A stretch of 64,000 nucleotides of DNA from Streptomyces parvus (GTDB lineage Bacteria > Actinomycetota > Actinomycetes > Streptomycetales > Streptomycetaceae). The stretch lies in NCBI RefSeq assembly GCF_014648875.1, contig NZ_BMRY01000015.1, forward strand, positions 1 through 64,000. The letters run 5' to 3'. Below are positions 1-64,000 of the stretch, piece by piece. The position numbers were made by a program, and so were the translations under genes. The notes under the pieces are model-generated. The model saw only the letters and a list, made by a program, of their open reading frames with translations. It was not told the DNA's origin and did no database searches. Numbering within the stretch: the first letter of the stretch is position 1; the number at the start of each line of letters is the position of its first letter.

Positions 1-75
1 AACCCGGAAGCTAAGCCTTTCAGCGCCGATGGTACTGCAGGGGGGACCCTGTGGGAGAGTAGGACGCCGCCGAAC
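1..75 (+). rRNA. 5S rRNA, 3' part (5' end outside window)
   Basis: The first 75 bases match the 3' two thirds of an actinobacterial 5S rRNA, including the conserved CCGGAAGCTAAGCC stretch, the GATGGTACTGC arm and the closing GGGAGAGTAGGACGCCGCC. The 5' end lies upstream of the window, so this is the distal end of an rRNA operon. It is followed directly by a factor-independent terminator. Confidence 0.95.
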
Positions 76-87
76 AATCATTGCGGG

Positions 88-118
88 AAGCCCCGTGCCC
101 TTGTGGCACGGGGCTTTT
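88..118 (+). terminator. rRNA operon terminator
   Basis: An inverted repeat (aagccccgtgcc / ggcacggggctt) with a five-base loop is followed by a short T-run. It sits 13 bases after the 5S gene, as expected for the end of an rRNA operon. Confidence 0.85.
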
Positions 119-178
119 CTGCGTTTCGGAGCCGACCCGAAACCCGCCCACCTCTCCCTGGGCCGGTCCGCAGGCCTC

Positions 179-1498
179 TCAGAGACGACCTGCGGCCTTC
201 AGCGCCAAGTACGTGTCGGCCAGCGCGGGAGCGAGATTGTCCGGGGTGGCGTCCACGACGACGACGCCATGGCGACGGAGCTTGTCCGCCGTACGGCGGC
301 GGTCCGCCTGGGCCTTGCCGGCGGCTGCCGCGTCGTACACCGAGCCCACTGTTCCCCGTACGTTGGCCATTTCCTCGATCCGAGGGTCGGAGACCGCGGC
401 CACGAGAACGGTGTGGCGCTGGGTGAGCTGGGACAGCACAGGGAGAAGCCCCTCCTCGATCGGTGCGGCCTCCAGGGTCGTGAGGAGAACGATCAGCGAA
501 CCGCGCGGGGCATCGGTAAGGGCGGCGTTGCTCAGGCCGCGGGCGTCCGTCTCGATGAGCTCGGGCTCCAGCGTCGCCAGCGTGTTGATGACGGTCGGCA
601 GGACATTGCCCGAGGCTGTTCGGCCTTGTACACGGGCTCGGACCTGGCGGTCATAGGCAAGGAGGCTGACGCGGTCGCCCGCTCTCACCGCGAGTGCGGT
701 GAGAAGGAGTGTGGCGTCCATCGAGGCGTCCAGGCGGGGTACGTCACCGACCCGCCCCGCCGACGTACGCCCGGTGTCGAGGACGATCAGGATGTGCCGG
801 TCACGCTCGGGTCGCCACGTCCGGACCGCTACGGCGGACTGGCGTGCGGTGGCCCGCCAGTCGATGGAGCGGGTGTCGTCCCCCGGTACGTAGGCCCGCA
901 GGCTGTCGAACTCCGTGCCTTCACCGCGGGTCAGAACGCTCGTGCGACCGTCCAGTTCCCGGAGCCTGGCGAGTCGGGAGGGCAGATGCTTGCGGCTGGT
1001 GAACGGCGGCAGGACCCGTACGGTCCAAGGGGCTCGATGCTGCCCTTGGCGTGCGGCGAGGCCGAGCGGTCCGTACGAGCGGACCGTGATGCGTTCCGCC
1101 TGCCGGTCGCCTCGACGCGTCGGGTGCAGAACGGTGACCATTCGGCGCTGTTCCCCGGCGGGGATCGTCAGGGCGTGACGGGAAGCGCGGCGTTCGGTGC
1201 CCGAGGCCCAGCTGCTGGGGGGCCAGGCGTCCCGTAGTTGGGCGCGCAGACGCCGACGGGAGGTGTTGGTCACCGTCAGTTGCACCTCGGCCGTGTCACC
1301 GAGTCGAACGCTTGTATCGCCGGATCGAGTGAATCGAAGCGTTCGCACTGGCGCGGCCAGGGCGTAGTCGCACAGAATTGCCAGTGAGAGCGGTGCGTTG
1401 ACCGCCAGCATCCCGGCCCAGCTGGGAGCGAAGACGCCTACGGGGAGTGACCCCAGGGCGGCCAGCAGCGCGGTACGTCCGGTGAGGGCCATGGTCAC
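179..1498 (-). CDS. DUF58 domain protein (MoxR-associated)
   Basis: A 439-residue protein of the DUF58 family, which has a von Willebrand A-like fold and is normally paired with a MoxR ATPase. Two hydrophobic segments lie in the first 50 residues. The family signature YVPGDDTRSIDWRATAR is at about 203-219, followed by an LDTGRTS stretch typical of the vWA-like part. The GTG start at 1498 lies four bases after the MoxR stop, so the two are probably translationally coupled; an ATG six bases in is an alternative start. This is the last gene of the minus-strand MoxR operon. The molecular role is not established; family members are thought to act with MoxR as metal-dependent chaperones or assembly factors. 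Confidence 0.88.
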   Translation of the reverse strand: MTMALTGRTALLAALGSLPVGVFAPSWAGMLAVNAPLSLAILCDYALAAPVRTLRFTRSGDTSVRLGDTAEVQLTVTNTSRRRLRAQLRDAWPPSSWASGTERRASRHALTIPAGEQRRMVTVLHPTRRGDRQAERITVRSYGPLGLAARQGQHRAPWTVRVLPPFTSRKHLPSRLARLRELDGRTSVLTRGEGTEFDSLRAYVPGDDTRSIDWRATARQSAVAVRTWRPERDRHILIVLDTGRTSAGRVGDVPRLDASMDATLLLTALAVRAGDRVSLLAYDRQVRARVQGRTASGNVLPTVINTLATLEPELIETDARGLSNAALTDAPRGSLIVLLTTLEAAPIEEGLLPVLSQLTQRHTVLVAAVSDPRIEEMANVRGTVGSVYDAAAAGKAQADRRRTADKLRRHGVVVVDATPDNLAPALADTYLALKAAGRL

Positions 1499-1502
1499 CG
1501 CC

Positions 1503-2531
1503 TCATCGGGGTACGGGGACGTGGGCGAGCACTGAGGCGATGACGGAGTCGGGAGTGACTCCTTCCATTTCCGCCTCGGGCCGCAGTTGGATGCGATGAC
1601 GGAGCGTGGGGAGCGCCAGGGCCTTCACATCGTCCGGGATGACATAGTCCCGGCCGGTCAGCCAGGCCCAGGCGCGGGCGGTCGACAGCAGTGCGGTGGT
1701 GCCTCGGGGGGAGACACCGAAGGCGAGCGAGGGGGAATCGCGCGTGGCACGACAGATATCCACGACATAGCCGGCGATCTCGGGGGAGACGGTCGTCTTC
1801 GCGACGGCCTGGCGTGCTGCTTCCAGATCGGCGGGTCCGGCGACGGGCCGTATACCGGCGGCCTTGAGGTCGCGGGGGTTGAATCCGTCGGCATGGCGGG
1901 TGAGGACGTCGATCTCGTCCTGCCGTGAGGGGAGCGGGACCGTCAGTTTGAGCAGGAAGCGGTCCAGTTGGGCTTCGGGCAGGGGGTAGGTGCCTTCGTA
2001 CTCGACGGGGTTCTGGGTCGCGGCGACCAGGAAGGGTTCGGGCAGTGGACGCGGTGTTCCGTCGACGGTGACCTGACGCTCCTCCATCGCTTCGAGGAGG
2101 GACGACTGGGTCTTGGGAGGGGTGCGGTTGATCTCGTCGGCGATCAGCAGGTTGGTGAAGACCGGACCGGGCTGGAAGGAGAACTCGGCGGTGCGTGCGT
2201 CGTAGACCAGTGAACCCGTGACGTCGCTGGGCATCAGGTCGGGGGTGAACTGGACGCGCTTGGTGTCGAGTTCGAGGGAAGCGGCTAGAGCACGCACCAG
2301 CAGGGTCTTGGCCACTCCGGGCACGCCTTCGAGGAGTACGTGACCTCGGCAGAGCAGCGCGACGACGAGTCCGGTGACGGCGGGGTCCTGCCCGACCACG
2401 GCCTTGGCGATCTCGGAGCGCAGAGCCTCCAAGGAGGCGCGGGCGCTGTCGGACGGCTCCGGTTCCGTGGGCATCGCAGGGGGTGCCGCGGGCGCCGAGT
2501 GCTCGGCCGGCTCGGGGGTCGGGGCGCTCAT
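1503..2531 (-). CDS. MoxR-family AAA+ ATPase
   Basis: A 342-residue AAA+ ATPase. After a Pro/Ala/Glu-rich N-terminal 35 residues comes the Walker A motif GVPGVAKT (69-76), a Walker B with IADEINRTPP (about 130-139) and the sensor-1 ATQNP segment. MoxR ATPases work as chaperones that insert cofactors or mature partner proteins, usually with DUF58/vWA proteins like the one encoded just downstream. Its ATG overlaps the stop of the DUF4350 gene in an ATGA, so it is coupled within the operon. Confidence 0.93.
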   Translation of the reverse strand: MSAPTPEPAEHSAPAAPPAMPTEPEPSDSARASLEALRSEIAKAVVGQDPAVTGLVVALLCRGHVLLEGVPGVAKTLLVRALAASLELDTKRVQFTPDLMPSDVTGSLVYDARTAEFSFQPGPVFTNLLIADEINRTPPKTQSSLLEAMEERQVTVDGTPRPLPEPFLVAATQNPVEYEGTYPLPEAQLDRFLLKLTVPLPSRQDEIDVLTRHADGFNPRDLKAAGIRPVAGPADLEAARQAVAKTTVSPEIAGYVVDICRATRDSPSLAFGVSPRGTTALLSTARAWAWLTGRDYVIPDDVKALALPTLRHRIQLRPEAEMEGVTPDSVIASVLAHVPVPR

Positions 2532-3778
2532 GAAGTGCGTACCTCTCTTTCGAGGGCGTCGAGTTGATCGGCGAGGAGGACCAGGGCGGCGTCGGTGGAG
2601 GGAGCCGTACCGAAGAGCAGGGTGTTCAGTTCGCGGTCCGGGGCGGTGACGCGTGCGGACAGGGCGGGGAGGAGGACATCGGGGGTGTGCGCGTCACGGG
2701 CGGGCACACCGGCGAGCGGGGCGAGACGTGTTCGGCCGGCAGCTCGGAGGGCGTCGGCGGCCCGGTCACGGGCGTTGGCCTTGCGGTAGAGGAGGGAGCG
2801 GCCTTCGGCGGATTCGGATGCGCGGATGGCTACCGGCAGTCGTTCCGTCACCAGGGGGCCGAGCCGGCGGGCCCGCCAGACGGCGGCGAGGACGGCGGCG
2901 AGGGCGAGTTGGAGCGTTCCCCACAGCCAGCCGGAGGGGACGAGATCGAGGAAGCTGCTCTCTTCGCCCGTGTCGTTCCTCGCTCCGCCCTCCGACTGTT
3001 CTTCGTCACCGTCGCCGGGGGCGCCGTCATCGGTTGCCGCGGATGGATCGGTGAGAGAGGGGAGGTACCAGACGAGATGAGGACGGGAGCCGAGGAGTTG
3101 GAGGGCGAGCGAGGCGTTGCCCTGCTTGTCGAGGCGTTCGTTGTGGAGGATGTCGGGGGAGCCGAGGACGACGGTGTCGCCGCCCGCTCCGGTTGGGAGG
3201 ACGACCAGGCTGGGGAGGCCTGCGCTCGGGTAGCAGGTGATGGCGGTGGGGTCCTGCGTCGTGTAGCGGGTGCCGCCCATGTCCGCGGTGCCGGCCCGCC
3301 GGGCGGCGGGGAGTTCGCACTCCGGGGCGAGGGCACTGGCGGCCTGGTGCGATTCGGCGCGGATGCCGGGGGCCAGCCGGGTTGTGCCTCCCGGCCCGGG
3401 GGCGACCAGCAGGGTGCGTCCCGCGGAGTCGGAAGCCGCTTCCTCCAGCCGGAGCTGCTGCGAGCGGGTCAGGAGGTTGGGGCCGGCGACCAGGAGTGTG
3501 GTGTCGGGTCCGGCCGCTGTGGTGGCCTCGTCGAGGGTGGTGGCGACGGTGACGGATACGCCGCGTGCCTTGAGGAGTTCGGCCACGGCCCGGCTGCCCT
3601 TGGGGTCCGCGGAGCGGGGGTCGAGCTGTCCGTGGTTCGTGCCGGAGCGTACGGCGGCGAACGTGATGCCGGCGACGACGAGGATGAGGACGACCGCCAG
3701 GATGCCTCGGGCGCGGGTCCAGACCTGACCGGGGGTGGGTGCGGTCGAGGTGGGCGAAGCGGTGGTCGCCGCGGTCAT
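2528..3778 (-). CDS. DUF4350 domain membrane protein
   Basis: A 416-residue protein with one transmembrane helix near residues 22-43 and a second in the C-terminal third (around the GWLWGTLQLALAAVLAAVW stretch). Between them is an extracytoplasmic DUF4350 domain starting at the GSRAVAELLKARGVSV region. I chose the ATG at 3778 because it overlaps the DUF4129 stop (ATGA); an upstream in-frame extension reads through that gene and is low-quality Arg/Pro-rich sequence. DUF4350 proteins accompany MoxR/DUF58/DUF4129 genes in actinobacteria. Function unknown, probably an envelope-associated complex with its neighbours. Confidence 0.85.
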   Translation of the reverse strand: MTAATTASPTSTAPTPGQVWTRARGILAVVLILVVAGITFAAVRSGTNHGQLDPRSADPKGSRAVAELLKARGVSVTVATTLDEATTAAGPDTTLLVAGPNLLTRSQQLRLEEAASDSAGRTLLVAPGPGGTTRLAPGIRAESHQAASALAPECELPAARRAGTADMGGTRYTTQDPTAITCYPSAGLPSLVVLPTGAGGDTVVLGSPDILHNERLDKQGNASLALQLLGSRPHLVWYLPSLTDPSAATDDGAPGDGDEEQSEGGARNDTGEESSFLDLVPSGWLWGTLQLALAAVLAAVWRARRLGPLVTERLPVAIRASESAEGRSLLYRKANARDRAADALRAAGRTRLAPLAGVPARDAHTPDVLLPALSARVTAPDRELNTLLFGTAPSTDAALVLLADQLDALEREVRTS

Positions 3779-4464
3779 CCGGTGGCTCCTCGGGAGGTTC
3801 CGGGCAGCAGCGGCTTCGCCTCGTCGAGTTCGAGGTCGAGGGTGCGGAGCGACAGGTATGCGGACTGGTCCGCGGTGCGGCCGCCGTATGTCACGTCGTC
3901 GAAGCTCCGGGCGGCAGCGCGCAGCCGGGCCGTGTGCTCGGGGAGGGTGCGGCCCGCTTCGGCCGCGGCTTCGTCCGCGGTGCGGCCGGGGCGGGGGTCG
4001 AGCAGGGCGCGCTCCTCCAGGGACCGGACGATGGCGCGCATGCGTTCCTGGACGGCTTCGGTCCAGCGCAGGGCCGCGGCGTGTGCTTCGGCGGCGGCGC
4101 GGTGCTGGGCCGCGCTGCGGGGGCCCGTGCTGTCGAAGAGAGCGTCCGCGCTCCGGGAGGAGCGTTGCGGGGTGCCGAGCCGCCACCAGAGGGCGGCGGC
4201 GAGGCCGACGACGATGACGACCAGGACGGCGAGTCCGGCCGGGCCGCCGGGGGCGGCCCCCGCGGCGGCGTCGAACACTCCGGCGACCCAGTCCCAGAAC
4301 TGGTTCAGGGCGCGCTGGACGACGTTCGGGTCGTTCTCGTGGTACATCGGCTTGGACAGCTCGCTCTCGGCCGCCTCCCGGGCGGGAAGACGTGACGTGT
4401 CCACGGGTATGTCGCCCGCCGCGATGTCCTGCCGTGCTGTGGTGATGCCCCCCGCCCCCGACAC
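3775..4464 (-). CDS. DUF4129 domain membrane protein
   Basis: A 229-residue protein. After a short soluble N-terminus there is one transmembrane helix (AGLAVLVVIVVGLAAALWW, about residues 76-94), then the cytoplasmic DUF4129 domain with the family-typical ALRWTEAVQERMRAI and RTADEAAAEAGR helices. It starts at GTG 4464 behind an AGGAG eight bases upstream that overlaps the end of the preceding gene. In other bacteria DUF4129 is also found fused to transglutaminase-like proteins, which suggests a role in handling the envelope partner. Its stop overlaps the start of the DUF4350 gene. Confidence 0.87.
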   Translation of the reverse strand: MSGAGGITTARQDIAAGDIPVDTSRLPAREAAESELSKPMYHENDPNVVQRALNQFWDWVAGVFDAAAGAAPGGPAGLAVLVVIVVGLAAALWWRLGTPQRSSRSADALFDSTGPRSAAQHRAAAEAHAAALRWTEAVQERMRAIVRSLEERALLDPRPGRTADEAAAEAGRTLPEHTARLRAAARSFDDVTYGGRTADQSAYLSLRTLDLELDEAKPLLPGTSRGATG

Positions 4465-4468
4465 CGCA

Positions 4469-5680
4469 TCAGCTCCTGGGTGTGTTGTCGCCGTAGCCGG
4501 GCAGGCCGGCGGCCCGTGCGAGGTCGAGGTCCAGGGCTTCGCGGCGGATGCGCTGGTCCATGTAGAGAAGGGCCATCACGCCGGCGACGAAGGGGTAGAT
4601 CAACGTCGAGACGATCACTTCGCCGATGCCGGTGACGATCAGGAAGGGCCAGCCCACGGAGGGGGCGGTACCGCCGAAGAGGTCGCTGACCTCGGTTCCG
4701 TCGGCGATCACCGCGATGGCGGTGAACGGGATGGAGACGAGGAACGTCAGCAGGAAGGTCAGCAGATAGGTCAGGGCGAGGATCCCGAAGGTGCGCCACC
4801 AGGCGCCCCGGACCAGCTTCGCCGACCTGCGCAGTGCGGCCACGATGCTCTGCCGTTCCAGCATCAGTGCGGGGGCGGCGAGGGCGAAGCTGACGTTCAG
4901 CCAGAGCATCACGACGCAGGCGGCGGCGAAGCCGAGGAAGGCGAGGGCCGCTCCGGCCTCGGAGCCGAGCAACAGGCCGGGGCCGATGCCCACGGCCATG
5001 ATGGCGGCCATGATCACGGCGACCAGGACGGTCAGCCCGAGCAGGGGGAGGACACGGGGGCGGGCTTCGGCCCAGGAGTCGGCGAGCGTGGTGGGGCGGC
5101 CCAGCACGGAGCGGCTGATGATCACGGTGACGACCGACGCCGTGAAGAGCGTGGCGATCATCGAGAGGAGGGAGACCGGGGCCAGGGAGATCAGCGTCGA
5201 TCGGGCCGAGTCGGCGGTCTGGCGCAGGGCCTCGGCGCCGGTGGCGTTCGGGTCGATGGAGGTCGGTTCCGGCAGCAGGTAGCGCTGCATGAGGATGACG
5301 GCGATCTGGGTGATCACCGAGACCGTCAGGCTGAAGCCGAGGGCCGTACGCCAGTGGGCGCGCAGGGCGGACACCGAGCCGTCGAGGATCTCGCCGAGGC
5401 TCAGCGGGCGCAGCGGGATGACGCCGGGCTTCGCGGCCGCGGGCGGTCCTGCCCAGCCCTGCCGCTGCGGGCCGCCACCCCAGCCGGGGGTGGGCGGCCG
5501 GGTTCCGGGGCCGCTGCCGGGGTTGCTCGGTGGGGACCACTGCCCGGGGGGCGGCTGCTCGGGGGACCACTGTCCCGTCGGGCCGCTTCCGTCCTGCGGG
5601 TCGGAGGGGCGGGGGATCGCCTTCTCCTTGCCGTCGGAGGGGGCAGATCCGGGCGACGCCCAGCCCGGAGAGTCGTTCAT
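4469..5680 (-). CDS. polytopic membrane protein (glycerophosphodiester phosphodiesterase membrane-domain-like)
   Basis: A 403-residue protein with a roughly 80-residue Pro/Gly/Gln-rich cytoplasmic N-terminus followed by about six to eight hydrophobic segments. The motif LSLGEILDGSVSALRAHWR at the start of the membrane part and the C-terminal YMDQRIRREALDLDL match the actinobacterial family related to the membrane domain of glycerophosphoryl diester phosphodiesterase. No catalytic domain is present. The ATG at 5680 has an ideal AGGAG five bases upstream; an in-frame start 30 bases earlier has no such site. First gene of the MoxR/DUF58 operon. Function unknown. Confidence 0.82.
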   Translation of the reverse strand: MNDSPGWASPGSAPSDGKEKAIPRPSDPQDGSGPTGQWSPEQPPPGQWSPPSNPGSGPGTRPPTPGWGGGPQRQGWAGPPAAAKPGVIPLRPLSLGEILDGSVSALRAHWRTALGFSLTVSVITQIAVILMQRYLLPEPTSIDPNATGAEALRQTADSARSTLISLAPVSLLSMIATLFTASVVTVIISRSVLGRPTTLADSWAEARPRVLPLLGLTVLVAVIMAAIMAVGIGPGLLLGSEAGAALAFLGFAAACVVMLWLNVSFALAAPALMLERQSIVAALRRSAKLVRGAWWRTFGILALTYLLTFLLTFLVSIPFTAIAVIADGTEVSDLFGGTAPSVGWPFLIVTGIGEVIVSTLIYPFVAGVMALLYMDQRIRREALDLDLARAAGLPGYGDNTPRS

Positions 5681-5820
5681 TCTCGCTCCTTCACCGTCCT
5701 GACCGCTCATCGGGGCGGCAGGTTGGCAGCCATCGTGCCACGCGCCGGTCCGGGGCGGACCAGCCGCTCCTTCTCGTTCGCACCTTCATTTGCGGGTGGC
5801 TCACCGGGCAGACTGGACAG

Positions 5821-6963
5821 ATGGCTGATCAGGACGCGCAATCACCGGTGGGCTTCGAGCCTCCCGTGCTTTCCGTACTCCGCTGGGACGAGCCTCCGGA
5901 AGGTCCCGTGCTGGTGCTCCTCGACCAGACTCGGCTGCCCGCCGAGGAGGTCGAGCTGGTGTGTACCGATGTGCCCGCGCTGGTGCGGGCGATCCAGACG
6001 CTGGCGGTGCGCGGGGCCCCGTTGCTCGGGATCGCCGGAGGCTACGGGGTGGCGCTCGCGGCGGCGCGGGGCTTCGACGTCGCGGAGGCGGCGGGACTGC
6101 TGGAGGGGGCGCGGCCCACCGCGGTGAACCTTGGTTACGGGGTGCGGCGGGTGGCGGCGGCCTACTGGGCGGCGGCCGGGAAGGGGGAGGGCGATGAGGC
6201 GGCCGCCGCGGCGGCGCTGGCCGAGGCGCGGGCGCTGCACCGGGAGGACGCCCAGGCCAGCAGGCGTATGGCCGAGTACGGCGAAGCGCTGCTGGAGGAG
6301 CTGCTGCCGGGCCGTGCGTACCAGCTGCTGACTCACTGCAACACCGGGGCGCTGGTCTCGGGGGGCGAGGGGACGGCGTTCGCTGTGGCGTTGCGGGTGC
6401 ACCGGCAGGGGCGGCTGCGGCGGCTGTGGGTGGACGAGACGCGGCCGCTGCTCCAGGGGGCTCGGCTGACGGCGTACGAGGCGGCGCGGAACGGGCTGGC
6501 GTACAGCCTGCTCACGGACAACGCGGCGGGGTCCCTTTTCGCGGCGGGGGAGGTCGACGCGGTGCTCATAGGCGCCGACCGCATCGCCGCGGACGGCTCG
6601 GTGGCCAACAAGGTGGGGAGCTACCCGCTGGCTGTGCTCGCGAAGTACCACCACGTGCCCTTCATCGTGGTGGCGCCGACGACGACCGTGGATCTGGAGA
6701 CCCCGGACGGCACATCGATCATCGTCGAGCAGCGTTCCGGGCAAGAAGTGACGGAGTTCACATCACCCCGGGGTGTATCGGCCGGCAGTGGAGGCGGGAT
6801 CGTCGTCGCACCCCTCGGAGCCCCGGCGTACAACCCGGCCTTCGACGTCACGCCGCCGGAACTGATCACGGCGATCGTCACCGAGGAGGGCGCAATTTCC
6901 CCGGTCACGGGGGTCGGACTGGCCGAGCTGTGTGCCAGGTCATCGCAGGTAACGATTAGCTAA
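5821..6963 (+). CDS. mtnA: S-methyl-5-thioribose-1-phosphate isomerase
   Basis: A 380-residue eIF-2B-alpha-like enzyme of the methionine salvage pathway that isomerises 5-methylthioribose-1-phosphate to the ribulose form. Landmarks are the substrate loop RGAPLLGIAGGYG (64-76), the THCNTGAL segment carrying the catalytic Cys163, and GADRIAADGSVANKVG (241-256) with catalytic Asp243. The start at 5821 gives the family's normal N-terminus; upstream in-frame sequence overlaps the divergent operon's 5' region and is not protein-like. No convincing Shine-Dalgarno precedes the ATG, so a very short or leaderless transcript is possible. mtrA follows after four bases. Confidence 0.93.
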   Translation: MADQDAQSPVGFEPPVLSVLRWDEPPEGPVLVLLDQTRLPAEEVELVCTDVPALVRAIQTLAVRGAPLLGIAGGYGVALAAARGFDVAEAAGLLEGARPTAVNLGYGVRRVAAAYWAAAGKGEGDEAAAAAALAEARALHREDAQASRRMAEYGEALLEELLPGRAYQLLTHCNTGALVSGGEGTAFAVALRVHRQGRLRRLWVDETRPLLQGARLTAYEAARNGLAYSLLTDNAAGSLFAAGEVDAVLIGADRIAADGSVANKVGSYPLAVLAKYHHVPFIVVAPTTTVDLETPDGTSIIVEQRSGQEVTEFTSPRGVSAGSGGGIVVAPLGAPAYNPAFDVTPPELITAIVTEEGAISPVTGVGLAELCARSSQVTIS

Positions 6964-6967
6964 TGGG

Positions 6968-7657
6968 ATGATGTCGATTATGAAGGGACGCGTCCTTGTC
7001 GTCGACGACGACACCGCACTGGCCGAGATGCTCGGGATTGTGCTGCGTGGAGAAGGTTTCGAGCCGTCGTTCGTAGCGGACGGCGACAAGGCACTGGCCG
7101 CATTTCGTGAGGCCAAGCCGGACCTGGTGCTGCTCGACCTCATGCTGCCCGGTAGGGACGGCATCGAGGTGTGCAGGCTGATCAGGGCCGAGTCCGGTGT
7201 GCCGATCGTCATGCTCACTGCCAAGAGCGACACCGTCGATGTCGTGGTCGGCCTGGAATCCGGGGCCGACGACTACATCGTCAAGCCGTTCAAACCTAAG
7301 GAGTTGGTCGCCCGGATCAGGGCACGTCTGCGGCGGTCCGAGGAGCCCGCGCCGGAGCAGCTGACCATCGGTGACCTGGTCATCGACGTGGCCGGCCACT
7401 CCGTGAAGCGGGAGGGGCAGTCGATCGCCCTGACTCCGCTGGAGTTCGACCTGCTGGTCGCGCTCGCCCGCAAGCCGTGGCAGGTCTTCACCCGTGAGGT
7501 CCTGCTGGAGCAGGTGTGGGGTTACCGCCACGCGGCCGACACCCGCCTGGTGAATGTTCATGTCCAGCGTCTGCGTTCCAAGGTCGAGAAGGACCCGGAA
7601 CGGCCGGAGATCGTGGTGACGGTCCGAGGCGTCGGCTACAAGGCCGGACCGAGCTGA
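6968..7657 (+). CDS. mtrA: MtrA response regulator
   Basis: A 229-residue OmpR/PhoB-type regulator. The receiver domain carries VVDDD at 11-15, phospho-acceptor Asp57 in LVLLDLMLPGRDG, and the switch Lys in VKPFKP. The C-terminal winged helix contains LTPLEFDLLVALARKPWQVF and DTRLVNVHVQRLRSKVE. It is very close to mycobacterial and streptomycete MtrA, which control cell division, envelope and development genes. Possible ATG starts are 6968, 6971 and 6980. It heads mtrA-mtrB-lpqB and starts four bases after mtnA. Confidence 0.97.
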   Translation: MMSIMKGRVLVVDDDTALAEMLGIVLRGEGFEPSFVADGDKALAAFREAKPDLVLLDLMLPGRDGIEVCRLIRAESGVPIVMLTAKSDTVDVVVGLESGADDYIVKPFKPKELVARIRARLRRSEEPAPEQLTIGDLVIDVAGHSVKREGQSIALTPLEFDLLVALARKPWQVFTREVLLEQVWGYRHAADTRLVNVHVQRLRSKVEKDPERPEIVVTVRGVGYKAGPS

Positions 7658-7658
7658 G

Positions 7659-9695
7659 ATGGCCCGAGGCAGTGCTGCTCCGGGGCCCGGCGAGCCGGGA
7701 GTCCGTACGGAGCGGGCTGCCGGCCCGGGTCGGAAGGCGTCACGAATGAGCCGTTTCCTGCAGGGCGGCCGGTTGTTCGAGGACCGGACGCCCGGCGGGC
7801 CCGTACCGCGGTTGTTGATGCGGTGGGTGCGCCGTCCGTTGCTGCCCGCCGTCCGTTTGTGGCGGCGCAACCTGCAGCTCCGCGTGGTCGCGGGCACCCT
7901 CCTGATGTCGATCGGGGTCGTGCTGCTGCTCGGCTTCGTCGTCATCGGCCAGGTGCGCAACGGCCTGCTCGACGCCAAGGGCAAGGCCGCCCAGACCCAG
8001 GCCGCCGGCGGTTTCGCCGCGGCCCAGGAGAAGGCGAACGCCCCGCTCGCCCCCGGCGGCCAGGGGAGCGACGGCGGCGACGGCATGACCGGCAGCACCT
8101 CCTGGCGCACCGAGCTCGTCGACCAGCTCGCCAGCGGCGGCAAGAACGCCTTCAACGTGGTGGCGCTCAGCGTGGACTCGGTCACCGAGGGTGCGAGCAG
8201 CCGGGCCGCGCGCGGCTCCGGCAGCGTCGAGGCGTCCAGCGTGCCCGAGCGCCTGCGGCAGAACGTGAGCAAGGGGCAGGGCGCCTACCAGACGTACTCC
8301 CTGATCCAGTACTCGTACGGCAACGAGTCGCAACCGGGGCTCGTCGTCGGCAAGCGGCTCTACGACATCGATCAGCAGCCCTACGAGCTCTACTACCTCT
8401 TCCCGCTCACGCAGGAGGAGAAGTCCCTGACCCTGGTCAAGACGACCCTGGCGACCGCTGGACTGTTCGTCGTCGTGCTGCTCGGGGCCATCGCCTGGTT
8501 CGTGGTGCGCCAGGTCGTCACACCGGTGCGGATGGCGGCCGGCATCGCCGAGCGGCTCTCCGCGGGCAAGCTGCAGGAACGGATGAAGGTCACCGGCGAG
8601 GACGACATCGCCCGGCTCGGCGAGGCCTTCAACAAGATGGCCCAGAACCTCCAGCTGAAGATCCAGCAGCTGGAGGAGCTCTCCCGGATGCAGCGGCGCT
8701 TCGTCTCCGACGTCTCGCACGAGCTGCGGACCCCCCTGACGACCGTGCGGATGGCCGCCGACGTCATCCATGAGGCCCGCGCCGACTTCGACCCCGTCAC
8801 CGCACGCTCCGCCGAACTGCTGGGCGACCAGCTCGACCGGTTCGAGTCGTTGCTCGCCGATCTGCTGGAGATCAGCCGCTTCGACGCGGGCGCCGCGGCC
8901 CTGGAGGCCGAGCCCATAGACCTGCGGACCGTGGTGCACCGGGTGATCGGCGGTGCCGAACCGCTCGCCGAGCGCAAGGGCACCCGGATCCTGGTCGTCG
9001 GCGACGACCAGCCGGTCATCGCCGAGGCCGATGCCCGCCGTGTCGAACGCGTCCTGCGCAACCTCGTGGTCAACGCCGTCGAGCACGGTGAGGGCCGGGA
9101 CGTCGTGGTGCGGATGGGCGTGGCACAGGGAGCGGTCGCCGTGGCCGTGCGGGACTACGGGGTCGGGCTCAAGCCCGGCGAGGCGACCCGCGTCTTCAAC
9201 CGGTTCTGGCGTGCCGACCCCGCGCGCGCCCGGACCACCGGCGGGACCGGCCTCGGCCTCTCCATCGCGGTCGAGGACGCCCGGCTGCACGGCGGCTGGC
9301 TCCAGGCCTGGGGCGAGCCCGGCGGCGGCTCCCAGTTCCGGCTGACCCTGCCGCGTACGGCGGACGAGCCCCTGCGCGGTTCGCCGATACCGCTGGAGCC
9401 CGAGGACTCGCGGCGTAACCGGGAGGGCCGGGAGCGCGACGAGACCGGGGCGGGTACGTCGGGCGACCACCGGTTGACGTCCGTGCCGCCCCAGCTCGGG
9501 GCGGGGGTGCGTTCGCCGCTGCCCGTGCCCGGCCATGGCCCCGTCGCCCGGAGCGGCGCGCCCTCGTCGGTGCACCCCGCCGCGCTGCCCGGCAACGGAG
9601 CACGTGTCGTGGCGCGCCAGGCCCCGGAACGTCCCGGTGGCGTGGTCGGCGGCGTACAGAATTCCGATCAGGAGGACACCACTCGTGGGTATTGA
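7659..9695 (+). CDS. mtrB: MtrB sensor histidine kinase
   Basis: A 678-residue membrane sensor kinase partnering MtrA. There are two transmembrane helices (about 73-98 and 258-287) around an extracytoplasmic sensor region, then HAMP, a HisKA domain with the phosphorylated His354 in VSDVSHELRTPLTTVR, and an HATPase domain (NLVVNAVEHGEG, GGTGLGLSI). A long disordered C-terminus of over 100 residues follows. The start used here lies one base after mtrA's stop; the ATG at 7746 has a better GGAAGG site and would shorten the protein by 29 residues. The 3' end overlaps lpqB by 11 bases. Confidence 0.95.
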   Translation: MARGSAAPGPGEPGVRTERAAGPGRKASRMSRFLQGGRLFEDRTPGGPVPRLLMRWVRRPLLPAVRLWRRNLQLRVVAGTLLMSIGVVLLLGFVVIGQVRNGLLDAKGKAAQTQAAGGFAAAQEKANAPLAPGGQGSDGGDGMTGSTSWRTELVDQLASGGKNAFNVVALSVDSVTEGASSRAARGSGSVEASSVPERLRQNVSKGQGAYQTYSLIQYSYGNESQPGLVVGKRLYDIDQQPYELYYLFPLTQEEKSLTLVKTTLATAGLFVVVLLGAIAWFVVRQVVTPVRMAAGIAERLSAGKLQERMKVTGEDDIARLGEAFNKMAQNLQLKIQQLEELSRMQRRFVSDVSHELRTPLTTVRMAADVIHEARADFDPVTARSAELLGDQLDRFESLLADLLEISRFDAGAAALEAEPIDLRTVVHRVIGGAEPLAERKGTRILVVGDDQPVIAEADARRVERVLRNLVVNAVEHGEGRDVVVRMGVAQGAVAVAVRDYGVGLKPGEATRVFNRFWRADPARARTTGGTGLGLSIAVEDARLHGGWLQAWGEPGGGSQFRLTLPRTADEPLRGSPIPLEPEDSRRNREGRERDETGAGTSGDHRLTSVPPQLGAGVRSPLPVPGHGPVARSGAPSSVHPAALPGNGARVVARQAPERPGGVVGGVQNSDQEDTTRGY

Positions 9696-11559
9696 CCGCC
9701 GTCCGGGCGGCCATGGACGGGCGGTGCGGATGACCGCGCTGCTGGGCTGCGGCGTCGTCGTGCTGGTCGGCTGCGGCTCGATGCCGGTGACCGGGGACGT
9801 GAAGGCGGTCGACGCCTCGCAGCCCGGGGACTCCCAGGTGCAGGTGTACGCGGTGGCACCCCGGGACGGCGCGCCGCCCAGTGAGATCGTCGACGGCTTC
9901 CTGGAGTCGATGACCAGTGACGATCCCGCGTTCGCGACCACCCGGAAATACCTGAGCAAGGATGCCCGCCGCACCTGGCAGCCGGACGGGAGCACCACGG
10001 TGCTGGCCCAGGCCCCCAACCGCAGCGGCCCCCTGCTCCACGACGAGGACAACCGGGCCACCCGGGACCGCGAGACGACCTACACGCTGACCGGCGAGAA
10101 GGTCGCGACGGTCGACGCCCAGAGCTCCTACCGGCCGCTCGCGCCCACCGCCTACGCCCAGACCCTGCACCTGGTGCTGGAGCAGGTGGCGGAGGGGAAG
10201 AAGGAGTGGCGCATCAACGTCGTGCCGGACGGCCTGGTCCTCGGGCAGTCCGACTTCAAGCGGCTCTACCGCTCCGTGAACAAGTACTACTACGCCACCG
10301 GGAGCACGAACGGCCGGTCGACGCTCGTCGCCGACCCCGTCTACGTACGCAACCGTACGGATCCCGTCACGCGCATGGACACCGCGACGCAGACCGTCAG
10401 GACACTCCTGGCCGGGCCGACGAACTGGCTGCGGCCCGTGGTCGATTCCCGCTTCCCGACGGGGACCGCCCTGCGCAAGGGCGTCACCGCGCTGGCGCCG
10501 GACGACCAGAACGTCCTGAAGGTGCCGCTCAACAAGAAGGCCGACTCGGCGGGCCGCAGCGCCTGCCGGATGATGGCCGCCCAGGTGCTGTTCACGCTCC
10601 GCGACCTGACCTCGGCGCGGGTCGAGCGGGTTGAGCTGGAGGGCGGCAAGGGCCGGCTCTGCGCGCTGGACGCCGACGACGCGCCGGAGTTCTCCGCCGA
10701 CCGCGGCTCCGAGGGTGCCGACAGCCAGTACCTCATCAACGACAAGGGCCAGGTGGAGCGGATCCTCGGTGCCACCGACGACACCGGGACGCCCGAGCCC
10801 GTGACCGGTCCGCTGGGAGCGGGCACCGTCCCGATGGGATCCGTCGGAGTGGCCCGGGACGAGGAGCGGGCCGCCGCGGTCTCCTCCTCCGGGCAGCACC
10901 TTTACGTGTCCTCCGTCGAGACGGAGGGCGAACTGGCCGAGCCCCTCGTCACCAGCGAGGCGAAGAAGGCGGCCGACCGGCTGTCGCCGCCGAGCTGGGA
11001 CGGCCGCGGCGACCTGTGGGTCGCCGACCGCGATCCGGCGGGCCCCAGGCTGCTGCGGCTGGCCGGAGGCACGGGCGAGCCGCAGGAGGTCCGGGTGCCC
11101 GGCCTCGACGGTGCCCGGATCGAGGAGCTCCGGATGTCCGCGGACGGCGTGCGGATCGCCCTGCTGCTCACGAAGGACGGCCGTACGACGCTGAACATCG
11201 GCCGGGTCGAGCGCCGGGGGTCCTCCGTCGCGCCCGAGATCTCCGTCGAGGACCTGCGCCAGGCCGCCCCGCAGCTCACGGACGTTTCGGCCATCTCCTG
11301 GTCGGGTCGCAGCCGCCTGGTGGTGGTCGGCAAGGAGGAGGGCGGCGTTCAGCAGGTGCGTTACGTGCAGGCCGACGGATCCACGTCGGGCTCGGGCGCG
11401 CTCCCCGGCGTGAACCAGGTCCAGTCGGTCGCCGCGGCGGACGACGAACAGCTCCCGCTGATGGCGGAGACCGTCGACGACGGCATTGTGAAGCTCTCGC
11501 CGGGGGACAACTGGCAGACGGTTCTCAAGAAGGGCAAGGCGCTGGTCTACCCCGGCTGA
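9685..11559 (+). CDS. lpqB: LpqB lipoprotein, MtrAB accessory protein
   Basis: A 624-residue secreted lipoprotein. The signal peptide ends in the lipobox LVGC (Cys30). A GerM-like domain follows (around VDGFLESMTSDD to about residue 290), then a C-terminal beta-propeller-like region. In mycobacteria LpqB interacts with the MtrB sensor and modulates MtrA phosphorylation. The GTG start at 9685 is preceded by a perfect AGGAGGA (9670-9676) and overlaps the end of mtrB, marking a translationally coupled operon. Confidence 0.95.
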   Translation: MGIDRRPGGHGRAVRMTALLGCGVVVLVGCGSMPVTGDVKAVDASQPGDSQVQVYAVAPRDGAPPSEIVDGFLESMTSDDPAFATTRKYLSKDARRTWQPDGSTTVLAQAPNRSGPLLHDEDNRATRDRETTYTLTGEKVATVDAQSSYRPLAPTAYAQTLHLVLEQVAEGKKEWRINVVPDGLVLGQSDFKRLYRSVNKYYYATGSTNGRSTLVADPVYVRNRTDPVTRMDTATQTVRTLLAGPTNWLRPVVDSRFPTGTALRKGVTALAPDDQNVLKVPLNKKADSAGRSACRMMAAQVLFTLRDLTSARVERVELEGGKGRLCALDADDAPEFSADRGSEGADSQYLINDKGQVERILGATDDTGTPEPVTGPLGAGTVPMGSVGVARDEERAAAVSSSGQHLYVSSVETEGELAEPLVTSEAKKAADRLSPPSWDGRGDLWVADRDPAGPRLLRLAGGTGEPQEVRVPGLDGARIEELRMSADGVRIALLLTKDGRTTLNIGRVERRGSSVAPEISVEDLRQAAPQLTDVSAISWSGRSRLVVVGKEEGGVQQVRYVQADGSTSGSGALPGVNQVQSVAAADDEQLPLMAETVDDGIVKLSPGDNWQTVLKKGKALVYPG

Positions 11560-11624
11560 TCCCGGAGTTCCTGGGTTTTCCACAGGGGTGGCCCGGTCCC
11601 GGTGGGCGCGGCACAGTCGGGGCC

Positions 11625-12404
11625 ATGCGGAACGTGTGGCACGAGCTGTCCGGTCTGCTCCTGCCGATGACCTGCGCCGGCTGCGGCAGACCGCGCACCG
11701 AGCTGTGCGCGGTCTGCGGGGCGGCGCTGCTCGGTGGGCCCGCCCGCCGGGTCCGCCCCTCGCCCGGGCCACCGGGACTTCCGACGGTGTACGCGGCTGC
11801 GCCGTACGAGAACGCCGTACGCGCGGTTCTGCTGGCCCACAAGGAGCGCGGGGCACTCGGGCTGGCAGGGGCGCTCGGGCGGGCCCTGGCGGGTTGCGTA
11901 CGGGCCGGGACGGGGCAGCTGGACGGTGCGGCGACGCCCAGTGGGGCAGGTCCCCTGCGAGCTGAGGCGCCTCTGCTGCTGGTCCCTGTGCCCTCCGCGG
12001 GTTCCGCGACCGCCGCGCGTGGCCATGATCCGGTCCGCAGGATCGCCGCCGCGGCCGCGCGGGAGCTGCGGCGTTCGGGTCGGCCGGCCCACGTGCTTGC
12101 GGTGCTCCGGCAGCGGCGCGCGGTCGCCGACCAGTCCGGGCTCGACGCACGGCAGCGGCGGGCGAATCTGGCCGGCGCACTGGAGCTCACGGCAGCGGGA
12201 GAGCGCCTTCTCCGGCGCGGACTCGTCCGTCACGACCGGGTGATCCTGGTCGACGATCTGTTGACGACGGGATCGACGCTGGCGGAGGCGGCCCGGGCCG
12301 TCGGCGAGGGGCGCGGCACCGATCGGGAGCCTTCCGTGCGCGGAGGGTGCCGGGCGGCGGTCGTCGCAGCCTCTCCCTCCGCCTTCGAAATAAACCGGAA
12401 CTGA
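11625..12404 (+). CDS. ComF-family phosphoribosyltransferase
   Basis: A 259-residue protein with an N-terminal zinc-finger pattern CAGC-CAVC (Cys17, Cys20, Cys28, Cys31) and a C-terminal type I phosphoribosyltransferase PRPP loop VILVDDLLTTGS (206-217). This is the ComF/GntX layout; in competent bacteria ComF helps DNA uptake, but in Streptomyces the substrate is unknown. The start was set at ATG 11625 because that gives the conserved N-terminus; upstream in-frame sequence lies inside lpqB. Sixty-five bases separate it from lpqB. Confidence 0.88.
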   Translation: MRNVWHELSGLLLPMTCAGCGRPRTELCAVCGAALLGGPARRVRPSPGPPGLPTVYAAAPYENAVRAVLLAHKERGALGLAGALGRALAGCVRAGTGQLDGAATPSGAGPLRAEAPLLLVPVPSAGSATAARGHDPVRRIAAAAARELRRSGRPAHVLAVLRQRRAVADQSGLDARQRRANLAGALELTAAGERLLRRGLVRHDRVILVDDLLTTGSTLAEAARAVGEGRGTDREPSVRGGCRAAVVAASPSAFEINRN

Positions 12405-12410
12405 CCGAGA

Positions 12411-12710
12411 ACCTGCATCGTTGCAGGTAATGAGAGGGCAATACCCCCTGAATGGAGGTACGTGCCAGTAGCGGGTGCCGAGACCCTGGTGCGCAGGCTA
12501 TGTTCGGTTGTGAGGAACGGTGAATGCCGGACCTCGATGAATGCACCATGAGGTTTCGGGCAGGTAACTCACCGGTAGGAGAAGCACGCAAAGTCGGTGG
12601 GGTTGCGACCCCTCCGACGGGGGAGGAGGAGGCGAAAGCCACCGAGTCCGAGGCCCTGGGGATCTCCGGGGCCTGGTGCAAAAGGGAGATGCTCCGCCGC
12701 TGAGCGGAGC
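12411..12710 (+). ncRNA. structured leader of hpf, candidate raiA-type RNA
   Basis: The 327-base gap before hpf (12405-12731) has no convincing gene but many hairpins. These are: cctgca/tgcagg (12411-12426); a 10-bp stem gtcgg-t-ggggt with acccc-t-ccgac and loop tgcg (12593-12618); a GAAA tetraloop closed by ggc/gcc (12631-12640); aggccc/gggcct (12651-12674); and a perfect 7-bp stem gctccgc/gcggagc (12691-12710) just before the hpf ribosome binding site. raiA RNAs are a known structured class found upstream of raiA/hpf genes in Firmicutes and Actinobacteria. Assignment to that class is my inference from position and structure, not from a covariance search. Confidence 0.45.
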
Positions 12711-12731
12711 GATCCGGGAACGGAGTTCTGC

Positions 12732-13421
12732 GTGGACATCGTCGTCAAGGGCCGCAAGACCGAGGTGCCCGAGCGGTTCCGCAAGCACGTGGCCGAGAAG
12801 CTGAAGCTGGACAAGATCCAGAAGTTCGACGGCAAGGTGATCAGCCTCGACGTCGAGGTGTCCAAGGAGCCGAATCCCCGTCAGGCAGACCGTTCCGACC
12901 GGGTGGAGATCACGCTCCGCTCGCGGGGGCCGGTCATCCGGGCGGAAGCGGCGGCGGGCGACCCTTACGCAGCGCTCGACCTGGCCACCGGAAAGCTGGA
13001 GGCCCGGCTGCGCAAGCAGCACGACAAGCGCTACAGCCGCCGTGGCAACGGCCGTCTGTCGGCTGCCGAGGTCGGGGACGTCGTCCCCGGCGTGGCTTCG
13101 TTCGACGAGGACGGTGAGCTGGTCGGCGACCAGTCGCCGGCGCCCGTCCCCACCACGAAGATCGGCTCGCTCGAAGTACAGGGCGAAGGGCCGCTCGTGA
13201 TGCGCGAGAAGACCCATACCGCCGCACCGATGTCGCTCGACCAGGCGCTCTACGAGATGGAACTGGTCGGCCACGACTTCTACTTGTTCGTCGACTCCGA
13301 GACGAAGGAGCCCAGCGTCGTCTACCGGCGACACGCCTACGACTACGGCGTCATCCACCTGAGGACCGACCCGCTCGCCGCGGACGAGGCAGGCGGCGCG
13401 GGCGGTGCGCTCGGCGGCTGA
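12732..13421 (+). CDS. hpf: long-form ribosome hibernation promoting factor
   Basis: A 229-residue long HPF. Residues 1 to about 105 form the RaiA/YfiA-like domain (VVKGRKTEVPERFRKHVAEK), joined by a linker to a C-terminal dimerisation domain (about 165-225) with SLDQALYEMELVGHDFYLF. Long HPF binds the 30S decoding region and dimerises ribosomes into inactive 100S particles in stationary phase or stress. I use the GTG at 12732 (GGAG seven bases upstream), which gives the conserved MDIVVKG start; in-frame upstream codons belong to the structured leader. Confidence 0.95.
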   Translation: MDIVVKGRKTEVPERFRKHVAEKLKLDKIQKFDGKVISLDVEVSKEPNPRQADRSDRVEITLRSRGPVIRAEAAAGDPYAALDLATGKLEARLRKQHDKRYSRRGNGRLSAAEVGDVVPGVASFDEDGELVGDQSPAPVPTTKIGSLEVQGEGPLVMREKTHTAAPMSLDQALYEMELVGHDFYLFVDSETKEPSVVYRRHAYDYGVIHLRTDPLAADEAGGAGGALGG

Positions 13422-13434
13422 GGCCACATCATCC

Positions 13435-13473
13435 GGGTGCCCCCGGGGCGTTTTCACGCCACCGGGGGCACCC
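13435..13473 (+). terminator. terminator after hpf
   Basis: A perfect 12-bp inverted repeat gggtgcccccgg / ccgggggcaccc has an inner ggcg-ttttca-cgcc stem. It starts 13 bases after the hpf stop. Confidence 0.75.
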
Positions 13474-13603
13474 GCGCACGGGTACAGGACCACCGTGCCG
13501 GGGCCGGGGCATGGAATCATGGCGGACCGAGCCAATCGGTGTTCCGTGAGGTGCCGTTGGCGAACGACCGACACTTCAGGCCGTGGCCTCAGGGGGAGGA
13601 ACG

Positions 13604-14359
13604 ATGGCGGACACCTTCGGGCCCGTGCGTGATGCGAACGACTCCGACGACGACACCCGCGCGTACACCGGGGCGGACGCGGACGGCGCTGCACGCAAGG
13701 AGCCCATCAGGGTCCTCGTGGTCGATGACCACGCGCTCTTCCGCAGGGGTCTGGAGATCGTCCTCGCGCAGGAGGAGGACATCCAGGTCATCGGTGAGGC
13801 CGGGGACGGCTCCGAGGCGGTCGACAAGGCCGCCGACCTGCTGCCCGACATCGTGCTGATGGATGTCCGGATGCCCAAGCGCGGCGGCATCGAGGCCTGC
13901 ACCGCCATCAAGGAGGTGGCCCCCAGCGCGAAGATCATCATGCTGACGATCAGCGACGAGGAGGCCGACCTCTACGAGGCGATCAAGGCGGGCGCGACCG
14001 GATACCTCCTCAAGGAGATCTCCACCGACGAGGTCGCCACGGCCATTCGCGCGGTCGCCGACGGCCAGTCCCAGATCAGCCCCTCCATGGCCTCCAAGCT
14101 GCTCACCGAGTTCAAATCGATGATCCAGCGCACCGACGAGCGACGGCTCGTCCCGGCGCCCCGGCTCACCGATCGCGAGCTGGAGGTGCTGAAACTCGTG
14201 GCGACCGGCATGAACAACCGGGATATCGCCAAGGAGTTGTTCATTTCCGAGAACACGGTGAAGAACCACGTCCGCAATATCCTGGAGAAACTGCAGCTGC
14301 ACTCCCGGATGGAAGCGGTCGTCTATGCCATGCGCGAGAAGATCCTCGAGATCAGGTAG
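13604..14359 (+). CDS. NarL/LuxR-family response regulator
   Basis: A 251-residue response regulator. The receiver domain has VVDDH at 39-43, acceptor Asp87 in DIVLMDVRMPKRGG and a switch Lys near LLKEIS. The C-terminal LuxR helix-turn-helix (about 184-247) shows LTDRELEVLKLVATGMNNRD and ENTVKNHVRNIL. A 33-residue acidic N-terminal extension precedes the receiver domain. No cognate kinase gene is adjacent, so it looks like an orphan here. ATG 13604 follows the strong GGGGGAGGA; a GTG 21 bases earlier is less likely. Confidence 0.93.
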   Translation: MADTFGPVRDANDSDDDTRAYTGADADGAARKEPIRVLVVDDHALFRRGLEIVLAQEEDIQVIGEAGDGSEAVDKAADLLPDIVLMDVRMPKRGGIEACTAIKEVAPSAKIIMLTISDEEADLYEAIKAGATGYLLKEISTDEVATAIRAVADGQSQISPSMASKLLTEFKSMIQRTDERRLVPAPRLTDRELEVLKLVATGMNNRDIAKELFISENTVKNHVRNILEKLQLHSRMEAVVYAMREKILEIR

Positions 14360-14385
14360 CCGGCCGGCGGGGGCGGCCGCGCCGT

Positions 14386-15573
14386 TCAGCGATAGGCGCG
14401 CTGCAGCGCGTGGCCGATCTCCGTCCTGAGCGGCTCGCGCAGCTCCGGCGGGTCCACCCGGTCGACCCGGATGTCCGTGCAGCCCACCCAGGCCGCCGCC
14501 TCCACCAGCGCCTCGGCCATCGGGGCCACCGCCTTCGGGCCGGCCGGCGACGCCTGCTTGGCCACGAGCGTGGTGCCCTCGCGCGCCGGGTCGACCCGGC
14601 CCTGGAGCTTCCCGCCCGCCAGCAACGGCATCGCGAAATAGCCGTGGATCCGCTTCTGCTTGGGCACATAGGCCTCCAGCCGATGCGTGAAGCCGAAGAT
14701 CCGCTCCGTGCGCGCCCGCTCCCAGATCAGGGAGTCGAACGGTGACAACAGCGTCGTACGGTGGCGGCCGCGCACCTCCTTGGCCAGGGCCTCCGGATCC
14801 GCCCAGGCGGGCTTCCCCCAGCCCTCCACCACGACCGGGACCAGTCCCGAGTCCGCCACCACGGCGTCGAACTCCTCGCCCTTCAGCCGGTGGTAGTCCG
14901 CGATGTCGCCACGGGTGCCGACGCCCAGGGACCTGCCCGCCAGCGCGACCAGCCGCCGCCGGCACTCGGCGTCGCTCAACTCGTCATGCAGCAGGGCATC
15001 CGGAATGGCCCGCTCGGCCAGGTCGTAGACCCGCTTCCAGCCGCGCCGCTCGGTGCACACCACCTCGCCGTACATCAGGGCCCGCTCGACGGCGACCTTG
15101 GACGCCGACCAGTCCCACCACTCGCCGCCGTTCTTCGCGCCGCCCAGCTCGGTGGCCGTCAGCGGGCCCTCGTCGCGCAGCTGCTTGATCACGGTGTCGT
15201 ACACCCCGTCGGGCAGATCGTGGTGCCAGTGCGGGCGGGAGCGGTAGGCGCGCCGGCGGAACGCGAAGTGCGGCCACTCCTCGACGGGCAGGATGCACGC
15301 GGCGTGCGACCAGTACTCGAAGGTGCGGCCGCCCGACCAGTAGGCCTCCTCCACCGTCCGGCGGCCCACCGAACCGAGGCGGGCGTAGGGGATCAGCTCG
15401 TGCGAGCGGGCCAGCACCGAGATCGTGTCCAGCTGCACCGCGCCGAGGTGGCGCAGTACCCCCGGCACCCCCGCCCGACGGTCCGGAGCCCCCAGGAAGC
15501 CCTGGGCGCGCAGGGCTATGCGGCGGGCCTGGTCGGCGGAGAGTTCGACTGCGGGAGGAGGCACAGGCGTCAT
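14386..15573 (-). CDS. YcaQ-family winged-helix DNA glycosylase (crosslink repair)
   Basis: A 395-residue protein of the winged-helix HTH_42 family that includes E. coli YcaQ/AlkX, a glycosylase that unhooks interstrand DNA crosslinks and other bulky N-alkyl adducts. Conserved stretches include LSADQARRIALRAQGF at the N-terminus, LGAVQLDTISVLARSH, and the family QxQ/QxD-type region AVQLD. The ATG at 15573 has no Shine-Dalgarno but lies just downstream of a near-consensus PafBC-type promoter (15581-15603), which predicts a leaderless mRNA and supports both this start and DNA-damage regulation. It converges with the response regulator gene (26-base gap). Confidence 0.88.
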   Translation of the reverse strand: MTPVPPPAVELSADQARRIALRAQGFLGAPDRRAGVPGVLRHLGAVQLDTISVLARSHELIPYARLGSVGRRTVEEAYWSGGRTFEYWSHAACILPVEEWPHFAFRRRAYRSRPHWHHDLPDGVYDTVIKQLRDEGPLTATELGGAKNGGEWWDWSASKVAVERALMYGEVVCTERRGWKRVYDLAERAIPDALLHDELSDAECRRRLVALAGRSLGVGTRGDIADYHRLKGEEFDAVVADSGLVPVVVEGWGKPAWADPEALAKEVRGRHRTTLLSPFDSLIWERARTERIFGFTHRLEAYVPKQKRIHGYFAMPLLAGGKLQGRVDPAREGTTLVAKQASPAGPKAVAPMAEALVEAAAWVGCTDIRVDRVDPPELREPLRTEIGHALQRAYR

Positions 15574-15580
15574 ACGTCGA

Positions 15581-15603
15581 ACCCTAGACGCCGCCACTGA
15601 CAG
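15581..15603 (-). promoter_or_regulatory. PafBC-type (RecA-NDp-like) DNA-damage promoter for the YcaQ gene
   Basis: Read on the minus strand, CTGTCAGTG (15603-15595), eight bases, then TAGGGT (15586-15581). This matches the LexA-independent DNA-damage promoter of actinobacteria, tTGTCRgtg-N8-TAnnnT, at every constrained position except the weak first T. Seven bases separate the -10 from the ATG, so the transcript should begin at or next to the start codon. The element sits at the very end of the upstream GNAT gene. Confidence 0.75.
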
Positions 15604-16180
15604 CCCGGCCCCGCCCGGGGACGTACGGGTGGGTGCCCGCGAGCCCGAGGTCGGACGGGAGCAGGGCCGCCGTCCAGGCGTCACGCCGCACGCCCTTGTT
15701 GAGCAGCCCGGACCGCTGTTCGCCCTCCAGCCGGAACCCCGCCCGCAGGGCGACGGCCCGTGAGGCCAGATTGCCGATCTCGGCCCGCCACTCCAGCCGG
15801 TCCGCCCCGAGCGAGGCGAAGGCCCAGCGGGCGGAGCCGAGCACCGCCTCGGTGGCGTAGCCGTTGCCGCGGTGCTCCTTGGTGGACCAGTAGCCCACCT
15901 CGTACGTCCCCGGACGGCTGCGGCGGTCGATGCCGAGCGCCCCGACGAGGGTCCCGTTCCCCCGCAGGGTCAAAGCAAAGCCGTAGGCGGAGTCGTCCTG
16001 CCAGCCCGCCGGGGCGAGCTTCGTGGTGAACAGTTCCGCGTCGGTGAGGCGGTACGGGGAGGGGATCACCGTCCACCGCTGGATGTCCGGGTCCTGACAG
16101 GCGGCGTGCACCCGGTGGGTGTCCTGCGGGCCGAAGGGCCGCAGGACCAGGCGTTCCGTGGTGAGGGTGATCGGCTCCAT
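15584..16180 (-). CDS. GNAT-family N-acetyltransferase (RimJ/RimL-like)
   Basis: A 198-residue GCN5-related acetyltransferase of the RimJ/RimL type: [16 protein letters not shown] at the N-terminus, [20 protein letters not shown] forming the acetyl-CoA-binding beta4/alpha3 signature, and [17 protein letters not shown] for motif B. The substrate cannot be told. The ATG at 16180 begins the conserved [11 protein letters not shown]; an in-frame extension of 19 residues upstream is unlikely. Its stop lies 11 bases from the start of the YcaQ gene, which nevertheless seems to have its own promoter. Confidence 0.9.
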
Positions 16181-16266
16181 GGGCCGATTCTCGTGAGCCC
16201 GCCGCCCCGATGCGAGCACTTTCGGGCTTCCCGGCACCTTCCGCGCCCCTGGACCGTTGTCCTATA

Positions 16267-16311
16267 AGGGTGCGGCAAGGTCCACGCCTGAGGGTGCGGC
16301 AAGGTCCACGC
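16267..16311 (+). repeat. two 21-bp direct repeats upstream of secA
   Basis: The sequence agggtgcggcaaggtccacgc occurs at 16267-16287 and again, identical, at 16291-16311 (24-bp period). It lies in the 263-base divergent region between the GNAT gene and secA. No known operator matches it. Confidence 0.85.
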
Positions 16312-16443
16312 GACGGCAGCCCTCCCGACGCGGTGGTGTCCTCGCTTACGATGGCCATTGCGGTGGGGCCCACCTGCCGTGCCCGCGCCAGAGTCCATCA
16401 CACGACCCAGTGCCAGGCCCGACCGGCAAGGAGACCAGCCTCA

Positions 16444-19263
16444 GTGTCCGTCTTCAACAAGCTCATGCGTGCAGGCGAAGGCAAGATCCTGCGCAAACTG
16501 CACCGCATCGCGGACCAGGTCAGCTCCATCGAAGAGGACTTCGTCAACCTCTCCGACGCCGAGCTGCGGGCGCTCACCGACGAGTACAAGGAACGGTACG
16601 CGGACGGCGAGAGCCTGGACGACCTGCTTCCCGAAGCGTTCGCCACGATCCGCGAGGCCGCCAAGCGAGTCCTCGGGCAGCGCCACTACGACGTACAGAT
16701 CATGGGTGGAGCCGCCCTGCACCTCGGCTATGTGGCCGAGATGAAGACCGGTGAGGGCAAGACCCTCGTCGGCACCCTGCCCACGTATCTGAACGCGCTC
16801 TCCGGCAAGGGCGTGCACCTGATCACGGTCAACGACTACCTCGCCCAGCGTGACTCCGAGCTCATGGGCCGGGTCCACAAGTTCCTGGGTCTGTCCGTCG
16901 GCTGCATCGTCGCCAACATGACCCCGGCCCAGCGCCGCGAGCAGTACGGCTGCGACATCACGTACGGCACGAACAACGAGTTCGGGTTCGACTACCTCCG
17001 CGACAACATGGCGTGGTCCAAGGACGAACTCGTCCAGCGCGGCCACAACTTCGCCGTGGTCGACGAGGTCGACTCGATCCTCGTCGACGAGGCCCGTACG
17101 CCGCTGATCATCTCCGGCCCGGCCGACCAGGCCACCAAGTGGTACGGCGACTTCGCCAAGCTGGTCACGCGCCTCACCAAGGGCGAGGCGGGCAACCAGC
17201 TCAAGGGCATCGAGGAGACCGGCGACTACGAGGTCGACGAGAAGAAGCGGACCGTGGCCATCCATGAGTCCGGCGTCGCCAAGGTCGAGGACTGGCTCGG
17301 CATCGACAACCTCTACGAGTCGGTGAACACCCCGCTCGTCGGCTATCTGAACAACGCCATCAAGGCGAAGGAACTGTTCAAGAAGGACAAGGACTACGTC
17401 GTCATCGACGGCGAAGTCATGATCGTCGACGAGCACACCGGCCGTATCCTCGCCGGCCGCCGCTACAACGAGGGCATGCACCAGGCGATCGAGGCGAAGG
17501 AAGGGGTGGACATCAAGGACGAGAACCAGACCCTCGCCACGATCACCCTGCAGAACTTCTTCCGCCTCTACGACAAGCTCTCCGGCATGACCGGTACGGC
17601 GATGACCGAGGCCGCCGAGTTCCACCAGATCTACAAGCTCGGCGTGGTGCCGATCCCGACGAACCGGCCGATGGTCCGCGCCGACCAGTCGGACCTGATC
17701 TACCGCACCGAGGTCGCGAAGTTCGCCGCGGTCGTCGACGACATCGCCGAGAAGCACGAAAAGGGCCAGCCGATCCTGGTCGGCACCACCTCGGTCGAGA
17801 AGTCCGAGTACCTCTCGCAGCAGCTCTCCAAGCGCGGTGTCCAGCACGAGGTCCTCAACGCCAAGCAGCACGACCGGGAGGCGACGATCGTCGCCCAGGC
17901 GGGCCGCAAGGGCGCCGTCACCGTCGCGACGAACATGGCCGGACGAGGCACCGACATCAAGCTCGGCGGCAACCCGGACGACCTCGCCGAGGCGGAGCTG
18001 CGCCAGCGCGGCCTCGACCCGGTGGACAACGTCGAGGAGTGGGCGGCCGCGCTGCCCGCCGCGCTGGAGGCGGCCGAGCAGGCCGTGAAGGCGGAGTTCG
18101 AAGAGGTCAAGGAGCTCGGCGGGCTCTACGTGCTGGGCACCGAGCGCCACGAGTCGCGCCGTATCGACAACCAGCTGCGCGGCCGTTCCGGCCGTCAGGG
18201 CGACCCGGGCGAGTCCCGTTTCTACCTGTCGCTGGGCGACGACCTGATGCGCCTGTTCAAGGCCCAGATGGTCGAGCGCGTCATGTCGATGGCGAACGTT
18301 CCGGACGACGTCCCGATCGAGAACAAGATGGTCACCCGTGCCATCGCCTCCGCCCAGTCGCAGGTCGAGCAGCAGAACTTCGAGACGCGTAAGAACGTCC
18401 TGAAGTACGACGAGGTGCTCAACCGGCAGCGTGAGGTCATCTACGGCGAGCGCCGCCGCGTTCTGGAGGGCGAGGACCTCCAGGAGCAGATCCGGCACTT
18501 CATGGACGACACGATCGACGACTACATCCGGCAGGAGACCGCCGAGGGCTTCGCCGAGGAGTGGGACCTGGACCGGCTGTGGGGCGCCTTCAAGCAGCTC
18601 TACCCGGTGAAGGTCACCGTCGAGGAACTGGAGGAGGCGGCCGGGGACCTGGCGGGCGTCACCGCCGAGTTCATCGCCGAATCGGTCAAGAACGACATCC
18701 ACGAGCAGTACGAGGAGCGCGAGAACACCCTCGGCTCCGACATCATGCGTGAGCTGGAGCGCCGCGTCGTCCTCTCGGTGCTCGACCGCAAGTGGCGCGA
18801 GCACCTCTACGAGATGGACTACCTCCAGGAGGGCATCGGCCTGCGGGCCATGGCGCAGAAGGACCCGCTGGTCGAGTACCAGCGCGAGGGCTTCGACATG
18901 TTCAACGCCATGATGGAGGGCATCAAGGAGGAGTCCGTCGGCTACCTGTTCAACCTGGAGGTCCAGGTCGAGCAGCAGGTCGAGGAGGTTCCGGTGCAGG
19001 ACGGCGCCGAGCGTCCCTCGCTGGAGAAGGAGGGCGCCGCCGCGGCCCCGCAGATCCGCGCCAAGGGCCTGGAGGCCCCGCAGCGGCCGGACCGGCTCCA
19101 CTTCTCCGCCCCTACGGTGGACGGCGAGGGCGGTGTCGTCGAGGGCGACTTCGCCAACGACGATGCCTCCGGCGCCACGCGGTCGGCCGACGGCATGACG
19201 CGTGCGGAGCGTCGCAAGGCCCAGAAGAGCGGTGGCGGCGGCGGTCGCCGTCGCAAGAAGTAG
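16444..19263 (+). CDS. secA: preprotein translocase ATPase SecA
   Basis: A 939-residue SecA, the motor of Sec-dependent protein export. Walker A MKTGEGKT is at 100-107, the DEAD-type box [14 protein letters not shown] starts near 205, and there are the preprotein-crosslinking and NBD2 regions ([15 protein letters not shown]) and the helical scaffold/wing. The C-terminus is Gly/Arg/Lys-rich ([11 protein letters not shown]) and lacks the zinc-binding CxC..CH SecB-contact motif of proteobacteria. The GTG at 16444 has AAGGAG ten bases upstream (16428-16433) and gives the usual [14 protein letters not shown] start. Confidence 0.97.
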
Positions 19264-19280
19264 CCGTAAGGGTTGTTCCC

Positions 19281-19320
19281 CGGCAGGGGCCGGACGCCGC
19301 TTGGTGTCCGGCCCCTGCCG
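19281..19320 (+). terminator. terminator after secA
   Basis: A perfect 15-bp inverted repeat cggcaggggccggac / gtccggcccctgccg with a 10-base loop lies 17 bases after the secA stop. It can also serve the convergent minus-strand gene that ends at 19332. Confidence 0.8.
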
Positions 19321-19331
19321 CGTTCGCCGGG

Positions 19332-19841
19332 TCACCGGGGGCCCGGGGCACCGGCCGTGAGGCGTTCGCCGCCCAGCTCCACGGCGGCGCAGCGCCAGCG
19401 CTGGTCGGCGCCCTGTTCCAGCCGGAAGGCCATGGCCCGCACCCGGTCGCCCGCGGCGATGCTGGCGAACGCCTCGACCACCCCCGTGGCGGGCTGGGCC
19501 CCTCGGCAGTGGCGGAGGACCGGGCGGCTGCCGTGGGTGGCCCTCAGCGGGGTGCTGGGGGCCAGTTCGGCGAGCTGGTCGTAGGCCTCGCCGATGGTGT
19601 GGCCGAGCATCCAGTGCACCGGGCGCTGGCCGCTGAGGACCGCGAGCAGACGCTCGGCGAACCACTGGTGCGGGCGGAGCGGGCGGTGGGGTTGCGGCCT
19701 GCGGGAGCGCTGCGGAGGTACCGGGCGGGGGCCGTTCGGTGCCGACCGCGGGCCGTTCGACGCCGATCGAGGACCGCTCGGTGCTGATCGGGGGCCGCTC
19801 TGGTCGCGTCGTCCTGCGGGCCTCGTCCTGTCCGTGCTCAT
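19332..19841 (-). CDS. Rv3235-family protein
   Basis: A 169-residue protein of the actinobacterial Rv3235 family, which commonly sits beside secA. The conserved part is residues about 55-169, with RPHQWFAERLLAVLSGQRP, HWMLGHTIGEAYDQLAEL and a C-terminal RWRCAAVELGGERL. The N-terminus is disordered and built from a 7-residue repeat (NGPRSAP-like) encoded by 21-bp tandem units at 19728-19790. Function unknown; the family is small, soluble and possibly a partner of SecA or a translocation factor, judged only from gene neighbourhood. Confidence 0.83.
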   Translation of the reverse strand: MSTDRTRPAGRRDQSGPRSAPSGPRSASNGPRSAPNGPRPVPPQRSRRPQPHRPLRPHQWFAERLLAVLSGQRPVHWMLGHTIGEAYDQLAELAPSTPLRATHGSRPVLRHCRGAQPATGVVEAFASIAAGDRVRAMAFRLEQGADQRWRCAAVELGGERLTAGAPGPR

Positions 19842-20115
19842 GATCCATCGCCCCCGTTGACCGGGCCCGGCTTCTACCGGGCGGTAACTTTTGTTGGGGA
19901 TCTTCTACGGGGGCGGTCGTCAGCGACGCAAGGGGCCTTCTGGCGCCGATCCGGCGCGGGCGGTTTCACCTATCCGTGGCTCGGGCCTTGCGGGGCAAGG
20001 GCGACGGCGGGGGTGACGGGGCGTCGGCCGTGGACGGACGACCCCGGTTGCCGAAACCCGAAAGGGGACGCTCCCACGTATCCTGAGGACGTTTCCCCTA
20101 CGAAAGCGACCTGCC

Positions 20116-20622
20116 ATGCGCGTGTACGTCCCCCTGACCCTCTCCGGTCTCGCAGCGGCGCACGGTGCGGGCGAGGTCGGCCCCGGGCCGCTGACGGCCT
20201 ACGCGGTGACCCCCGGGCTGCGTGAGTGGTACGTCTCCGACGACATCGAGGAGCTGGAGTACGCGGCGCTCAACCGGGCCGCCGCCGCCTCGCTCCGGAT
20301 GATCGCCGGGAGCCCGGACGAGGTGCGCCGCCGGGTCGTCGTCGCCGTCGACGTACCGGACGGGTCCGCCGTCGCCGACCCCGATCACGGGCTGAGCGCG
20401 GCATCGCTCGGCGAGGTGCGGATCGCCGCCGCGCTGCCGCTGGCCAAGGCGGCGGCGGTGCACGTGGACGCCGACGACGCGGAGAAGGACGTGGCCGCGG
20501 CGGCGGCTGCCCTGGGGGCTGCGGACCTCGGCGACGACGACGCGCAGTTCACGGTGGACGGGGCTGAGGACCACGAGCTGCTGTGGTTCGGCGTGCAGGA
20601 GATTCCGCAGCTCATCCGCTGA
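20116..20622 (+). CDS. DUF6912-family protein
   Basis: A 168-residue soluble acidic protein matching the actinobacterial DUF6912 group: MRVYVPLTLSGLAAAHGAGE start, YAVTPGLREWYVSDDIEELE, and a C-terminal HELLWFGVQEIPQLI. No catalytic motif is recognisable. The C-terminal half is rich in Ala and Asp. The start is the ATG at 20116 with a weak GAAAG upstream. The 274-base region between it and the divergent Rv3235-type gene holds a tacc-gggc-ggta inverted repeat near 19875 and no other feature I can support. Confidence 0.8.
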   Translation: MRVYVPLTLSGLAAAHGAGEVGPGPLTAYAVTPGLREWYVSDDIEELEYAALNRAAAASLRMIAGSPDEVRRRVVVAVDVPDGSAVADPDHGLSAASLGEVRIAAALPLAKAAAVHVDADDAEKDVAAAAAALGAADLGDDDAQFTVDGAEDHELLWFGVQEIPQLIR

Positions 20623-20684
20623 GGCGGGTGCCGGGCTCGCGCCGAGCCGGCGGGGCTGTCGGACCCGGCGGGTATTTTCTCTGT

Positions 20685-21371
20685 ATGACTTCCGGGACGA
20701 CACGCACACATCTGGTCTGGGACTGGAACGGCACGCTGCTCGACGACACGCATGCCGTCATCCGGGCGACGAACGCCGCGTTCGCGGAGGTCGAGCTGGC
20801 GCCGATCACGCTGGAGCAGTACCGGGAGATGTACACCATCCCCATACCCCGGTTCTACGAGCGGTTCCTGGGCCGGCTGCCCACGGAGGCCGAGTGGGAG
20901 CGGATGGACGGTGTCTTCCACCGGTACTACACGGAGCAGCGGGCGGCCTGTGGGCTCACCGCCGGGGCGGAGGAGCTGCTGCACGCATGGCAGCGGGCCG
21001 GGCGCAGCCAGTCGCTCCTGAGCATGTACGGGCATGAGCAGCTGGTGCCGGTGGTGCGGGGGTACGGGATCGAGCCGCGGTTCGTCCGCGTCGAGGGGCG
21101 TACGGGGCCGTCCGGCGGGAGCAAGGCGCTGCACATGGAGCGGCACTTTGCCGCGCTGGGCGGGGCGGGCGGCGTGGACGGGTTCTCGCCCGAGAACGTG
21201 GTGGTCATCGGGGACGCGCTGGACGATGCGGTGGCGGCGGCGCATGTGGGGGCGCGGGCGGTGCTGTACACCGGGGGGTCGCACAGCCGGAGCAGTCTGG
21301 AGGGGGCGGGGGTGCCGGTCGTGGACAGCCTGGGGGAGGCCGTGGCGTTGGCGGAGACATTTGGCGCGTAG
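20685..21371 (+). CDS. HAD-superfamily hydrolase
   Basis: A 228-residue HAD hydrolase of the phosphoglycolate-phosphatase-like group. Motif I is WDWNGTLLDD with nucleophile Asp13; the second position that is usually the acid/base Asp (DxD) is Asn15 here. A cap domain follows, then a Lys in the GGSKALH segment (motif III) and motif IV VVVIGDALDDAVAA. The substrate is unknown. ATG 20685 gives the normal N-terminus. It is followed by a repeat-rich convergent intergenic region. Confidence 0.85.
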   Translation: MTSGTTRTHLVWDWNGTLLDDTHAVIRATNAAFAEVELAPITLEQYREMYTIPIPRFYERFLGRLPTEAEWERMDGVFHRYYTEQRAACGLTAGAEELLHAWQRAGRSQSLLSMYGHEQLVPVVRGYGIEPRFVRVEGRTGPSGGSKALHMERHFAALGGAGGVDGFSPENVVVIGDALDDAVAAAHVGARAVLYTGGSHSRSSLEGAGVPVVDSLGEAVALAETFGA

Positions 21372-21422
21372 CGGGTGCGGGGTGAGGTGGTGCGGGTTTC
21401 GGGGCGCTGCCCCGGGCCCCGG

Positions 21423-21633
21423 TCCTCAAACGCCGGACGGGCTGGAAAGGATGCCCTCAAGCGCCGGGCGGGCTGGGAGTGTGCCCGGGCAGGTGGAGTG
21501 CCCCTGCGGGCCGGGGTGTGGCTGAGCTGAAGGATGTCCTCAAACGCCGGACGGGCTGGATGGTGTGCCGGGCGGGCTGGAAGGTGCGGCGCTTCGCGGG
21601 GGAAAGATCTCCTCAATCGCCCGACGGGCTTGA
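21423..21633. repeat. dispersed/tandem copies of a 25-bp Streptomyces intergenic repeat (array 1)
   Basis: Copies of the unit cctcaa-n-cgccggacgggctgg occur at 21423-21447, 21454-21477 and 21536-21560, with a partial one near 21565-21582 and a diverged, more palindromic one at 21609-21633. They fill the junction between the convergent HAD and PfpI genes; the last copy contains the PfpI stop codon. The same unit forms array 2 at 27716-27836. Each unit can fold through gcc/ggc pairing, so a terminator role is possible. Confidence 0.85.
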
Positions 21634-22179
21634 GCGGAGCACCCTCAGGAACTCTCTCATCCATGCTGCGTGGTCCGGCCAGGCTCTCGACGAGACCAAG
21701 GGGCCGTCCGTCACCGCCTCCGCGTCCTGGAACGTTGCGCCCGCGCTCTGCATGTCCGGTTCCAGGGCCGGGTACGCCGTGACCGCGCGGCCGCTGAGGT
21801 GGCCGGTGGCGGCGGTGATCAGGGGCCCGTGGCAGATCTGGGCCACCGGGCGGTCCGCCGAGAAGAAGGCGCCGACGATCTTCCGCAGCTCCGCGTTGTT
21901 GCGGAGGTACTCGGGGGCCCGGCCGCCGGGGATCACCAGGGCGATGTACGCCCCGGGGTCGACCTCGGAGAAGGACAGGTCGGCGGGCCAGGTGTAGCCG
22001 GGCTTCTCCGTGTACGTGTCGAAGCCGGGCTCGAAGTCATGGACCACGAAGCGCAGCGTCTTGCGCTCGGGGGCCGCGATGTCGACCTCGTACCCCTCCT
22101 CCAGCAGCCGCTGGTACGGGTAGAGCACTTCGAGCGACTCGGCGGCGTCGCCGGTGACGATGAGGATCTTCTGCGGCAT
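21613..22179 (-). CDS. DJ-1/PfpI-family protein
   Basis: A 188-residue class I glutamine amidotransferase-like protein of the DJ-1/PfpI superfamily. It shows KILIVTGDAAESLE with the conserved Glu14, and the nucleophile elbow AQICHGPLITAATG with Cys116 and His117. Family members act as proteases, glyoxalase-like deglycases or chaperones; the exact reaction is unknown. ATG 22179 has AGGAG six bases upstream; the longer in-frame reading adds 29 unlikely residues. The last codons (SPSGD and stop) come from a copy of the intergenic repeat, so the C-terminus has been overrun by the repeat. Confidence 0.86.
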   Translation of the reverse strand: MPQKILIVTGDAAESLEVLYPYQRLLEEGYEVDIAAPERKTLRFVVHDFEPGFDTYTEKPGYTWPADLSFSEVDPGAYIALVIPGGRAPEYLRNNAELRKIVGAFFSADRPVAQICHGPLITAATGHLSGRAVTAYPALEPDMQSAGATFQDAEAVTDGPLVSSRAWPDHAAWMREFLRVLRSSPSGD

Positions 22180-22633
22180 GGCGGACTCCTCGGGGGCGAT
22201 CGGCCCCGGCAGGTCGGGTCGGGTCGGCTCGTGGGTCCGCCGGGGCCTGGTTCGGGCGTTCTCCACAGATTGCCCCGGTTCCGGGGGTTCGCCAAGGCGG
22301 CGCGGCGCACTGTCCAGAGTGTCAAAGTTCGCGGGGTTCTTTTGTACACAAGCAGCTCATGACGCGGTGGGGTGCGGGAGAGATAGCCTGGTGCCGTGAT
22401 CAGCGCGATACGCCTCGGGGGCAGCGAAGCCCCCGGCCGCCGCCCGGAGTGCCACAGCACCCGGGCGATCCGCGATCTCCCGACTCCGGACCGGCCGTCA
22501 AAAATGGCCCATGTGGTCCCGGGGAACTCCCGAAGCGGCATAGCGTCGACCCAGACCGGAAACCCCGCGTCGTGGCGGTACGTCGCTTTTCTCACCTACG
22601 TCACGCAACGGCGCGCGACAGGAGCCAGAGGAC
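22180..22633. other. 454-base divergent intergenic region, PfpI gene / NAD-glutamate dehydrogenase
   Basis: No supported gene lies here; open frames on both strands lack coding character and family similarity I recognise. A possible promoter for the dehydrogenase is atgacg (22359-22364) with tagcct (22384-22389), 19 bases apart. An AT-richer stretch with the 6-bp palindrome tgtaca lies near 22343. The PfpI ribosome binding site is at its left end and that of the dehydrogenase at its right end. Confidence 0.4.
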
Positions 22634-25600
22634 ATGCAGACCAAGCTGGACGAAGCCAAGGCCGAGCTGCTCGCAGGGGCCGCCAAGGTAGCTGACAACG
22701 GTCCGGGCGGTGGTGTCGGTGGCCCGGGAGGTGCCCCCCGGGCGCGGGTCTCCGCCGCCGGGGCCGACGCGAGCGCCTCCGCCGGCCAGTACACGGTGCT
22801 CGCGTACCTCCAGCGCTACTACCTGCATACGGCTCCGGAAGACCTCAGCGGCCGTGACCCGGTCGACGTCTTCGGCGCCGCCGCCTCGCACTACCGGCTG
22901 GCCGAGAACCGTCCGCAGGGCACCGCGAACGTCCGGGTGCACACCCCGACCGTCGAGGAGAACGGCTGGGCCTGCAGCCACTCCGTCGTCGAGGTCGTCA
23001 CCGACGACATGCCCTTCCTCGTGGACTCCGTCACCAACGAGCTGTCCCGGCAGGACCGCGGCATCCACCTCGTGATCCACCCGCAGGTCACCGTCCGCCG
23101 CGATGTCACCGGCAAGCTCATCGAGGTCCTCTCCGGCGGCCCCGGCACCCCGAAGGCCTCCCAGAGCCGGAAGAAGTCCAAGGGCGAGAAGGACCAGAAG
23201 AGCGAGCTGCCGCACGACGCGCTCGTCGAGTCCTGGATCCACGTCGAGATCGACCGCGAGACCGACCGCGCCGACCTCCAGCAGATCACCGCCGACCTGC
23301 TGCGCGTCCTGTCCGACGTACGGGAGACCGTCGAGGACTGGGGGAAGATGCGCGACGCCGCCCTCCGGATCGCCGACGACCTGCCGGGCGAGCCGCTCGA
23401 CGACCTCGCCGACGAGGAGGTCGAGGAGGCTCGCGAGCTGCTGCGCTGGCTGGCCGCCGACCACTTCACGTTCCTCGGCTACCGCGAGTACGAGCTGAAG
23501 GACAGCGACGCGCTCGCCGCCGTACCCGGCACCGGGCTCGGCATCCTGCGCTCCGACCCGCAGCACAGCGCGGACGAGGCCCACCCGGTCAGCCCGTCCT
23601 TCGACCGGCTGCCCGCCGACGTCCGCGCCAAGGCCCGCGAGCACAAGCTCCTCGTCCTGACCAAGGCCAACAGCCGGGCCACCGTGCACCGCCCCAGCTA
23701 CCTCGACTACGTCGGCGTGAAGAAGTTCGACGCCAAGGGCAACGTCGTCGGCGAGCGGCGCTTCCTCGGCCTGTTCTCCTCCGCCGCCTACACCGAGTCC
23801 GTGCGCCGGGTGCCCGTCATCCGCCGCAAGGTCGCCGAGGTCGTCGAGGGCGCCGGCTTCTCGTACAACAGCCACGACGGGCGCGACCTGCTCCAGATCC
23901 TGGAGACCTACCCGCGCGACGAGCTGTTCCAGACGCCCGTCGACCAGCTCCGCGCCATCGCGACCTCCGTCCTCTACCTCCAGGAGCGCCGCCGGCTGCG
24001 GCTCTACCTGCGCCAGGACGAGTACGGACGCTACTACTCCGCGATCGTCTACCTCCCGCGCGACCGCTACACCACCGGCGTGCGCCTGCGGCTGATCGAC
24101 ATCCTCAAGGAGGAGCTCGGTGGCACCAGCGTCGACTTCACCGCCTGGAACACCGAGTCGATCCTCTCCCGGCTGCACTTCGTCATCCGGGTCCCCGCCG
24201 GCACCGAGCTGCCGCACCTGACCGACGCCGACGCCGACCGGATCGAGGCCCGCCTCGTCGAGGCCGCCCGCTCCTGGGCCGACGGCTTCGGAGAGGCGCT
24301 CACCGCCGAGCTGGGCGAGGAGCGCGCCGCCGAACTCAACCGCCAGTACGGCCACTCGTTCCCCGAGGGCTACAAGGCCGACCACTCGCCGCGCGCCGCC
24401 GTGTCCGACCTGGTCCACCTCGAAACCCTCCGGGAGGGTGAGAAGGACTTCGCCCTCAGCCTGTACGAGCCCGTCGGCGCGGGCCCCGGCGAGCGCCGCT
24501 TCAAGATCTACCGGACCGGCGAGCAGGTCTCCCTCTCCGCCGTCCTCCCCGCCCTCCAGCAGCTCGGTGTCGAGGTCGTCGACGAGCGGCCGTACGAGCT
24601 GCGCTGCGCGGACCGCACCCACGCCTGGATCTACGACTTCGGGCTGCGGATGCCCCTGGTCAACGGCAACGGCGGCTACCTGGCCGACGACGCCCGCGCC
24701 CGCTTCCAGGAGGCCTTCGCCGCCGTCTGGAAGGGCGAGGCGGAGAACGACGGCTTCAACGCGCTGGTGCTCGGCGCCGGGCTGAACTGGCGCCAGGCCA
24801 TGGTCCTGCGCGCCTACGCGAAGTACCTGCGGCAGGCCGGTTCGACCTTCAGCCAGGACTACATGGAGTCCACGCTCCGCAACAACGTCCACACCACCCG
24901 GCTGCTCGTCTCGCTCTTCGAGGCCCGCATGTCGCCCGGCCGTCAGAGTGCCGGAACCGAGCTGACCGACGGGCTCCTGGAGGAGCTGGACGGGGCCCTG
25001 GACCAAGTCGCCTCGCTCGACGAGGACCGGATCCTGCGGTCCTTCCTCACCGTCATCAAGGCCACCCTGCGCACCAACTTCTTCCAGCACACGGAGGACG
25101 GCACGCCGCACTCCTACGTGTCGATGAAGTTCGACCCGCAGGCCATCCCGGATCTGCCCGCGCCCCGGCCGGCGTACGAGATCTGGGTCTACTCGCCGCG
25201 CGTGGAGGGCGTCCACCTGCGCTTCGGCAAGGTCGCCCGAGGCGGGCTGCGCTGGTCGGACCGGCGTGAGGACTTCCGTACGGAGATCCTCGGACTGGTC
25301 AAGGCGCAGATGGTGAAGAACACCGTCATCGTGCCCGTCGGCGCCAAGGGCGGCTTCGTCGCCAAGCAGCTCCCGGACCCGTCCGTCGACCGCGACGCCT
25401 GGTTCGCCGAGGGCATCGCCGCCTACCGCACCTTCATCTCCGCGCTGCTCGACATCACCGACAACATGGTCGCCGGCGAGGTCGTGCCGCCCACCGACGT
25501 CGTCCGCCACGACGAGGACGACACCTACCTCGTCGTCGCCGCCGACAAGGGCACCGCGAGCTTCTCCGACATCGCCAACGAGGTCGCCGTCGCGTACGGC

Positions 25601-27649
25601 TTCTGGCTCGGCGACGCGTTCGCCTCCGGCGGTTCGGCCGGCTACGACCACAAGGGCATGGGCATCACCGCCCGCGGCGCCTGGGAGTCCGTCAAGCGGC
25701 ACTTCCGGGAGCTGGGCCACGACACCCAGACCGAGGACTTCACGGTCGTCGGCGTCGGTGACATGTCCGGTGACGTCTTCGGCAACGGCATGCTGCTCTC
25801 CGAGCACATCCGCCTGGTCGCCGCCTTCGACCACCGGCACATCTTCATCGACCCGAACCCGGACGCCGCCACCTCGTACGCCGAGCGGCGCCGCCTGTTC
25901 GACCTGCCGCGCAGCTCCTGGGCCGACTACAACACCGACCTGCTCTCCGCGGGCGGCGGCATCCACCCGCGCAGCGCCAAGTCCATCCCGCTCAACGCGC
26001 ACATCCGTGAGGCGCTTGGCATCGACGCGTCGGTGAGCAAGATGACGCCCGCCGACCTGATGCAGACCATCCTCAAGTCGCCCGTCGACCTGGTGTGGAA
26101 CGGCGGCATCGGCACGTACATCAAGGCCGTCTCCGAGTCGAACGCCGACGTCGGCGACAAGGCCAACGACGCGATCCGCGTCAACGGCGAGGACCTGCGG
26201 GCCAAGGTCGTCGGCGAGGGCGGCAACCTCGGCGCCACCCAGCTCGGCCGGATCGAGTTCGCCCGCAACGGCGGCCGGGTCAACACCGACGCGATCGACA
26301 ACAGCGCCGGGGTGGACACCTCCGACCACGAGGTGAACATCAAGATCCTCCTCAACGGTCTGGTCCGGGACGGCGACATGACCGTCAAGCAGCGCAACAA
26401 GCTGCTCGCCGACATGACCGACGAGGTCGGTGCGCTCGTCCTGCGCAACAACTACGCGCAGAACGTCGCCCTCTCCAACGCCTCCGCGCAGGCGCCCTCG
26501 CTGCTCCACGCCCAGCAGCGCTTCATGCGCCGGCTGGAGCGGGACGGCGCGCTGGACCGGGCGCTGGAGTTCCTGCCCGCCGACCGGCACATCCGGGAGC
26601 TGCTCAGCAACGAGAAGGGGCTCAGCCAGCCCGAGCTGGCCGTGCTGCTCGCCTACACGAAGATCACGACGGCGGACGAGCTGATCTCCACCGTCCTGCC
26701 GGACGACCCGCACCTGCAGAAGCTGGTGCACGCCTACTTCCCGAGCGCGCTGCGCGAGCGGTTCCCCGAGGCGGTCGACGGGCACGCGCTGCGGCGCGAG
26801 ATCATCACGACGGTCCTGGTCAACGACACGGTGAACACCGCCGGTTCGACCTTCCTGCACCGGCTGCGGGAGGAGACCGGGGCGTCGATCGAGGAGATCG
26901 TCCGGGCCCAGTTCACGGCCCGTGAGATCTTCGGTCTCTCGCAGGTGTGGGACGCGGTCGAGGCGCTCGACAACAAGGTCGCCGCCGACGTCCAGACCCG
27001 GATCCGGCTGCACTCGCGGCGGCTGGTCGAGCGCGGGTCGCGCTGGCTGCTGGGCAACCGGCCGCAGCCCGTCGCCATCTCGGAGACCATCGACCTGTTC
27101 CGGGACGGCGTCGAGCAGGTCTGGAACGAACTGCCGAAGCTGGTCCGGGGCGCCGACCTGGACTGGTACCACTCGATCCTGGACGAGCTGACGGCCGCGG
27201 GTGTGCCGGACGAGCTGGCGGTCCGGGTGGCCGGGTTCTCCTCCGCCTTCCCGGCGCTGGACATCGTGGCCATCGCCGACCGTACGGGCAAGGAGCCGCT
27301 GGAGGTCGCCGAGGTCTACTACGACCTCGCGGACCGACTGCGGATCACGCAGCTGATGGACCGGATCATCGAGCTGCCGCGGGCCGACCGCTGGCAGTCG
27401 ATGGCCCGCGCCTCCATCCGCGAGGACCTGTACGCGGCGCACGCGGCGCTCACGTCGGACGTGCTGAGCGTGGGGGACGGGTCCTCGACGCCGGAGGAGC
27501 GGTTCCGGGCGTGGGAGGAGAAGAACGCGGCGATCCTGGCCCGGTCGCGGTCGACGCTGGAGGAGATCCAGGGGTCGGACGCGTTCGATCTGGCGAATCT
27601 GTCGGTGGCGATGCGGACGATGCGGACGTTGTTGCGTACGCACGCGTAG
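22634..27649 (+). CDS. large NAD-specific glutamate dehydrogenase
   Basis: A 1671-residue enzyme of the 180-kDa NAD-GDH class first characterised in Streptomyces clavuligerus, which deaminates glutamate to 2-oxoglutarate with NAD. A long N-terminal region with ACT-like parts (residues 1 to about 700) precedes the catalytic core, which includes GGLRWSDRREDFRTEILGL and KNTVIVPVGAKGGFV (about 868-910) and a dinucleotide-binding stretch VVGVGDMSGDVFGNGMLLS (about 1036-1054). A C-terminal helical region follows. Full length, no frameshift. The ATG at 22634 is preceded by AGAGGA. It probably serves glutamate catabolism and carbon/nitrogen balance. Confidence 0.95.
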   Translation: MQTKLDEAKAELLAGAAKVADNGPGGGVGGPGGAPRARVSAAGADASASAGQYTVLAYLQRYYLHTAPEDLSGRDPVDVFGAAASHYRLAENRPQGTANVRVHTPTVEENGWACSHSVVEVVTDDMPFLVDSVTNELSRQDRGIHLVIHPQVTVRRDVTGKLIEVLSGGPGTPKASQSRKKSKGEKDQKSELPHDALVESWIHVEIDRETDRADLQQITADLLRVLSDVRETVEDWGKMRDAALRIADDLPGEPLDDLADEEVEEARELLRWLAADHFTFLGYREYELKDSDALAAVPGTGLGILRSDPQHSADEAHPVSPSFDRLPADVRAKAREHKLLVLTKANSRATVHRPSYLDYVGVKKFDAKGNVVGERRFLGLFSSAAYTESVRRVPVIRRKVAEVVEGAGFSYNSHDGRDLLQILETYPRDELFQTPVDQLRAIATSVLYLQERRRLRLYLRQDEYGRYYSAIVYLPRDRYTTGVRLRLIDILKEELGGTSVDFTAWNTESILSRLHFVIRVPAGTELPHLTDADADRIEARLVEAARSWADGFGEALTAELGEERAAELNRQYGHSFPEGYKADHSPRAAVSDLVHLETLREGEKDFALSLYEPVGAGPGERRFKIYRTGEQVSLSAVLPALQQLGVEVVDERPYELRCADRTHAWIYDFGLRMPLVNGNGGYLADDARARFQEAFAAVWKGEAENDGFNALVLGAGLNWRQAMVLRAYAKYLRQAGSTFSQDYMESTLRNNVHTTRLLVSLFEARMSPGRQSAGTELTDGLLEELDGALDQVASLDEDRILRSFLTVIKATLRTNFFQHTEDGTPHSYVSMKFDPQAIPDLPAPRPAYEIWVYSPRVEGVHLRFGKVARGGLRWSDRREDFRTEILGLVKAQMVKNTVIVPVGAKGGFVAKQLPDPSVDRDAWFAEGIAAYRTFISALLDITDNMVAGEVVPPTDVVRHDEDDTYLVVAADKGTASFSDIANEVAVAYGFWLGDAFASGGSAGYDHKGMGITARGAWESVKRHFRELGHDTQTEDFTVVGVGDMSGDVFGNGMLLSEHIRLVAAFDHRHIFIDPNPDAATSYAERRRLFDLPRSSWADYNTDLLSAGGGIHPRSAKSIPLNAHIREALGIDASVSKMTPADLMQTILKSPVDLVWNGGIGTYIKAVSESNADVGDKANDAIRVNGEDLRAKVVGEGGNLGATQLGRIEFARNGGRVNTDAIDNSAGVDTSDHEVNIKILLNGLVRDGDMTVKQRNKLLADMTDEVGALVLRNNYAQNVALSNASAQAPSLLHAQQRFMRRLERDGALDRALEFLPADRHIRELLSNEKGLSQPELAVLLAYTKITTADELISTVLPDDPHLQKLVHAYFPSALRERFPEAVDGHALRREIITTVLVNDTVNTAGSTFLHRLREETGASIEEIVRAQFTAREIFGLSQVWDAVEALDNKVAADVQTRIRLHSRRLVERGSRWLLGNRPQPVAISETIDLFRDGVEQVWNELPKLVRGADLDWYHSILDELTAAGVPDELAVRVAGFSSAFPALDIVAIADRTGKEPLEVAEVYYDLADRLRITQLMDRIIELPRADRWQSMARASIREDLYAAHAALTSDVLSVGDGSSTPEERFRAWEEKNAAILARSRSTLEEIQGSDAFDLANLSVAMRTMRTLLRTHA

Positions 27650-27669
27650 GGGTTGGTTGTTGTACGTCT

Positions 27670-27701
27670 GAGGGGCCCTTACCTGGTGGTGCCGGCCCCT
27701 C
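27670..27701 (+). terminator. hairpin after glutamate dehydrogenase gene
   Basis: gaggggcc (27670-27677) and ggcccctc (27694-27701) form an 8-bp stem with a 16-base loop, 20 bases after the stop codon. Confidence 0.55.
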
Positions 27702-27715
27702 GGCGTGGGGGGTGT

Positions 27716-27836
27716 GTCCTCAAGCGCCGGACGGGCTGAACAGATGTCCTCAAGCGCCGGACGGGCTGGAAAGATGCCCTCAAGCGCCGGACGGGCTGGA
27801 AAGATGCCCTCAAGCGCCGGGCGGGCTGGATGTGGC
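27716..27836. repeat. four tandem 30-bp repeats (array 2)
   Basis: Four head-to-tail units start at 27717, 27747, 27777 and 27807, each reading (t/c)cctcaagcgccgg-a/g-cgggctg followed by a short variable tail. The exact 30-bp period and two to four changes between units point to recent tandem duplication. They lie between the convergent glutamate dehydrogenase and ABC ATPase genes, and degenerate remnants continue to about 27890. The core is shared with array 1 at 21423-21633. Confidence 0.9.
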
Positions 27837-27888
27837 CGGGCGGGCTGGGAAAGTGCCAGGTCGGCTGCATGTGGCCGGGTGGGTTCGG

Positions 27889-28680
27889 CTACTTGCGGTT
27901 CGTGAAGGCTTCGTAGGCCTTCACCACCTCCTTGGCCGGGCCGTCCATCCGTAGCGTGCCCGCCTCCAGCCACAGTGCGCGGTCGCAGGTTTCGGTGATC
28001 GACTTGTTGCTGTGGCTGACCAGGAAGACCGTGCCCGCCTCCGCGCGCAGTTCCTTGATGCGGTCCTTGCTGCGGCGCTGGAACTTCGCGTCGCCCGTCG
28101 ACAGCGCCTCGTCGATCAGGAGCACGTCGTGGCTCTTGGCCGCCGCGATGGAGAAGCGCAGCCGCGCGCCCATGCCCGAGGAGTACGTGCGCATCGGCAG
28201 CGTGATGAAGTCGCCCTTCTCGTTGATGCCGGAGAAGTCGACGATCTCGTCGTAGCGTGCGCGGACCTGATCGCGCGTCATGCCCATCGCCAGCCCGCCC
28301 AGGATCACGTTGCGCTCGCCGGTCAGGTCGCCCATCAGCGCCGCGTTCACGCCGAGCAGCGACGGCTGGCCGTGGGTGTGGACCTTGCCCCGGGTCGGCG
28401 GGAGCAGGCCCGCGACCGCCTTGAGCAGGGTCGACTTGCCCGAGCCGTTGGAGCCGATCAGGCCGATCGCCTCACCCTTGTACGCGGCGAAGCTGACCCC
28501 CTTCACGGCGTGCACCTGGCGTGCGCCGGGGGTGCGGCGGCGCGAGGTGAGGCGGCTGAGCGCCGAGGTCGCGCTGCCCCGGCCGGTACGCACGCCGTTG
28601 ACCGTGTACGTGATGTGGACGTCGTCGACGACGACCGTCGGTACCCGGTGGTCCCCGGGGGTGTTCCTGGCGTCAGCCAC
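27889..28680 (-). CDS. polysaccharide/teichoic acid export ABC ATPase (TagH-like)
   Basis: A 263-residue ABC ATPase of the TagH/Wzt class that powers export of lipid-linked teichoic acid or polysaccharide. Walker A is GSNGSGKS (76-83). The degenerate signature YSSGMGARLRFSIAAA precedes Walker B VLLIDEALSTGD, as usual in this class. There is no C-terminal carbohydrate-binding extension, so export is probably not coupled to recognition of a capped terminus. Its start overlaps the permease gene by eight bases. It opens the envelope-polymer locus. Confidence 0.92.
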   Translation of the reverse strand: MADARNTPGDHRVPTVVVDDVHITYTVNGVRTGRGSATSALSRLTSRRRTPGARQVHAVKGVSFAAYKGEAIGLIGSNGSGKSTLLKAVAGLLPPTRGKVHTHGQPSLLGVNAALMGDLTGERNVILGGLAMGMTRDQVRARYDEIVDFSGINEKGDFITLPMRTYSSGMGARLRFSIAAAKSHDVLLIDEALSTGDAKFQRRSKDRIKELRAEAGTVFLVSHSNKSITETCDRALWLEAGTLRMDGPAKEVVKAYEAFTNRK

Positions 28681-29620
28681 GTCCGTACGTCTCCTCGGCC
28701 TTCCAGAAGTACACGAATCCCGCCACCCCGCACAGCAGCGCCCAGCCGGCCGCTGCCGCCCAGGCCAGGGGCGGCAGCTGGTCCCACGTGTAGCTGTCGA
28801 TGAGCGCGTACCGCATGAGGTTGATGTAGAGCGCCGCCGGGTTGTACTCCAGCAGCACCATCACCGCCCGCGGCACCCGGTCGCCGGCCAGCAGGTGGTC
28901 CAGGCTCCACATCACGCCGGACGAGTACATCCAGGTCCGCAGCACGAACGGGGTCAGCTGGGCGATGTCGGGGGTCTTCGCCGTCAGGCGGGCCATCGCC
29001 ATCGACAGGCCCGTGTTGAACAGTGCCTGGAGCGCCAGTGCCGGGACGGCCAGCAGCCAGGTCGGGCGCGGGTACTGGCCGAACGCCAGCAGGATCAGGG
29101 TCAGCGCGCCGAGCGAGAACAGCAGTTGCTGGAGCTGCTGGAGAGCCAGTGCCACCGGCAGCGAGGCGCGCGGGAAGTGCAGGGCCCGCACCAGGCCGAT
29201 GTTGCCGCTGATCGCCCGCGTGCCCGCGGTGATCGAGCTGCTGGTGAACGTCCAGATGAAGACCCCGGTGACCAGGAACGGGACGAAGTCCTCCACCCCG
29301 TGCTTGGTGTTCATCAGGACGCCGAAGATGAAGTAGTAGACCGTCGCGTTCAGCAGCGGCGTCATGATCTGCCAGATCTGGCCGAGCTTCGCCCGGCTGT
29401 ACTGGGCCGTCAGCTTGGCCGTCGCGAACGCCGTGATGAAGTGCCGGCGACCCCAGAGCTGCCGGATGTACTCGGGCAGCGACGGCCGGGCGCCGCTGAC
29501 CTTCAGGCCGTGCCGGGCCGCCAGGGCCGCCAGCTCACCGGGGGCGTACGTGGGGACGGCGGTGGCCGGGGCGCCCTCCGAGGGGGCGGTCACCGGGGGC
29601 GGGGCTGCTGTCTGGCTCAA
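28673..29620 (-). CDS. polysaccharide/teichoic acid export ABC permease (TagG-like)
   Basis: A 315-residue ABC-2 type permease with about six transmembrane segments in its C-terminal 250 residues and a soluble N-terminus of about 75 residues. LGQIWQIMTPLLNATVYYFI at the first membrane segments and the YNPAALYINLMRYALID amphipathic stretch are typical of TagG/Wzm permeases. It pairs with the overlapping ATPase to move the glycopolymer across the membrane. The TetR gene is divergent 174 bases away, and shared control is likely. Confidence 0.9.
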   Translation of the reverse strand: MSQTAAPPPVTAPSEGAPATAVPTYAPGELAALAARHGLKVSGARPSLPEYIRQLWGRRHFITAFATAKLTAQYSRAKLGQIWQIMTPLLNATVYYFIFGVLMNTKHGVEDFVPFLVTGVFIWTFTSSSITAGTRAISGNIGLVRALHFPRASLPVALALQQLQQLLFSLGALTLILLAFGQYPRPTWLLAVPALALQALFNTGLSMAMARLTAKTPDIAQLTPFVLRTWMYSSGVMWSLDHLLAGDRVPRAVMVLLEYNPAALYINLMRYALIDSYTWDQLPPLAWAAAAGWALLCGVAGFVYFWKAEETYGRG

Positions 29621-29678
29621 CGATCGACCGCTTTCGACACCGATGGGGCGATGGGGGGGAGGTGGCAGGGCGGGACGG

Positions 29679-29787
29679 TACGGTCCCGTGGGGACGCCCT
29701 CGTTGGGACGGGACCGTATCGTCGTAACGCTGAGAGTAGGACGCTTCTACGTCGCAACGCAACCGTTTCGTCGCGGCCGACTATGCT
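29679..29787. promoter_or_regulatory. divergent operator/promoter region, ABC exporter / TetR
   Basis: A perfect 11-bp inverted repeat tacggtcccgt (29679-29689) / acgggaccgta (29708-29718) has an 18-base spacer, and a smaller palindrome aacg-caac-cgtt lies at 29756-29767. Either could be a TetR-type operator. TATGCT at 29782-29787 lies seven bases before the ATG at 29795, a spacing that predicts a leaderless TetR transcript. Operator identity is inference from position. Confidence 0.45.
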
Positions 29788-29794
29788 GCGGGCC

Positions 29795-30403
29795 ATGACC
29801 ACCGAACGGGGAACCCGCCGCCGCGCCCCCGCAGGCGCCGCCGTCCTGCGCGAGGACGTGACCGACGCCATCCGCGCCGCCGTCTTCGAGGAGCTCGCCG
29901 CGGTCGGGTTCGCCCGGATGTCCATCGAGGGCATCGCCCGGCGCGCGGGGGTCGGCAAGACCGCCGTCTACCGCCGCTGGAAGTCCAAGCTGGCGCTCGT
30001 CCTCGACCTGGTGGCGGCCGTCGCCGCCCAGGGGATGCCCGCCCCGGCCACCGGTTCGCTGTACGGGGACGTGCGCTCCGTCCTGGAGCTCGCGGCGTAC
30101 GCCCTGCGCCACCCGGTCGCCTCGCAGGTCATCCCGGACCTGCTGGTCGAGGCGGCCCGCAATCCGGAGATCTCCGACGCGATCAAGGCCGCCCTCCTCG
30201 ACCAGCAGCAGGGCGTCGCCGCCGTCGTGGTGCGGGAGGCGGTGGCCCGGGGGGAACTGCCGGAAGGCAGCGATCCGGACCGGGCGCTCGACCTCATCGT
30301 CGGGCCGCTGTACTGGCGGCTCGTCGTCGTCCGGGGCGAGCTCCCCAAGGGCTACCTGGACGATCTGGCCGCCTCGGCGGTGGCCGCACTCAAGCACACC
30401 TGA
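29795..30403 (+). CDS. TetR/AcrR-family transcriptional regulator
   Basis: A 202-residue regulator. The N-terminal helix-turn-helix is residues about 22-68, with GFARMSIEGIARRAGVGKTA and VYRRWKSKLALV. The C-terminal ligand domain is of the common actinobacterial TetR_C type (DLIVGPLYWRLVV). It is divergent from the TagGH-like exporter, so it likely represses that operon and itself in response to an unknown ligand. The ATG at 29795 fits a leaderless mRNA; ATG 29783 would add four residues. It converges with the membrane protein gene: both stop codons sit in one palindrome. Confidence 0.88.
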   Translation: MTTERGTRRRAPAGAAVLREDVTDAIRAAVFEELAAVGFARMSIEGIARRAGVGKTAVYRRWKSKLALVLDLVAAVAAQGMPAPATGSLYGDVRSVLELAAYALRHPVASQVIPDLLVEAARNPEISDAIKAALLDQQQGVAAVVVREAVARGELPEGSDPDRALDLIVGPLYWRLVVVRGELPKGYLDDLAASAVAALKHT

Positions 30404-30412
30404 GGATCCTCA
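30401..30412. other. 12-bp palindrome holding two stop codons
   Basis: TGAGGATCCTCA is a perfect palindrome whose two ends are the TGA stop of the TetR gene (plus) and the TGA stop of the membrane protein gene (minus). Six bases separate the two reading frames. It is too short to be a strong terminator. Confidence 0.8.
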
Positions 30413-31633
30413 GCCCGCCGCCACCCGCGCCAGCACCTCGCCCGTACGCGTGCTGAACGCCAGCACCGTCGCGTTCTCCGGCAGCTGCTGGTTCCGGGTC
30501 AGCAGCAGCCACCGCACCTCGTACCGGGCGGTGATCCCGTCCCGGCGGTCCTGCGGGGTCGACTTGTCGAGATAGGCGGCCACCGCGCGGCTCCTGTCCC
30601 GCCGCTCCGTCGTCGCGAGCCCCGCGTCCGGCAGGGCGTCGGCCAGCACGTACGCCCCGTGCCCGGCCAGCGCGTACATCGCCGGGCGGCTGTCCGTCAG
30701 GACCACCTCGCCCCGGGGCACGTACGCGGTCGCCCAGGCGTACGGCTCCCCGGCCGCCTTCACACCCTCGGCTGCCGCAGGCGCTGTCGTCAGGCTGTCG
30801 ATGGGGGCGCGCTGGGCGGTGAGCCCGTTGTAGTACGGCCACAGTGCCGCCACGGTCACCGCGCACACCGCGGCGAACGCCCACCGCCACACGGTCGGCC
30901 GGATCCGGGTCCGCGTCCGGAAAGCGATCAGGGCCAGGCACCCGATCGCCGCGCCGATCGCCGTCTGCGGGTGGACCAGCAGGACGAGCCCGAGCAGCAC
31001 CCCGATCCCGGCCGCCTCGAACCACCGGGGCGACCGGCGGGGTGCCGGATCGCCGCGCTCGGCCACCCGGGCGGCCACGTGGCCGGTCCACGCCCACAGA
31101 TGCAGGGTGACCGCGACCGCGAACGTGGTCGGCGCGCTCCAGCGCGCCGGGTCCGCCCAGTGGATCAGGCCCAGCGGTACGAGGAGGAGCACCGGAACCC
31201 AGCGGTTCGGGGTCAGCAGCCGGGTCAGCCGGCCGATCCCGGTGAGCAGGAGCAGCAGGTTCACCGACGCGGCCAGTGCCACGACGGACGGGCCGGAGAG
31301 CTCGGTGGCGCGGGCGGCGACACCTTGGAGCAGCGCGTACGGGGAGTAGTGCGCGCTCGCCACGGCGGGCAGGTCGGTCATGGGGAACGCCGGGTGCAGC
31401 AGGTTCACCCGCAGCCGTTCGACGACCGCCGCCTGGAGCCCGGCCTCGCAGCACAGCGGAGCCTGCCAGGCCGCCGCCGACAGCACCGCCCAGAGCAGAC
31501 CGCCCAGCACGAGGTACGGGGACGGCAGCCACAGGGACGGCCGGGCAGCCCCCTCGGCCCCGTCGCCCGCGGTGGCGGCGGGCGGGAGATCGGCGGCGGA
31601 GGACGCGGCGGAGGCAGCAGAGAAGAGGGGCAC
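30410..31633 (-). CDS. polytopic membrane protein, possibly a GT-C-type glycosyltransferase
   Basis: A 407-residue protein with about eight hydrophobic segments in residues 37-270 and a soluble C-terminal domain of about 130 residues (RGEVVLTDSRPAMYALAGHG, RYEVRWLLLTRNQQL). The split of membrane N-terminus and small extracytoplasmic C-terminus, plus the envelope-polymer neighbours, suggests a GT-C-like or flippase-linked role. I see no sure catalytic motif, and at 407 residues it is shorter than most GT-C enzymes. It lies 77 bases downstream of the large TagF-like gene and is probably co-transcribed with it. Confidence 0.75.
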   Translation of the reverse strand: MPLFSAASAASSAADLPPAATAGDGAEGAARPSLWLPSPYLVLGGLLWAVLSAAAWQAPLCCEAGLQAAVVERLRVNLLHPAFPMTDLPAVASAHYSPYALLQGVAARATELSGPSVVALAASVNLLLLLTGIGRLTRLLTPNRWVPVLLLVPLGLIHWADPARWSAPTTFAVAVTLHLWAWTGHVAARVAERGDPAPRRSPRWFEAAGIGVLLGLVLLVHPQTAIGAAIGCLALIAFRTRTRIRPTVWRWAFAAVCAVTVAALWPYYNGLTAQRAPIDSLTTAPAAAEGVKAAGEPYAWATAYVPRGEVVLTDSRPAMYALAGHGAYVLADALPDAGLATTERRDRSRAVAAYLDKSTPQDRRDGITARYEVRWLLLTRNQQLPENATVLAFSTRTGEVLARVAAG

Positions 31634-31710
31634 ACCTCATGGGTTCCGTGCGGCGGGCCCGTTCTCCCCGCCGCCACCCGTCCGGGGGATTCCGGGCGAC
31701 GGGCCCGGAG

Positions 31711-34700
31711 CTACTCCGCGTCCGCCAGCAGCCGGTCCGCGACCCGGGCCGCCGCGTTGCCGTCGTCCAGGTCGCAGTAGTCGCGGCGGAAGCTCTCGTA
31801 CGCGTCCGCGTGCCGGGCCGCCGACCTGTCCGTGTCGCGCAGTGCCTGGGCCACCTCGTCCGTCGTGACCAGCAGCGGGCCCGGCGCCCGGGTCTCGAAG
31901 TCCAGGCAGAAGCCGCGCACGGTGTCGCGGTAGTGCTCCAGGTCGTACGTGTGGAAGAGCATCGGCCGGCCCGTGAGCGCGAAGTCGAACATCAGCCCCG
32001 CGTAGTCCGTCACCAGGACGTCGGCGATCAGGAGCAGCCCCGCCGCCCCCGGGTGGCGCGAGACGTCGAGCACGCCGGGGCCGGCCGGGACGCTCCCGGT
32101 GACCCGGGGATGGCGGCGCACCAGCACCGTGTGGCCGGGGCCGAGCGTCCGGGCCAGGGCGTGCGGGTCGAGCGCCGGGTCCCAGCGGTACGGGCCGGGG
32201 GCCGTGCGGTCGGCGGAGGAGGCGGACGCGGCGGCCGAGGGATGGGCCAGGTGGTCGCGGTAGGTCGGGGCGTACAGCACCACGCGGTGCTCCTCCGGGA
32301 TGCCGAGGCCGCGCCGGACCTCCTCGGCGGCCTTGTCCCGTACCGGCGGGAACAGCACGTCGTTGGCGGGCGACCCGGCCTCCAGCACCTCGCCCTCGTA
32401 CGCGAGCGACCGGCGCAGCAACGGGGTGGCGAAGCGGCTCGGGGAGATCAGTACCGACCACTGGGCCGACCGCTGCGGCAGGGTGGCGAGGTGCTGGTGG
32501 TCGGCGTAGAGGGAGTCCGCCAGGCCGGAGCCGAACCGGCCGAGCGGGGTGCCGTGCCAGGTCTGGACGACCGTCTGCCCGGGCCGCCGCTCGAACCAGG
32601 CGGGCAGCTGGTCGTCCGTGACGATCCGGCGGGAGCGGGCCAGCGCCTCGTACCAGGCGGCGCTGTGCACGGGGACGGCCCGCGCGCCGGGCGGTACGTG
32701 GGTGATGCGGCCGGGGGTGGTACCGGTGACCCACAGGTGTTCGGCGTCCGTGCCCCGGCGCACGAGCTCGGCGTGGACGGCGCGCGGGGAGTCGCCGCCC
32801 GCGTAGAGGACGGTGTCGCGGAGGGGGAGCGTGCGCGATGCGTGGGACGTGCGGGGCGTGCGCCGGTCGCGGAGCAGCGGGAGCGTGCGGGACGTGCTGG
32901 GCCTGCGCGGGTCCGGGTGGTGCGCGGCGCGCAGGAGCCGCCTGCCGTACGCGCTCCGCCCGGCGGCCGGGAGGCCGGGCGGAGCGACGACGGACAGCCG
33001 GTCGCCGTGCCGCCGCTCCAGGCGCAGCGCGGTCTCGTCCTCGTCGCCGCAGGGCAGCTGCGCGGCGGCGGAGCCGAGGACGCGGACGGGGCGGTCGTCC
33101 AGGCGGACCTCCCAGCGGCCCTCCGGGAGCGGCGGTGCGATCAGCGCGGAGAAGCGGAGGGCGGGGTGGGTACCCCGGGTACCCACCCCGGTTCCCCGGG
33201 CACCCGGGGTCCCGTTCGTGTCGGTCGTCGCATCGATCACCTCGGTCTCCGCGGCCGGGACCACCTCGTGCAGTGTCTCGTGGCGCAGGACCAGTCGGGC
33301 GCCGGGCGTGTCCGCTGCCCCCGCCCCCGCCGGGGCGTACGCCCCCGAGATCCGCAGGCCCCCCTCCGGAGTGGCTTCCACCCGGTCCGCGTACGGCAGC
33401 CCCGCCAGGTCCAGCACCAGGTCGCCCGCCGGATCCGCGCACGCGGGCGGCGGCAGGTCCGGGGCGGCGGGCAGCGGGACGCGGGTGCCGTCGTCGAGCA
33501 GCAGCCGGACCCGCCACCGCGCGCCGCCCGCCGCCTCGACCTCGCGGGGGGCCCGGTGCACGGCGGGCGGGGCGCCGGCGAGTTCGGCGAGCGGCACACG
33601 CGCGGTGAACGAGAGCCCGCCGGGCCCGGGTGTACCCGTGTCCGGCCCGGGTGCGCGACCCTGCGGTCCGGAGCCCTCCCCGTACGCCACCGCACAGGAG
33701 CACTCCTCGCCGTCCTCGCGGGTCAGCACCAGCGCCGCGGGCCTCGTCGTCCCGTCGAGGAGCCTGCCCGCGATCTCCAGCGAGGCCCCCGCCGTCCCGA
33801 CGGCGACCGTCCGGTGTTCCTCGGCCCGGGCCCGCAGGTGCGACACCGTCAGCCGGAGGCGGCCGCCCAGGAAGTCCAGCACCGCCCGCCGCCCGTCGCC
33901 CAGGTCGTGCACCAGCGGCTGGTCCGCGCCCGCGTCCTGGGCGCGCACCGCGACCCGGCGGATCGTTCCGGGGGCGGCGAGGACCAGGCCCACCAGCCAG
34001 CCGCCGCCCTCCGCCGTCGCGGGCAGCCGGTCCGGGTCGAGGACCATCTCGAAGCCCGCATGGTCGTAGCCGTGCAGCTCCTGACCGGAGTTCACCGTCG
34101 CCTCGGGGGCGGGAACGGGCCGCACCGGCACCGGCCGCACCGCCCGTCCCCGCTCCGCCCTGACCATGCCCAACGTCAGCCGCCGGTGCGTCGATCCGGC
34201 GGGCAGGTTGCGCAGATACGCGTACCCGCGCAGCCGCAGCTTCCCGTCCGCGCCCCACCGCGCCTCCAGGAGCCGCGCGACCGCCGGGACGTCCTTGCCC
34301 GTGAGCGGGGCGCTCGCGCCGCGCACGCCGGGGTACACCGCCCGCCTCCGTCCCGGAATGCCCTCGACGGCGAACGTGCCTGTCCCGTTGGCCCGTTCGA
34401 AGGCGAGCACCTCCAGCAGCTCCGCCACGCGTCGCTCCCGTACCAGCTGCCACTTGATGCGCAGCTCCACCGGGAGCCCTTCCAGTACCTCGGGACCCGC
34501 CCGGTCGACGAAGGCCCCCGCGCCCTCCAGGAACGCCGCCCGGTACGCCTCGCCGCCCATCGGCAGGCCGTCCAGGAAGTACCCGAAGTCGTCGCGGAGG
34601 CAGGACGCGTCGTACGCCCGCCGCTGCGCCGCGTCCCGGCCGCCCAGGAACGCGCTGACCTGCTCGCACGCGGCGATCCGGTCCCGTACGCCCGTGACGT

Positions 34701-35364
34701 CCGTACGCCGCCGGGTGATCGAGCCCTCCCGCACCCGCCAGTAGTAGACGTGCTCGGCGAGGACGTCGACCGAGCCCGCGAGATAGTGCGCGGGGATCAT
34801 CACCGGCGTGTCCTCGTACAGCCTGCCCTCGGGGAAGGCGAAGGCGTGCGTGTCCCAGAAGGACCGCCGGAACACCTTGTTCCACGCCACCCGGTCGGCC
34901 AGCAGACGCGGATCCCGGGTGATGTGCGTACGCGTCCGGGGGCCTGTCAGCCAGCGGTACTGCCAGGCCTGCTGCCGCCCCTGCCCGGTCAGCCTCCACA
35001 CGTTGCCGGTCGCCAGATCGGAGCCGCTCGACTCCAGGGAGGCCGTCATCCGCTCGTACGCGTCGTGCACGACGACGTCGTCGCTGTCCGCGAACGCCAG
35101 GTAGGGCACGGTGGGGGTGGTGTGCCGGACGCCGGTGTTGCGGGCGGCGCTCAGGCCGGCGTTCTGCTGTCGGATCAGCCGGAAGCGGCTGTCCCGCGCC
35201 GCGAACTCCGCCGCGATCCGGGCGCTTCCGTCCGTCGAACCGTCGTCGACCATCACCACCTCGATCGCGTCGAGGGTCTGCTCCGCCACCGACCGCAGGC
35301 AGTCCTCCAGATAGGCCTCCACGTTGTGGACGGGGACGACGACGCTGAGGAGCGGTGGCTTCAT
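31711..35364 (-). CDS. bifunctional GT2 glycosyltransferase / CDP-glycerol glycerophosphotransferase (TagF-like 1)
   Basis: A 1217-residue two-enzyme protein. Residues 1 to about 250 are a GT2 domain with VVVPVHNVEAYL, VVMVDDGSTDGS and FADSDDVV, so its catalytic motifs are intact. A long, poorly conserved, Gly/Pro/Ala-rich middle (about 330-800) follows. The C-terminal glycerophosphotransferase domain has VVQTWHGTPLGRFG (catalytic His937), LYAPTYRD and VTDYAGLMFDF, where the usual DYSS reads DYAG. It likely adds a sugar and polymerises or primes polyol-phosphate units of a wall polymer at the cytoplasmic membrane face. It is divergent from the next TagF-like gene across a 100-base gap. Confidence 0.9.
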   Translation of the reverse strand: MKPPLLSVVVPVHNVEAYLEDCLRSVAEQTLDAIEVVMVDDGSTDGSARIAAEFAARDSRFRLIRQQNAGLSAARNTGVRHTTPTVPYLAFADSDDVVVHDAYERMTASLESSGSDLATGNVWRLTGQGRQQAWQYRWLTGPRTRTHITRDPRLLADRVAWNKVFRRSFWDTHAFAFPEGRLYEDTPVMIPAHYLAGSVDVLAEHVYYWRVREGSITRRRTDVTGVRDRIAACEQVSAFLGGRDAAQRRAYDASCLRDDFGYFLDGLPMGGEAYRAAFLEGAGAFVDRAGPEVLEGLPVELRIKWQLVRERRVAELLEVLAFERANGTGTFAVEGIPGRRRAVYPGVRGASAPLTGKDVPAVARLLEARWGADGKLRLRGYAYLRNLPAGSTHRRLTLGMVRAERGRAVRPVPVRPVPAPEATVNSGQELHGYDHAGFEMVLDPDRLPATAEGGGWLVGLVLAAPGTIRRVAVRAQDAGADQPLVHDLGDGRRAVLDFLGGRLRLTVSHLRARAEEHRTVAVGTAGASLEIAGRLLDGTTRPAALVLTREDGEECSCAVAYGEGSGPQGRAPGPDTGTPGPGGLSFTARVPLAELAGAPPAVHRAPREVEAAGGARWRVRLLLDDGTRVPLPAAPDLPPPACADPAGDLVLDLAGLPYADRVEATPEGGLRISGAYAPAGAGAADTPGARLVLRHETLHEVVPAAETEVIDATTDTNGTPGARGTGVGTRGTHPALRFSALIAPPLPEGRWEVRLDDRPVRVLGSAAAQLPCGDEDETALRLERRHGDRLSVVAPPGLPAAGRSAYGRRLLRAAHHPDPRRPSTSRTLPLLRDRRTPRTSHASRTLPLRDTVLYAGGDSPRAVHAELVRRGTDAEHLWVTGTTPGRITHVPPGARAVPVHSAAWYEALARSRRIVTDDQLPAWFERRPGQTVVQTWHGTPLGRFGSGLADSLYADHQHLATLPQRSAQWSVLISPSRFATPLLRRSLAYEGEVLEAGSPANDVLFPPVRDKAAEEVRRGLGIPEEHRVVLYAPTYRDHLAHPSAAASASSADRTAPGPYRWDPALDPHALARTLGPGHTVLVRRHPRVTGSVPAGPGVLDVSRHPGAAGLLLIADVLVTDYAGLMFDFALTGRPMLFHTYDLEHYRDTVRGFCLDFETRAPGPLLVTTDEVAQALRDTDRSAARHADAYESFRRDYCDLDDGNAAARVADRLLADAE

Positions 35365-35464
35365 GTCCTGGTCAACAGAGGCCGGGTCCCGGGGTCACCG
35401 CCGCTGACCCGAACGGGTGAACGCGAGCCGTCCGTTCCCCGCCCCGGGATTACGCTCGGCTGCC

Positions 35465-36652
35465 ATGCCCACCCGAGCTTCCGTGAAGCGGTACGTCCGC
35501 AGGCAGGTCATGCGGGCCGCCTACCGCACCGACCTCCGCCGCCCGCTCGACCCGAACCTCGCCGTCTACGGCGCGTACTGGAACCGGGGCGTCGCCTGCA
35601 ACCCGGCCGCCGTCCACGCCAAGGCCCGCGAACTCGCTCCGCACATCAGGGGTGTGTGGGCCGTCTCCTCCCGGCACCGCGACCGGTTGCCCCCGGGCGT
35701 GCCGTACGTCATCGAGGGCTCGCGCTCCTACTGGCGGGCGATGGCCACCGCCACCTACCTGGTCAACAACTCCAGCTTCCCCGGCGGTTTCACCAAACGC
35801 CCCGGTCAGCGCTACCTCCAGACCCACCACGGCACCCCGCTCAAGACGATGGGCCTGGACCAGCGGGCCTACCCCGAGCTGGCCCGGAAGGCGGACTTCG
35901 CCAAGATCCTGGCCCACGTGGGCCAGTGGGACTTCAGCCTGTCCGCCAACCCGCACAGCACCGAGGTGTGGGACCGCGTCTACCCGGGCTCGTACCAGCG
36001 GCTCGACCTCGGCTACCCCCGCAACGACGCCCTTTTCACCGCCACCGCCGAGGACATCGCGAAGATCCGCGCCGAACTCGGCATCCGTGCGGACCAGACC
36101 GCACTCCTCTACGCCCCGACCCACCGCGACTACCGGGAGGGCTTCGTCCCCGACCTCGACCCGGAGCGCCTGGCTCGCGAACTGGGTCCGGAATACGTGG
36201 TGTTGGTGCGCGCCCACTACTTCTACGGCCGGTCCGCCGGACTCGGGAGCGCGCCGGCCGGACGCGTCCTGGACGTCACCGCGCACCCCCGGGTCGAAGA
36301 ACTCTGCCTGGCCGCCGACGCGTTGATCACCGACTACTCCTCGCTGGCGTTCGACTACGCCTGCCTGGACCGTCCGATCGTGGTTCACGCCCCCGACTGG
36401 GACGCCTACCGGACCACGCGCGGCACGTACTTCGACCTGCTCTCCGGCCGGTCCGGCGACACCCCGGGCCCCGTCACCACCACCTCCGACGAGCTGGTCG
36501 AGGTGTTCCGTGCGGGGGAGTGGCGCTCGCCCGCGTCGGCCGCGCTGCGCACCGCGTTCCGGGAGCGGTTCTGCCCGTACGACGACGGGCACGCGGCGGA
36601 ACGGGTCGTACGGCGGTTCTTCGCCGTCCCCTTTGCCCCGCCCAGTCGTTGA
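35465..36652 (+). CDS. CDP-glycerol glycerophosphotransferase family protein (TagF/TagB-like 2)
   Basis: A 395-residue protein made only of the glycerophosphotransferase (GT-B-like) domain. Motifs are LQTHHGTPLKTMG with catalytic His122, LLYAPTHRDYR, and ALITDYSSLAFDY. The N-terminus is basic (VKRYVRRQVMRAAYR), typical for a peripheral membrane enzyme like TagB/TagF. It transfers glycerol-phosphate or a related polyol phosphate from a CDP donor to the growing polymer. The start was set at ATG 35465; 16 upstream in-frame residues are not conserved-looking. It heads a plus-strand run to 46075. Confidence 0.9.
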   Translation: MPTRASVKRYVRRQVMRAAYRTDLRRPLDPNLAVYGAYWNRGVACNPAAVHAKARELAPHIRGVWAVSSRHRDRLPPGVPYVIEGSRSYWRAMATATYLVNNSSFPGGFTKRPGQRYLQTHHGTPLKTMGLDQRAYPELARKADFAKILAHVGQWDFSLSANPHSTEVWDRVYPGSYQRLDLGYPRNDALFTATAEDIAKIRAELGIRADQTALLYAPTHRDYREGFVPDLDPERLARELGPEYVVLVRAHYFYGRSAGLGSAPAGRVLDVTAHPRVEELCLAADALITDYSSLAFDYACLDRPIVVHAPDWDAYRTTRGTYFDLLSGRSGDTPGPVTTTSDELVEVFRAGEWRSPASAALRTAFRERFCPYDDGHAAERVVRRFFAVPFAPPSR

Positions 36653-36692
36653 TTCCGACAGCTCACGCACACCGCCAGGTTGGGAGACGTCC

Positions 36693-37469
36693 ATGCACCG
36701 GTCCGCCTACGAGCAGATGGAACTCTGCATCAAGGAGTATCTGCCCGTCGAGGGACCCGCATCCGGTCACGGCGCCTACCGGGTCGTCGACCTCGGGTCG
36801 CGGATCTCCGGCAAGCAGACCCGTACCCACCGGGCGCTCCTCGCCCGGCACCCCATCGACTACTTCGGGGTCGACGTCCAGGACGGCCCCAACGTCGACG
36901 CGGTGATGGCGAAGCCGTACCGCATCCCCGCGCGCTCCAACAGCGCCGATGTCGTCCTCTCCGGGCAGGCGTTCGAGCACATCCCGTTCTTCTGGGCGTC
37001 GATGCTGGAGATCGCCCGCATTCTCAAGCCCGGCGGACACGCGTTCATCACCGCCCCCTCGCGGGGCCACGTCCACGACGCCCAGGACTGCTGGCGCTAC
37101 TACCCCGACGGATTCCGCGCCCTCGCCGCCCACTCCCGGCTCGAACTGGTCGAGGCCTACACCGACTTCCCGCCGCAGAAGGGGATCTGGCACGACTACC
37201 GGGCCATCGACAGGAAGGCCGCCTACTGGGGCGACTCCGTCGGTGTCTTCCGCAAGCCGCGCCGCTACCCCCGCCTGACGATGTTCGTCGTGCGGGAGTC
37301 CGCGGTGTGGTGGGCCAACCGGGTCGGCGGCGTGGACGGCGTCCCGCTGCCCCGGCCGGTGGACGGCCGCGACCGGTGCGGCAGGTCCACCGCCGCCCCC
37401 GTGCCCGAGCCCGTGTCCGGGCCGGACTCCGCGCCCGCCCCGGCGTCCGCCCCCGGAACCGCGCCGTAA
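36693..37469 (+). CDS. class I SAM-dependent methyltransferase
   Basis: A 258-residue methyltransferase. Motif I is YRVVDLGSRISGKQT (about 28-42), the acidic ribose-binding strand is YFGVDVQDGPNVD, and motifs IV to VI are SADVVLSGQAFEHIPFFW and RILKPGGHAFITAPS. The C-terminal 30 residues are Pro/Ala-rich and disordered. In this setting it probably methylates a sugar or polyol of the envelope polymer, but the substrate is not shown by sequence. The ATG at 36693 lies 40 bases after the TagF-like 2 stop. Confidence 0.86.
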   Translation: MHRSAYEQMELCIKEYLPVEGPASGHGAYRVVDLGSRISGKQTRTHRALLARHPIDYFGVDVQDGPNVDAVMAKPYRIPARSNSADVVLSGQAFEHIPFFWASMLEIARILKPGGHAFITAPSRGHVHDAQDCWRYYPDGFRALAAHSRLELVEAYTDFPPQKGIWHDYRAIDRKAAYWGDSVGVFRKPRRYPRLTMFVVRESAVWWANRVGGVDGVPLPRPVDGRDRCGRSTAAPVPEPVSGPDSAPAPASAPGTAP

Positions 37470-37495
37470 TCAATGGCAGGTTGACGAAAAGTGAC

Positions 37496-38377
37496 ATGAG
37501 CCGCAAACCGCGCGTACTGTCCCGGGGCATGGCTTGGCGCAACGCCGTCAACGGCGTCCTTCAGCAGCTCACCGGATACCAGCTCAGGCGTGTCCCGGTG
37601 CCCGCCGCCCGCACCGCCCCCGCCGGTTCCGCCCCGGCCCCGGCCGCCCCGGCGGCGGCCCCCGCACCCGCCCCGAAGCCCAAGGCGAAGAAGTCCGCCC
37701 CCGCGTTCCCGGCGGACTACGACGACGAGGCGAAGGACATCATCCGCGCGGTCAAGCCGTACTCGATGACCTCGCCGGAGCGGCTCAACGCCTTCATCCT
37801 CGCCACCCGGTACGTCGCCCGGCACGACATCCCCGGCGACATCGTCGAGTGCGGTGTCTGGCGCGGCGGTTCGATGCAGGCGTGCGCCCGGACCCTGCTG
37901 TCCCTGGGGGAGACCGAGCGCGACCTCTACCTCTTCGACACGTACGAGGGGATGACCCCGCCCACCGCCGAGGACCTGCGGCGCGACGGCCGGCCGGCCC
38001 AGGAACTCCTGGACGCCCAGGGCAAGGACCGGCCGATCTGGGCGGTCGCGTCACTGGAGGACGTCAAGGCCGGCTTCGAGGACGTCCCGTACCCGAAGGA
38101 GCGCGTGCACTACGTGCAGGGCCGGGTCGAGGACACCGTCCCCGCGCAGGCCCCGGAGCAGATCTCGATCCTTCGCCTGGACACCGACTGGTACGCCTCC
38201 ACCAAGCATGAACTGGAGCACCTGTACGACCGGTTGGTCCCCGGTGGCGTCCTGCTGATCGACGACTACGGCTACTGGCAGGGCTCGCGGCAGGCGGTGG
38301 ACGAATTCCTGGAGAAGACCGGTGAGCGACTCCTCCTGCTCCGGATGGACGAGGGCCGGATCGCCGTCAAGCCCTGA
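37496..38377 (+). CDS. TylF/MycF-family O-methyltransferase
   Basis: A 293-residue protein of the TylF/MycF/NovP group, metal-dependent sugar O-methyltransferases known from antibiotic and glycan pathways. After an Ala/Pro/Lys-rich linker (about 37-68) the core shows DIVECGVWRGGSMQACA (SAM loop), LYLFDTYEGMTPPT, ISILRLDTDWYASTKHEL and VLLIDDYGYWQGSRQAV with metal-binding Asp residues. It probably methylates sugar hydroxyls of the locus polymer. The start at 37496 is favoured; ATG 37529 is possible. It follows the other methyltransferase by 26 bases. Confidence 0.9.
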   Translation: MSRKPRVLSRGMAWRNAVNGVLQQLTGYQLRRVPVPAARTAPAGSAPAPAAPAAAPAPAPKPKAKKSAPAFPADYDDEAKDIIRAVKPYSMTSPERLNAFILATRYVARHDIPGDIVECGVWRGGSMQACARTLLSLGETERDLYLFDTYEGMTPPTAEDLRRDGRPAQELLDAQGKDRPIWAVASLEDVKAGFEDVPYPKERVHYVQGRVEDTVPAQAPEQISILRLDTDWYASTKHELEHLYDRLVPGGVLLIDDYGYWQGSRQAVDEFLEKTGERLLLLRMDEGRIAVKP

Positions 38378-38595
38378 CCCGCGTCCTGCGCAGTCGTGCC
38401 GAGCCCCGTGCCCTCACCGGTGCGGGGCTCGAACGCGTCACCGGCGCGCCCCCGGGCGCCCGACTCCGCCCCTCCCGTCACTCGAACGGACCCCCTCGGG
38501 TGACCGGTGACCACGGCGCGGGTTGTACCCCATGGCCCCCGGCGGGCCCTCCAGGCCCCCCGAAGCCCCATTCCCCGGAAGGATCGTGCGCCGCG

Positions 38596-41500
38596 ATGGC
38601 ACCCCGTCTCACCGTCGTCGTCCCCCTCTACAACGTCGAGGAGTACCTCGGTGCCTGCCTGACCTCGCTCGCCGAGCAGACCATGCCGGACCTGGAGGTC
38701 GTCCTCGTCGACGACGGCTCCACGGACAACGGCCCCGCACTGGCGCAGGAGTTCACCGAACGCGATCCCCGCTTCCGGCTGATCCGGCAGGAGAACGCCG
38801 GGCTCGGCGCGGCCCGCAACGCCGGGGTCCGCGAGGCCCACCCCGGTGCGGAGTTCCTGACGTTCGTCGACAGCGACGACGTCGTCCCGCCCGGCGCGTA
38901 CGCCCGGATGCTCGCCGAACTCGACCGTTCCGGCTCCGACTTCGCCACGGGGAACGTCCTGCGGCTGCGTGCCAACGGGGATCTCGAACAGTCCCCGATG
39001 TTCCGCAAACCGATGGAGAAGGCCCGTCCGGCCACCCATGTCACCCGGGACTGGATCCTGCTCGGCGACCGTATCGCCTGCAACAAGGTGTTCCGCCGCA
39101 CCTTCTGGGACGAGCACGCCTTCGCCTTCCCGACAGGCGTGCTGTACGAGGACATCGCCGTCGTCCTTCCCGCCCACTTCCTGGCCCGCTCGGTCGACGT
39201 CGTCGAGGAGCCCGTCTACCACTGGCGCGACCGCGACGGGTCGATCACCACCCGGCGGGCCGTCCCCCGGGGCATCCGTGACCGGGTCACCGCCGTCACC
39301 ACCGTCAGCCGCTTCCTCGCCGAGCGGTCATCGAAGGAAGGCGCGGCCGACGCCGCCGAGGCCAAGCGCCGCTACGACGCCCACGCCCTCTCCGGCGACC
39401 TGTGGCTGTTCATCGAGGCCCTGCCGGACGGCGACGCGGAGTTCCACGAAGCCTTCCTGGAGCACGCCGGCGCGTTCGCCTCCACCGTCGAACCCGGCGT
39501 CCTCGCCTCGCTGCCCCTGCATCTGCGGGTCAAGTGGCAGCTCATCCGCGAACGCCGGCTCCCCGAACTCCTCGCCCTCCTCGCCGACGAGAAGAAGGAC
39601 CGGGACACCTTCCACGTCCGCGGACTGCTCCGCCCCCGCGCCCACCACCCCGCCGTCCGCGACCCGCTGCCACCCGCCGCCACCGCGCTCACCGCCGCCG
39701 ATCTGCCCGTCCACGCCCACCTCACCGAGGCCGTCTGGCGGGACGGGCTGCTGCATCTGACCGGGTACGCCCATGTGCGCAACGCCCCGGGCGGGGCCCC
39801 GCGCCTCGGCTGGCTGCGGGCCGGGAAGCGGCTGGTCCCGTTGCGGCTGCGCCCCGTCGGCGGCGACGAGGCCACCGCCCGGTCCGGCCGCTCCCTGCAC
39901 CGGTACGACCGTGCCGGGTTCACCGCCGTCGTCGACCCGCGCACGCTCGCCGCGAAAGCGGGCGGCGGCCGTACGACCTGGAAGCTGGAGGCCGTCGTCG
40001 TCGGCGCCGGCCGGCCGCGCCGGGGCCCGATGCGGCTCGTCGGCACCCCGGCCCCGCCCGCCGTGACGTACACCGACGAGCGGACCCGTGTAGTCCCCGT
40101 CCTGTCCGGCAACAAGCTGGAGCTGCGCACCGAACGCGTCGCCGCCGTCCTGACCGGGCAGTCGGCGGTCGAGGACGCCGTGCGCCTGGAGGTGAAGGTC
40201 CTCGGCGACGCCGGGCCCGTCGCCCTCCGGCTCACCGAGTGGCGCACCAAGGAGACCCGGGAGTTCGCCCTGCGCGGCTCGCCCGGCTCCCGGGCGGCGG
40301 ACATCCCGCTCAGCGCCTTCCGGGGGGAGGACGACATCTGGGGCGTCCAACTCATCGTTGAGGGCAAGCCACTGACCGTCGCCGCCCGGCCCGACGGGCA
40401 GGACGGGCGTTACGCCCTGCCCGGCGGGCGCGAGGTCCACGCGGCCCCCAACCCCTCGGGCGACCTCGTCCTCACCGACCGGGCCGTCCAGCCCGTCGTC
40501 ACCGCCGCCGTCTGGGAACGATCGGGCGAGCTGGTCCTCGAAGGCGCCTTCCCCGAGCGCACGGGCACCGCGCACGAACTCGTCCTGCGCCACAGCGGCC
40601 ACCAGGAGGAAGCCGTCGTCGCGGTGGACCGGGGAGACGGCGACCACTTCCGGGCCGTGATCGCGCCCGCCGCCGTCGAAGGGCCCGGCGGAGCAATGCC
40701 GCTGGCCGAGGGGCGCTGGTACCTCTTCCTGCGGACGCCGGGGGAGCGGGACCCGGAGGTGTACCGGCCGCTCCGGCTCAGCACCCCCCTGCACAGCACC
40801 CTGCCCCGGCAACATCATCAGAACCACAGGGACTTCACCCTCCAGCGGCGCTACCACGACCGGCTCGTCCTGGAGTCCGGCAGCGCCCTCCCGGCCGCCG
40901 ACCGGGGACCGTACGGGCAGCGCGTCCGGCGCGAGCGGTACGCCGTCCTCCGTACCGTCGCCCCGGCCGCCACCCGCCCCGCCGTCCTCTACTCCAGCTT
41001 CGACGGCCGCCAGTTCTCCGACTCGCCCCGTGCCATCCACCGCGAACTCGCCGCCAGGGAACCGGACATCGAGCATCTGTGGGTCGTCCGCGACCAGCAG
41101 GCGGCCGTGCCCGACGGGGTCCGGCCCGTCGCCCTGCACAGCGCCGAGTGGTACCAGGCGCTGGCCCGCAGCCGGTGGATCGTCACCAACACCCATCTCC
41201 CCGAGTGGTTCGAGCGGGCCGAGGGCCAGTGCGTCGTCCAGACCTGGCACGGCACCCCCCTCAAACGCATCGGCCGCGACCTCGCCGGCACCCCGCACGC
41301 CGACGCCGCGTACATGGCCTCCATGGAACGCCGGTCCGCCCAGTGGAGCGTGCTCGTCTCGCCGAACAGCTTCTCCACCCCCGTCCTGCGCCGCGCCTTC
41401 GGCTACGGCGGCGAGGTCCTGGAGTGCGGCTACCCGCGCAACGACCTGCTGTACGCCTCCGACCGGGCCAAGGTCGCCGCCGCCGTACGCGAACGGCTCG

Positions 41501-42075
41501 CGATCCCCGAGGGGCGGCGCGTGATCCTCTACGCCCCGACCTGGCGCGAGGACCAGCCCCGGAAGGCGGGGAGGTACGCCCCCGACCTCCACCTCGACCT
41601 GGAACACGCCCGCGACGTCCTCGGCGACGACCACGTCCTCCTGGTCCGGCGGCACTACCTCGTCGGCGGCAGCGTCCCCGACACCGACTTCGTGCGGGAC
41701 GTCTCCCGCCACCCGGACGCCGCCGAACTGCTACTGATCAGCGACGCGTTGGTCACCGACTACTCCTCGATCATGTTCGACTTCGCGCAGACCGGCCGGC
41801 CCATGGTCTTCCACACCTACGACCTGGCCCACTACCGCGACACCCTGCGTGGCTTCTGCTTCGACTTCGAGCACCGCGCCCCCGGCCCCCTGATCCCCGA
41901 CTCCGCCGGGATCGTGGCCGCGCTCCGCGACCCGGACGCGGCCACCGCCGGACACCGGGAGGCGTACGAGCAGTTCCGGGAGGCGTTCTGCGACCTCGAC
42001 GACGGGACCGCCGCCGCCCGGGTCGTGGACCGGATGCTCAAGAGCGAACGGGCCGTCGAGGGGGAGCAGGCATGA
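38596..42075 (+). CDS. bifunctional GT2 glycosyltransferase / CDP-glycerol glycerophosphotransferase (TagF-like 3)
   Basis: A 1159-residue protein with the same layout as TagF-like 1. The GT2 domain (1 to about 250) has VVVPLYNVEEYL, VVLVDDGSTDNG and FVDSDDVV. A long variable middle follows. The glycerophosphotransferase domain has VVQTWHGTPLKRIG (His885), LYAPTWRED and LVTDYSSIMFDF. All catalytic motifs are intact, making it the best candidate for the main polymerase. The start at ATG 38596 gives a normal GT2 N-terminus. It overlaps the next gene in an ATGA, showing translational coupling. Similarity to TagF-like 1 suggests an old duplication. Confidence 0.92.
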   Translation: MAPRLTVVVPLYNVEEYLGACLTSLAEQTMPDLEVVLVDDGSTDNGPALAQEFTERDPRFRLIRQENAGLGAARNAGVREAHPGAEFLTFVDSDDVVPPGAYARMLAELDRSGSDFATGNVLRLRANGDLEQSPMFRKPMEKARPATHVTRDWILLGDRIACNKVFRRTFWDEHAFAFPTGVLYEDIAVVLPAHFLARSVDVVEEPVYHWRDRDGSITTRRAVPRGIRDRVTAVTTVSRFLAERSSKEGAADAAEAKRRYDAHALSGDLWLFIEALPDGDAEFHEAFLEHAGAFASTVEPGVLASLPLHLRVKWQLIRERRLPELLALLADEKKDRDTFHVRGLLRPRAHHPAVRDPLPPAATALTAADLPVHAHLTEAVWRDGLLHLTGYAHVRNAPGGAPRLGWLRAGKRLVPLRLRPVGGDEATARSGRSLHRYDRAGFTAVVDPRTLAAKAGGGRTTWKLEAVVVGAGRPRRGPMRLVGTPAPPAVTYTDERTRVVPVLSGNKLELRTERVAAVLTGQSAVEDAVRLEVKVLGDAGPVALRLTEWRTKETREFALRGSPGSRAADIPLSAFRGEDDIWGVQLIVEGKPLTVAARPDGQDGRYALPGGREVHAAPNPSGDLVLTDRAVQPVVTAAVWERSGELVLEGAFPERTGTAHELVLRHSGHQEEAVVAVDRGDGDHFRAVIAPAAVEGPGGAMPLAEGRWYLFLRTPGERDPEVYRPLRLSTPLHSTLPRQHHQNHRDFTLQRRYHDRLVLESGSALPAADRGPYGQRVRRERYAVLRTVAPAATRPAVLYSSFDGRQFSDSPRAIHRELAAREPDIEHLWVVRDQQAAVPDGVRPVALHSAEWYQALARSRWIVTNTHLPEWFERAEGQCVVQTWHGTPLKRIGRDLAGTPHADAAYMASMERRSAQWSVLVSPNSFSTPVLRRAFGYGGEVLECGYPRNDLLYASDRAKVAAAVRERLAIPEGRRVILYAPTWREDQPRKAGRYAPDLHLDLEHARDVLGDDHVLLVRRHYLVGGSVPDTDFVRDVSRHPDAAELLLISDALVTDYSSIMFDFAQTGRPMVFHTYDLAHYRDTLRGFCFDFEHRAPGPLIPDSAGIVAALRDPDAATAGHREAYEQFREAFCDLDDGTAAARVVDRMLKSERAVEGEQA

Positions 42076-44936
42076 GCGACGTCAGCTGTGTGATCACCGG
42101 CGGCGGGGACGGCGAGGGCCCCGGCGGGGCCGACGCCCTGCGCGCCTCCGTGGAGTCCGTCCTCGGCCAGTCGATGCGCGCCGCCGAGGCCCTCGTCGTC
42201 CTCGCCTCCGCCGCCGACCCGGCCGTCCGCACCGCCGCCCGCACGCTCGCCGCCCGCGCGCCCGAGCGGGTCCGCCTCGTCCACGCCGACCCGGCCGCCC
42301 GCACCACCGGGGCCCTGCGCAACGCGGGGCTCGACGCGGCGGCCGGCCGGTACGTCCTGGTCCTCGGCAGCGGCGAGCGGCTCCAGAAGCACGCCTGCCG
42401 CAACCTCTGGCAGGCGGGCGAGACCAGCCGCGCCGACCTGATCGCCGGCCGCTGGAGCCGGATCGCCGACGAGAGCGGCAAGGAGCGGGAGCCGTCCTGG
42501 CAGGGGGAGCTCTTCGCCCGCTCCCGCACCCTCTCCCGCTTCACCGAGGCGCCCGAACTCGTCGTCAGGGACGCCCTGGTGACCGGATTCTGTCTGCGTC
42601 GCGAGGCCGTCCGGCGGCACGGTCTGCGGTACGAGGAGGACCTGGCGCACGGGGAGATCCTCTTCGGCCCGATCGCCGCCGCGTCGGTCGGCCGGATCGC
42701 CCTGGTCCGGCGGCTGATCGTGACCGGCCGTGCCGTCCCCGACCGGGCCCGCGACCTCATCTCCCTGGTCGAGGCCCACCGCCGGGTCGCCAACACGCTC
42801 CTCGCCCACGGGCTGCCCGAGCTGCGCGAGGAGCGGGAGAAGGCGTTCCACCGGGATCATCTGGTGCCGCTGGTCCGGTCCTTCCCCGCGCTGCCCGCCG
42901 TCCGCCGCGACCGGGTCGCCGCCGCTGCCGCCCGCACCCTGACCGGGCCCGTCCCGCCGGAGCTGCCGCCGCTGGATCGGGTCGCCGTGAGCCTGCTGGG
43001 CCGGGGCGATGCCGAAGGGGTCCTCGCGGCGGCCTACGCGCTGAGCCGGCCCGCCACCGTGTGCGCGCCGCTGACGACGGGCGCGGACGGCCGGGTCTGC
43101 TGGGGCGGGGAAGGGGAGGAGCCCGTCGCCGACATCACCGAACTCGGCCACCAGTACCGTCGGTTCGGCGAAATGCGGCTGATGAACCGGCTCACCCGCT
43201 GCGCCGCCGCGGACGGGGGCCGCCTGCTTCTCGAAGGCCGTCTCGTGCTGCCCGGGCACACCGGACCCGCCCCCGGCGCCCCCCTCACCGCCACTCTGGA
43301 GTTCCGGGCCCGGGGCGGGGCGCGCGCCGTCGCGTTCCCGGCCGAGGTGGTCCGGCACGACGGGACCGGGATCACCTGGCGCGCGCGGGCCGACGTCGCG
43401 CGCCGCCTGCGCCCCGTCGGCGTCCGTGACACGGCGTGGGACGCGCGGCTGACCGTGGAGGCCGACGGGGTCCGGTCGGTCAGCGATCTGTTCGCCCCGC
43501 GGGACCAGGTGGCCGGAGCGGTCCGGTTCGCCGCGCGGCCCCGGCTCGGGCGGCTCGCCGGAGACACCTGGGAGCCCTACATCACCGTCAAGGACCACTT
43601 CGCGCTCCGGCTGGCCGCCCGCCGCCGCCCGGCCCGCACCGCGCACCGCCTGATCCGCTACGCCACGCACTTCCGGCCCGCCCGCAAGGCCAAGCTCCTC
43701 GTCCGCGCCCTGCGGGGGCGCCTGGACCGCTACCGCTCCCGTGGTTTCAAGGCCCCCGCCTACAACACCTGGCTCACCCGGCTCCCCGTGCGCCGGGGCT
43801 CCGTCGTCTTCGAGAGCCACATGGGCACCTGCTACGGCGACAGCCCGCGCGCCCTGTACGAGGAGATCCGCCGCCAGGGCCTGAAGCTCCACGCCACCTG
43901 GTCCTACGACCCGTCCCCGGCCGGATTCCCGGACGGCGCCCGCCTCGTACGCCGCTGGTCCTGGCGCTACCTGTGGGCGCTGGCCCGCGCCGAGTACTGG
44001 GTCGACAACCAGGGCTTCCCGCAGCATCTGCGCAAGCCCCGGCACACCACGTACCTCCAGACCTGGCACGGCTCCGCGTACAAACGGATGGGCTTCGACG
44101 AGACCCGCGTACGGCTCCAGAACGCCCCGCAGCGCGAACGGCTCCGGCAGGCCGTCGACCGCTTCGACCACTTCCTCGTCCGCTCCGAGCACGACGTGAA
44201 CACCCTCGCCCGCGCCTACCGGCTCCCTGAGGAGCGGCTCCTGCGCACCGGCTACCCGCGCAACGACGCCCTGATCGCGGAGCGCACCCGGGCCGAGACC
44301 GAGGGAAGGCTGCCGCGCCCGCCGCTCGCCGGGGAACTCGGTCTCGACGACCACAAGAAGACCGTGCTGTACGCGCCGACGTTCCGGGGCGGCCCCGGAA
44401 AGCAGCGCAAGAGCCGACTCCGCCTCGACGTACGGGAGTTCGCCGAGCGGTTCGGCGACACCCACACCCTGCTCGTCCGGGCCCACTACCTGGAGTCGGC
44501 CCGGCTGCCGGTCTGCCCGCCCGGCACCGTCGTCGACGTCTCCCGCCACCACGACGTCAGCGAACTCCTCGCCATCACCGACGTGTTGGTGACGGACTAC
44601 TCCTCCATCATGTTCGACTTCGCCCTCCTCGACCGGCCCGTCGTGCTGTTCGCCCCCGACCTGGAGGCGTACGCGGCCGAGCGCGGCAGCTACTTCGACC
44701 TGCGGGAGCAGGCCCCGGGGCCGGTGGCCGCGACGCAGGAGGAGCTGTTCGCCGCCCTCGCGGAACTGAAGAAGTCCGACACCCGGTACGCCGACCAACG
44801 CCGGTCCTTCGCAGAGAAGTTCGGCGCCCACGACCGGGGCGACGCGGCCCGCGCCACCGTCGCCGCGGTCTTCGGGACCGCCGCCTCCCGAGGCGTCCGC
44901 CACACCACCGACCACGACCGGGGGGCCGGCCGATGA
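42072..44936 (+). CDS. glycerophosphotransferase with degenerate GT2 N-domain (TagF-like 4)
   Basis: A 954-residue protein. The N-terminal 200 residues keep the GT2 fold pattern (SVESVLGQSM, GALRNAGLDAAAGRYVLVL) but the nucleotide-binding VDDGS has become VLASAAD and the DxD/DSDD metal site reads LGSGE (about 98-102), so the GT2 part is probably inactive. The C-terminal domain has LQTWHGSAYKRMG (His666), LYAPTFRGG and LVTDYSSIMFDF and appears active, although HGTPLK is changed to HGSAYK. It is coupled by ATGA overlaps to both neighbours. Confidence 0.88.
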   Translation: MSDVSCVITGGGDGEGPGGADALRASVESVLGQSMRAAEALVVLASAADPAVRTAARTLAARAPERVRLVHADPAARTTGALRNAGLDAAAGRYVLVLGSGERLQKHACRNLWQAGETSRADLIAGRWSRIADESGKEREPSWQGELFARSRTLSRFTEAPELVVRDALVTGFCLRREAVRRHGLRYEEDLAHGEILFGPIAAASVGRIALVRRLIVTGRAVPDRARDLISLVEAHRRVANTLLAHGLPELREEREKAFHRDHLVPLVRSFPALPAVRRDRVAAAAARTLTGPVPPELPPLDRVAVSLLGRGDAEGVLAAAYALSRPATVCAPLTTGADGRVCWGGEGEEPVADITELGHQYRRFGEMRLMNRLTRCAAADGGRLLLEGRLVLPGHTGPAPGAPLTATLEFRARGGARAVAFPAEVVRHDGTGITWRARADVARRLRPVGVRDTAWDARLTVEADGVRSVSDLFAPRDQVAGAVRFAARPRLGRLAGDTWEPYITVKDHFALRLAARRRPARTAHRLIRYATHFRPARKAKLLVRALRGRLDRYRSRGFKAPAYNTWLTRLPVRRGSVVFESHMGTCYGDSPRALYEEIRRQGLKLHATWSYDPSPAGFPDGARLVRRWSWRYLWALARAEYWVDNQGFPQHLRKPRHTTYLQTWHGSAYKRMGFDETRVRLQNAPQRERLRQAVDRFDHFLVRSEHDVNTLARAYRLPEERLLRTGYPRNDALIAERTRAETEGRLPRPPLAGELGLDDHKKTVLYAPTFRGGPGKQRKSRLRLDVREFAERFGDTHTLLVRAHYLESARLPVCPPGTVVDVSRHHDVSELLAITDVLVTDYSSIMFDFALLDRPVVLFAPDLEAYAAERGSYFDLREQAPGPVAATQEELFAALAELKKSDTRYADQRRSFAEKFGAHDRGDAARATVAAVFGTAASRGVRHTTDHDRGAGR

Positions 44937-46075
44937 GCCGCGACATCTTCATCGTCTCCAACAGCACCGACGAACTCGGCGGCGTCACCGGGTGGATGCA
45001 CCAGACCGCCCGCCTCTTCGCCGGCCAGGGCCACCGGGTCCACACCGTCGGCATCCACGCCTCCGACCTCAAGATGACGCTGCCCCGGCAGCCCGACCAC
45101 CCCGTCACCGCCCTCTACGCCGCACACCCCCCGACGCCCTGGACACCCCACGGCGTCCGTGACCGCTTCCGCATCCCCACCCGGCGCAAGGAGGCGGCCC
45201 GGGTCGCCGCCAAGAAGCAGGCCGTCGGGCGGCTCTCGGAGCTCTTCGCCACCGCCCGGCCCGGCGCGGTCGTCATCGTCACCCAGGTCTGGGCGATGGA
45301 GTGGGTCGGGGAGGCCGACACCACCGGGCTGCGGGTCATCGGGATGAGCCACGAGTCCTACGACTACTCCCGCGCGAGCCACCGCTACCGCTGGATCAAG
45401 AACCACTACAAGGACCTCGACCACTGGCTCGTCCTCACCGAGGAGGACGCCGACCGGTGGGCCGCGGACGGCATGAACAACGTCGGCTTCCTGCCCAACG
45501 CCCTCTCCCGGCTCCCGCTCGTGCCCTCCCCCCGCACCGCGAAGACCGTCGCGAGCATCGGCCGGCTCAGCGACCAGAAGGGCATCGACCTGCTCCTGGA
45601 CAGCTGGGCCCTGGTCGCCCCCGCCCGCCCCGACTGGACGCTCCGCGTGTACGGGGCGGGTGAGGACGAGGCCGCGCTGAAGCAACAGTGCACGGGCCTC
45701 GGCCTCGACGGCTCCGTGGAGTGGATGGGCCGCACCGACGACGTGGAGCGGGCCCTCGCCGACGCCTCCGTCTTCGTCCAGTCCTCCCGGGGCGAGGGCT
45801 TCCCGCTCGCCCTCCTTGAGGCGATGGCGAGCGGTGTGCCGTGTGCCGCCTTCGACTGCGCGCCCGGGGTCCGCGAGATCGTCCGGGACGGCGAGGACGG
45901 GCTCCTCGCCCCCGCCGGTGACGTCGCCGCGCTCGCCGACCGGCTGCTGCGGCTCACCGGCAACCCCCGGCTGCGCGACGCGATGGGCGCGCGGGCCCGC
46001 TCCGGCGTCCAGCGGTTCTCCGAGCCGGAGACCCTGCGCCGCTGGGAGGAGCTGTTCGCGTTCCTGGAACGCTGA
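44933..46075 (+). CDS. GT4-family glycosyltransferase
   Basis: A 380-residue retaining GT-B glycosyltransferase. The donor domain shows VASIGRLSDQKGIDLLLDSW and the GT4 EX7E element in GEGFPLALLEAMASGVPCAA. The N-terminal acceptor domain begins IFIVSNSTDELGGVTGWM. It probably adds a decorating or linking sugar from a nucleotide donor to the polymer. The ATG overlaps the preceding stop (ATGA), so it is the last gene of the plus-strand run. It converges with TagF-like 5, 24 bases away. Confidence 0.9.
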   Translation: MSRDIFIVSNSTDELGGVTGWMHQTARLFAGQGHRVHTVGIHASDLKMTLPRQPDHPVTALYAAHPPTPWTPHGVRDRFRIPTRRKEAARVAAKKQAVGRLSELFATARPGAVVIVTQVWAMEWVGEADTTGLRVIGMSHESYDYSRASHRYRWIKNHYKDLDHWLVLTEEDADRWAADGMNNVGFLPNALSRLPLVPSPRTAKTVASIGRLSDQKGIDLLLDSWALVAPARPDWTLRVYGAGEDEAALKQQCTGLGLDGSVEWMGRTDDVERALADASVFVQSSRGEGFPLALLEAMASGVPCAAFDCAPGVREIVRDGEDGLLAPAGDVAALADRLLRLTGNPRLRDAMGARARSGVQRFSEPETLRRWEELFAFLER

Positions 46076-46099
46076 GCAGGCCTTGCGTACGGGCCGGGG

Positions 46100-48331
46100 T
46101 CAGCCGCCGACGGCCGCCCCGGCCCCGTCCTGCGCGGGCAGCGCCGCAGGCGTCCGGCGGGCCGAGAACGGCACCGGCAGCGGCAGCCCGTCCGCCTCCC
46201 CGAGGAAGACCCGCCGCACCACCCGCTCGGCGGCGTACCCGTCGTCGTACGGGCAGAACCGGGCCCGGAACGCGGCGCGCAGCTGCGCCGAGCGGGAGCC
46301 CCGCCAGTGGTCCGTGGCGAAGATGTCGAACAACTCGTCCTGGCTCCGGGCGACGACGCCGGGCGGGAACGCCGTGATGTCGAAGTACGTGCCCCGGGCT
46401 GCCTCGTACGCCTCGATGTCGTCGAGGTGCAGCACCACCGGCCGGTCCAGGTTGACGTAGTCGAACATCAGCGACGCGTAGTCGGTGAGCAGGGCGTCCG
46501 AGGCGAGCGCCAGCGTCTCCACGGACCGGTGGGCGCTCACGTCGATGATCCGCGGATGCGGCGCCCGGCCCCTGCCTCCCGGACCGGCGGTGCGCGGCGC
46601 CCGGGCGAGGATCACGAACCGAGGTCCCAGGACCCGGACCAGCCGTTCCAGGTCCAGGGTGGGCCGCTGGACCCGTCGGTAGTCGCGGGGCACCGGGGCG
46701 TACAGCAGAGCAGTGGCCCCCTCCGGGATGCCGAGCGTCTCGCGCAGCCGCGCCACATCGGCCGGACCGGTGCGGTGGTAGACGTCGTTGCGCGGTGAGC
46801 CGTACTCCAGCGTCGTGTACGCGGACGGGTAGGTCCGTTCCCGTACGAGGGTGGAGTGCGGGTTGGCCGAGAGGGAGAAGTCCCAGGTGTCGACCTGGCG
46901 CAGCAGCTCGTCGAAGTCGGTGCCCCGGGCGGCGGCGGGCCGGTCCAGCAGATCGGTGCCCTCGGTCCGCAGCGGTGTGCCCTCGTGCGTCTGGAGCAGG
47001 ATCTGGCCCCGCCGCTTGACCAGCCCCCGGTCGAAGGACCCGTCGTTGACCAGATACGCCGAGCGGGCCAGGGCGGCCCGGTGGGCGAAGGTGCCGGGCG
47101 CCAGATGCCGGGTGCCGGTCGGCACGGTGTGGGCGTCGGCGGGCCGGCAGATCCAGGCCGTCCGCACCCCCGGGACCAGCTCGCGGACCTTCGCCTCGAC
47201 CGCCGCCGGGCTGCCCGCGTACCCGCTGCCGCCCCGGGTCGTGAACACCGCGTCCCGGGTGCGCAGCGGCAGCCGCAACTGGATCCGGTAGTGCGCCCGC
47301 AGGGCCGCGCCCCGCACCGCCCGGCGCAGGGCCGTCGCCCCTTTCCGCAGCCGGCCACCGAGGCGCTGGGCCTCCGACAGGGCCCGGTAGGTGCGCCGCG
47401 CGCCGAGGTGCATCAGGCCGTGCCGCAGCAGGGCGCGGCGGGGGGTCGGGGCGCCGGGGGCGTGGTAGCGGCGGCAGGAGGCGGTGGCCCGGCGGAAGAA
47501 CGCGGCGCGGCTGTGCAGCGGCAGCCGGTCCCGGGAGGCGAACAGCGCCGAGAAGTGGTCCAGCATGCGACGGAACATCACCGGCCGCCACAGGGCGAGT
47601 TCGGGGCGGGAGTCGATGAATGCGAAGACCCGGTCGTACTGGTCGAAGACGTCGAAGTGCTTCTCGCTGGTGGTGGAGAGGATGTTGCCGCGCCGCCGCT
47701 GCCGGTAGGAGACGCAGACCGCGTCCAGCACCGCGATCGAGTCGGCCGCCATCAGCACCGGGTAGGTCCAGGGGGTGTCCTCGTAGTAGCCGGGCGGGAA
47801 GGTGAACCCCTCGGCCTCGATGAACGCGCGGCGGTACGCCTTGTTCCAGACGACCATGAGGAGTCGCAGCAGCTCGGGGCGGTCGGTGAGGCGGAAGCGC
47901 TCGGGGCCGCTCTCGTCGAGATGGGCGGCCAGGACGTTGCGGACGCTGCGGCCCGTCCAGTACGTACGGGCGTAGTCGTACATCAGGACGTCGGGCTCGC
48001 CGGTCGCGTCGATCCGGTCGGCGATGGTCTGGAGGGCGTCCGGCAGCAGGGTGTCGTCGCCGTCGAGGAAGATCAGGTAGTCGCCGGCCGCCCGGCCCAT
48101 CCCGGCGTTGCGAGCCGGGCCGAGGCCGATGTTGCGGGGCAGGTGCAGTGCGGTGACGCGGTGGTCCCGGCGGGCGTACTCGTCGGCGATCGGTCCGCAG
48201 GCGTCGGGGGAGCAGTCGTCGACCACGACGATCTCGTAGTCCTTGAAGGACTGGGCCAGCACGGAATCCAGACACGCGTGCAGATACGCCTGGACCCGGA
48301 ATGCGGGCACGATGACGGAGAACCGGGGCAC
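46100..48331 (-). CDS. bifunctional GT2 glycosyltransferase / CDP-glycerol glycerophosphotransferase (TagF-like 5), His-to-Glu variant
   Basis: A 743-residue protein. The GT2 domain (1 to about 230) has VIVPAFRVQAYL, IVVVDDCSPDAC and IFLDGDDTLL. The middle region is much shorter than in TagF-like 1 and 3. The C-terminal domain keeps LLYAPVPRDYRR and LLTDYASLMFDY, but the catalytic HGTP reads LLQTHEGTPLRTEG: the usual His is Glu450, with a His at 449. It may use the neighbouring His or have a different activity. The GTG at 48331 begins the GT2 motif directly; the 50 upstream in-frame residues are non-coding in character. Confidence 0.87.
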   Translation of the reverse strand: MPRFSVIVPAFRVQAYLHACLDSVLAQSFKDYEIVVVDDCSPDACGPIADEYARRDHRVTALHLPRNIGLGPARNAGMGRAAGDYLIFLDGDDTLLPDALQTIADRIDATGEPDVLMYDYARTYWTGRSVRNVLAAHLDESGPERFRLTDRPELLRLLMVVWNKAYRRAFIEAEGFTFPPGYYEDTPWTYPVLMAADSIAVLDAVCVSYRQRRRGNILSTTSEKHFDVFDQYDRVFAFIDSRPELALWRPVMFRRMLDHFSALFASRDRLPLHSRAAFFRRATASCRRYHAPGAPTPRRALLRHGLMHLGARRTYRALSEAQRLGGRLRKGATALRRAVRGAALRAHYRIQLRLPLRTRDAVFTTRGGSGYAGSPAAVEAKVRELVPGVRTAWICRPADAHTVPTGTRHLAPGTFAHRAALARSAYLVNDGSFDRGLVKRRGQILLQTHEGTPLRTEGTDLLDRPAAARGTDFDELLRQVDTWDFSLSANPHSTLVRERTYPSAYTTLEYGSPRNDVYHRTGPADVARLRETLGIPEGATALLYAPVPRDYRRVQRPTLDLERLVRVLGPRFVILARAPRTAGPGGRGRAPHPRIIDVSAHRSVETLALASDALLTDYASLMFDYVNLDRPVVLHLDDIEAYEAARGTYFDITAFPPGVVARSQDELFDIFATDHWRGSRSAQLRAAFRARFCPYDDGYAAERVVRRVFLGEADGLPLPVPFSARRTPAALPAQDGAGAAVGG

Positions 48332-48429
48332 TACACATCCATGGGTCGATCGTTCGCGGAAATCCAGGCAGAGCGCAAACGTCGGATGGAATGACAGGGT
48401 TACGCCGGACGTGGCAATCGGGGGACGAG

Positions 48430-48474
48430 AACGCCGAAGCGGCCCGGTTCCGGGGAACCGGGCCGCTTGGCGTT
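48430..48474 (-). terminator. terminator of the sugar ABC importer operon
   Basis: A long inverted repeat, aagcggcccggttcc (48437-48451) / ggaaccgggccgctt (48454-48468), is extended outward by aacgcc / ggcgtt with a single bulged base. It lies 62 bases past the last gene of the minus-strand importer operon and before the next minus-strand gene. Confidence 0.8.
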
Positions 48475-48535
48475 GACGCACAGCCGTACGTTTCCGGCGG
48501 TGCGCCCCCGAGGGCGTACAGCCGCGCGTTACGGG

Positions 48536-49498
48536 CTACTTGACCGCGCCCGCCATCACGCCGGAGACGAACTGCCGCTGGAAGGCGAAGAACACCGCCA
48601 GCGGGATCACCATCGACACGAACGCGCCGGGCGCGAGCACATCGATGTTGTTGCCGAACTGGCGTACCTGCTGCTGGAGCGCCACGGTGATCGGCGGCGA
48701 CTCGGAGTCCGCGAAGATCAGCGCGACCAGCATGTCGTTCCACACCCACAGGAACTGGAAGATCCCGAGCGAGGCGATCGCCGGACCGCCCAGCGGCATC
48801 ACGACCCGGGTGAAGAGCCGGATCTCGCCCGCCCCGTCGAGCCGGGCGGCCTCCAGCAGTTCGCGGGGGATCTCCGCGAAGAAGTTCCGCAGCAGGAAGA
48901 TCGCGAACGGCAGGCCGAACGCGGTGTGGAACAGCACCACCCCGAGCGTCGTCTCGAAGATCCCGATGGTGCCGAACAGTTCGGAGACCGGGATCAGCGC
49001 GACCTGAACCGGCACCACGAGCAACCCGACGACCAGCAGGAACAGCCAGTCCCGGCCGGGGAACTCCATCCAGGCGAAGGCGTATCCGGCGAACGAGCCG
49101 ATCAGCACGACCAGCACCGTGGACGGCACGGTGATCATGATGGTGGAGCCGAGCGAGCCGGTGATCGTCGAATTGTCGAGCAGCCGCTGGTAGTTCTCGA
49201 AGGTCAGCTCGGACGGGGCGGTGAAGATCTTCCACCAGCCGGTCGCCGCGATGTCCTGCGGACCGCGCAGCGAGGACAGCAGCAGACCGATCGTGGGCAT
49301 CAGCCAGAACAGGGCGACCAGGATGAGGAAGACCCGCATCACCCCGCCGCCCGCGCGGGCGGCGATCCTGGCCCCGAGGGACTGCTCGGCCTTCGGCGCT
49401 TCGGGGGCGCCGCCCGCCTTCCGGGTGACCGCCTTCTGGCGGCCGATGCGGGCGGTGTTCACGTCCGGTGCGCTGTTCCTCTCCGGTGCGCTGCTCAT
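48536..49498 (-). CDS. carbohydrate ABC transporter permease (MalG-type)
   Basis: A 320-residue permease. After a cytoplasmic N-terminus of about 50 residues there are six transmembrane segments and the EAA loop LEAARLDGAGEIRLFTRVVM that docks the ATPase. It belongs to the MalG/CUT1 group and forms the membrane channel with the overlapping MalF-type permease. The operon encodes no ATPase; in Streptomyces such importers share the general ATPase MsiK. Its ATG overlaps the upstream stop (ATGA). Confidence 0.92.
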   Translation of the reverse strand: MSSAPERNSAPDVNTARIGRQKAVTRKAGGAPEAPKAEQSLGARIAARAGGGVMRVFLILVALFWLMPTIGLLLSSLRGPQDIAATGWWKIFTAPSELTFENYQRLLDNSTITGSLGSTIMITVPSTVLVVLIGSFAGYAFAWMEFPGRDWLFLLVVGLLVVPVQVALIPVSELFGTIGIFETTLGVVLFHTAFGLPFAIFLLRNFFAEIPRELLEAARLDGAGEIRLFTRVVMPLGGPAIASLGIFQFLWVWNDMLVALIFADSESPPITVALQQQVRQFGNNIDVLAPGAFVSMVIPLAVFFAFQRQFVSGVMAGAVK

Positions 49499-50877
49499 CG
49501 CCGTCCCTCCTTCCGGATCCGGCGGATGTTGACCAGCATCACCGGGATCACCAGCAGCAGCAGAAGCACCGCGATCGCGCTGCCGATCCCCAGGTCCGCG
49601 TCCGTGCCGAACGAGGACCGGTACAGCTGGAGCGCCAGGACGTTCGCGTCGTCCTGGGACGAGCCCGGCGCGATGATGAACACCAGGTCGAAGACCTTCA
49701 GCACGTTGATCATCAGCGTCACCAGGACCACCGCGAGCACCGGCGCCAGCATCGGCACCGTGATCCGGCGGAACACCTGCCACTCGTTGGCCCCGTCCAC
49801 CCGGGCCGCCTCCAGCAGCTCGCGCGGCAGACCGGCGAGACCGGCCGCGATCAGGACCATCGCGAACCCGGCCCACATCCACACGTAACTGCCGATGATC
49901 CCGGGCGTCACGAGGGACGGGCCGAGCCAGTCGACGCCGTTGTACGGCTCGCGGAAGTTGTCGGCGGGCAGGCGCAGTTGGGCCCCGTCCGCCGAGGCGG
50001 GCAGGGTGAACACCCCGTCCGCTCCCGCTGTCGCGGTGGCGACGACCTCGCCGTCCTTCACCGCCTCGACCTTCAGGCCCTTCAGCCCCAGCTCCTTCGG
50101 GTCGACGACGTTCGGTTTCCCGCCGCCGCCCCGGGTGAAGTCCAGCCATGCGGTACCGGAGATCTCGTCCCCGGAGGCCGCGGGAGAGCCATCGGCCGGC
50201 CGTGCGTCGCCCGGCATCTTCGCCGGGGCCACACCGACGAGCGGCACCCGCAGCGGCTGGCCTGCCCGGATCGGCTCCTTGGAGAGGTACGTCCCGCCGG
50301 CCGCCTTCTCCAGCGGGTGCACCGGCAGCGGGCGGGCCTTCGGGAAACCGGCGGACTCGTTGAACGTGTCGTGCACGCTCACCGCCACCGCGTTGGCGAC
50401 CCCGCGTTCGGGAGCCTGGTCGTACACCAGCCGGAAGATGATGCCCGCCGCCAGCATCGAGATCGCCATCGGCATGAAGACGATCAGCTTGAACGCGGTG
50501 CCCCAGCGGATCCGTTCGGTCAGCACCGCGAAGATCAGCCCCAGCGCGGTGGCGACCGTCGGGGCGAGGACCACCCAGATCGCGTTGTTCTTCACCGCCG
50601 TGAGGATCGTGTCGTCGGTGAACAGAGCGGTGTAGTTGTCGAACCCGGCGAAGCCCGTACCGGCCTGGTCGAAGAACGACCGGTAGACCGAATACCCGAT
50701 CGGGTAGAGCACCAGCGCACCGAGCAGCACCAGCGCGGGCAGCAGGAACACCGCCGCGACGACCCTGCGGGTACCGGTCACGCTGTGGCCGGGCTTCTTC
50801 GGGTCGGGGGACGGGCTCGGACTCGTGTCGTCGGCGGGGGGCGCCGCACCGGCGCCCCCCGCGGTCGCTGTCGTCAC
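49495..50877 (-). CDS. carbohydrate ABC transporter permease (MalF-type) with large extracytoplasmic insert
   Basis: A 460-residue permease, about 150 longer than a typical CUT1 permease. The extra length is an insert between membrane segments (about residues 140-310) containing GLKGLKVEAVKDGEVVATA and a GADGVFTLP turn, a pattern like Cna-B or carboxypeptidase-regulatory beta-sandwich repeats. The EAA loop is LEAARVDGANEWQVFRRITV. The insert faces outward, as the P2 loop of E. coli MalF does, and may contact the binding protein. GTG start at 50877, four bases after the binding-protein gene. Confidence 0.9.
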   Translation of the reverse strand: MTTATAGGAGAAPPADDTSPSPSPDPKKPGHSVTGTRRVVAAVFLLPALVLLGALVLYPIGYSVYRSFFDQAGTGFAGFDNYTALFTDDTILTAVKNNAIWVVLAPTVATALGLIFAVLTERIRWGTAFKLIVFMPMAISMLAAGIIFRLVYDQAPERGVANAVAVSVHDTFNESAGFPKARPLPVHPLEKAAGGTYLSKEPIRAGQPLRVPLVGVAPAKMPGDARPADGSPAASGDEISGTAWLDFTRGGGGKPNVVDPKELGLKGLKVEAVKDGEVVATATAGADGVFTLPASADGAQLRLPADNFREPYNGVDWLGPSLVTPGIIGSYVWMWAGFAMVLIAAGLAGLPRELLEAARVDGANEWQVFRRITVPMLAPVLAVVLVTLMINVLKVFDLVFIIAPGSSQDDANVLALQLYRSSFGTDADLGIGSAIAVLLLLLVIPVMLVNIRRIRKEGRR

Positions 50878-50881
50878 GGCG

Positions 50882-52246
50882 TCAGCTCTTGTACGCCTTG
50901 ACCGCTTCGGACTCCAGCTCTTTCTGGGTCCCCGCGATGTCCTTCGGGTTCTTCAGGAAGTCCTGGAGGATCTTCCACTCGCCCGCCCCGGGCGTCCCGC
51001 CGAACGACTGCGGGGCCTGGTCGGACATGTCGAACCGGACGTCGTCACCCGCGTCGATCAGCGCCTGCGCCATCGTGCGCTGCACCTCGTTCGGGTACGC
51101 CTTCAGGTCCAGGCCCTTGTTCGGGGAGATGAACCCGCCCGCCTCGGCCCAGATCTTCGCCGCGTCCGCCGACGCCAGCCAGGTCAGCAGCGCCTGCGCG
51201 CCCTTGCTGTCCTTCAGCGCCACCGCGGCGTCGCCGCCGGTCACCACGGGGGAGTCCGCGCCGACCGCCGGGAACGGGAACACCTTGGCGTCCGTACCGA
51301 TCTTCGCCTCGGTCTGCGCGATGTTGACGGCGACGAAGTCACCTTCGAAGACCATCGCACCCTTGGGCTGGTCGCCCCCGGTGAAGGTCTGCGTCACCGA
51401 GGCCGGGAACTCCGTCTGGAGTGCCCCGTCGGCACCGCCCGCGATCAGCTCCGGCTTCCCGAACAACTCGGCCAGGGTGGTCAGCGCGTCCTTCACGGAC
51501 GGGTCGGTCCACGGGATCTCGTGCTTCGCCAGCTGGTCGTACTTCTCCGGGCCCGCCTGCGAGAGGTAGACGTTCTCGAACCAGTCGGTCAGCGTCCAGC
51601 CGTCCGCACCGCCCACCGAGACCGGGGTGACACCGGAGGCGGAGACGGTCTCCGCGGTCGTCAGGAAGTCCTTCCAGGTCTTCGGCTCGCTCGCCCCCGC
51701 GTTGTCGAACGCGGCGGCGTTGTACCAGATCAGGGACTTGTTGGCGGCCTTGAAATACACCCCGTACTGGGTGCCGTCGACCGTGCCGAGGTCCTGCCAG
51801 ACCTTGGCGTAGTTCTTGTCGAGCTGGGCCTTCGCTTCGGCGCCGACCGGCTTGGCCCACTTCTTCGCGGCCGCCTGCTGGACCGCGCCGACCTGCGGGA
51901 TCATCGCCACGTCCGGCGGCTGCTTGCCCGCGATCTTGGTGCCCAGGAAGTTGATGATCGGGTCCTGCGCCGGGACGAACGTGACGTCCGCGCCCGTACG
52001 CTTCTCGAACTCGTCCAGCACCTTGGTGAAGTTGGCCTGTTCGGGCCCGGTCCAGACCGCGGCGACGGAGACCTTCTCCCCGTCCAGCTTCGGCAGGTCG
52101 ACCGTGGACGCGCTGTCCGCGCCCTTGCCGGAGTCTTCGCCCGACTTCTTCTTGCCGTCGCCGTCGCCCCCGCAGCCGGTGAGCGCCAGAGCGCCGACCG
52201 CCGCGAACACGACGGCGGCCCTGCGTATCGAGAAGGTTGTGCGCAT
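50882..52246 (-). CDS. extracellular sugar-binding lipoprotein of ABC importer
   Basis: A 454-residue solute-binding protein of the CUT1 sugar family. The signal peptide ends in the lipobox ALTGC (Cys25), followed by a Gly/Asp/Lys-rich spacer. The mature part shows VWTGPEQANFTKVLDEFEKR, PPDVAMIPQVG, WYNAAAFDNAG and GDAAVALKDS, a typical type I sugar-binding layout. The sugar cannot be named. It is first in the operon, preceded by a plausible promoter (52315-52343), and has a GGGGCAGGA ribosome binding site directly before the ATG. Confidence 0.93.
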   Translation of the reverse strand: MRTTFSIRRAAVVFAAVGALALTGCGGDGDGKKKSGEDSGKGADSASTVDLPKLDGEKVSVAAVWTGPEQANFTKVLDEFEKRTGADVTFVPAQDPIINFLGTKIAGKQPPDVAMIPQVGAVQQAAAKKWAKPVGAEAKAQLDKNYAKVWQDLGTVDGTQYGVYFKAANKSLIWYNAAAFDNAGASEPKTWKDFLTTAETVSASGVTPVSVGGADGWTLTDWFENVYLSQAGPEKYDQLAKHEIPWTDPSVKDALTTLAELFGKPELIAGGADGALQTEFPASVTQTFTGGDQPKGAMVFEGDFVAVNIAQTEAKIGTDAKVFPFPAVGADSPVVTGGDAAVALKDSKGAQALLTWLASADAAKIWAEAGGFISPNKGLDLKAYPNEVQRTMAQALIDAGDDVRFDMSDQAPQSFGGTPGAGEWKILQDFLKNPKDIAGTQKELESEAVKAYKS

Positions 52247-52314
52247 TCCTGCCCCGTTTCTTCCCTGCGCGCCCGGCCACGTCGCATGCCCGGACCACGT
52301 CGTCCGTGCGCACA

Positions 52315-52343
52315 GTCCTACGCCCGGCGCACGGGCCCCGCAA
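52315..52343 (-). promoter_or_regulatory. candidate sigma-70-type promoter of the sugar importer operon
   Basis: Read on the minus strand, TTGCGG (52343-52338), 17 bases, then TAGGAC (52320-52315). Spacing and hexamers fit Streptomyces housekeeping promoters moderately well. The 8-bp palindrome TGACGTCA lies upstream at 52384-52391 and could be part of a regulator site. No LacI-type operator is evident. Confidence 0.4.
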
Positions 52344-52465
52344 TACCGCCGGAGGGCCCAACAGGCTGATCGTGATCGCCTCGTGACGTCATGTCAGGGC
52401 ATGTCGGAAGCGAGGCCGGGCAGGGGTAGGAGCGGCTCCCTCCCCGAGGTCGGCTCCGATCGGTG

Positions 52466-55400
52466 TCAGGTGGTGAACGGCACCAGCGCGGGCAGCCGTT
52501 CGGCATTCACCGAGCGGGCCGCGCGCTCCAGCGCGCTGGCGAGCAGCGCGAGGTCGGTCGGCCCGTTGCCCAGCTCCCGGACCGGACGCCGGGTCGGCGG
52601 ATCGCCCATCCGCTCCCACTCCAGCGGGACGACCGTCGGCCGCAGCGTCGCCGTACGCGGGATGCGGCCGGTGACCCTGCCGCCCTGGAACGGCGTCACC
52701 CGGCCGTCCGGATGCCCCAGCCTGCCCCGGCCGGGGGCCGGTTCGTCCGGGGACGGCGGCAGCACCGGGGCGTCCAGCACGATGCGCAGCCGGGCCCCCC
52801 GGGCCAGCTCGGTGTCCTCGGTGCGGTCGGGGCGCGCGGAGGTGGCGACCAGATGCACCCCGAGCCGTCCGCCGTCCCGGGCCACGGCCTCCAGCGCCCG
52901 CACCACCGACCCGGCGGCGGGCCGGCCGGGGGAGCCGAGCGCCGGGGCGACCAGCGCGTCGAAGTCGTCGGCGAGGACGACGAGGCGGGGCAGCGGGGAC
53001 GGGCCCGGATCCGCGGACCGGGCGGCGGCCGGGCGCAGCCGCAGGGTGCCGCTGGCCGGGGAGTCCAGATCGCCCCGGCGCTCGGCACCGCTCGGCGGCC
53101 GCTGGCCCACGACACGGGGGGCGGGCCCCCGCTGGGCATCCTGCTGCCCGTACCGCTCGTGCCAGGCCGCGAAGTCCAGCTCGCCGAGCAGCTCGGCGCG
53201 CCGCTTCAGCTCACCGCCCAGGGCCTGCGCGAACTCCCGCATCCGGACCGGGTCGGACGCCACGAGGTGGGTGAAGACATGCGGCAGCTCCGTACAGGGG
53301 AGCAGGCCTTCGCCGCGCTCGCCCTGTTCGCCGCCGGATCCGTCGACGAGGAGGATGCCGAGCCGGTCGGGCCGGGCCGCGGAGGCGAGCGAGGCGGCGA
53401 CGGCCCGGAGCAGTTCCGTGCGGCCGCTGCCCGGGGGCCCCTCGATCAGCAGATGCGGGCCCTCGTCGGCGAGGTCGACGCTGAGGGGGCCCCGGGGGCC
53501 GGCCCCGAGCACGAGGACGGGCCGGCCGGCGTGGACGGTGGCGTCGCCCCGCTCCCTGGCATCGACGCCCGCATCGGACCCGGAGGCGTTCCCGGAGCCG
53601 TTCCCTGCGCCGCGCCCCGGCCCGGAGCGCTGGGCGCCCAGGTGGGGCGTGCGCTCGGAGTCGCGGGAGTCCAGCGGTGGGTACGGGGTGCGGCCCGAGT
53701 CGCGGGAGTCCAGCGGTGGGTACGGGGTGCGGCCCGAGTCGCGGGAGTCCAGCGGTGGATACGGCGTACGGCCGGAATCCCTGGAGTCCAGCGGCGGGTA
53801 CGGCGTGCGGTCCGGGTCGGGGGCGCCTGCGGCCGGGTACGGCGTGCGGCCGGAGTCGTGGTGCGGGGAGGCCGCCGTGCGCTGGGGGCCGACGCGCGGG
53901 CCCGCGCTGAGGGTGCGCCCGGAGTTGGGGCTGTCCAGGTCGGCGCGCGGCGATGGCGCGGCGGCCGCCCGGGGTGCCGAAGCGCCCGGCTGGGCCTCCG
54001 CCGTGGACGCCCAGCGGGCCATCAGCGACGCCGGAGTGGCGCGGGCCAGCCCCAGCTCGTCCAGCAGCCGGGCGGACGGCGGCAGCGCCGCGGTCGTCGG
54101 GCGGCCCGCCAGCGCGGCCGAGCCCTCCTCGCGCAGGGGTGCGAGTGCCCGCCCGAACCGCTCGGCCCAGGCCGCCGACACCGCGTCCACCGCGGCCACC
54201 GTCCCGTGCCCCGCGGCCTGTCCGCCCGCCGTGCGCAGCAGGCGCAACGCCGTGGCGACGTCGCCGCTCAGCATCGCGACGGCCCCGCACTCCCGGAAGG
54301 CGATGGAGCCGCGGCAGGCGGCCTCGTACGTCGCGGCCACCGGCGAGGTGGGGGAGGCGGCCGGGGTCTCGGCCAGGCAGATCAGATGGATCCCGGCCGC
54401 CGCGCCCGCCCCGGCCAGCCGCGCCGTGGTCTCGCGCAGGAACGCCGTACCCGGGTCGCCGTCCAGGACGACCACCGTGTGCGGGCCCGTGTGGGCGCGG
54501 GCCGCCTCGGCCACCGCGGCCCGGTCCAGATGCGGCCAGCCGGGACCGAGGGGCCCCTCGTCGAGGCGGCGCACCAGCTCGGCCGCACGGGCCTCGGCCT
54601 GCTCACGGTCGTACGCGAGGAGCAGCCGGCAGTCCTGCCCGTGCGTCGGTCGCAGATGCGGCAGCCACCCCAGCCAGGACCACTCGCGGCGCCGTTCCTC
54701 CAGCGTGCGGGACCGGTCCGTGGAGATCAGGACGATCTCCAGGTCGAACGGGGAGTGCAGCGCGGCGAGCTGTGCCACCGTCGCGCGGGCCAGACCCGCC
54801 AGCCGGGCGCGCGGACCGGCGAGCCCGAGCGAACCGGCCTCCCGCAGCCCCACGGTCACCGGCACGGCGGGCACCTCGGCCCGGTCGGTCGTGCCGAGCC
54901 GCACCACCAGGGCCTCCGGGTGGTCCGGGTGGCGCTCCCAGAGCCGGGGCCCCGGACCGAGCGCGGTCAGCAGCACGGCCGCGGGGTCCGGCCAGGTGCC
55001 CTCGGGGGCGGAGGGCAGCGCGGAGAAGGGGGAACCTGGTGAGGCCGGTGAGGCGAGGTGCCCGGCCCCCGACGGCCCGCCGACCGAAGACGCGGACCCG
55101 CCCGGGACGCCGGAGAAGCCCGCGCCGGAGCCGTGCCCGCCGGAGCTCCGTGACCCGGAGTCGTCGGCGCCGGTTCCGTACGGCGCTCCGTACGCCGCCG
55201 GGGCGCCCGGAGCGGCCGGAGTGCGGGCGGGCCCGTACGCGTCGGCCCGCTCGCCGACCCCGGCTCCGGCCGCCGGGCGCGCTGCCTGCTCGCCCTTCGC
55301 GCCGCCCGTGAGCCGTCTCGCCCAGGCGCCTATACCGCGCCGGGGCGCCGGAGCCTCGGCGAACTCCTCGCCGCGGGCGTGGGTGCCGCCGCCCGCGTAC

Positions 55401-56266
55401 GCGCCGCCGGGACCGGCCTCGGCGTGCTCCGGCCAGGAGGCCGCCTCGTCGAAGGACGGCTCCGCCTCCCCGTACGCCCCGGAGGGCCCCGCGGAGGCGA
55501 ACGGGGAGGCGGCGGGCGCGCCGTACGCGTGGCCGGGGCCCTGGCCGCCGTGGTCGGCGGAGGTGCGTGCGGCGGCGGGCGCGCCCGTGCCCCGGCCCGG
55601 GGCGGCGGCCCCCGTCTCGGCGCGGGTCACCCGCAGGTGCCCCTCGCCGTCCGGGGCGGTCGGCAGCGTCGTCGGACGGGAGCCCGAGGTGAGGCGGAGC
55701 GTGGACTCGCCGAGCCGCAGCAGCGCGCCGGGGGTGAGGCGGACCGGCCGCTCACGCACCTCCACGCCGTCCAGCGAGGTGCCGTTCGTCGAACCGAGGT
55801 CGGCGACCGAGACCCGGCCGTCGTCGGAGACCGACACCGCGCAGTGCAGCCGGGAGACGTCCGGGTCGTCGAGCGGGACGTCCGCGTCGGCGGAGCGGCC
55901 GATCCGGATCTGCCCGCCGTGCAGCAGATGGACACCGCCCGCGTCGGGGCCCGCGACCACATGGAGCTGGGCCGGAACGACGTCGTCCGTCGCCTCGTCG
56001 TCGCCGGGGACCTGGAGCGAGAGGACCGCGCCGTCCACCAGGGGCGGTTCACCCAGCGCGATGCGGTGGCCGTCCAGCCGCTCCCGCCCGGCGAAGAGCA
56101 CGACCGCCCCGCCGCCCTGGGAGCTCTCGGGCCCCGACACGGCGGCGGCCAGCTGCGAGGCCACGGCGGCCAGCGCCGTCCCGGCGGGTGCGGTCACGAG
56201 CACGTCGCAGGTGCGCGCCGGGGTCTGGCCGCTGCGCGGCGCGAGGACGGTCAGCCGGATCTGCAT
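52466..56266 (-). CDS. FHA domain plus EssC/FtsK-type ATPase
   Basis: A 1266-residue cytoplasmic protein. An N-terminal ubiquitin-like stretch (1-90) precedes an FHA phosphothreonine-binding domain (about 101-190, with IRIGRSADADV, SRLHC and STNGTSLDG). A long Gly/Ala/Pro-rich linker (200-440) follows. Next come an EssC/EccC-like first ATPase-type region (VTVGLREAGSLGLAGPRARL, WSWLGWLPHLRP) without a Walker A, a linker with four 13-residue DSRDSGRTPYPPL repeats, and a second FtsK-like module with Walker A GPPGSGRTE (about 940-948) and Walker B LVVLADDFD. No transmembrane helix is seen. ATG 56266 is chosen; upstream in-frame sequence passes the likely promoter. It is divergent from pkaA and may bind kinase-phosphorylated partners. 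Confidence 0.85.
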   Translation of the reverse strand: MQIRLTVLAPRSGQTPARTCDVLVTAPAGTALAAVASQLAAAVSGPESSQGGGAVVLFAGRERLDGHRIALGEPPLVDGAVLSLQVPGDDEATDDVVPAQLHVVAGPDAGGVHLLHGGQIRIGRSADADVPLDDPDVSRLHCAVSVSDDGRVSVADLGSTNGTSLDGVEVRERPVRLTPGALLRLGESTLRLTSGSRPTTLPTAPDGEGHLRVTRAETGAAAPGRGTGAPAAARTSADHGGQGPGHAYGAPAASPFASAGPSGAYGEAEPSFDEAASWPEHAEAGPGGAYAGGGTHARGEEFAEAPAPRRGIGAWARRLTGGAKGEQAARPAAGAGVGERADAYGPARTPAAPGAPAAYGAPYGTGADDSGSRSSGGHGSGAGFSGVPGGSASSVGGPSGAGHLASPASPGSPFSALPSAPEGTWPDPAAVLLTALGPGPRLWERHPDHPEALVVRLGTTDRAEVPAVPVTVGLREAGSLGLAGPRARLAGLARATVAQLAALHSPFDLEIVLISTDRSRTLEERRREWSWLGWLPHLRPTHGQDCRLLLAYDREQAEARAAELVRRLDEGPLGPGWPHLDRAAVAEAARAHTGPHTVVVLDGDPGTAFLRETTARLAGAGAAAGIHLICLAETPAASPTSPVAATYEAACRGSIAFRECGAVAMLSGDVATALRLLRTAGGQAAGHGTVAAVDAVSAAWAERFGRALAPLREEGSAALAGRPTTAALPPSARLLDELGLARATPASLMARWASTAEAQPGASAPRAAAAPSPRADLDSPNSGRTLSAGPRVGPQRTAASPHHDSGRTPYPAAGAPDPDRTPYPPLDSRDSGRTPYPPLDSRDSGRTPYPPLDSRDSGRTPYPPLDSRDSERTPHLGAQRSGPGRGAGNGSGNASGSDAGVDARERGDATVHAGRPVLVLGAGPRGPLSVDLADEGPHLLIEGPPGSGRTELLRAVAASLASAARPDRLGILLVDGSGGEQGERGEGLLPCTELPHVFTHLVASDPVRMREFAQALGGELKRRAELLGELDFAAWHERYGQQDAQRGPAPRVVGQRPPSGAERRGDLDSPASGTLRLRPAAARSADPGPSPLPRLVVLADDFDALVAPALGSPGRPAAGSVVRALEAVARDGGRLGVHLVATSARPDRTEDTELARGARLRIVLDAPVLPPSPDEPAPGRGRLGHPDGRVTPFQGGRVTGRIPRTATLRPTVVPLEWERMGDPPTRRPVRELGNGPTDLALLASALERAARSVNAERLPALVPFTT
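53658..53813 (-). repeat. 4 x 39-bp coding tandem repeat in the FHA/ATPase gene
   Basis: Units start at 53658, 53697, 53736 and 53775. The first two are nearly identical; the third and fourth carry several synonymous-looking changes. Each encodes 13 residues (DSRDSGRTPYPPL register) in the linker before the C-terminal ATPase. A partial fifth unit follows. Confidence 0.9.
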
Positions 56267-56738
56267 CGCCGTCAGCGGTCCCTTCTGCGCGGGGTGCCCG
56301 GCCGGGGAAACGCCCTGTGATTCCCCCCACCCGGCACGGACACGTCGTCCGTACAGGTCGTCACGGACCGTGGAACTCCGAGCCCACAGATCCGTGCTGG
56401 AGGCATCCTCGCACCTGCCACTGACAACACGCCCGGCGGTCACCTTTAAATGATCTTGAATGGTCGGCTGTGGGCGCAAAAGTGCCTGCTTGCGTCCGGA
56501 TCCCGTCGCTCGGGGTGGTTTCCCGGGAGTTGTCCGCCGCACACCGGGTGGAAACCCGCACCGGATCACCGAACGTCTGACCGGCCTGTGATCAGCTGTC
56601 CGGCAACCTTCCGCCGGGTCTCCGCGTCTTCCCTCGAAACGCGAGCCCCCGGTGCCCCGTTCGGCGGCATTACAGTGGGCCGGAACATTCGGGCGGGCCG
56701 GGGGGACCGCAAGCCACGATCAGCAGGGAGCGCATGAC
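56267..56738. other. 472-base divergent region, FHA/ATPase gene / pkaA
   Basis: No gene is supported. It contains the PafBC-like element at 56405-56427 (minus) directing the FHA/ATPase gene, an AT-rich island around 56441-56462 (ctttaaatgatcttgaat), and a -10-like TACAGT at 56671-56676 that could serve pkaA, although I find no good -35 for it. Confidence 0.4.
56405..56427 (-). promoter_or_regulatory. PafBC-like promoter element upstream of the FHA/ATPase gene
   Basis: Read on the minus strand, TTGTCAGTG (56427-56419), eight bases, then GAGGAT (56410-56405). The upstream half is a perfect match to the actinobacterial LexA-independent DNA-damage motif (tTGTCRgtg-N8-TAnnnT); the -10 differs at its first base (G for T). 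It would start transcription about 130 bases before the ATG at 56266. Confidence 0.5.
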
Positions 56739-58433
56739 GTGCGGCCGGTAGGCAGCAAGTACCTGCTCGAGGAGCCGCTCGGGCGCGGCGCCACGGGCAC
56801 CGTCTGGCGAGCCCGCCAGCGGGAGACCGCGGGCGCCGAGGCAGCCGTCGCGGGTCAGCCCGGCGAGACCGTGGCCATCAAGGTCCTCAAGGAGGAGCTG
56901 GCCAACGACGCCGACGTGGTGATGCGGTTCCTGCGGGAGCGCTCCGTCCTGCTGCGGCTCACGCACCCGAACATCGTGCGCACCCGGGACCTCGTCGTCG
57001 AGGGCGATCTCCTCGCCCTGGTCATGGACCTGATCGACGGCCCCGACCTGCACCGCTACCTCCGCGAGAACGGCCCGCTCACCCCGGTCGCCGCCGCCCT
57101 GCTCACCGCGCAGATCGCGGACGCGCTCGCCGCCAGCCACGCCGACGGCGTCGTCCACCGCGACCTCAAGCCCGCCAACGTGCTCCTCGACGAGCGCGAC
57201 GGCGGCATGACCCCGATGCTCACCGACTTCGGCATCGCGCGCCTGGCCGACTCCCCGGGCCTGACCCGGACCCACGAGTTCGTCGGCACGCCCGCCTATG
57301 TGGCGCCGGAGTCCGCCGAGGGCCGCCCGCAGACCTCCGCCGTCGACGTCTACGGCGCGGGCATCCTGCTGTACGAGCTGGTCACCGGCCGTCCGCCGTT
57401 CGCCGGGGGCACCGCACTCGAAGTCCTGCACCGGCACCTCAGCGAGGAGCCCCGCCGGCCCTCCACCGTCCCCGGACCGCTGTGGACGGTCATAGAGCGC
57501 TGTCTGAGCAAGGACCCGGACCGCCGGCCCAGCGCCGAGAACCTGGCCCGCGGTCTGCGTACGGTCGCCCCGGGCATCGGAGTCCACGCGAACTCCGCCC
57601 AGATCGCCGCCGCCGAAGGGGTGGGCGCCCTGCTCGCTCCCGACCCGGCGCCCACGGCCGTCCCGGAGACCCCGGGCGCGGCCGACCCCACGCAGGTGCT
57701 GCCGGGCAACGCGGGCTCCTACGACCCCGCGGCGGCCACCAGCGTGCTCCCGCAGACCGGCCCCGGGGGCCAGGGCGGCCCCGGTCAGGGGCCCGGTGGC
57801 CACGCCGACCCGACCGCCGTCATGCCGCCCGTGCCGCAGCGCCCCGACGGGCCGCCGCAGCCGGACGGACCGCACCCCTGGCAGTCGCAGCTCCAGGCGG
57901 CCCGCGACCGCAACGAGCAGACCCAGGTGCAGTACCTGGACCCGAGCCAGGACCCGCTGCGCCGCCGCCCCCAGCGCCAGCAGCCGCCGCAGCAGCCTCC
58001 CCAGCGGCAGCAGCAGCCGGCGCAGCGCAGGCAGCAGCCGCTCCAGCAGCAGTACCCGTACCAACAGCAGCAACAGCAGCAACAGCAGCCGCAGCGCTAC
58101 CAGCAGCCGCAGCAGCCCCAGCGGCAGCAGTACGCGCCCCCGCAGCCGCAGCAGCCCCAGCAGCCGGCCGCCCGACCGCCGCGCGAGCCGCGTCCGCCGC
58201 GGCAGCGCAGCGCCAACCCGATGCGCATCCCGGGGCTCGGCTGCCTCAAGGGCTGCCTGTTCACCCTGGTCCTCCTGATCGTCGCCGGCTGGCTGATCTG
58301 GGAGCTGACCCCGCTCCAGGACTGGGTGGCCCAGGGCAAGGGCTACTGGGAAGCGATCGGCGACGCGGTCGGTACGGTCACCGACTGGTTCTCCAAGCTC
58401 GGTGACAGCGCCGAAGGCTCGGGCGGGGCCTGA
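56739..58433 (+). CDS. pkaA: Ser/Thr protein kinase PkaA
   Basis: A 564-residue Hanks-type kinase. The kinase domain (about 8-270) has the Gly loop LGRGATGTVW, Lys48 in VAIKVL, catalytic Asp141 in VVHRDLKPANVLL, Asp162 in TDFGIARL and the activation-loop end GTPAYVAPE. A long Pro/Gln-rich linker (about 370-500, with Gln runs) leads to one transmembrane helix (LFTLVLLIVAGWLIWEL) and a 40-residue extracytoplasmic tail without PASTA repeats. The GTG at 56739 follows AGGGAG at eight bases. The order pkaA-pkaB matches the S. coelicolor pair. Confidence 0.93.
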   Translation: MRPVGSKYLLEEPLGRGATGTVWRARQRETAGAEAAVAGQPGETVAIKVLKEELANDADVVMRFLRERSVLLRLTHPNIVRTRDLVVEGDLLALVMDLIDGPDLHRYLRENGPLTPVAAALLTAQIADALAASHADGVVHRDLKPANVLLDERDGGMTPMLTDFGIARLADSPGLTRTHEFVGTPAYVAPESAEGRPQTSAVDVYGAGILLYELVTGRPPFAGGTALEVLHRHLSEEPRRPSTVPGPLWTVIERCLSKDPDRRPSAENLARGLRTVAPGIGVHANSAQIAAAEGVGALLAPDPAPTAVPETPGAADPTQVLPGNAGSYDPAAATSVLPQTGPGGQGGPGQGPGGHADPTAVMPPVPQRPDGPPQPDGPHPWQSQLQAARDRNEQTQVQYLDPSQDPLRRRPQRQQPPQQPPQRQQQPAQRRQQPLQQQYPYQQQQQQQQQPQRYQQPQQPQRQQYAPPQPQQPQQPAARPPREPRPPRQRSANPMRIPGLGCLKGCLFTLVLLIVAGWLIWELTPLQDWVAQGKGYWEAIGDAVGTVTDWFSKLGDSAEGSGGA

Positions 58434-58442
58434 ACCGTCGGC

Positions 58443-58524
58443 GGGGCCCCGACCGGTCGGGGCCCCAGGACCTGCAACGCTGTCTCTTTGTCGACTTCTC
58501 CGGGCCCATTCCGCCCGGAGAAGT
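58443..58524 (+). terminator. two hairpins between pkaA and pkaB
   Basis: The first is a 24-bp perfect palindrome, ggggccccgacc / ggtcggggcccc (58443-58466), ten bases after pkaA. The second is a perfect 12-bp stem acttctccgggc / gcccggagaagt with a 7-base loop (58494-58524). They may terminate or attenuate pkaA transcripts before pkaB. Confidence 0.6.
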
Positions 58525-58615
58525 GAAGGTCGGTGCCATCCTGGGCGCGTGACACCCCGAACGCCGCGTAACTTTGTCGACCGGGGGTCCACCGCCAGCC
58601 GCTGAGGGAGCAGTC

Positions 58616-59860
58616 TTGGCACGGAATATCGGCAGCCGGTACACGGCCCACCAGATCCTGGGGCGCGGCAGCGCCGGCACGGTATGGCTCGGCGAAGGGC
58701 CCGAGGGCCCGGTCGCCATCAAGCTGCTCCGTGAGGACCTCGCGTCCGACCAGGAGCTCGTGGGCCGCTTCGTGCAGGAGCGCACCGCCCTGCTCGGACT
58801 TGACCACCCGCACGTGGTCGCCGTCCGGGACCTCGTCGTGGACGGCAACGACCTCGCCCTGGTCATGACGCTCGTACGCGGAACCGACCTGCGTACCCGC
58901 CTGGACCGCGAGCGCCGCCTCGCCCCCGAGGCCGCCGTCGCGATCATCGCGGACGTCGCCGACGGACTGGCCGCCGCGCACAAGGCCCAGATCGTCCACC
59001 GGGACGTCAAGCCGGAGAACATCCTGCTCGACATGGAGGGCCCGCTCGGCCCCGGCGGTGCCCACCCCGCCCTGCTCACCGACTTCGGCGTCGCCAAGCT
59101 GATCGACACCCCGCGCCGCACCAAGGCCACGAAGATCATCGGTACGCCGGACTATCTGGCCCCCGAGATCGTCGAGGGCCTCCCGCCGCGCGCCGCCGTC
59201 GACATCTACGCCCTGGCGACCGTGCTGTACGAGCTGCTCGCCGGGTTCACGCCCTTCGGCGGCGGCCACCCCGGCGCGGTCCTGCGCCGCCATGTCACCG
59301 AGACCGTCGTCCCGCTGCCCGGCATCCCCGAGGAGCTCTGGCAGCTCCTGGTCCAGTGCCTGGCCAAGGCCCCCGCCTCCCGGCTGCGCGCCTCGGAGCT
59401 GGCCGTACGGCTGCGCGACCTGCTGCCCCTGCTGGCGGGGATACCGCCGCTGGAGGTGGACGAGCCGGGCCCGGAGGAGAGCGAGCAGGCCCCGGCCTAC
59501 GACGAGCAGCAGTACACCCCGGCCGCCGACGAGCCCCGCCGCCGCGGCGCGGTCCCGCTGGTGCCCGGCTCCGCCCCCGACTCCAACCGGGACACCCACA
59601 CGAGCATGCGCGTCCCGGCCCCGGACGAGCTGGCGGGCGGCCCCCTCGGCACGGCCCGCGCGCCCCGCGCCCCGGGCCGGCCCCGGCCCGGCTCCGCCCG
59701 GAACAAGGCGGCGTCCGTCCGCAAGCGCCGCATCACGCTGGGTGCCGCCGCCGTGCTCCTCTGTGCGGCCGTCGCGGTCGGCGGGTGGCTGGCCACCGGG
59801 GGCGGCGACGAGGGCGGGACGCCCCAGGACAGCGAGAACTCGGCCCCGGCGAGCCCGTGA
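58616..59860 (+). CDS. pkaB: Ser/Thr protein kinase PkaB
   Basis: A 414-residue Hanks-type kinase. Kinase domain: LGRGSAGTVW, Lys36 in VAIKLL, catalytic Asp130 in IVHRDVKPENILL, Asp156 in LTDFGVAKL, GTPDYLAPE. A charged/Pro-rich linker leads to a single C-terminal transmembrane helix (ITLGAAAVLLCAAVAVGGWL, about 376-395) and a short tail. The likely start is TTG 58616, five bases after GAGGGAG; an in-frame GTG at 58574 has no such site. It lies 182 bases after pkaA with two strong hairpins between. Confidence 0.92.
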   Translation: MARNIGSRYTAHQILGRGSAGTVWLGEGPEGPVAIKLLREDLASDQELVGRFVQERTALLGLDHPHVVAVRDLVVDGNDLALVMTLVRGTDLRTRLDRERRLAPEAAVAIIADVADGLAAAHKAQIVHRDVKPENILLDMEGPLGPGGAHPALLTDFGVAKLIDTPRRTKATKIIGTPDYLAPEIVEGLPPRAAVDIYALATVLYELLAGFTPFGGGHPGAVLRRHVTETVVPLPGIPEELWQLLVQCLAKAPASRLRASELAVRLRDLLPLLAGIPPLEVDEPGPEESEQAPAYDEQQYTPAADEPRRRGAVPLVPGSAPDSNRDTHTSMRVPAPDELAGGPLGTARAPRAPGRPRPGSARNKAASVRKRRITLGAAAVLLCAAVAVGGWLATGGGDEGGTPQDSENSAPASP

Positions 59861-59976
59861 GCGCACGGTGAGCGCGGTGCGGGCGCACCCCTGCCCCGGG
59901 CCGGATTCCTGGCCGGATCCCGGGCCGGTTCCCGGGTGAGGGCAAGCTTCACCCGCCCAGCCGTTACGCTGGACCC

Positions 59977-61083
59977 GTGGCAGTCGTCGATATTTCCGAA
60001 GAGCTGAAGTCCCTCTCCTCGACCATGGGGTCGATCGAGGCCGTCCTGGACCTGGATGCGCTGAGGGCGGACATCGCCGCGCTCGAGGAGCAGGCAGCGG
60101 CGCCGTCCCTGTGGGACGACCCGGACGCGGCCCAGAAGATCACCAGCAAGCTTTCGCACCTCCAGGCCGAGGTCCGCAAGGCCGAGGCCCTGCGCGGCCG
60201 CATCGACGACCTCGAAGTCCTCTTCGAGCTCGCCGAGGCCGAGGGTGACGCCGACGCCCGGGCGGAGGCCGAGGCCGAGCTGGAGTCGGTGAAGAAGGCG
60301 CTGGACGAGATGGAGGTCCGCACGCTCCTCTCCGGCGAGTACGACGCGCGCGAGGCCCTGGTGACCATCCGCGCCGAGGCCGGTGGCGTCGACGCCGCGG
60401 ACTTCGCGGAGAAGCTCCAGCGCATGTACCTCCGCTGGGCCGAGCAGCACAACTACAAGACCGAGGTCTACGAGACCGCGTACGCCGAAGAGGCCGGCAT
60501 CAAGTCGACCACCTTCGCCGTCCAGGTTCCGTACGCCTACGGCACCCTCTCCGTCGAGCAGGGCACCCACCGGCTGGTCCGGATCTCGCCCTTCGACAAC
60601 CAGGGCCGCCGTCAGACGTCCTTCGCGGGCGTCGAGGTGCTCCCGGTCGTCGAGCAGACGGACCACATCGAGATCGACGAGTCCGAGCTGCGCGTGGACG
60701 TGTACCGCTCCTCGGGCCCCGGCGGACAGGGCGTCAACACCACGGACTCCGCGGTCCGTCTGACCCACCTGCCCACCGGCATCGTCGTCTCCTGCCAGAA
60801 CGAGCGCTCGCAGATCCAGAACAAGGCGTCCGCGATGAACGTCCTCCAGGCCAAGCTCCTCGAGCGCCGCCGCCAGGAGGAGCAGGCCAAGATGAACGCG
60901 CTCAAGGGCGACGGCGGCAACTCCTGGGGCAACCAGATGCGTTCGTACGTCCTCCACCCGTACCAGATGGTCAAGGACCTGCGTACGGAGTTCGAGATGG
61001 GCAACCCCGAAGCGGTCTTCAACGGCGAGATCGACGGCTTCGTCGAGGCGGGTATCCGCTGGCGCAAGCAGCGGGAGAAGTAG
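59977..61083 (+). CDS. prfB: peptide chain release factor 2
   Basis: A 368-residue class I release factor reading UGA and UAA stops. The anticodon-mimic tripeptide is SPF (204-206 in RISPFDNQG), marking RF2, and the peptidyl-tRNA hydrolysis motif GGQ is at 249-251 in [17 protein letters not shown]. The frame is continuous from GTG 59977, so there is no programmed +1 frameshift as in E. coli prfB. A strong hairpin follows at 61103. Confidence 0.97.
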
Positions 61084-61415
61084 CTTCAGCGGTACGGAGG
61101 TTGGGCCCGGACGGGGAACCGTCCGGGCCCTCCTGCGTTGGGGAGGATCTGTGCCCGATACGTCACAGTCACGCTTCCGAATAGCCGTCAACACCCCCCA
61201 TATCGGTGCCTAGTGCACGGAACGGCCTTGACGTAATCCTTAACTCTGGCCAGGGTGCTAGAGCAGCATGCGTATGTCTGGGGCGGGTGTGTACCGGGGG
61301 GCGGGGCGGGGTGACCACGACACGACGTGGCCTTGCCGAGAGCGATACCCCCCAGGGCCCGCTGCCCGCATATGGCTGCTCCACTGACGAGATCGGCTAC
61401 TGGGGGTAGCAACAG
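61084..61415 (+). other. 332-base region between prfB and the LAETG surface protein gene
   Basis: It contains the prfB terminator (61103-61130). After that I see no gene: the only open frames are short and lack ribosome binding sites. TTGACG near 61228 is a -35 candidate without a clear -10 at normal spacing. GGGGGT ten bases before 61416 is the probable ribosome binding site of the next gene. Confidence 0.4.
61103..61130 (+). terminator. terminator after prfB
   Basis: A perfect 12-bp stem gggcccggacgg / ccgtccgggccc with a GGAA loop, 19 bases after the stop codon. Confidence 0.8.
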
Positions 61416-62327
61416 ATGACGAAGAAGACGCGTGTTCGCGTCGCGCGGATAGCCGCTGGTGCGGTTATTGCCGCGGGTGCCTCGCTGACTGCGGCCGGTG
61501 CGGCGCAGGCGCTGGAGATCGGCGTCGACACCGGCGTCGCCGAGGTCAACGTCCAGGCGGACGTACTGGAAGACGGCGACCCGGGCGGCGTCGACGCGGG
61601 CGCCGACGGCGGTGGCGGCGTGGATGGCGGCGTTGACGGTGGTGTCGACGGCGGCGTGGATGGCGGCGTTGACGGCGGTGTCGACGGCGGCGTTGACGGT
61701 GGTGTCGACGGCGGCGTGGATGGCGGCGTTGACGGCGGCGTGGATGGCGGCGTGGATGGCGGTGTCGACGGTGGTGTCGATGGCGGCGTTGACGGTGGTG
61801 TCGACGGCGGCGTGGATGGCGGCGTTGACGGCGGTGTCGACGGCGGCGTGGATGGCGGTGTCGACGGTGGTGTCGATGGCGGCGTAGACGGTGGTGTCGA
61901 CGGCGGCTCCGGTAACAACGGCGCCTCGGGCAACAACGGCGCCTCCGGTAACAACGGCGCCTCCGGCAACACCGGCTCGACCGGCTCGACCGGCTCGACC
62001 GGTACCACGGGCTCGACCGGCACCACCGGTACCACCGGCTCCACCGGCGGCGACCAGGGCGGCAGCAGCGCCACCGGCGGGTCCACCACCGGTGGCGACG
62101 ACGCCGGCTGCACCGTCGACCTCGACGGCGCCGAGTGCACCGACAACACCGACACCGACAGCGTCGGCAACAAGCCGGTCGAGCAGAGCAAGGGCAAGGA
62201 AGAGCTCGCCGAGACCGGTGCGGCCGAGACGACCTTCCTGGTCATCGGCGCCGCGACGATGATCGCGGGCGGCATCGGCTTCCGCATCCTGCCGCGCCTG
62301 GTCGGCGGCGGTCGCACGGTCGCCTAG
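61416..62327 (+). CDS. repeat-rich surface protein with LAETG sortase-type signal
   Basis: A 303-residue secreted protein. The Sec signal peptide has basic MTKKTRVRVAR, a hydrophobic core and cleavage near AAGAAQALE (about residue 32). An acidic stretch is followed by 24 perfect VDGG repeats (residues 69-164), then NNGAS and TGSTGTTG low-complexity repeats, a region with two Cys (GCTVDLDGAEC), LAETG, a hydrophobic helix (FLVIGAATMIAGGIGFRIL) and a short tail with Arg residues. LAxTG is the motif used by class E sortases in Streptomyces, as in long chaplins, so covalent wall anchoring is likely. Function unknown; the repeats could form a flexible, possibly Ca-binding stalk. Confidence 0.9.
   Translation: MTKKTRVRVARIAAGAVIAAGASLTAAGAAQALEIGVDTGVAEVNVQADVLEDGDPGGVDAGADGGGGVDGGVDGGVDGGVDGGVDGGVDGGVDGGVDGGVDGGVDGGVDGGVDGGVDGGVDGGVDGGVDGGVDGGVDGGVDGGVDGGVDGGVDGGVDGGVDGGSGNNGASGNNGASGNNGASGNTGSTGSTGSTGTTGSTGTTGTTGSTGGDQGGSSATGGSTTGGDDAGCTVDLDGAECTDNTDTDSVGNKPVEQSKGKEELAETGAAETTFLVIGAATMIAGGIGFRILPRLVGGGRTVA
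61620..61907 (+). repeat. 24 x 12-bp coding repeat (VDGG)
   Basis: Twenty-four head-to-tail 12-bp units of form gtnga(t/c)ggnggn, all encoding Val-Asp-Gly-Gly. Variation is only at third positions (gtg/gtt/gtc/gta, gat/gac, ggc/ggt), and higher-order blocks recur (for example gtcgacggcggc next to gtggatggcggc), suggesting expansion by block duplication. The reverse strand is open as TPPS repeats but has no gene features. Confidence 0.95.
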
Positions 62328-62364
62328 GTCCGGCAGCCGGGCCCGTGGCGCACCACGGCATAAC

Positions 62365-62404
62365 GAAGGGCCCGGGAGGGCGTACGACGCCTCCCGGGCC
62401 CTTC
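62365..62404. terminator. bidirectional terminator
   Basis: A perfect 15-bp inverted repeat gaagggcccgggagg / cctcccgggcccttc with a 10-base loop lies between the convergent surface protein gene and the zinc-ribbon gene. Confidence 0.85.
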
Positions 62405-62496
62405 TGCGCGCCCGGACCGCTCAGACGGCCGTACGCATACGTCCATAAGCCCCTGCGGGGCGGTGAGAGGCGGCCCCGAGGGCCGCGCGGACCTGA

Positions 62497-62694
62497 TCAG
62501 GCCGCCTGCGCCAGCAGTGCGAGCGCCGTCAGCAACACCACCATCAGGGCGATCAGCATCGCCGGGCTCATCCCGGCCAGCGGGCCCTGGCCCTGCTCCT
62601 CCAGCATCTGCTGCCGCACGGCACGGCAGACGCGGCAACGGCCCTCGCTCACGGGCGCCGCGCAGTTCGCGCACACCAGTCGGTCATAGGTCAT
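62497..62694 (-). CDS. zinc-ribbon membrane microprotein
   Basis: A 65-residue protein: CANC and CRVC (Cys9, Cys12, Cys20, Cys23) form a treble-clef or zinc-ribbon-like pair, and a C-terminal hydrophobic helix follows (AMLIALMVVLLTALALLAQAA) ending at the last residue. It appears to be a tail-anchored membrane protein with a cytoplasmic zinc knuckle. The ATG at 62694 lies six bases after a perfect GGAGGAGGA; an earlier ATG at 62700 abuts the site and is unlikely. Divergent from ftsE. Function unknown. Confidence 0.78.
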   Translation of the reverse strand: MTYDRLVCANCAAPVSEGRCRVCRAVRQQMLEEQGQGPLAGMSPAMLIALMVVLLTALALLAQAA

Positions 62695-62839
62695 GCGCAT
62701 TCCTCCTCCCGCGCGGCGGAGCCGCTTGCCTGCTTTCTCTCCGCACAACGCTCACGGAAACGCAACCGTTCCCCCCACCACTGTGCCAGCTCGCGGCGAT
62801 TTCGGCGCGGCCCGCCGGACAAGGTCCGGCACGACCCGT

Positions 62840-62869
62840 TTCGTACCGTGGGGCGATTCGCCATATAAC
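62840..62869 (+). promoter_or_regulatory. candidate promoter upstream of ftsE
   Basis: TTCGTA (62840-62845), 18 bases, then TATAAC (62864-62869) is the most AT-rich hexamer pair in the 260-base divergent region. A second -10-like TATGGT at 62913-62918 is an alternative closer to the gene. Confidence 0.3.
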
Positions 62870-62954
62870 ACCCATTGCCGGACGCCGCCTGCACGCGTGA
62901 GCCCGGTTCGCGTATGGTCACGCTCACCTACTCCCGGCCGACCGTGGTGCATCC

Positions 62955-63644
62955 GTGATCCGATTCGACAACGTCTCCAAGACCTACCCGAAGCAGACCC
63001 GACCGGCTCTGCGCGATGTCTCGCTGGACATCGAGAAGGGTGAGTTCGTCTTCCTGGTGGGGTCCTCCGGCTCCGGCAAGTCGACCTTCATGCGACTGAT
63101 TTTGCGCGAGGAGCGGGCCAGCACGGGCATGGTCCATGTGCTCGGCAAGGACCTCGCGCGGCTGTCCAACTGGAAGGTGCCGCAGATGCGCCGCCAGCTG
63201 GGGACGGTCTTCCAGGACTTCCGCCTGCTGCCCAACAAGACGGTCGCGGAGAACGTGGCCTTCGCGCAGGAGGTCATCGGCAAGCCGCGCGGCGAGATCC
63301 GCAAGGCCGTGCCGCAGGTCCTCGACCTCGTCGGCCTCGGCGGCAAGGAGGAGCGGATGCCCGGTGAGCTCTCCGGCGGTGAGCAGCAGCGTGTGGCCAT
63401 CGCCCGCGCCTTCGTCAACCGCCCCATGCTGCTGATCGCGGACGAGCCGACCGGCAACCTCGACCCGCAGACCTCGGTGGGCATCATGAAGCTGCTGGAC
63501 CGGATCAACCGGACCGGCACCACCGTGATCATGGCGACCCACGACCAGAACATCGTCGACCAGATGCGCAAGCGCGTCATCGAGCTCGAGCAGGGCCGTC
63601 TCGTACGCGACCAGGCACGCGGCGTCTACGGCTACCAGCACTGA
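62955..63644 (+). CDS. ftsE: cell division ABC ATPase FtsE
   Basis: A 229-residue ABC ATPase. Walker [10 protein letters not shown] (36-44), Q-loop [18 protein letters not shown], signature [15 protein letters not shown] and Walker [14 protein letters not shown]. With FtsX it forms a transmembrane ATPase that activates peptidoglycan hydrolases at division or growth sites rather than transporting a solute. GTG start at 62955; the Shine-Dalgarno is weak. ftsX begins 54 bases downstream. Confidence 0.96.
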
Positions 63645-63698
63645 CCGAGGGGCTCCGGCCCTTCGTGCATTTCGAGCATCGAGTACTGAAAGGACGCC

Positions 63699-64000
63699 AT
63701 GCGCGCCCAGTTCGTCCTGTCGGAGATCGGCGTCGGTCTCCGCCGCAACCTCACGATGACCTTCGCGGTCGTGGTCTCCGTCGCCCTCTCGCTCGCCCTG
63801 TTCGGCGGTGCGCTGCTGATGCGCGAGCAGGTCAGCACGATGAAGGACTACTGGTACGACAAGGTCAACGTCTCGATCTTCCTCTGCAACAAGAACGACG
63901 CCAAGGACATGCCCAAGTGCGCCAAGGGGGCTGTCACCAAGGAGCAGAAGGCGGAGATCAAGGCCGATCTGGAGAAGATGGACGCCGTTCAGACGGTCCA
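63699..64000 (+). CDS. ftsX: cell division protein FtsX (5' part, runs off window)
   Basis: The first 100 codons are present. The N-terminus MRAQFVLSEIGVGLRRN is followed by a transmembrane helix (MTFAVVVSVALSLALFGGAL) and the start of the extracellular loop with KDYWYDKVNVSIFLCNKND, typical of actinobacterial FtsX; two Cys residues lie in this loop. ATG 63699 is preceded by AAAGGA five bases upstream. The rest of the gene lies beyond the window. Confidence 0.93.
   Translation, partial: MRAQFVLSEIGVGLRRNLTMTFAVVVSVALSLALFGGALLMREQVSTMKDYWYDKVNVSIFLCNKNDAKDMPKCAKGAVTKEQKAEIKADLEKMDAVQTV

What the first reader, a model, noticed from the sequence alone, without database searches (positions are those of the whole stretch)
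15581..15603. PafBC-type DNA-damage promoter drives a leaderless YcaQ-family glycosylase gene
Seen: CTGTCAGTG-N8-TAGGGT on the minus strand, with exactly seven bases from the -10 to the ATG at 15573 and no Shine-Dalgarno. Known: tTGTCRgtg-N8-TAnnnT is the LexA/RecA-independent damage promoter of mycobacteria and Streptomyces, activated by PafBC. YcaQ enzymes unhook DNA crosslinks. Inferred: this repair gene is induced by DNA damage outside the SOS regulon, from a leaderless mRNA whose promoter lies in the end of a GNAT gene.
Basis: partly seen in the sequence, partly recalled or inferred. Interest (0 to 1): 0.75.

Follow-up and report, generated by a model that had tools for sequence, protein, structure and literature searches.

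The report
Damage-response promoter of crosslink-repair glycosylase gene
In a Streptomyces genome, the gene for a member of an enzyme family that cuts crosslinked bases out of DNA starts right at a promoter of the kind that the regulator PafBC switches on after DNA damage in related bacteria, and this arrangement is kept in every Streptomyces locus examined and in many other related genomes.

Summary
It is not chance. The element (TGTCRG-N10-[T/C]AnnnT, start codon 5-9 bases on) precedes the gene in 100 of 100 Streptomyces loci and 49 of 125 other Actinomycetes genomes examined, and in none at 16 other spacings or with five scrambled cores. The genome has 45 strict RecA-NDp sites against 0 for the reversed pattern; 23 of them put a start codon 6 or 7 bases after the -10, including recA, uvrB and the orthologue of UV-induced SCO6735. 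pafB and pafC are present. Best reading: a new member of the known RecA-NDp/PafBC damage regulon, expressed as a leaderless mRNA. PafBC dependence, induction and the start site are inferred, not shown; independence from LexA is open. A 2022 paper reported the PafBC motif as not conserved in S. venezuelae; 12 of 12 sampled (unnamed) Streptomyces genomes are rich in it.

The parts
15595..15603 (-). Upstream element CTGTCAGTG of the RecA-NDp/PafBC-type promoter (corresponds to the '-26 motif' bound by PafB in the mycobacterial complex)
   Evidence: Read directly. TGTC[AG]G at the same spacing from the -10 in 100 of 100 Streptomyces loci
15587..15594 (-). Eight-base spacer GCGGCGTC between the element and the -10
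   Evidence: core-to--10 spacing is the same in 100 of 100 Streptomyces loci, 0 at 16 other spacings
15581..15586 (-). -10 element TAGGGT; its TAG is also the stop codon of the GNAT gene
   Evidence: TAnnnT in 100 of 100 Streptomyces loci; the GNAT stop coincides with the -10 in 12 of 92 loci and lies upstream of the motif in the other 80
15574..15580 (-). Seven bases between -10 and start codon; predicted transcription start is the A of the ATG (15573)
   Evidence: Spacing read from sequence; ATGAC lies 6, 7 or 8 bases after the -10 in 10, 67 and 15 of 92 loci. The start site itself is inferred
14386..15573 (-). YcaQ-like (YQL) DNA glycosylase gene, 395 aa, QLD motif at residues 47-49
   Evidence: PF06224 AlkZ-like, 220.2 bits against a cut-off of 25.9; QLD; one match in the genome at E <= 1e-10
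15584..16180 (-). Upstream GNAT acetyltransferase gene, same strand
   Evidence: PF13302 and PF00583; found upstream on the same strand in 92 of 92 Streptomyces loci
15533..15548 (-). LexA-like sequence TCGAACTCTCCGCCGA inside the gene, one mismatch to the published S. venezuelae SOS box; significance uncertain
   Evidence: (7 of 500 shuffles of the region do as well)

Best explanation
The element is a RecA-NDp/PafBC-class promoter. Proposed mechanism: single-stranded DNA produced by damage activates the PafB-PafC heterodimer, which binds TGTCAGTG and adapts the housekeeping sigma factor (HrdB in Streptomyces, recalled) to a promoter that has a -10 but no usual -35. RNA polymerase starts at the A of the ATG, and the leaderless mRNA is translated without a Shine-Dalgarno sequence to give the YQL glycosylase, which removes N7-alkylguanine lesions and unhooks interstrand crosslinks. 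Shown here: sequence, spacing, conservation, enrichment in the genome, association with repair genes, presence of pafBC. Taken from papers: the PafBC mechanism (mycobacteria) and the enzyme activity (other YQL proteins). Inferred: PafBC dependence, induction, start site and leaderless translation at this gene.
For: Exact motif and 7-base spacing. TGTCRG-N10-[TC]AnnnT followed by a start codon at 5-9 bases in 100 of 100 Streptomyces loci and 49 of 125 other Actinomycetes genomes; 0 at each of 16 other spacings and 0 for 5 scrambled cores. With a matrix that excludes this gene, 67 of 125 non-Streptomyces upstreams exceed the 95% control level, and all 67 have a start codon 6-9 bases after the -10. 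45 sites against 0 in the own genome; 559 against 9 over 12 Streptomyces. Pfam of 30 of the 44 other downstream ORFs shows, among others, RecA, UvrB, ExoVII, Ogt, an ExoIII-like nuclease, RarA, RecD2, UDG and a second sliding clamp. The SCO6735 orthologue (PDB chain 5e3b, E 2.4e-82) has the same leaderless arrangement; SCO6735 carries a RecA-NDp promoter and is UV-induced 5-fold in S. coelicolor (PMC5087735, passages). Adjacent pafB and pafC: WYL and WCX domains in both, HTH_PafC in PafC.
Against: No expression data for this gene. PMC9380542 states that an initial search found the M. smegmatis PafBC motif not conserved in S. venezuelae (passages). 58 of 125 non-Streptomyces orthologues show no motif above the 95% control level; in several of these the gene follows an upstream gene closely (by eye). 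A PafB match occurs in 73 of 76 genomes tested, so presence of PafBC did not discriminate between genomes with and without the motif. 16 of the 80 named Streptomyces loci lack the strict GTG part of the element. The start codon is not forced by upstream stops: only 15 of 92 loci have no other in-frame start upstream before a stop, so the ATG rests on conserved position and spacing. Several own-genome sites precede genes with no evident repair role.
Confidence: 0.85

Rival explanations
1. Dual control: the PafBC-type promoter is real, but LexA also represses the gene through an operator inside the start of the reading frame, so it is an SOS gene as well.
For: TCGAACTCTCCGCCGA at 15548-15533 has one mismatch to the published SOS box; 7 of 500 shuffles of the region do as well. 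The scan is insensitive: at recA of this genome, a gene whose operator LexA binds in S. venezuelae (PMC9380542), the best match has 3 mismatches, so a missing box says little. The review PMC8223512 says some mycobacterial genes, recA among them, are under both systems (passages). Several PafBC-type sites of the f3 family overlap TTCGAA palindromes (by eye).
Against: The site is not at a conserved place across the genus: the best match has one mismatch in 35 of 92 loci (27 of them at +25, in codons of a conserved peptide) and 2 or more mismatches in 57 of 92. At the homologous codons, 41 loci could be read: 27 with one mismatch, 13 with two, 1 with three; 51 could not be placed. The mismatch is the G of the second half-site.
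Confidence: 0.2
2. A different WYL-type or other activator, not PafBC, recognises TGTCRG in Streptomyces; the promoter class is damage-responsive but PafBC is not its regulator.
For: No call here shows PafBC tested in Streptomyces, and PMC9380542 leaves it open (passages). The genome holds 8 WYL-domain matches.
Against: The element matches the RecA-NDp motif, which a review reports to resemble closely the PafBC binding consensus (PMC8223512, passages). PafB and PafC lie side by side, with a PafA-like ORF on one side and TatA/TatC-like ORFs on the other (by reading the translations). The same promoter layout is found in 15 of 15 chosen class genomes outside the genus.
Confidence: 0.1
3. Chance match, or conservation that only reflects the GNAT coding sequence or recent common descent.
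For: In this genome the motif overlaps the last codons and the stop of the GNAT gene. The loose pattern is not significant in 64 kb. 80 of the 100 Streptomyces loci are nearest relatives.
Against: In 80 of 92 Streptomyces loci the GNAT stop lies upstream of the motif. Conservation is low upstream of the element. The 19 genus draws not chosen by similarity all carry it. It recurs in other families of the class, where listed orthologues are 36-67% identical, and only at one spacing.
Confidence: 0.01

Closest known systems
RecA-NDp promoter class (M. tuberculosis; S. rimosus and S. coelicolor recA; SCO6735)
   Same: Same element and element-to--10 spacing as the consensus quoted in the finding. 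The SCO6735 orthologue and recA in this genome have the same layout with a start codon 6 or 7 bases after the -10.
   Different: The gene driven is a YQL glycosylase; I saw it named as a member in none of the papers and searches used here. The founding papers (Ahel 2002, Gamulin 2004) were not read.
Mycobacterial PafBC regulon, including the lhr-nei2 operon (psoralen crosslink repair, PMC11323726, passages)
   Same: Damage-induced, LexA/RecA-independent regulon that already holds an enzyme acting in crosslink repair.
   Different: Nei2 is an unrelated enzyme (recalled). PafBC control is reported there and only predicted here.
YQL subfamily of HTH_42/AlkZ-like glycosylases (PMC9040887)
   Same: QLD catalytic motif, single match in the genome, GNAT and response-regulator neighbours.
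   Different: In the section and passages seen that paper gives no promoter and calls the YQL pathway unknown.

Membership tests
RecA-NDp / PafBC-type promoter | tTGTCRgtg-N8-TAnnnT | tested here: met
   All capital positions match and GTG is present; the first base is C instead of lower-case t. The consensus is the one given in the finding.
RecA-NDp / PafBC-type promoter | Conserved at orthologous genes with fixed spacing | tested here: met
   100 of 100 Streptomyces loci, 49 of 125 other class genomes, 0 at 16 other spacings
RecA-NDp / PafBC-type promoter | Genome encodes PafB and PafC | tested here: met
   Adjacent WYL proteins; HTH_PafC at 108.5 bits against a cut-off of 32
RecA-NDp / PafBC-type promoter | Damage-induced, PafBC-dependent transcription | not testable with these tools
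   Needs RNA from damaged cultures and a pafBC mutant
RecA-NDp / PafBC-type promoter | Independent of LexA/RecA | tested here: inconclusive
   No SOS-like box at a conserved place across the genus; a one-mismatch site inside the gene in this genome; the scan found only a 3-mismatch site at recA, so it is insensitive
Leaderless mRNA gene | Transcription starts at or within a few bases of the start codon | tested here: inconclusive
   ATGAC 6-8 bases after the -10 in 92 of 92 loci; no start-site data for this gene; other in-frame starts exist upstream in 77 of 92 loci
YQL glycosylase | AlkZ-like (HTH_42) domain with a Q-aliphatic-D motif | tested here: met
   PF06224 over the cut-off; QLD at residues 47-49; motif rule from PMC9040887
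YQL glycosylase | Conserved neighbourhood: GNAT, two-component regulator, ComF | tested here: met
   GNAT and response regulator are present; the ComF-like ORF reaches only Pribosyltran at 5.5e-05, below the cut-off
YQL glycosylase | Excises N7-alkylguanine and unhooks crosslinks | not testable with these tools
   Shown for two other actinobacterial YQL proteins in PMC9040887 (passages)

The most novel reading that the evidence does not exclude
The PafBC response of Streptomyces and much of the class Actinomycetes is largely a leaderless-mRNA response: its promoters are placed so that transcription would start at the start codon (ATG or GTG 6-8 bases after the -10 at 315 of 559 strict sites in 12 Streptomyces genomes and 193 of 308 in 15 chosen other class genomes). 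The YQL crosslink glycosylase is an ancient member of it. Damage signalling would thus be tied to a mode of translation that needs no Shine-Dalgarno pairing.
Probability: 0.4. Interest if true: 0.75.

Novelty: new member of a known kind. Interest (0 to 1): 0.6.

Why it matters
PMC9380542 (passages) leaves open whether Streptomyces has a RecA/LexA-independent damage response and reports no conserved PafBC motif in S. venezuelae; the dense, conserved sites found here make that question directly testable. PMC9040887 (passages) calls the pathway of the YQL glycosylases unknown; the promoter places the gene in a likely damage regulon beside recA and uvrB. Streptomyces make and meet DNA-alkylating compounds, so inducible crosslink unhooking would be a sensible defence (inference).

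Tried and rejected
Chance and GNAT-coding explanations were tested and rejected. Presence or absence of PafB as a discriminator was tried and was uninformative: 73 of 76 chosen genomes have a match. An SOS box conserved at one place was sought and not found, but the scan missed a good box at recA (best 3 mismatches), so it is weak evidence and the site in this genome is left open; for that reason the dual-control rival stands at 0.2. An upstream in-frame stop was sought as proof of the start codon and does not give it: only 15 of 92 loci lack another upstream start, and 17 of 92 have a stop within 45 bases. NCBIfam gave no family for the protein. Only one PDB sequence matched it (9zd6, 'Cytoplasmic protein'); no structure was predicted. 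A first Pfam scan of part of the ComF-like ORF gave nothing and a second, of the whole ORF, only a weak phosphoribosyltransferase match.

Sampling limits. The 125 non-Streptomyces upstreams are 124 of the 129 class genomes outside the genus with a match, plus G260. Five (G301, G312, G314, G351, G353) were left out because their coordinates were not listed. One copy per genome was counted; of 7 second copies scanned apart, 1 had the motif. For the leaderless fraction, 15 of the 23 non-Streptomyces class genomes were searched; the eight left out had 2 to 7 sites each. Of the 44 own-genome sites other than this one, the downstream ORF was scanned with Pfam for 30. The column counts come from loci selected with the pattern TGTC[AG]-N11-TAnnnT (all 92 match it), so those columns are invariant by construction; the G after TGTC[AG] and the ATGAC position were not imposed.

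Full report
What is there. On the minus strand the window reads CTGTCAGTG (15603-15595), eight bases, TAGGGT (15586-15581), seven bases, ATG at 15573. This matches the RecA-NDp consensus quoted in the finding. The TAG of the -10 is also the stop codon of the upstream GNAT gene. The reading frame that begins at 15573 (395 aa) is an AlkZ-like glycosylase (PF06224, 220.2 bits against a cut-off of 25.9) with the motif QLD. By the rule of PMC9040887 (QPhiD = YQL; section 5 read) it belongs to the YcaQ-like subfamily, and its neighbours include the GNAT and two-component genes reported there. secA lies beyond the GNAT gene on the other strand. A ComF-like ORF could be recognised only weakly.

More than chance in the genome. 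The loose pattern is not unusual in 64 kb (4 matches, 2.28 expected). In the whole 8.0 Mb genome the strict pattern TGTCRGTG-N8-TANNNT occurs 45 times against 0 for the reversed pattern. In a draw of 296 genomes of the phylum, the 12 Streptomyces genomes (own included) hold 559 matches against 9 for the control. Of the other 23 genomes of the class most are enriched, but a few are not (G008, G230 and G280 have 2 or 3 matches). Most of the phylum beyond the class is near the control level, with exceptions such as G007, G048, G059 and G109. Of the 45 own sites, 23 have an ATG or GTG that opens at least 60 codons exactly 6 or 7 bases after the -10, where about 0.9 per position would be expected. 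With the wider rule of ATG or GTG at 6-8 bases, 315 of 559 Streptomyces sites and 193 of 308 sites in 15 chosen class genomes are of this kind.

The genes at these sites. Downstream ORFs of 30 of the 44 other sites were scanned with Pfam. RecA, UvrB, exonuclease VII, O6-methylguanine methyltransferase, an ExoIII-type nuclease, RarA/MgsA, RecD2, a PD-(D/E)XK nuclease and a DEAD helicase begin 6-9 bases after the -10; uracil-DNA glycosylase (33 bases) and a second sliding clamp (50 bases) begin further on. Other sites precede genes with no clear repair role, for example ABC transporter, protein kinase, PrsW protease and AAA ATPase genes, and some lie at no evident gene start. One site precedes the orthologue of SCO6735 by 6 bases (PDB chain 5e3b, E 2.4e-82; 5E3B is SCO6735 by PMC5087735). 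That gene is published as carrying a RecA-NDp promoter and as induced 5-fold by UV in S. coelicolor (PMC5087735, passages). It serves as a positive control for the promoter class in this genus.

Conservation at the YQL gene. All 92 Streptomyces loci first examined (80 named nearest relatives, 11 genus draws, the window) have TGTC[AG] followed 11 bases later by TAnnnT, and ATGAC 6 (10 loci), 7 (67) or 8 (15) bases after the -10. 64 of the 80 named loci match the strict pattern; of the other 16, 12 have TGTCAGACC or TGTCAGTCC in place of TGTCAGTGN. Upstream of the element, columns carry 0.03-1.0 bits; the spacer columns carry 0.6-1.9 bits, so part of the spacer is conserved too (81 dereplicated loci). 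With eight further genus draws the count is 100 of 100 for TGTCRG-N10-[TC]AnnnT plus a start codon 5-9 bases on, against 0 of 100 at each of 16 other spacings and 0 for five scrambled cores. The same test finds 49 of 125 in other genomes of the class, again 0 at every other spacing. A weight matrix trained on 25 own-genome sites without this gene puts 67 of the 125 above the 95% level of 1500 control scans (63 above the 99% level), and all 67 have a start codon 6-9 bases after the -10, against 19 of the 58 below the level. By family the share varies: f79 18 of 19, f8 9 of 10, f77 14 of 19, f78 5 of 9, f7 7 of 16, f3 5 of 16, and none of 4 in f75, of 3 in f76 and of 3 in f89. So the promoter looks old in the class but is absent from several lineages.

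Not a by-product of the GNAT gene. The GNAT gene lies upstream on the same strand in 92 of 92 Streptomyces loci. Its stop codon lies before the element in 80 and coincides with the -10 in 12, this genome included. Protein conservation therefore cannot explain the element. The start codon is not forced by upstream stops (only 15 of 92 loci lack another in-frame start upstream); it rests on the conserved ATGAC and spacing.

The regulator. The genome has two adjacent WYL proteins, PafB-like and PafC-like. Both have WYL and WCX domains and the second has the HTH_PafC domain at 108.5 bits. Around them, by reading the translations, are a PafA-like ORF and two FKBP-like ORFs on one side and TatA/TatC-like ORFs on the other. 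In mycobacteria, PafB contacts the -26 motif, PafC contacts domain 4 of SigA, and single-stranded DNA activates the pair (PMC11804915, passages). Because 73 of 76 chosen genomes have a PafB match, co-occurrence did not help.

LexA. No SOS-like box sits at a conserved place across the genus. The best match has one mismatch in 35 of 92 loci, 27 of them at +25 in codons of a conserved peptide, and two or more in 57 (homologous codons readable in 41 loci). In this genome the +25 site has one mismatch, a score reached by 7 of 500 shuffles. The scan is not sensitive: at uvrB it finds a perfect box, at recA only a 3-mismatch site. Independence from SOS is therefore open.

What is known and what is new. 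The promoter class, its presence in Streptomyces, PafBC and the YQL enzymes are all known. In the searches made (PafBC + Streptomyces, YcaQ + glycosylase, RecA-NDp, leaderless + Streptomyces start sites, PafBC + glycosylase, a five-term search on Streptomyces, mitomycin and RecA-independent damage, PafBC + leaderless, HTH_42 + Streptomyces + DNA damage) I saw no listing or passage linking YQL genes to this promoter or describing PafBC promoters as leaderless; most listed papers were seen only as listings. Gamulin 2004, Ahel 2002 and Muller 2018 were not read and are known here only from citations. PMC12027616 names ycaQ among repair functions in its discussion of stressed M. smegmatis and does not mention PafBC (passage). 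[quoted passage not shown] PMC4681348 reports 264 mRNAs with leaders under 10 bases in S. coelicolor, so leaderless mRNA is ordinary in the genus (passages). PMC9380542 says the PafBC motif seems not conserved in S. venezuelae (passages); the enrichment in 12 of 12 sampled Streptomyces genomes argues against generalising that to the genus, though S. venezuelae itself could not be identified among them.

Verdict. The gene is a new, widely conserved member of a known regulon type. PafBC dependence, induction, start site and SOS independence remain to be measured.

Noticed in passing
window 56405-56427, minus strand: TTGTCAGTG-N8-GAGGAT, a one-mismatch relative of the same element (18.3 bits), with no start codon 6-8 bases on.
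   Followed up: partly
G038, G071 and G290 (family f3), sites listed: Several PafBC-type sites overlap TTCGAA palindromes around the -10 and start codon, as if PafBC activation and LexA repression were built into one leaderless promoter.
   Followed up: no
G093 and G143, sites listed: Identical copies of one leaderless PafBC-type site occur several times in a genome (four copies of TGTCGGTGGGTGTTCGTAGGTT in G093; three of TGTCGGTGGCCTGCGATAGTTT in G143), which suggests a repeated or mobile gene carrying a damage promoter.
   Followed up: no
L008 and L009 (own genome, contig C2, about 749.6-751.7 kb): An O6-methylguanine methyltransferase gene and uvrB lie about 2 kb apart and are transcribed divergently, each from its own leaderless PafBC-type site.
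   Followed up: partly
L004 (1530-3020) and L038 (1635-3011, minus strand): Two leaderless PafBC-type genes encode proteins with SWIM zinc-finger matches (1.5e-05, and 0.0015 which is below the cut-off) and no other clear family; possible uncharacterised damage-response proteins.
   Followed up: no
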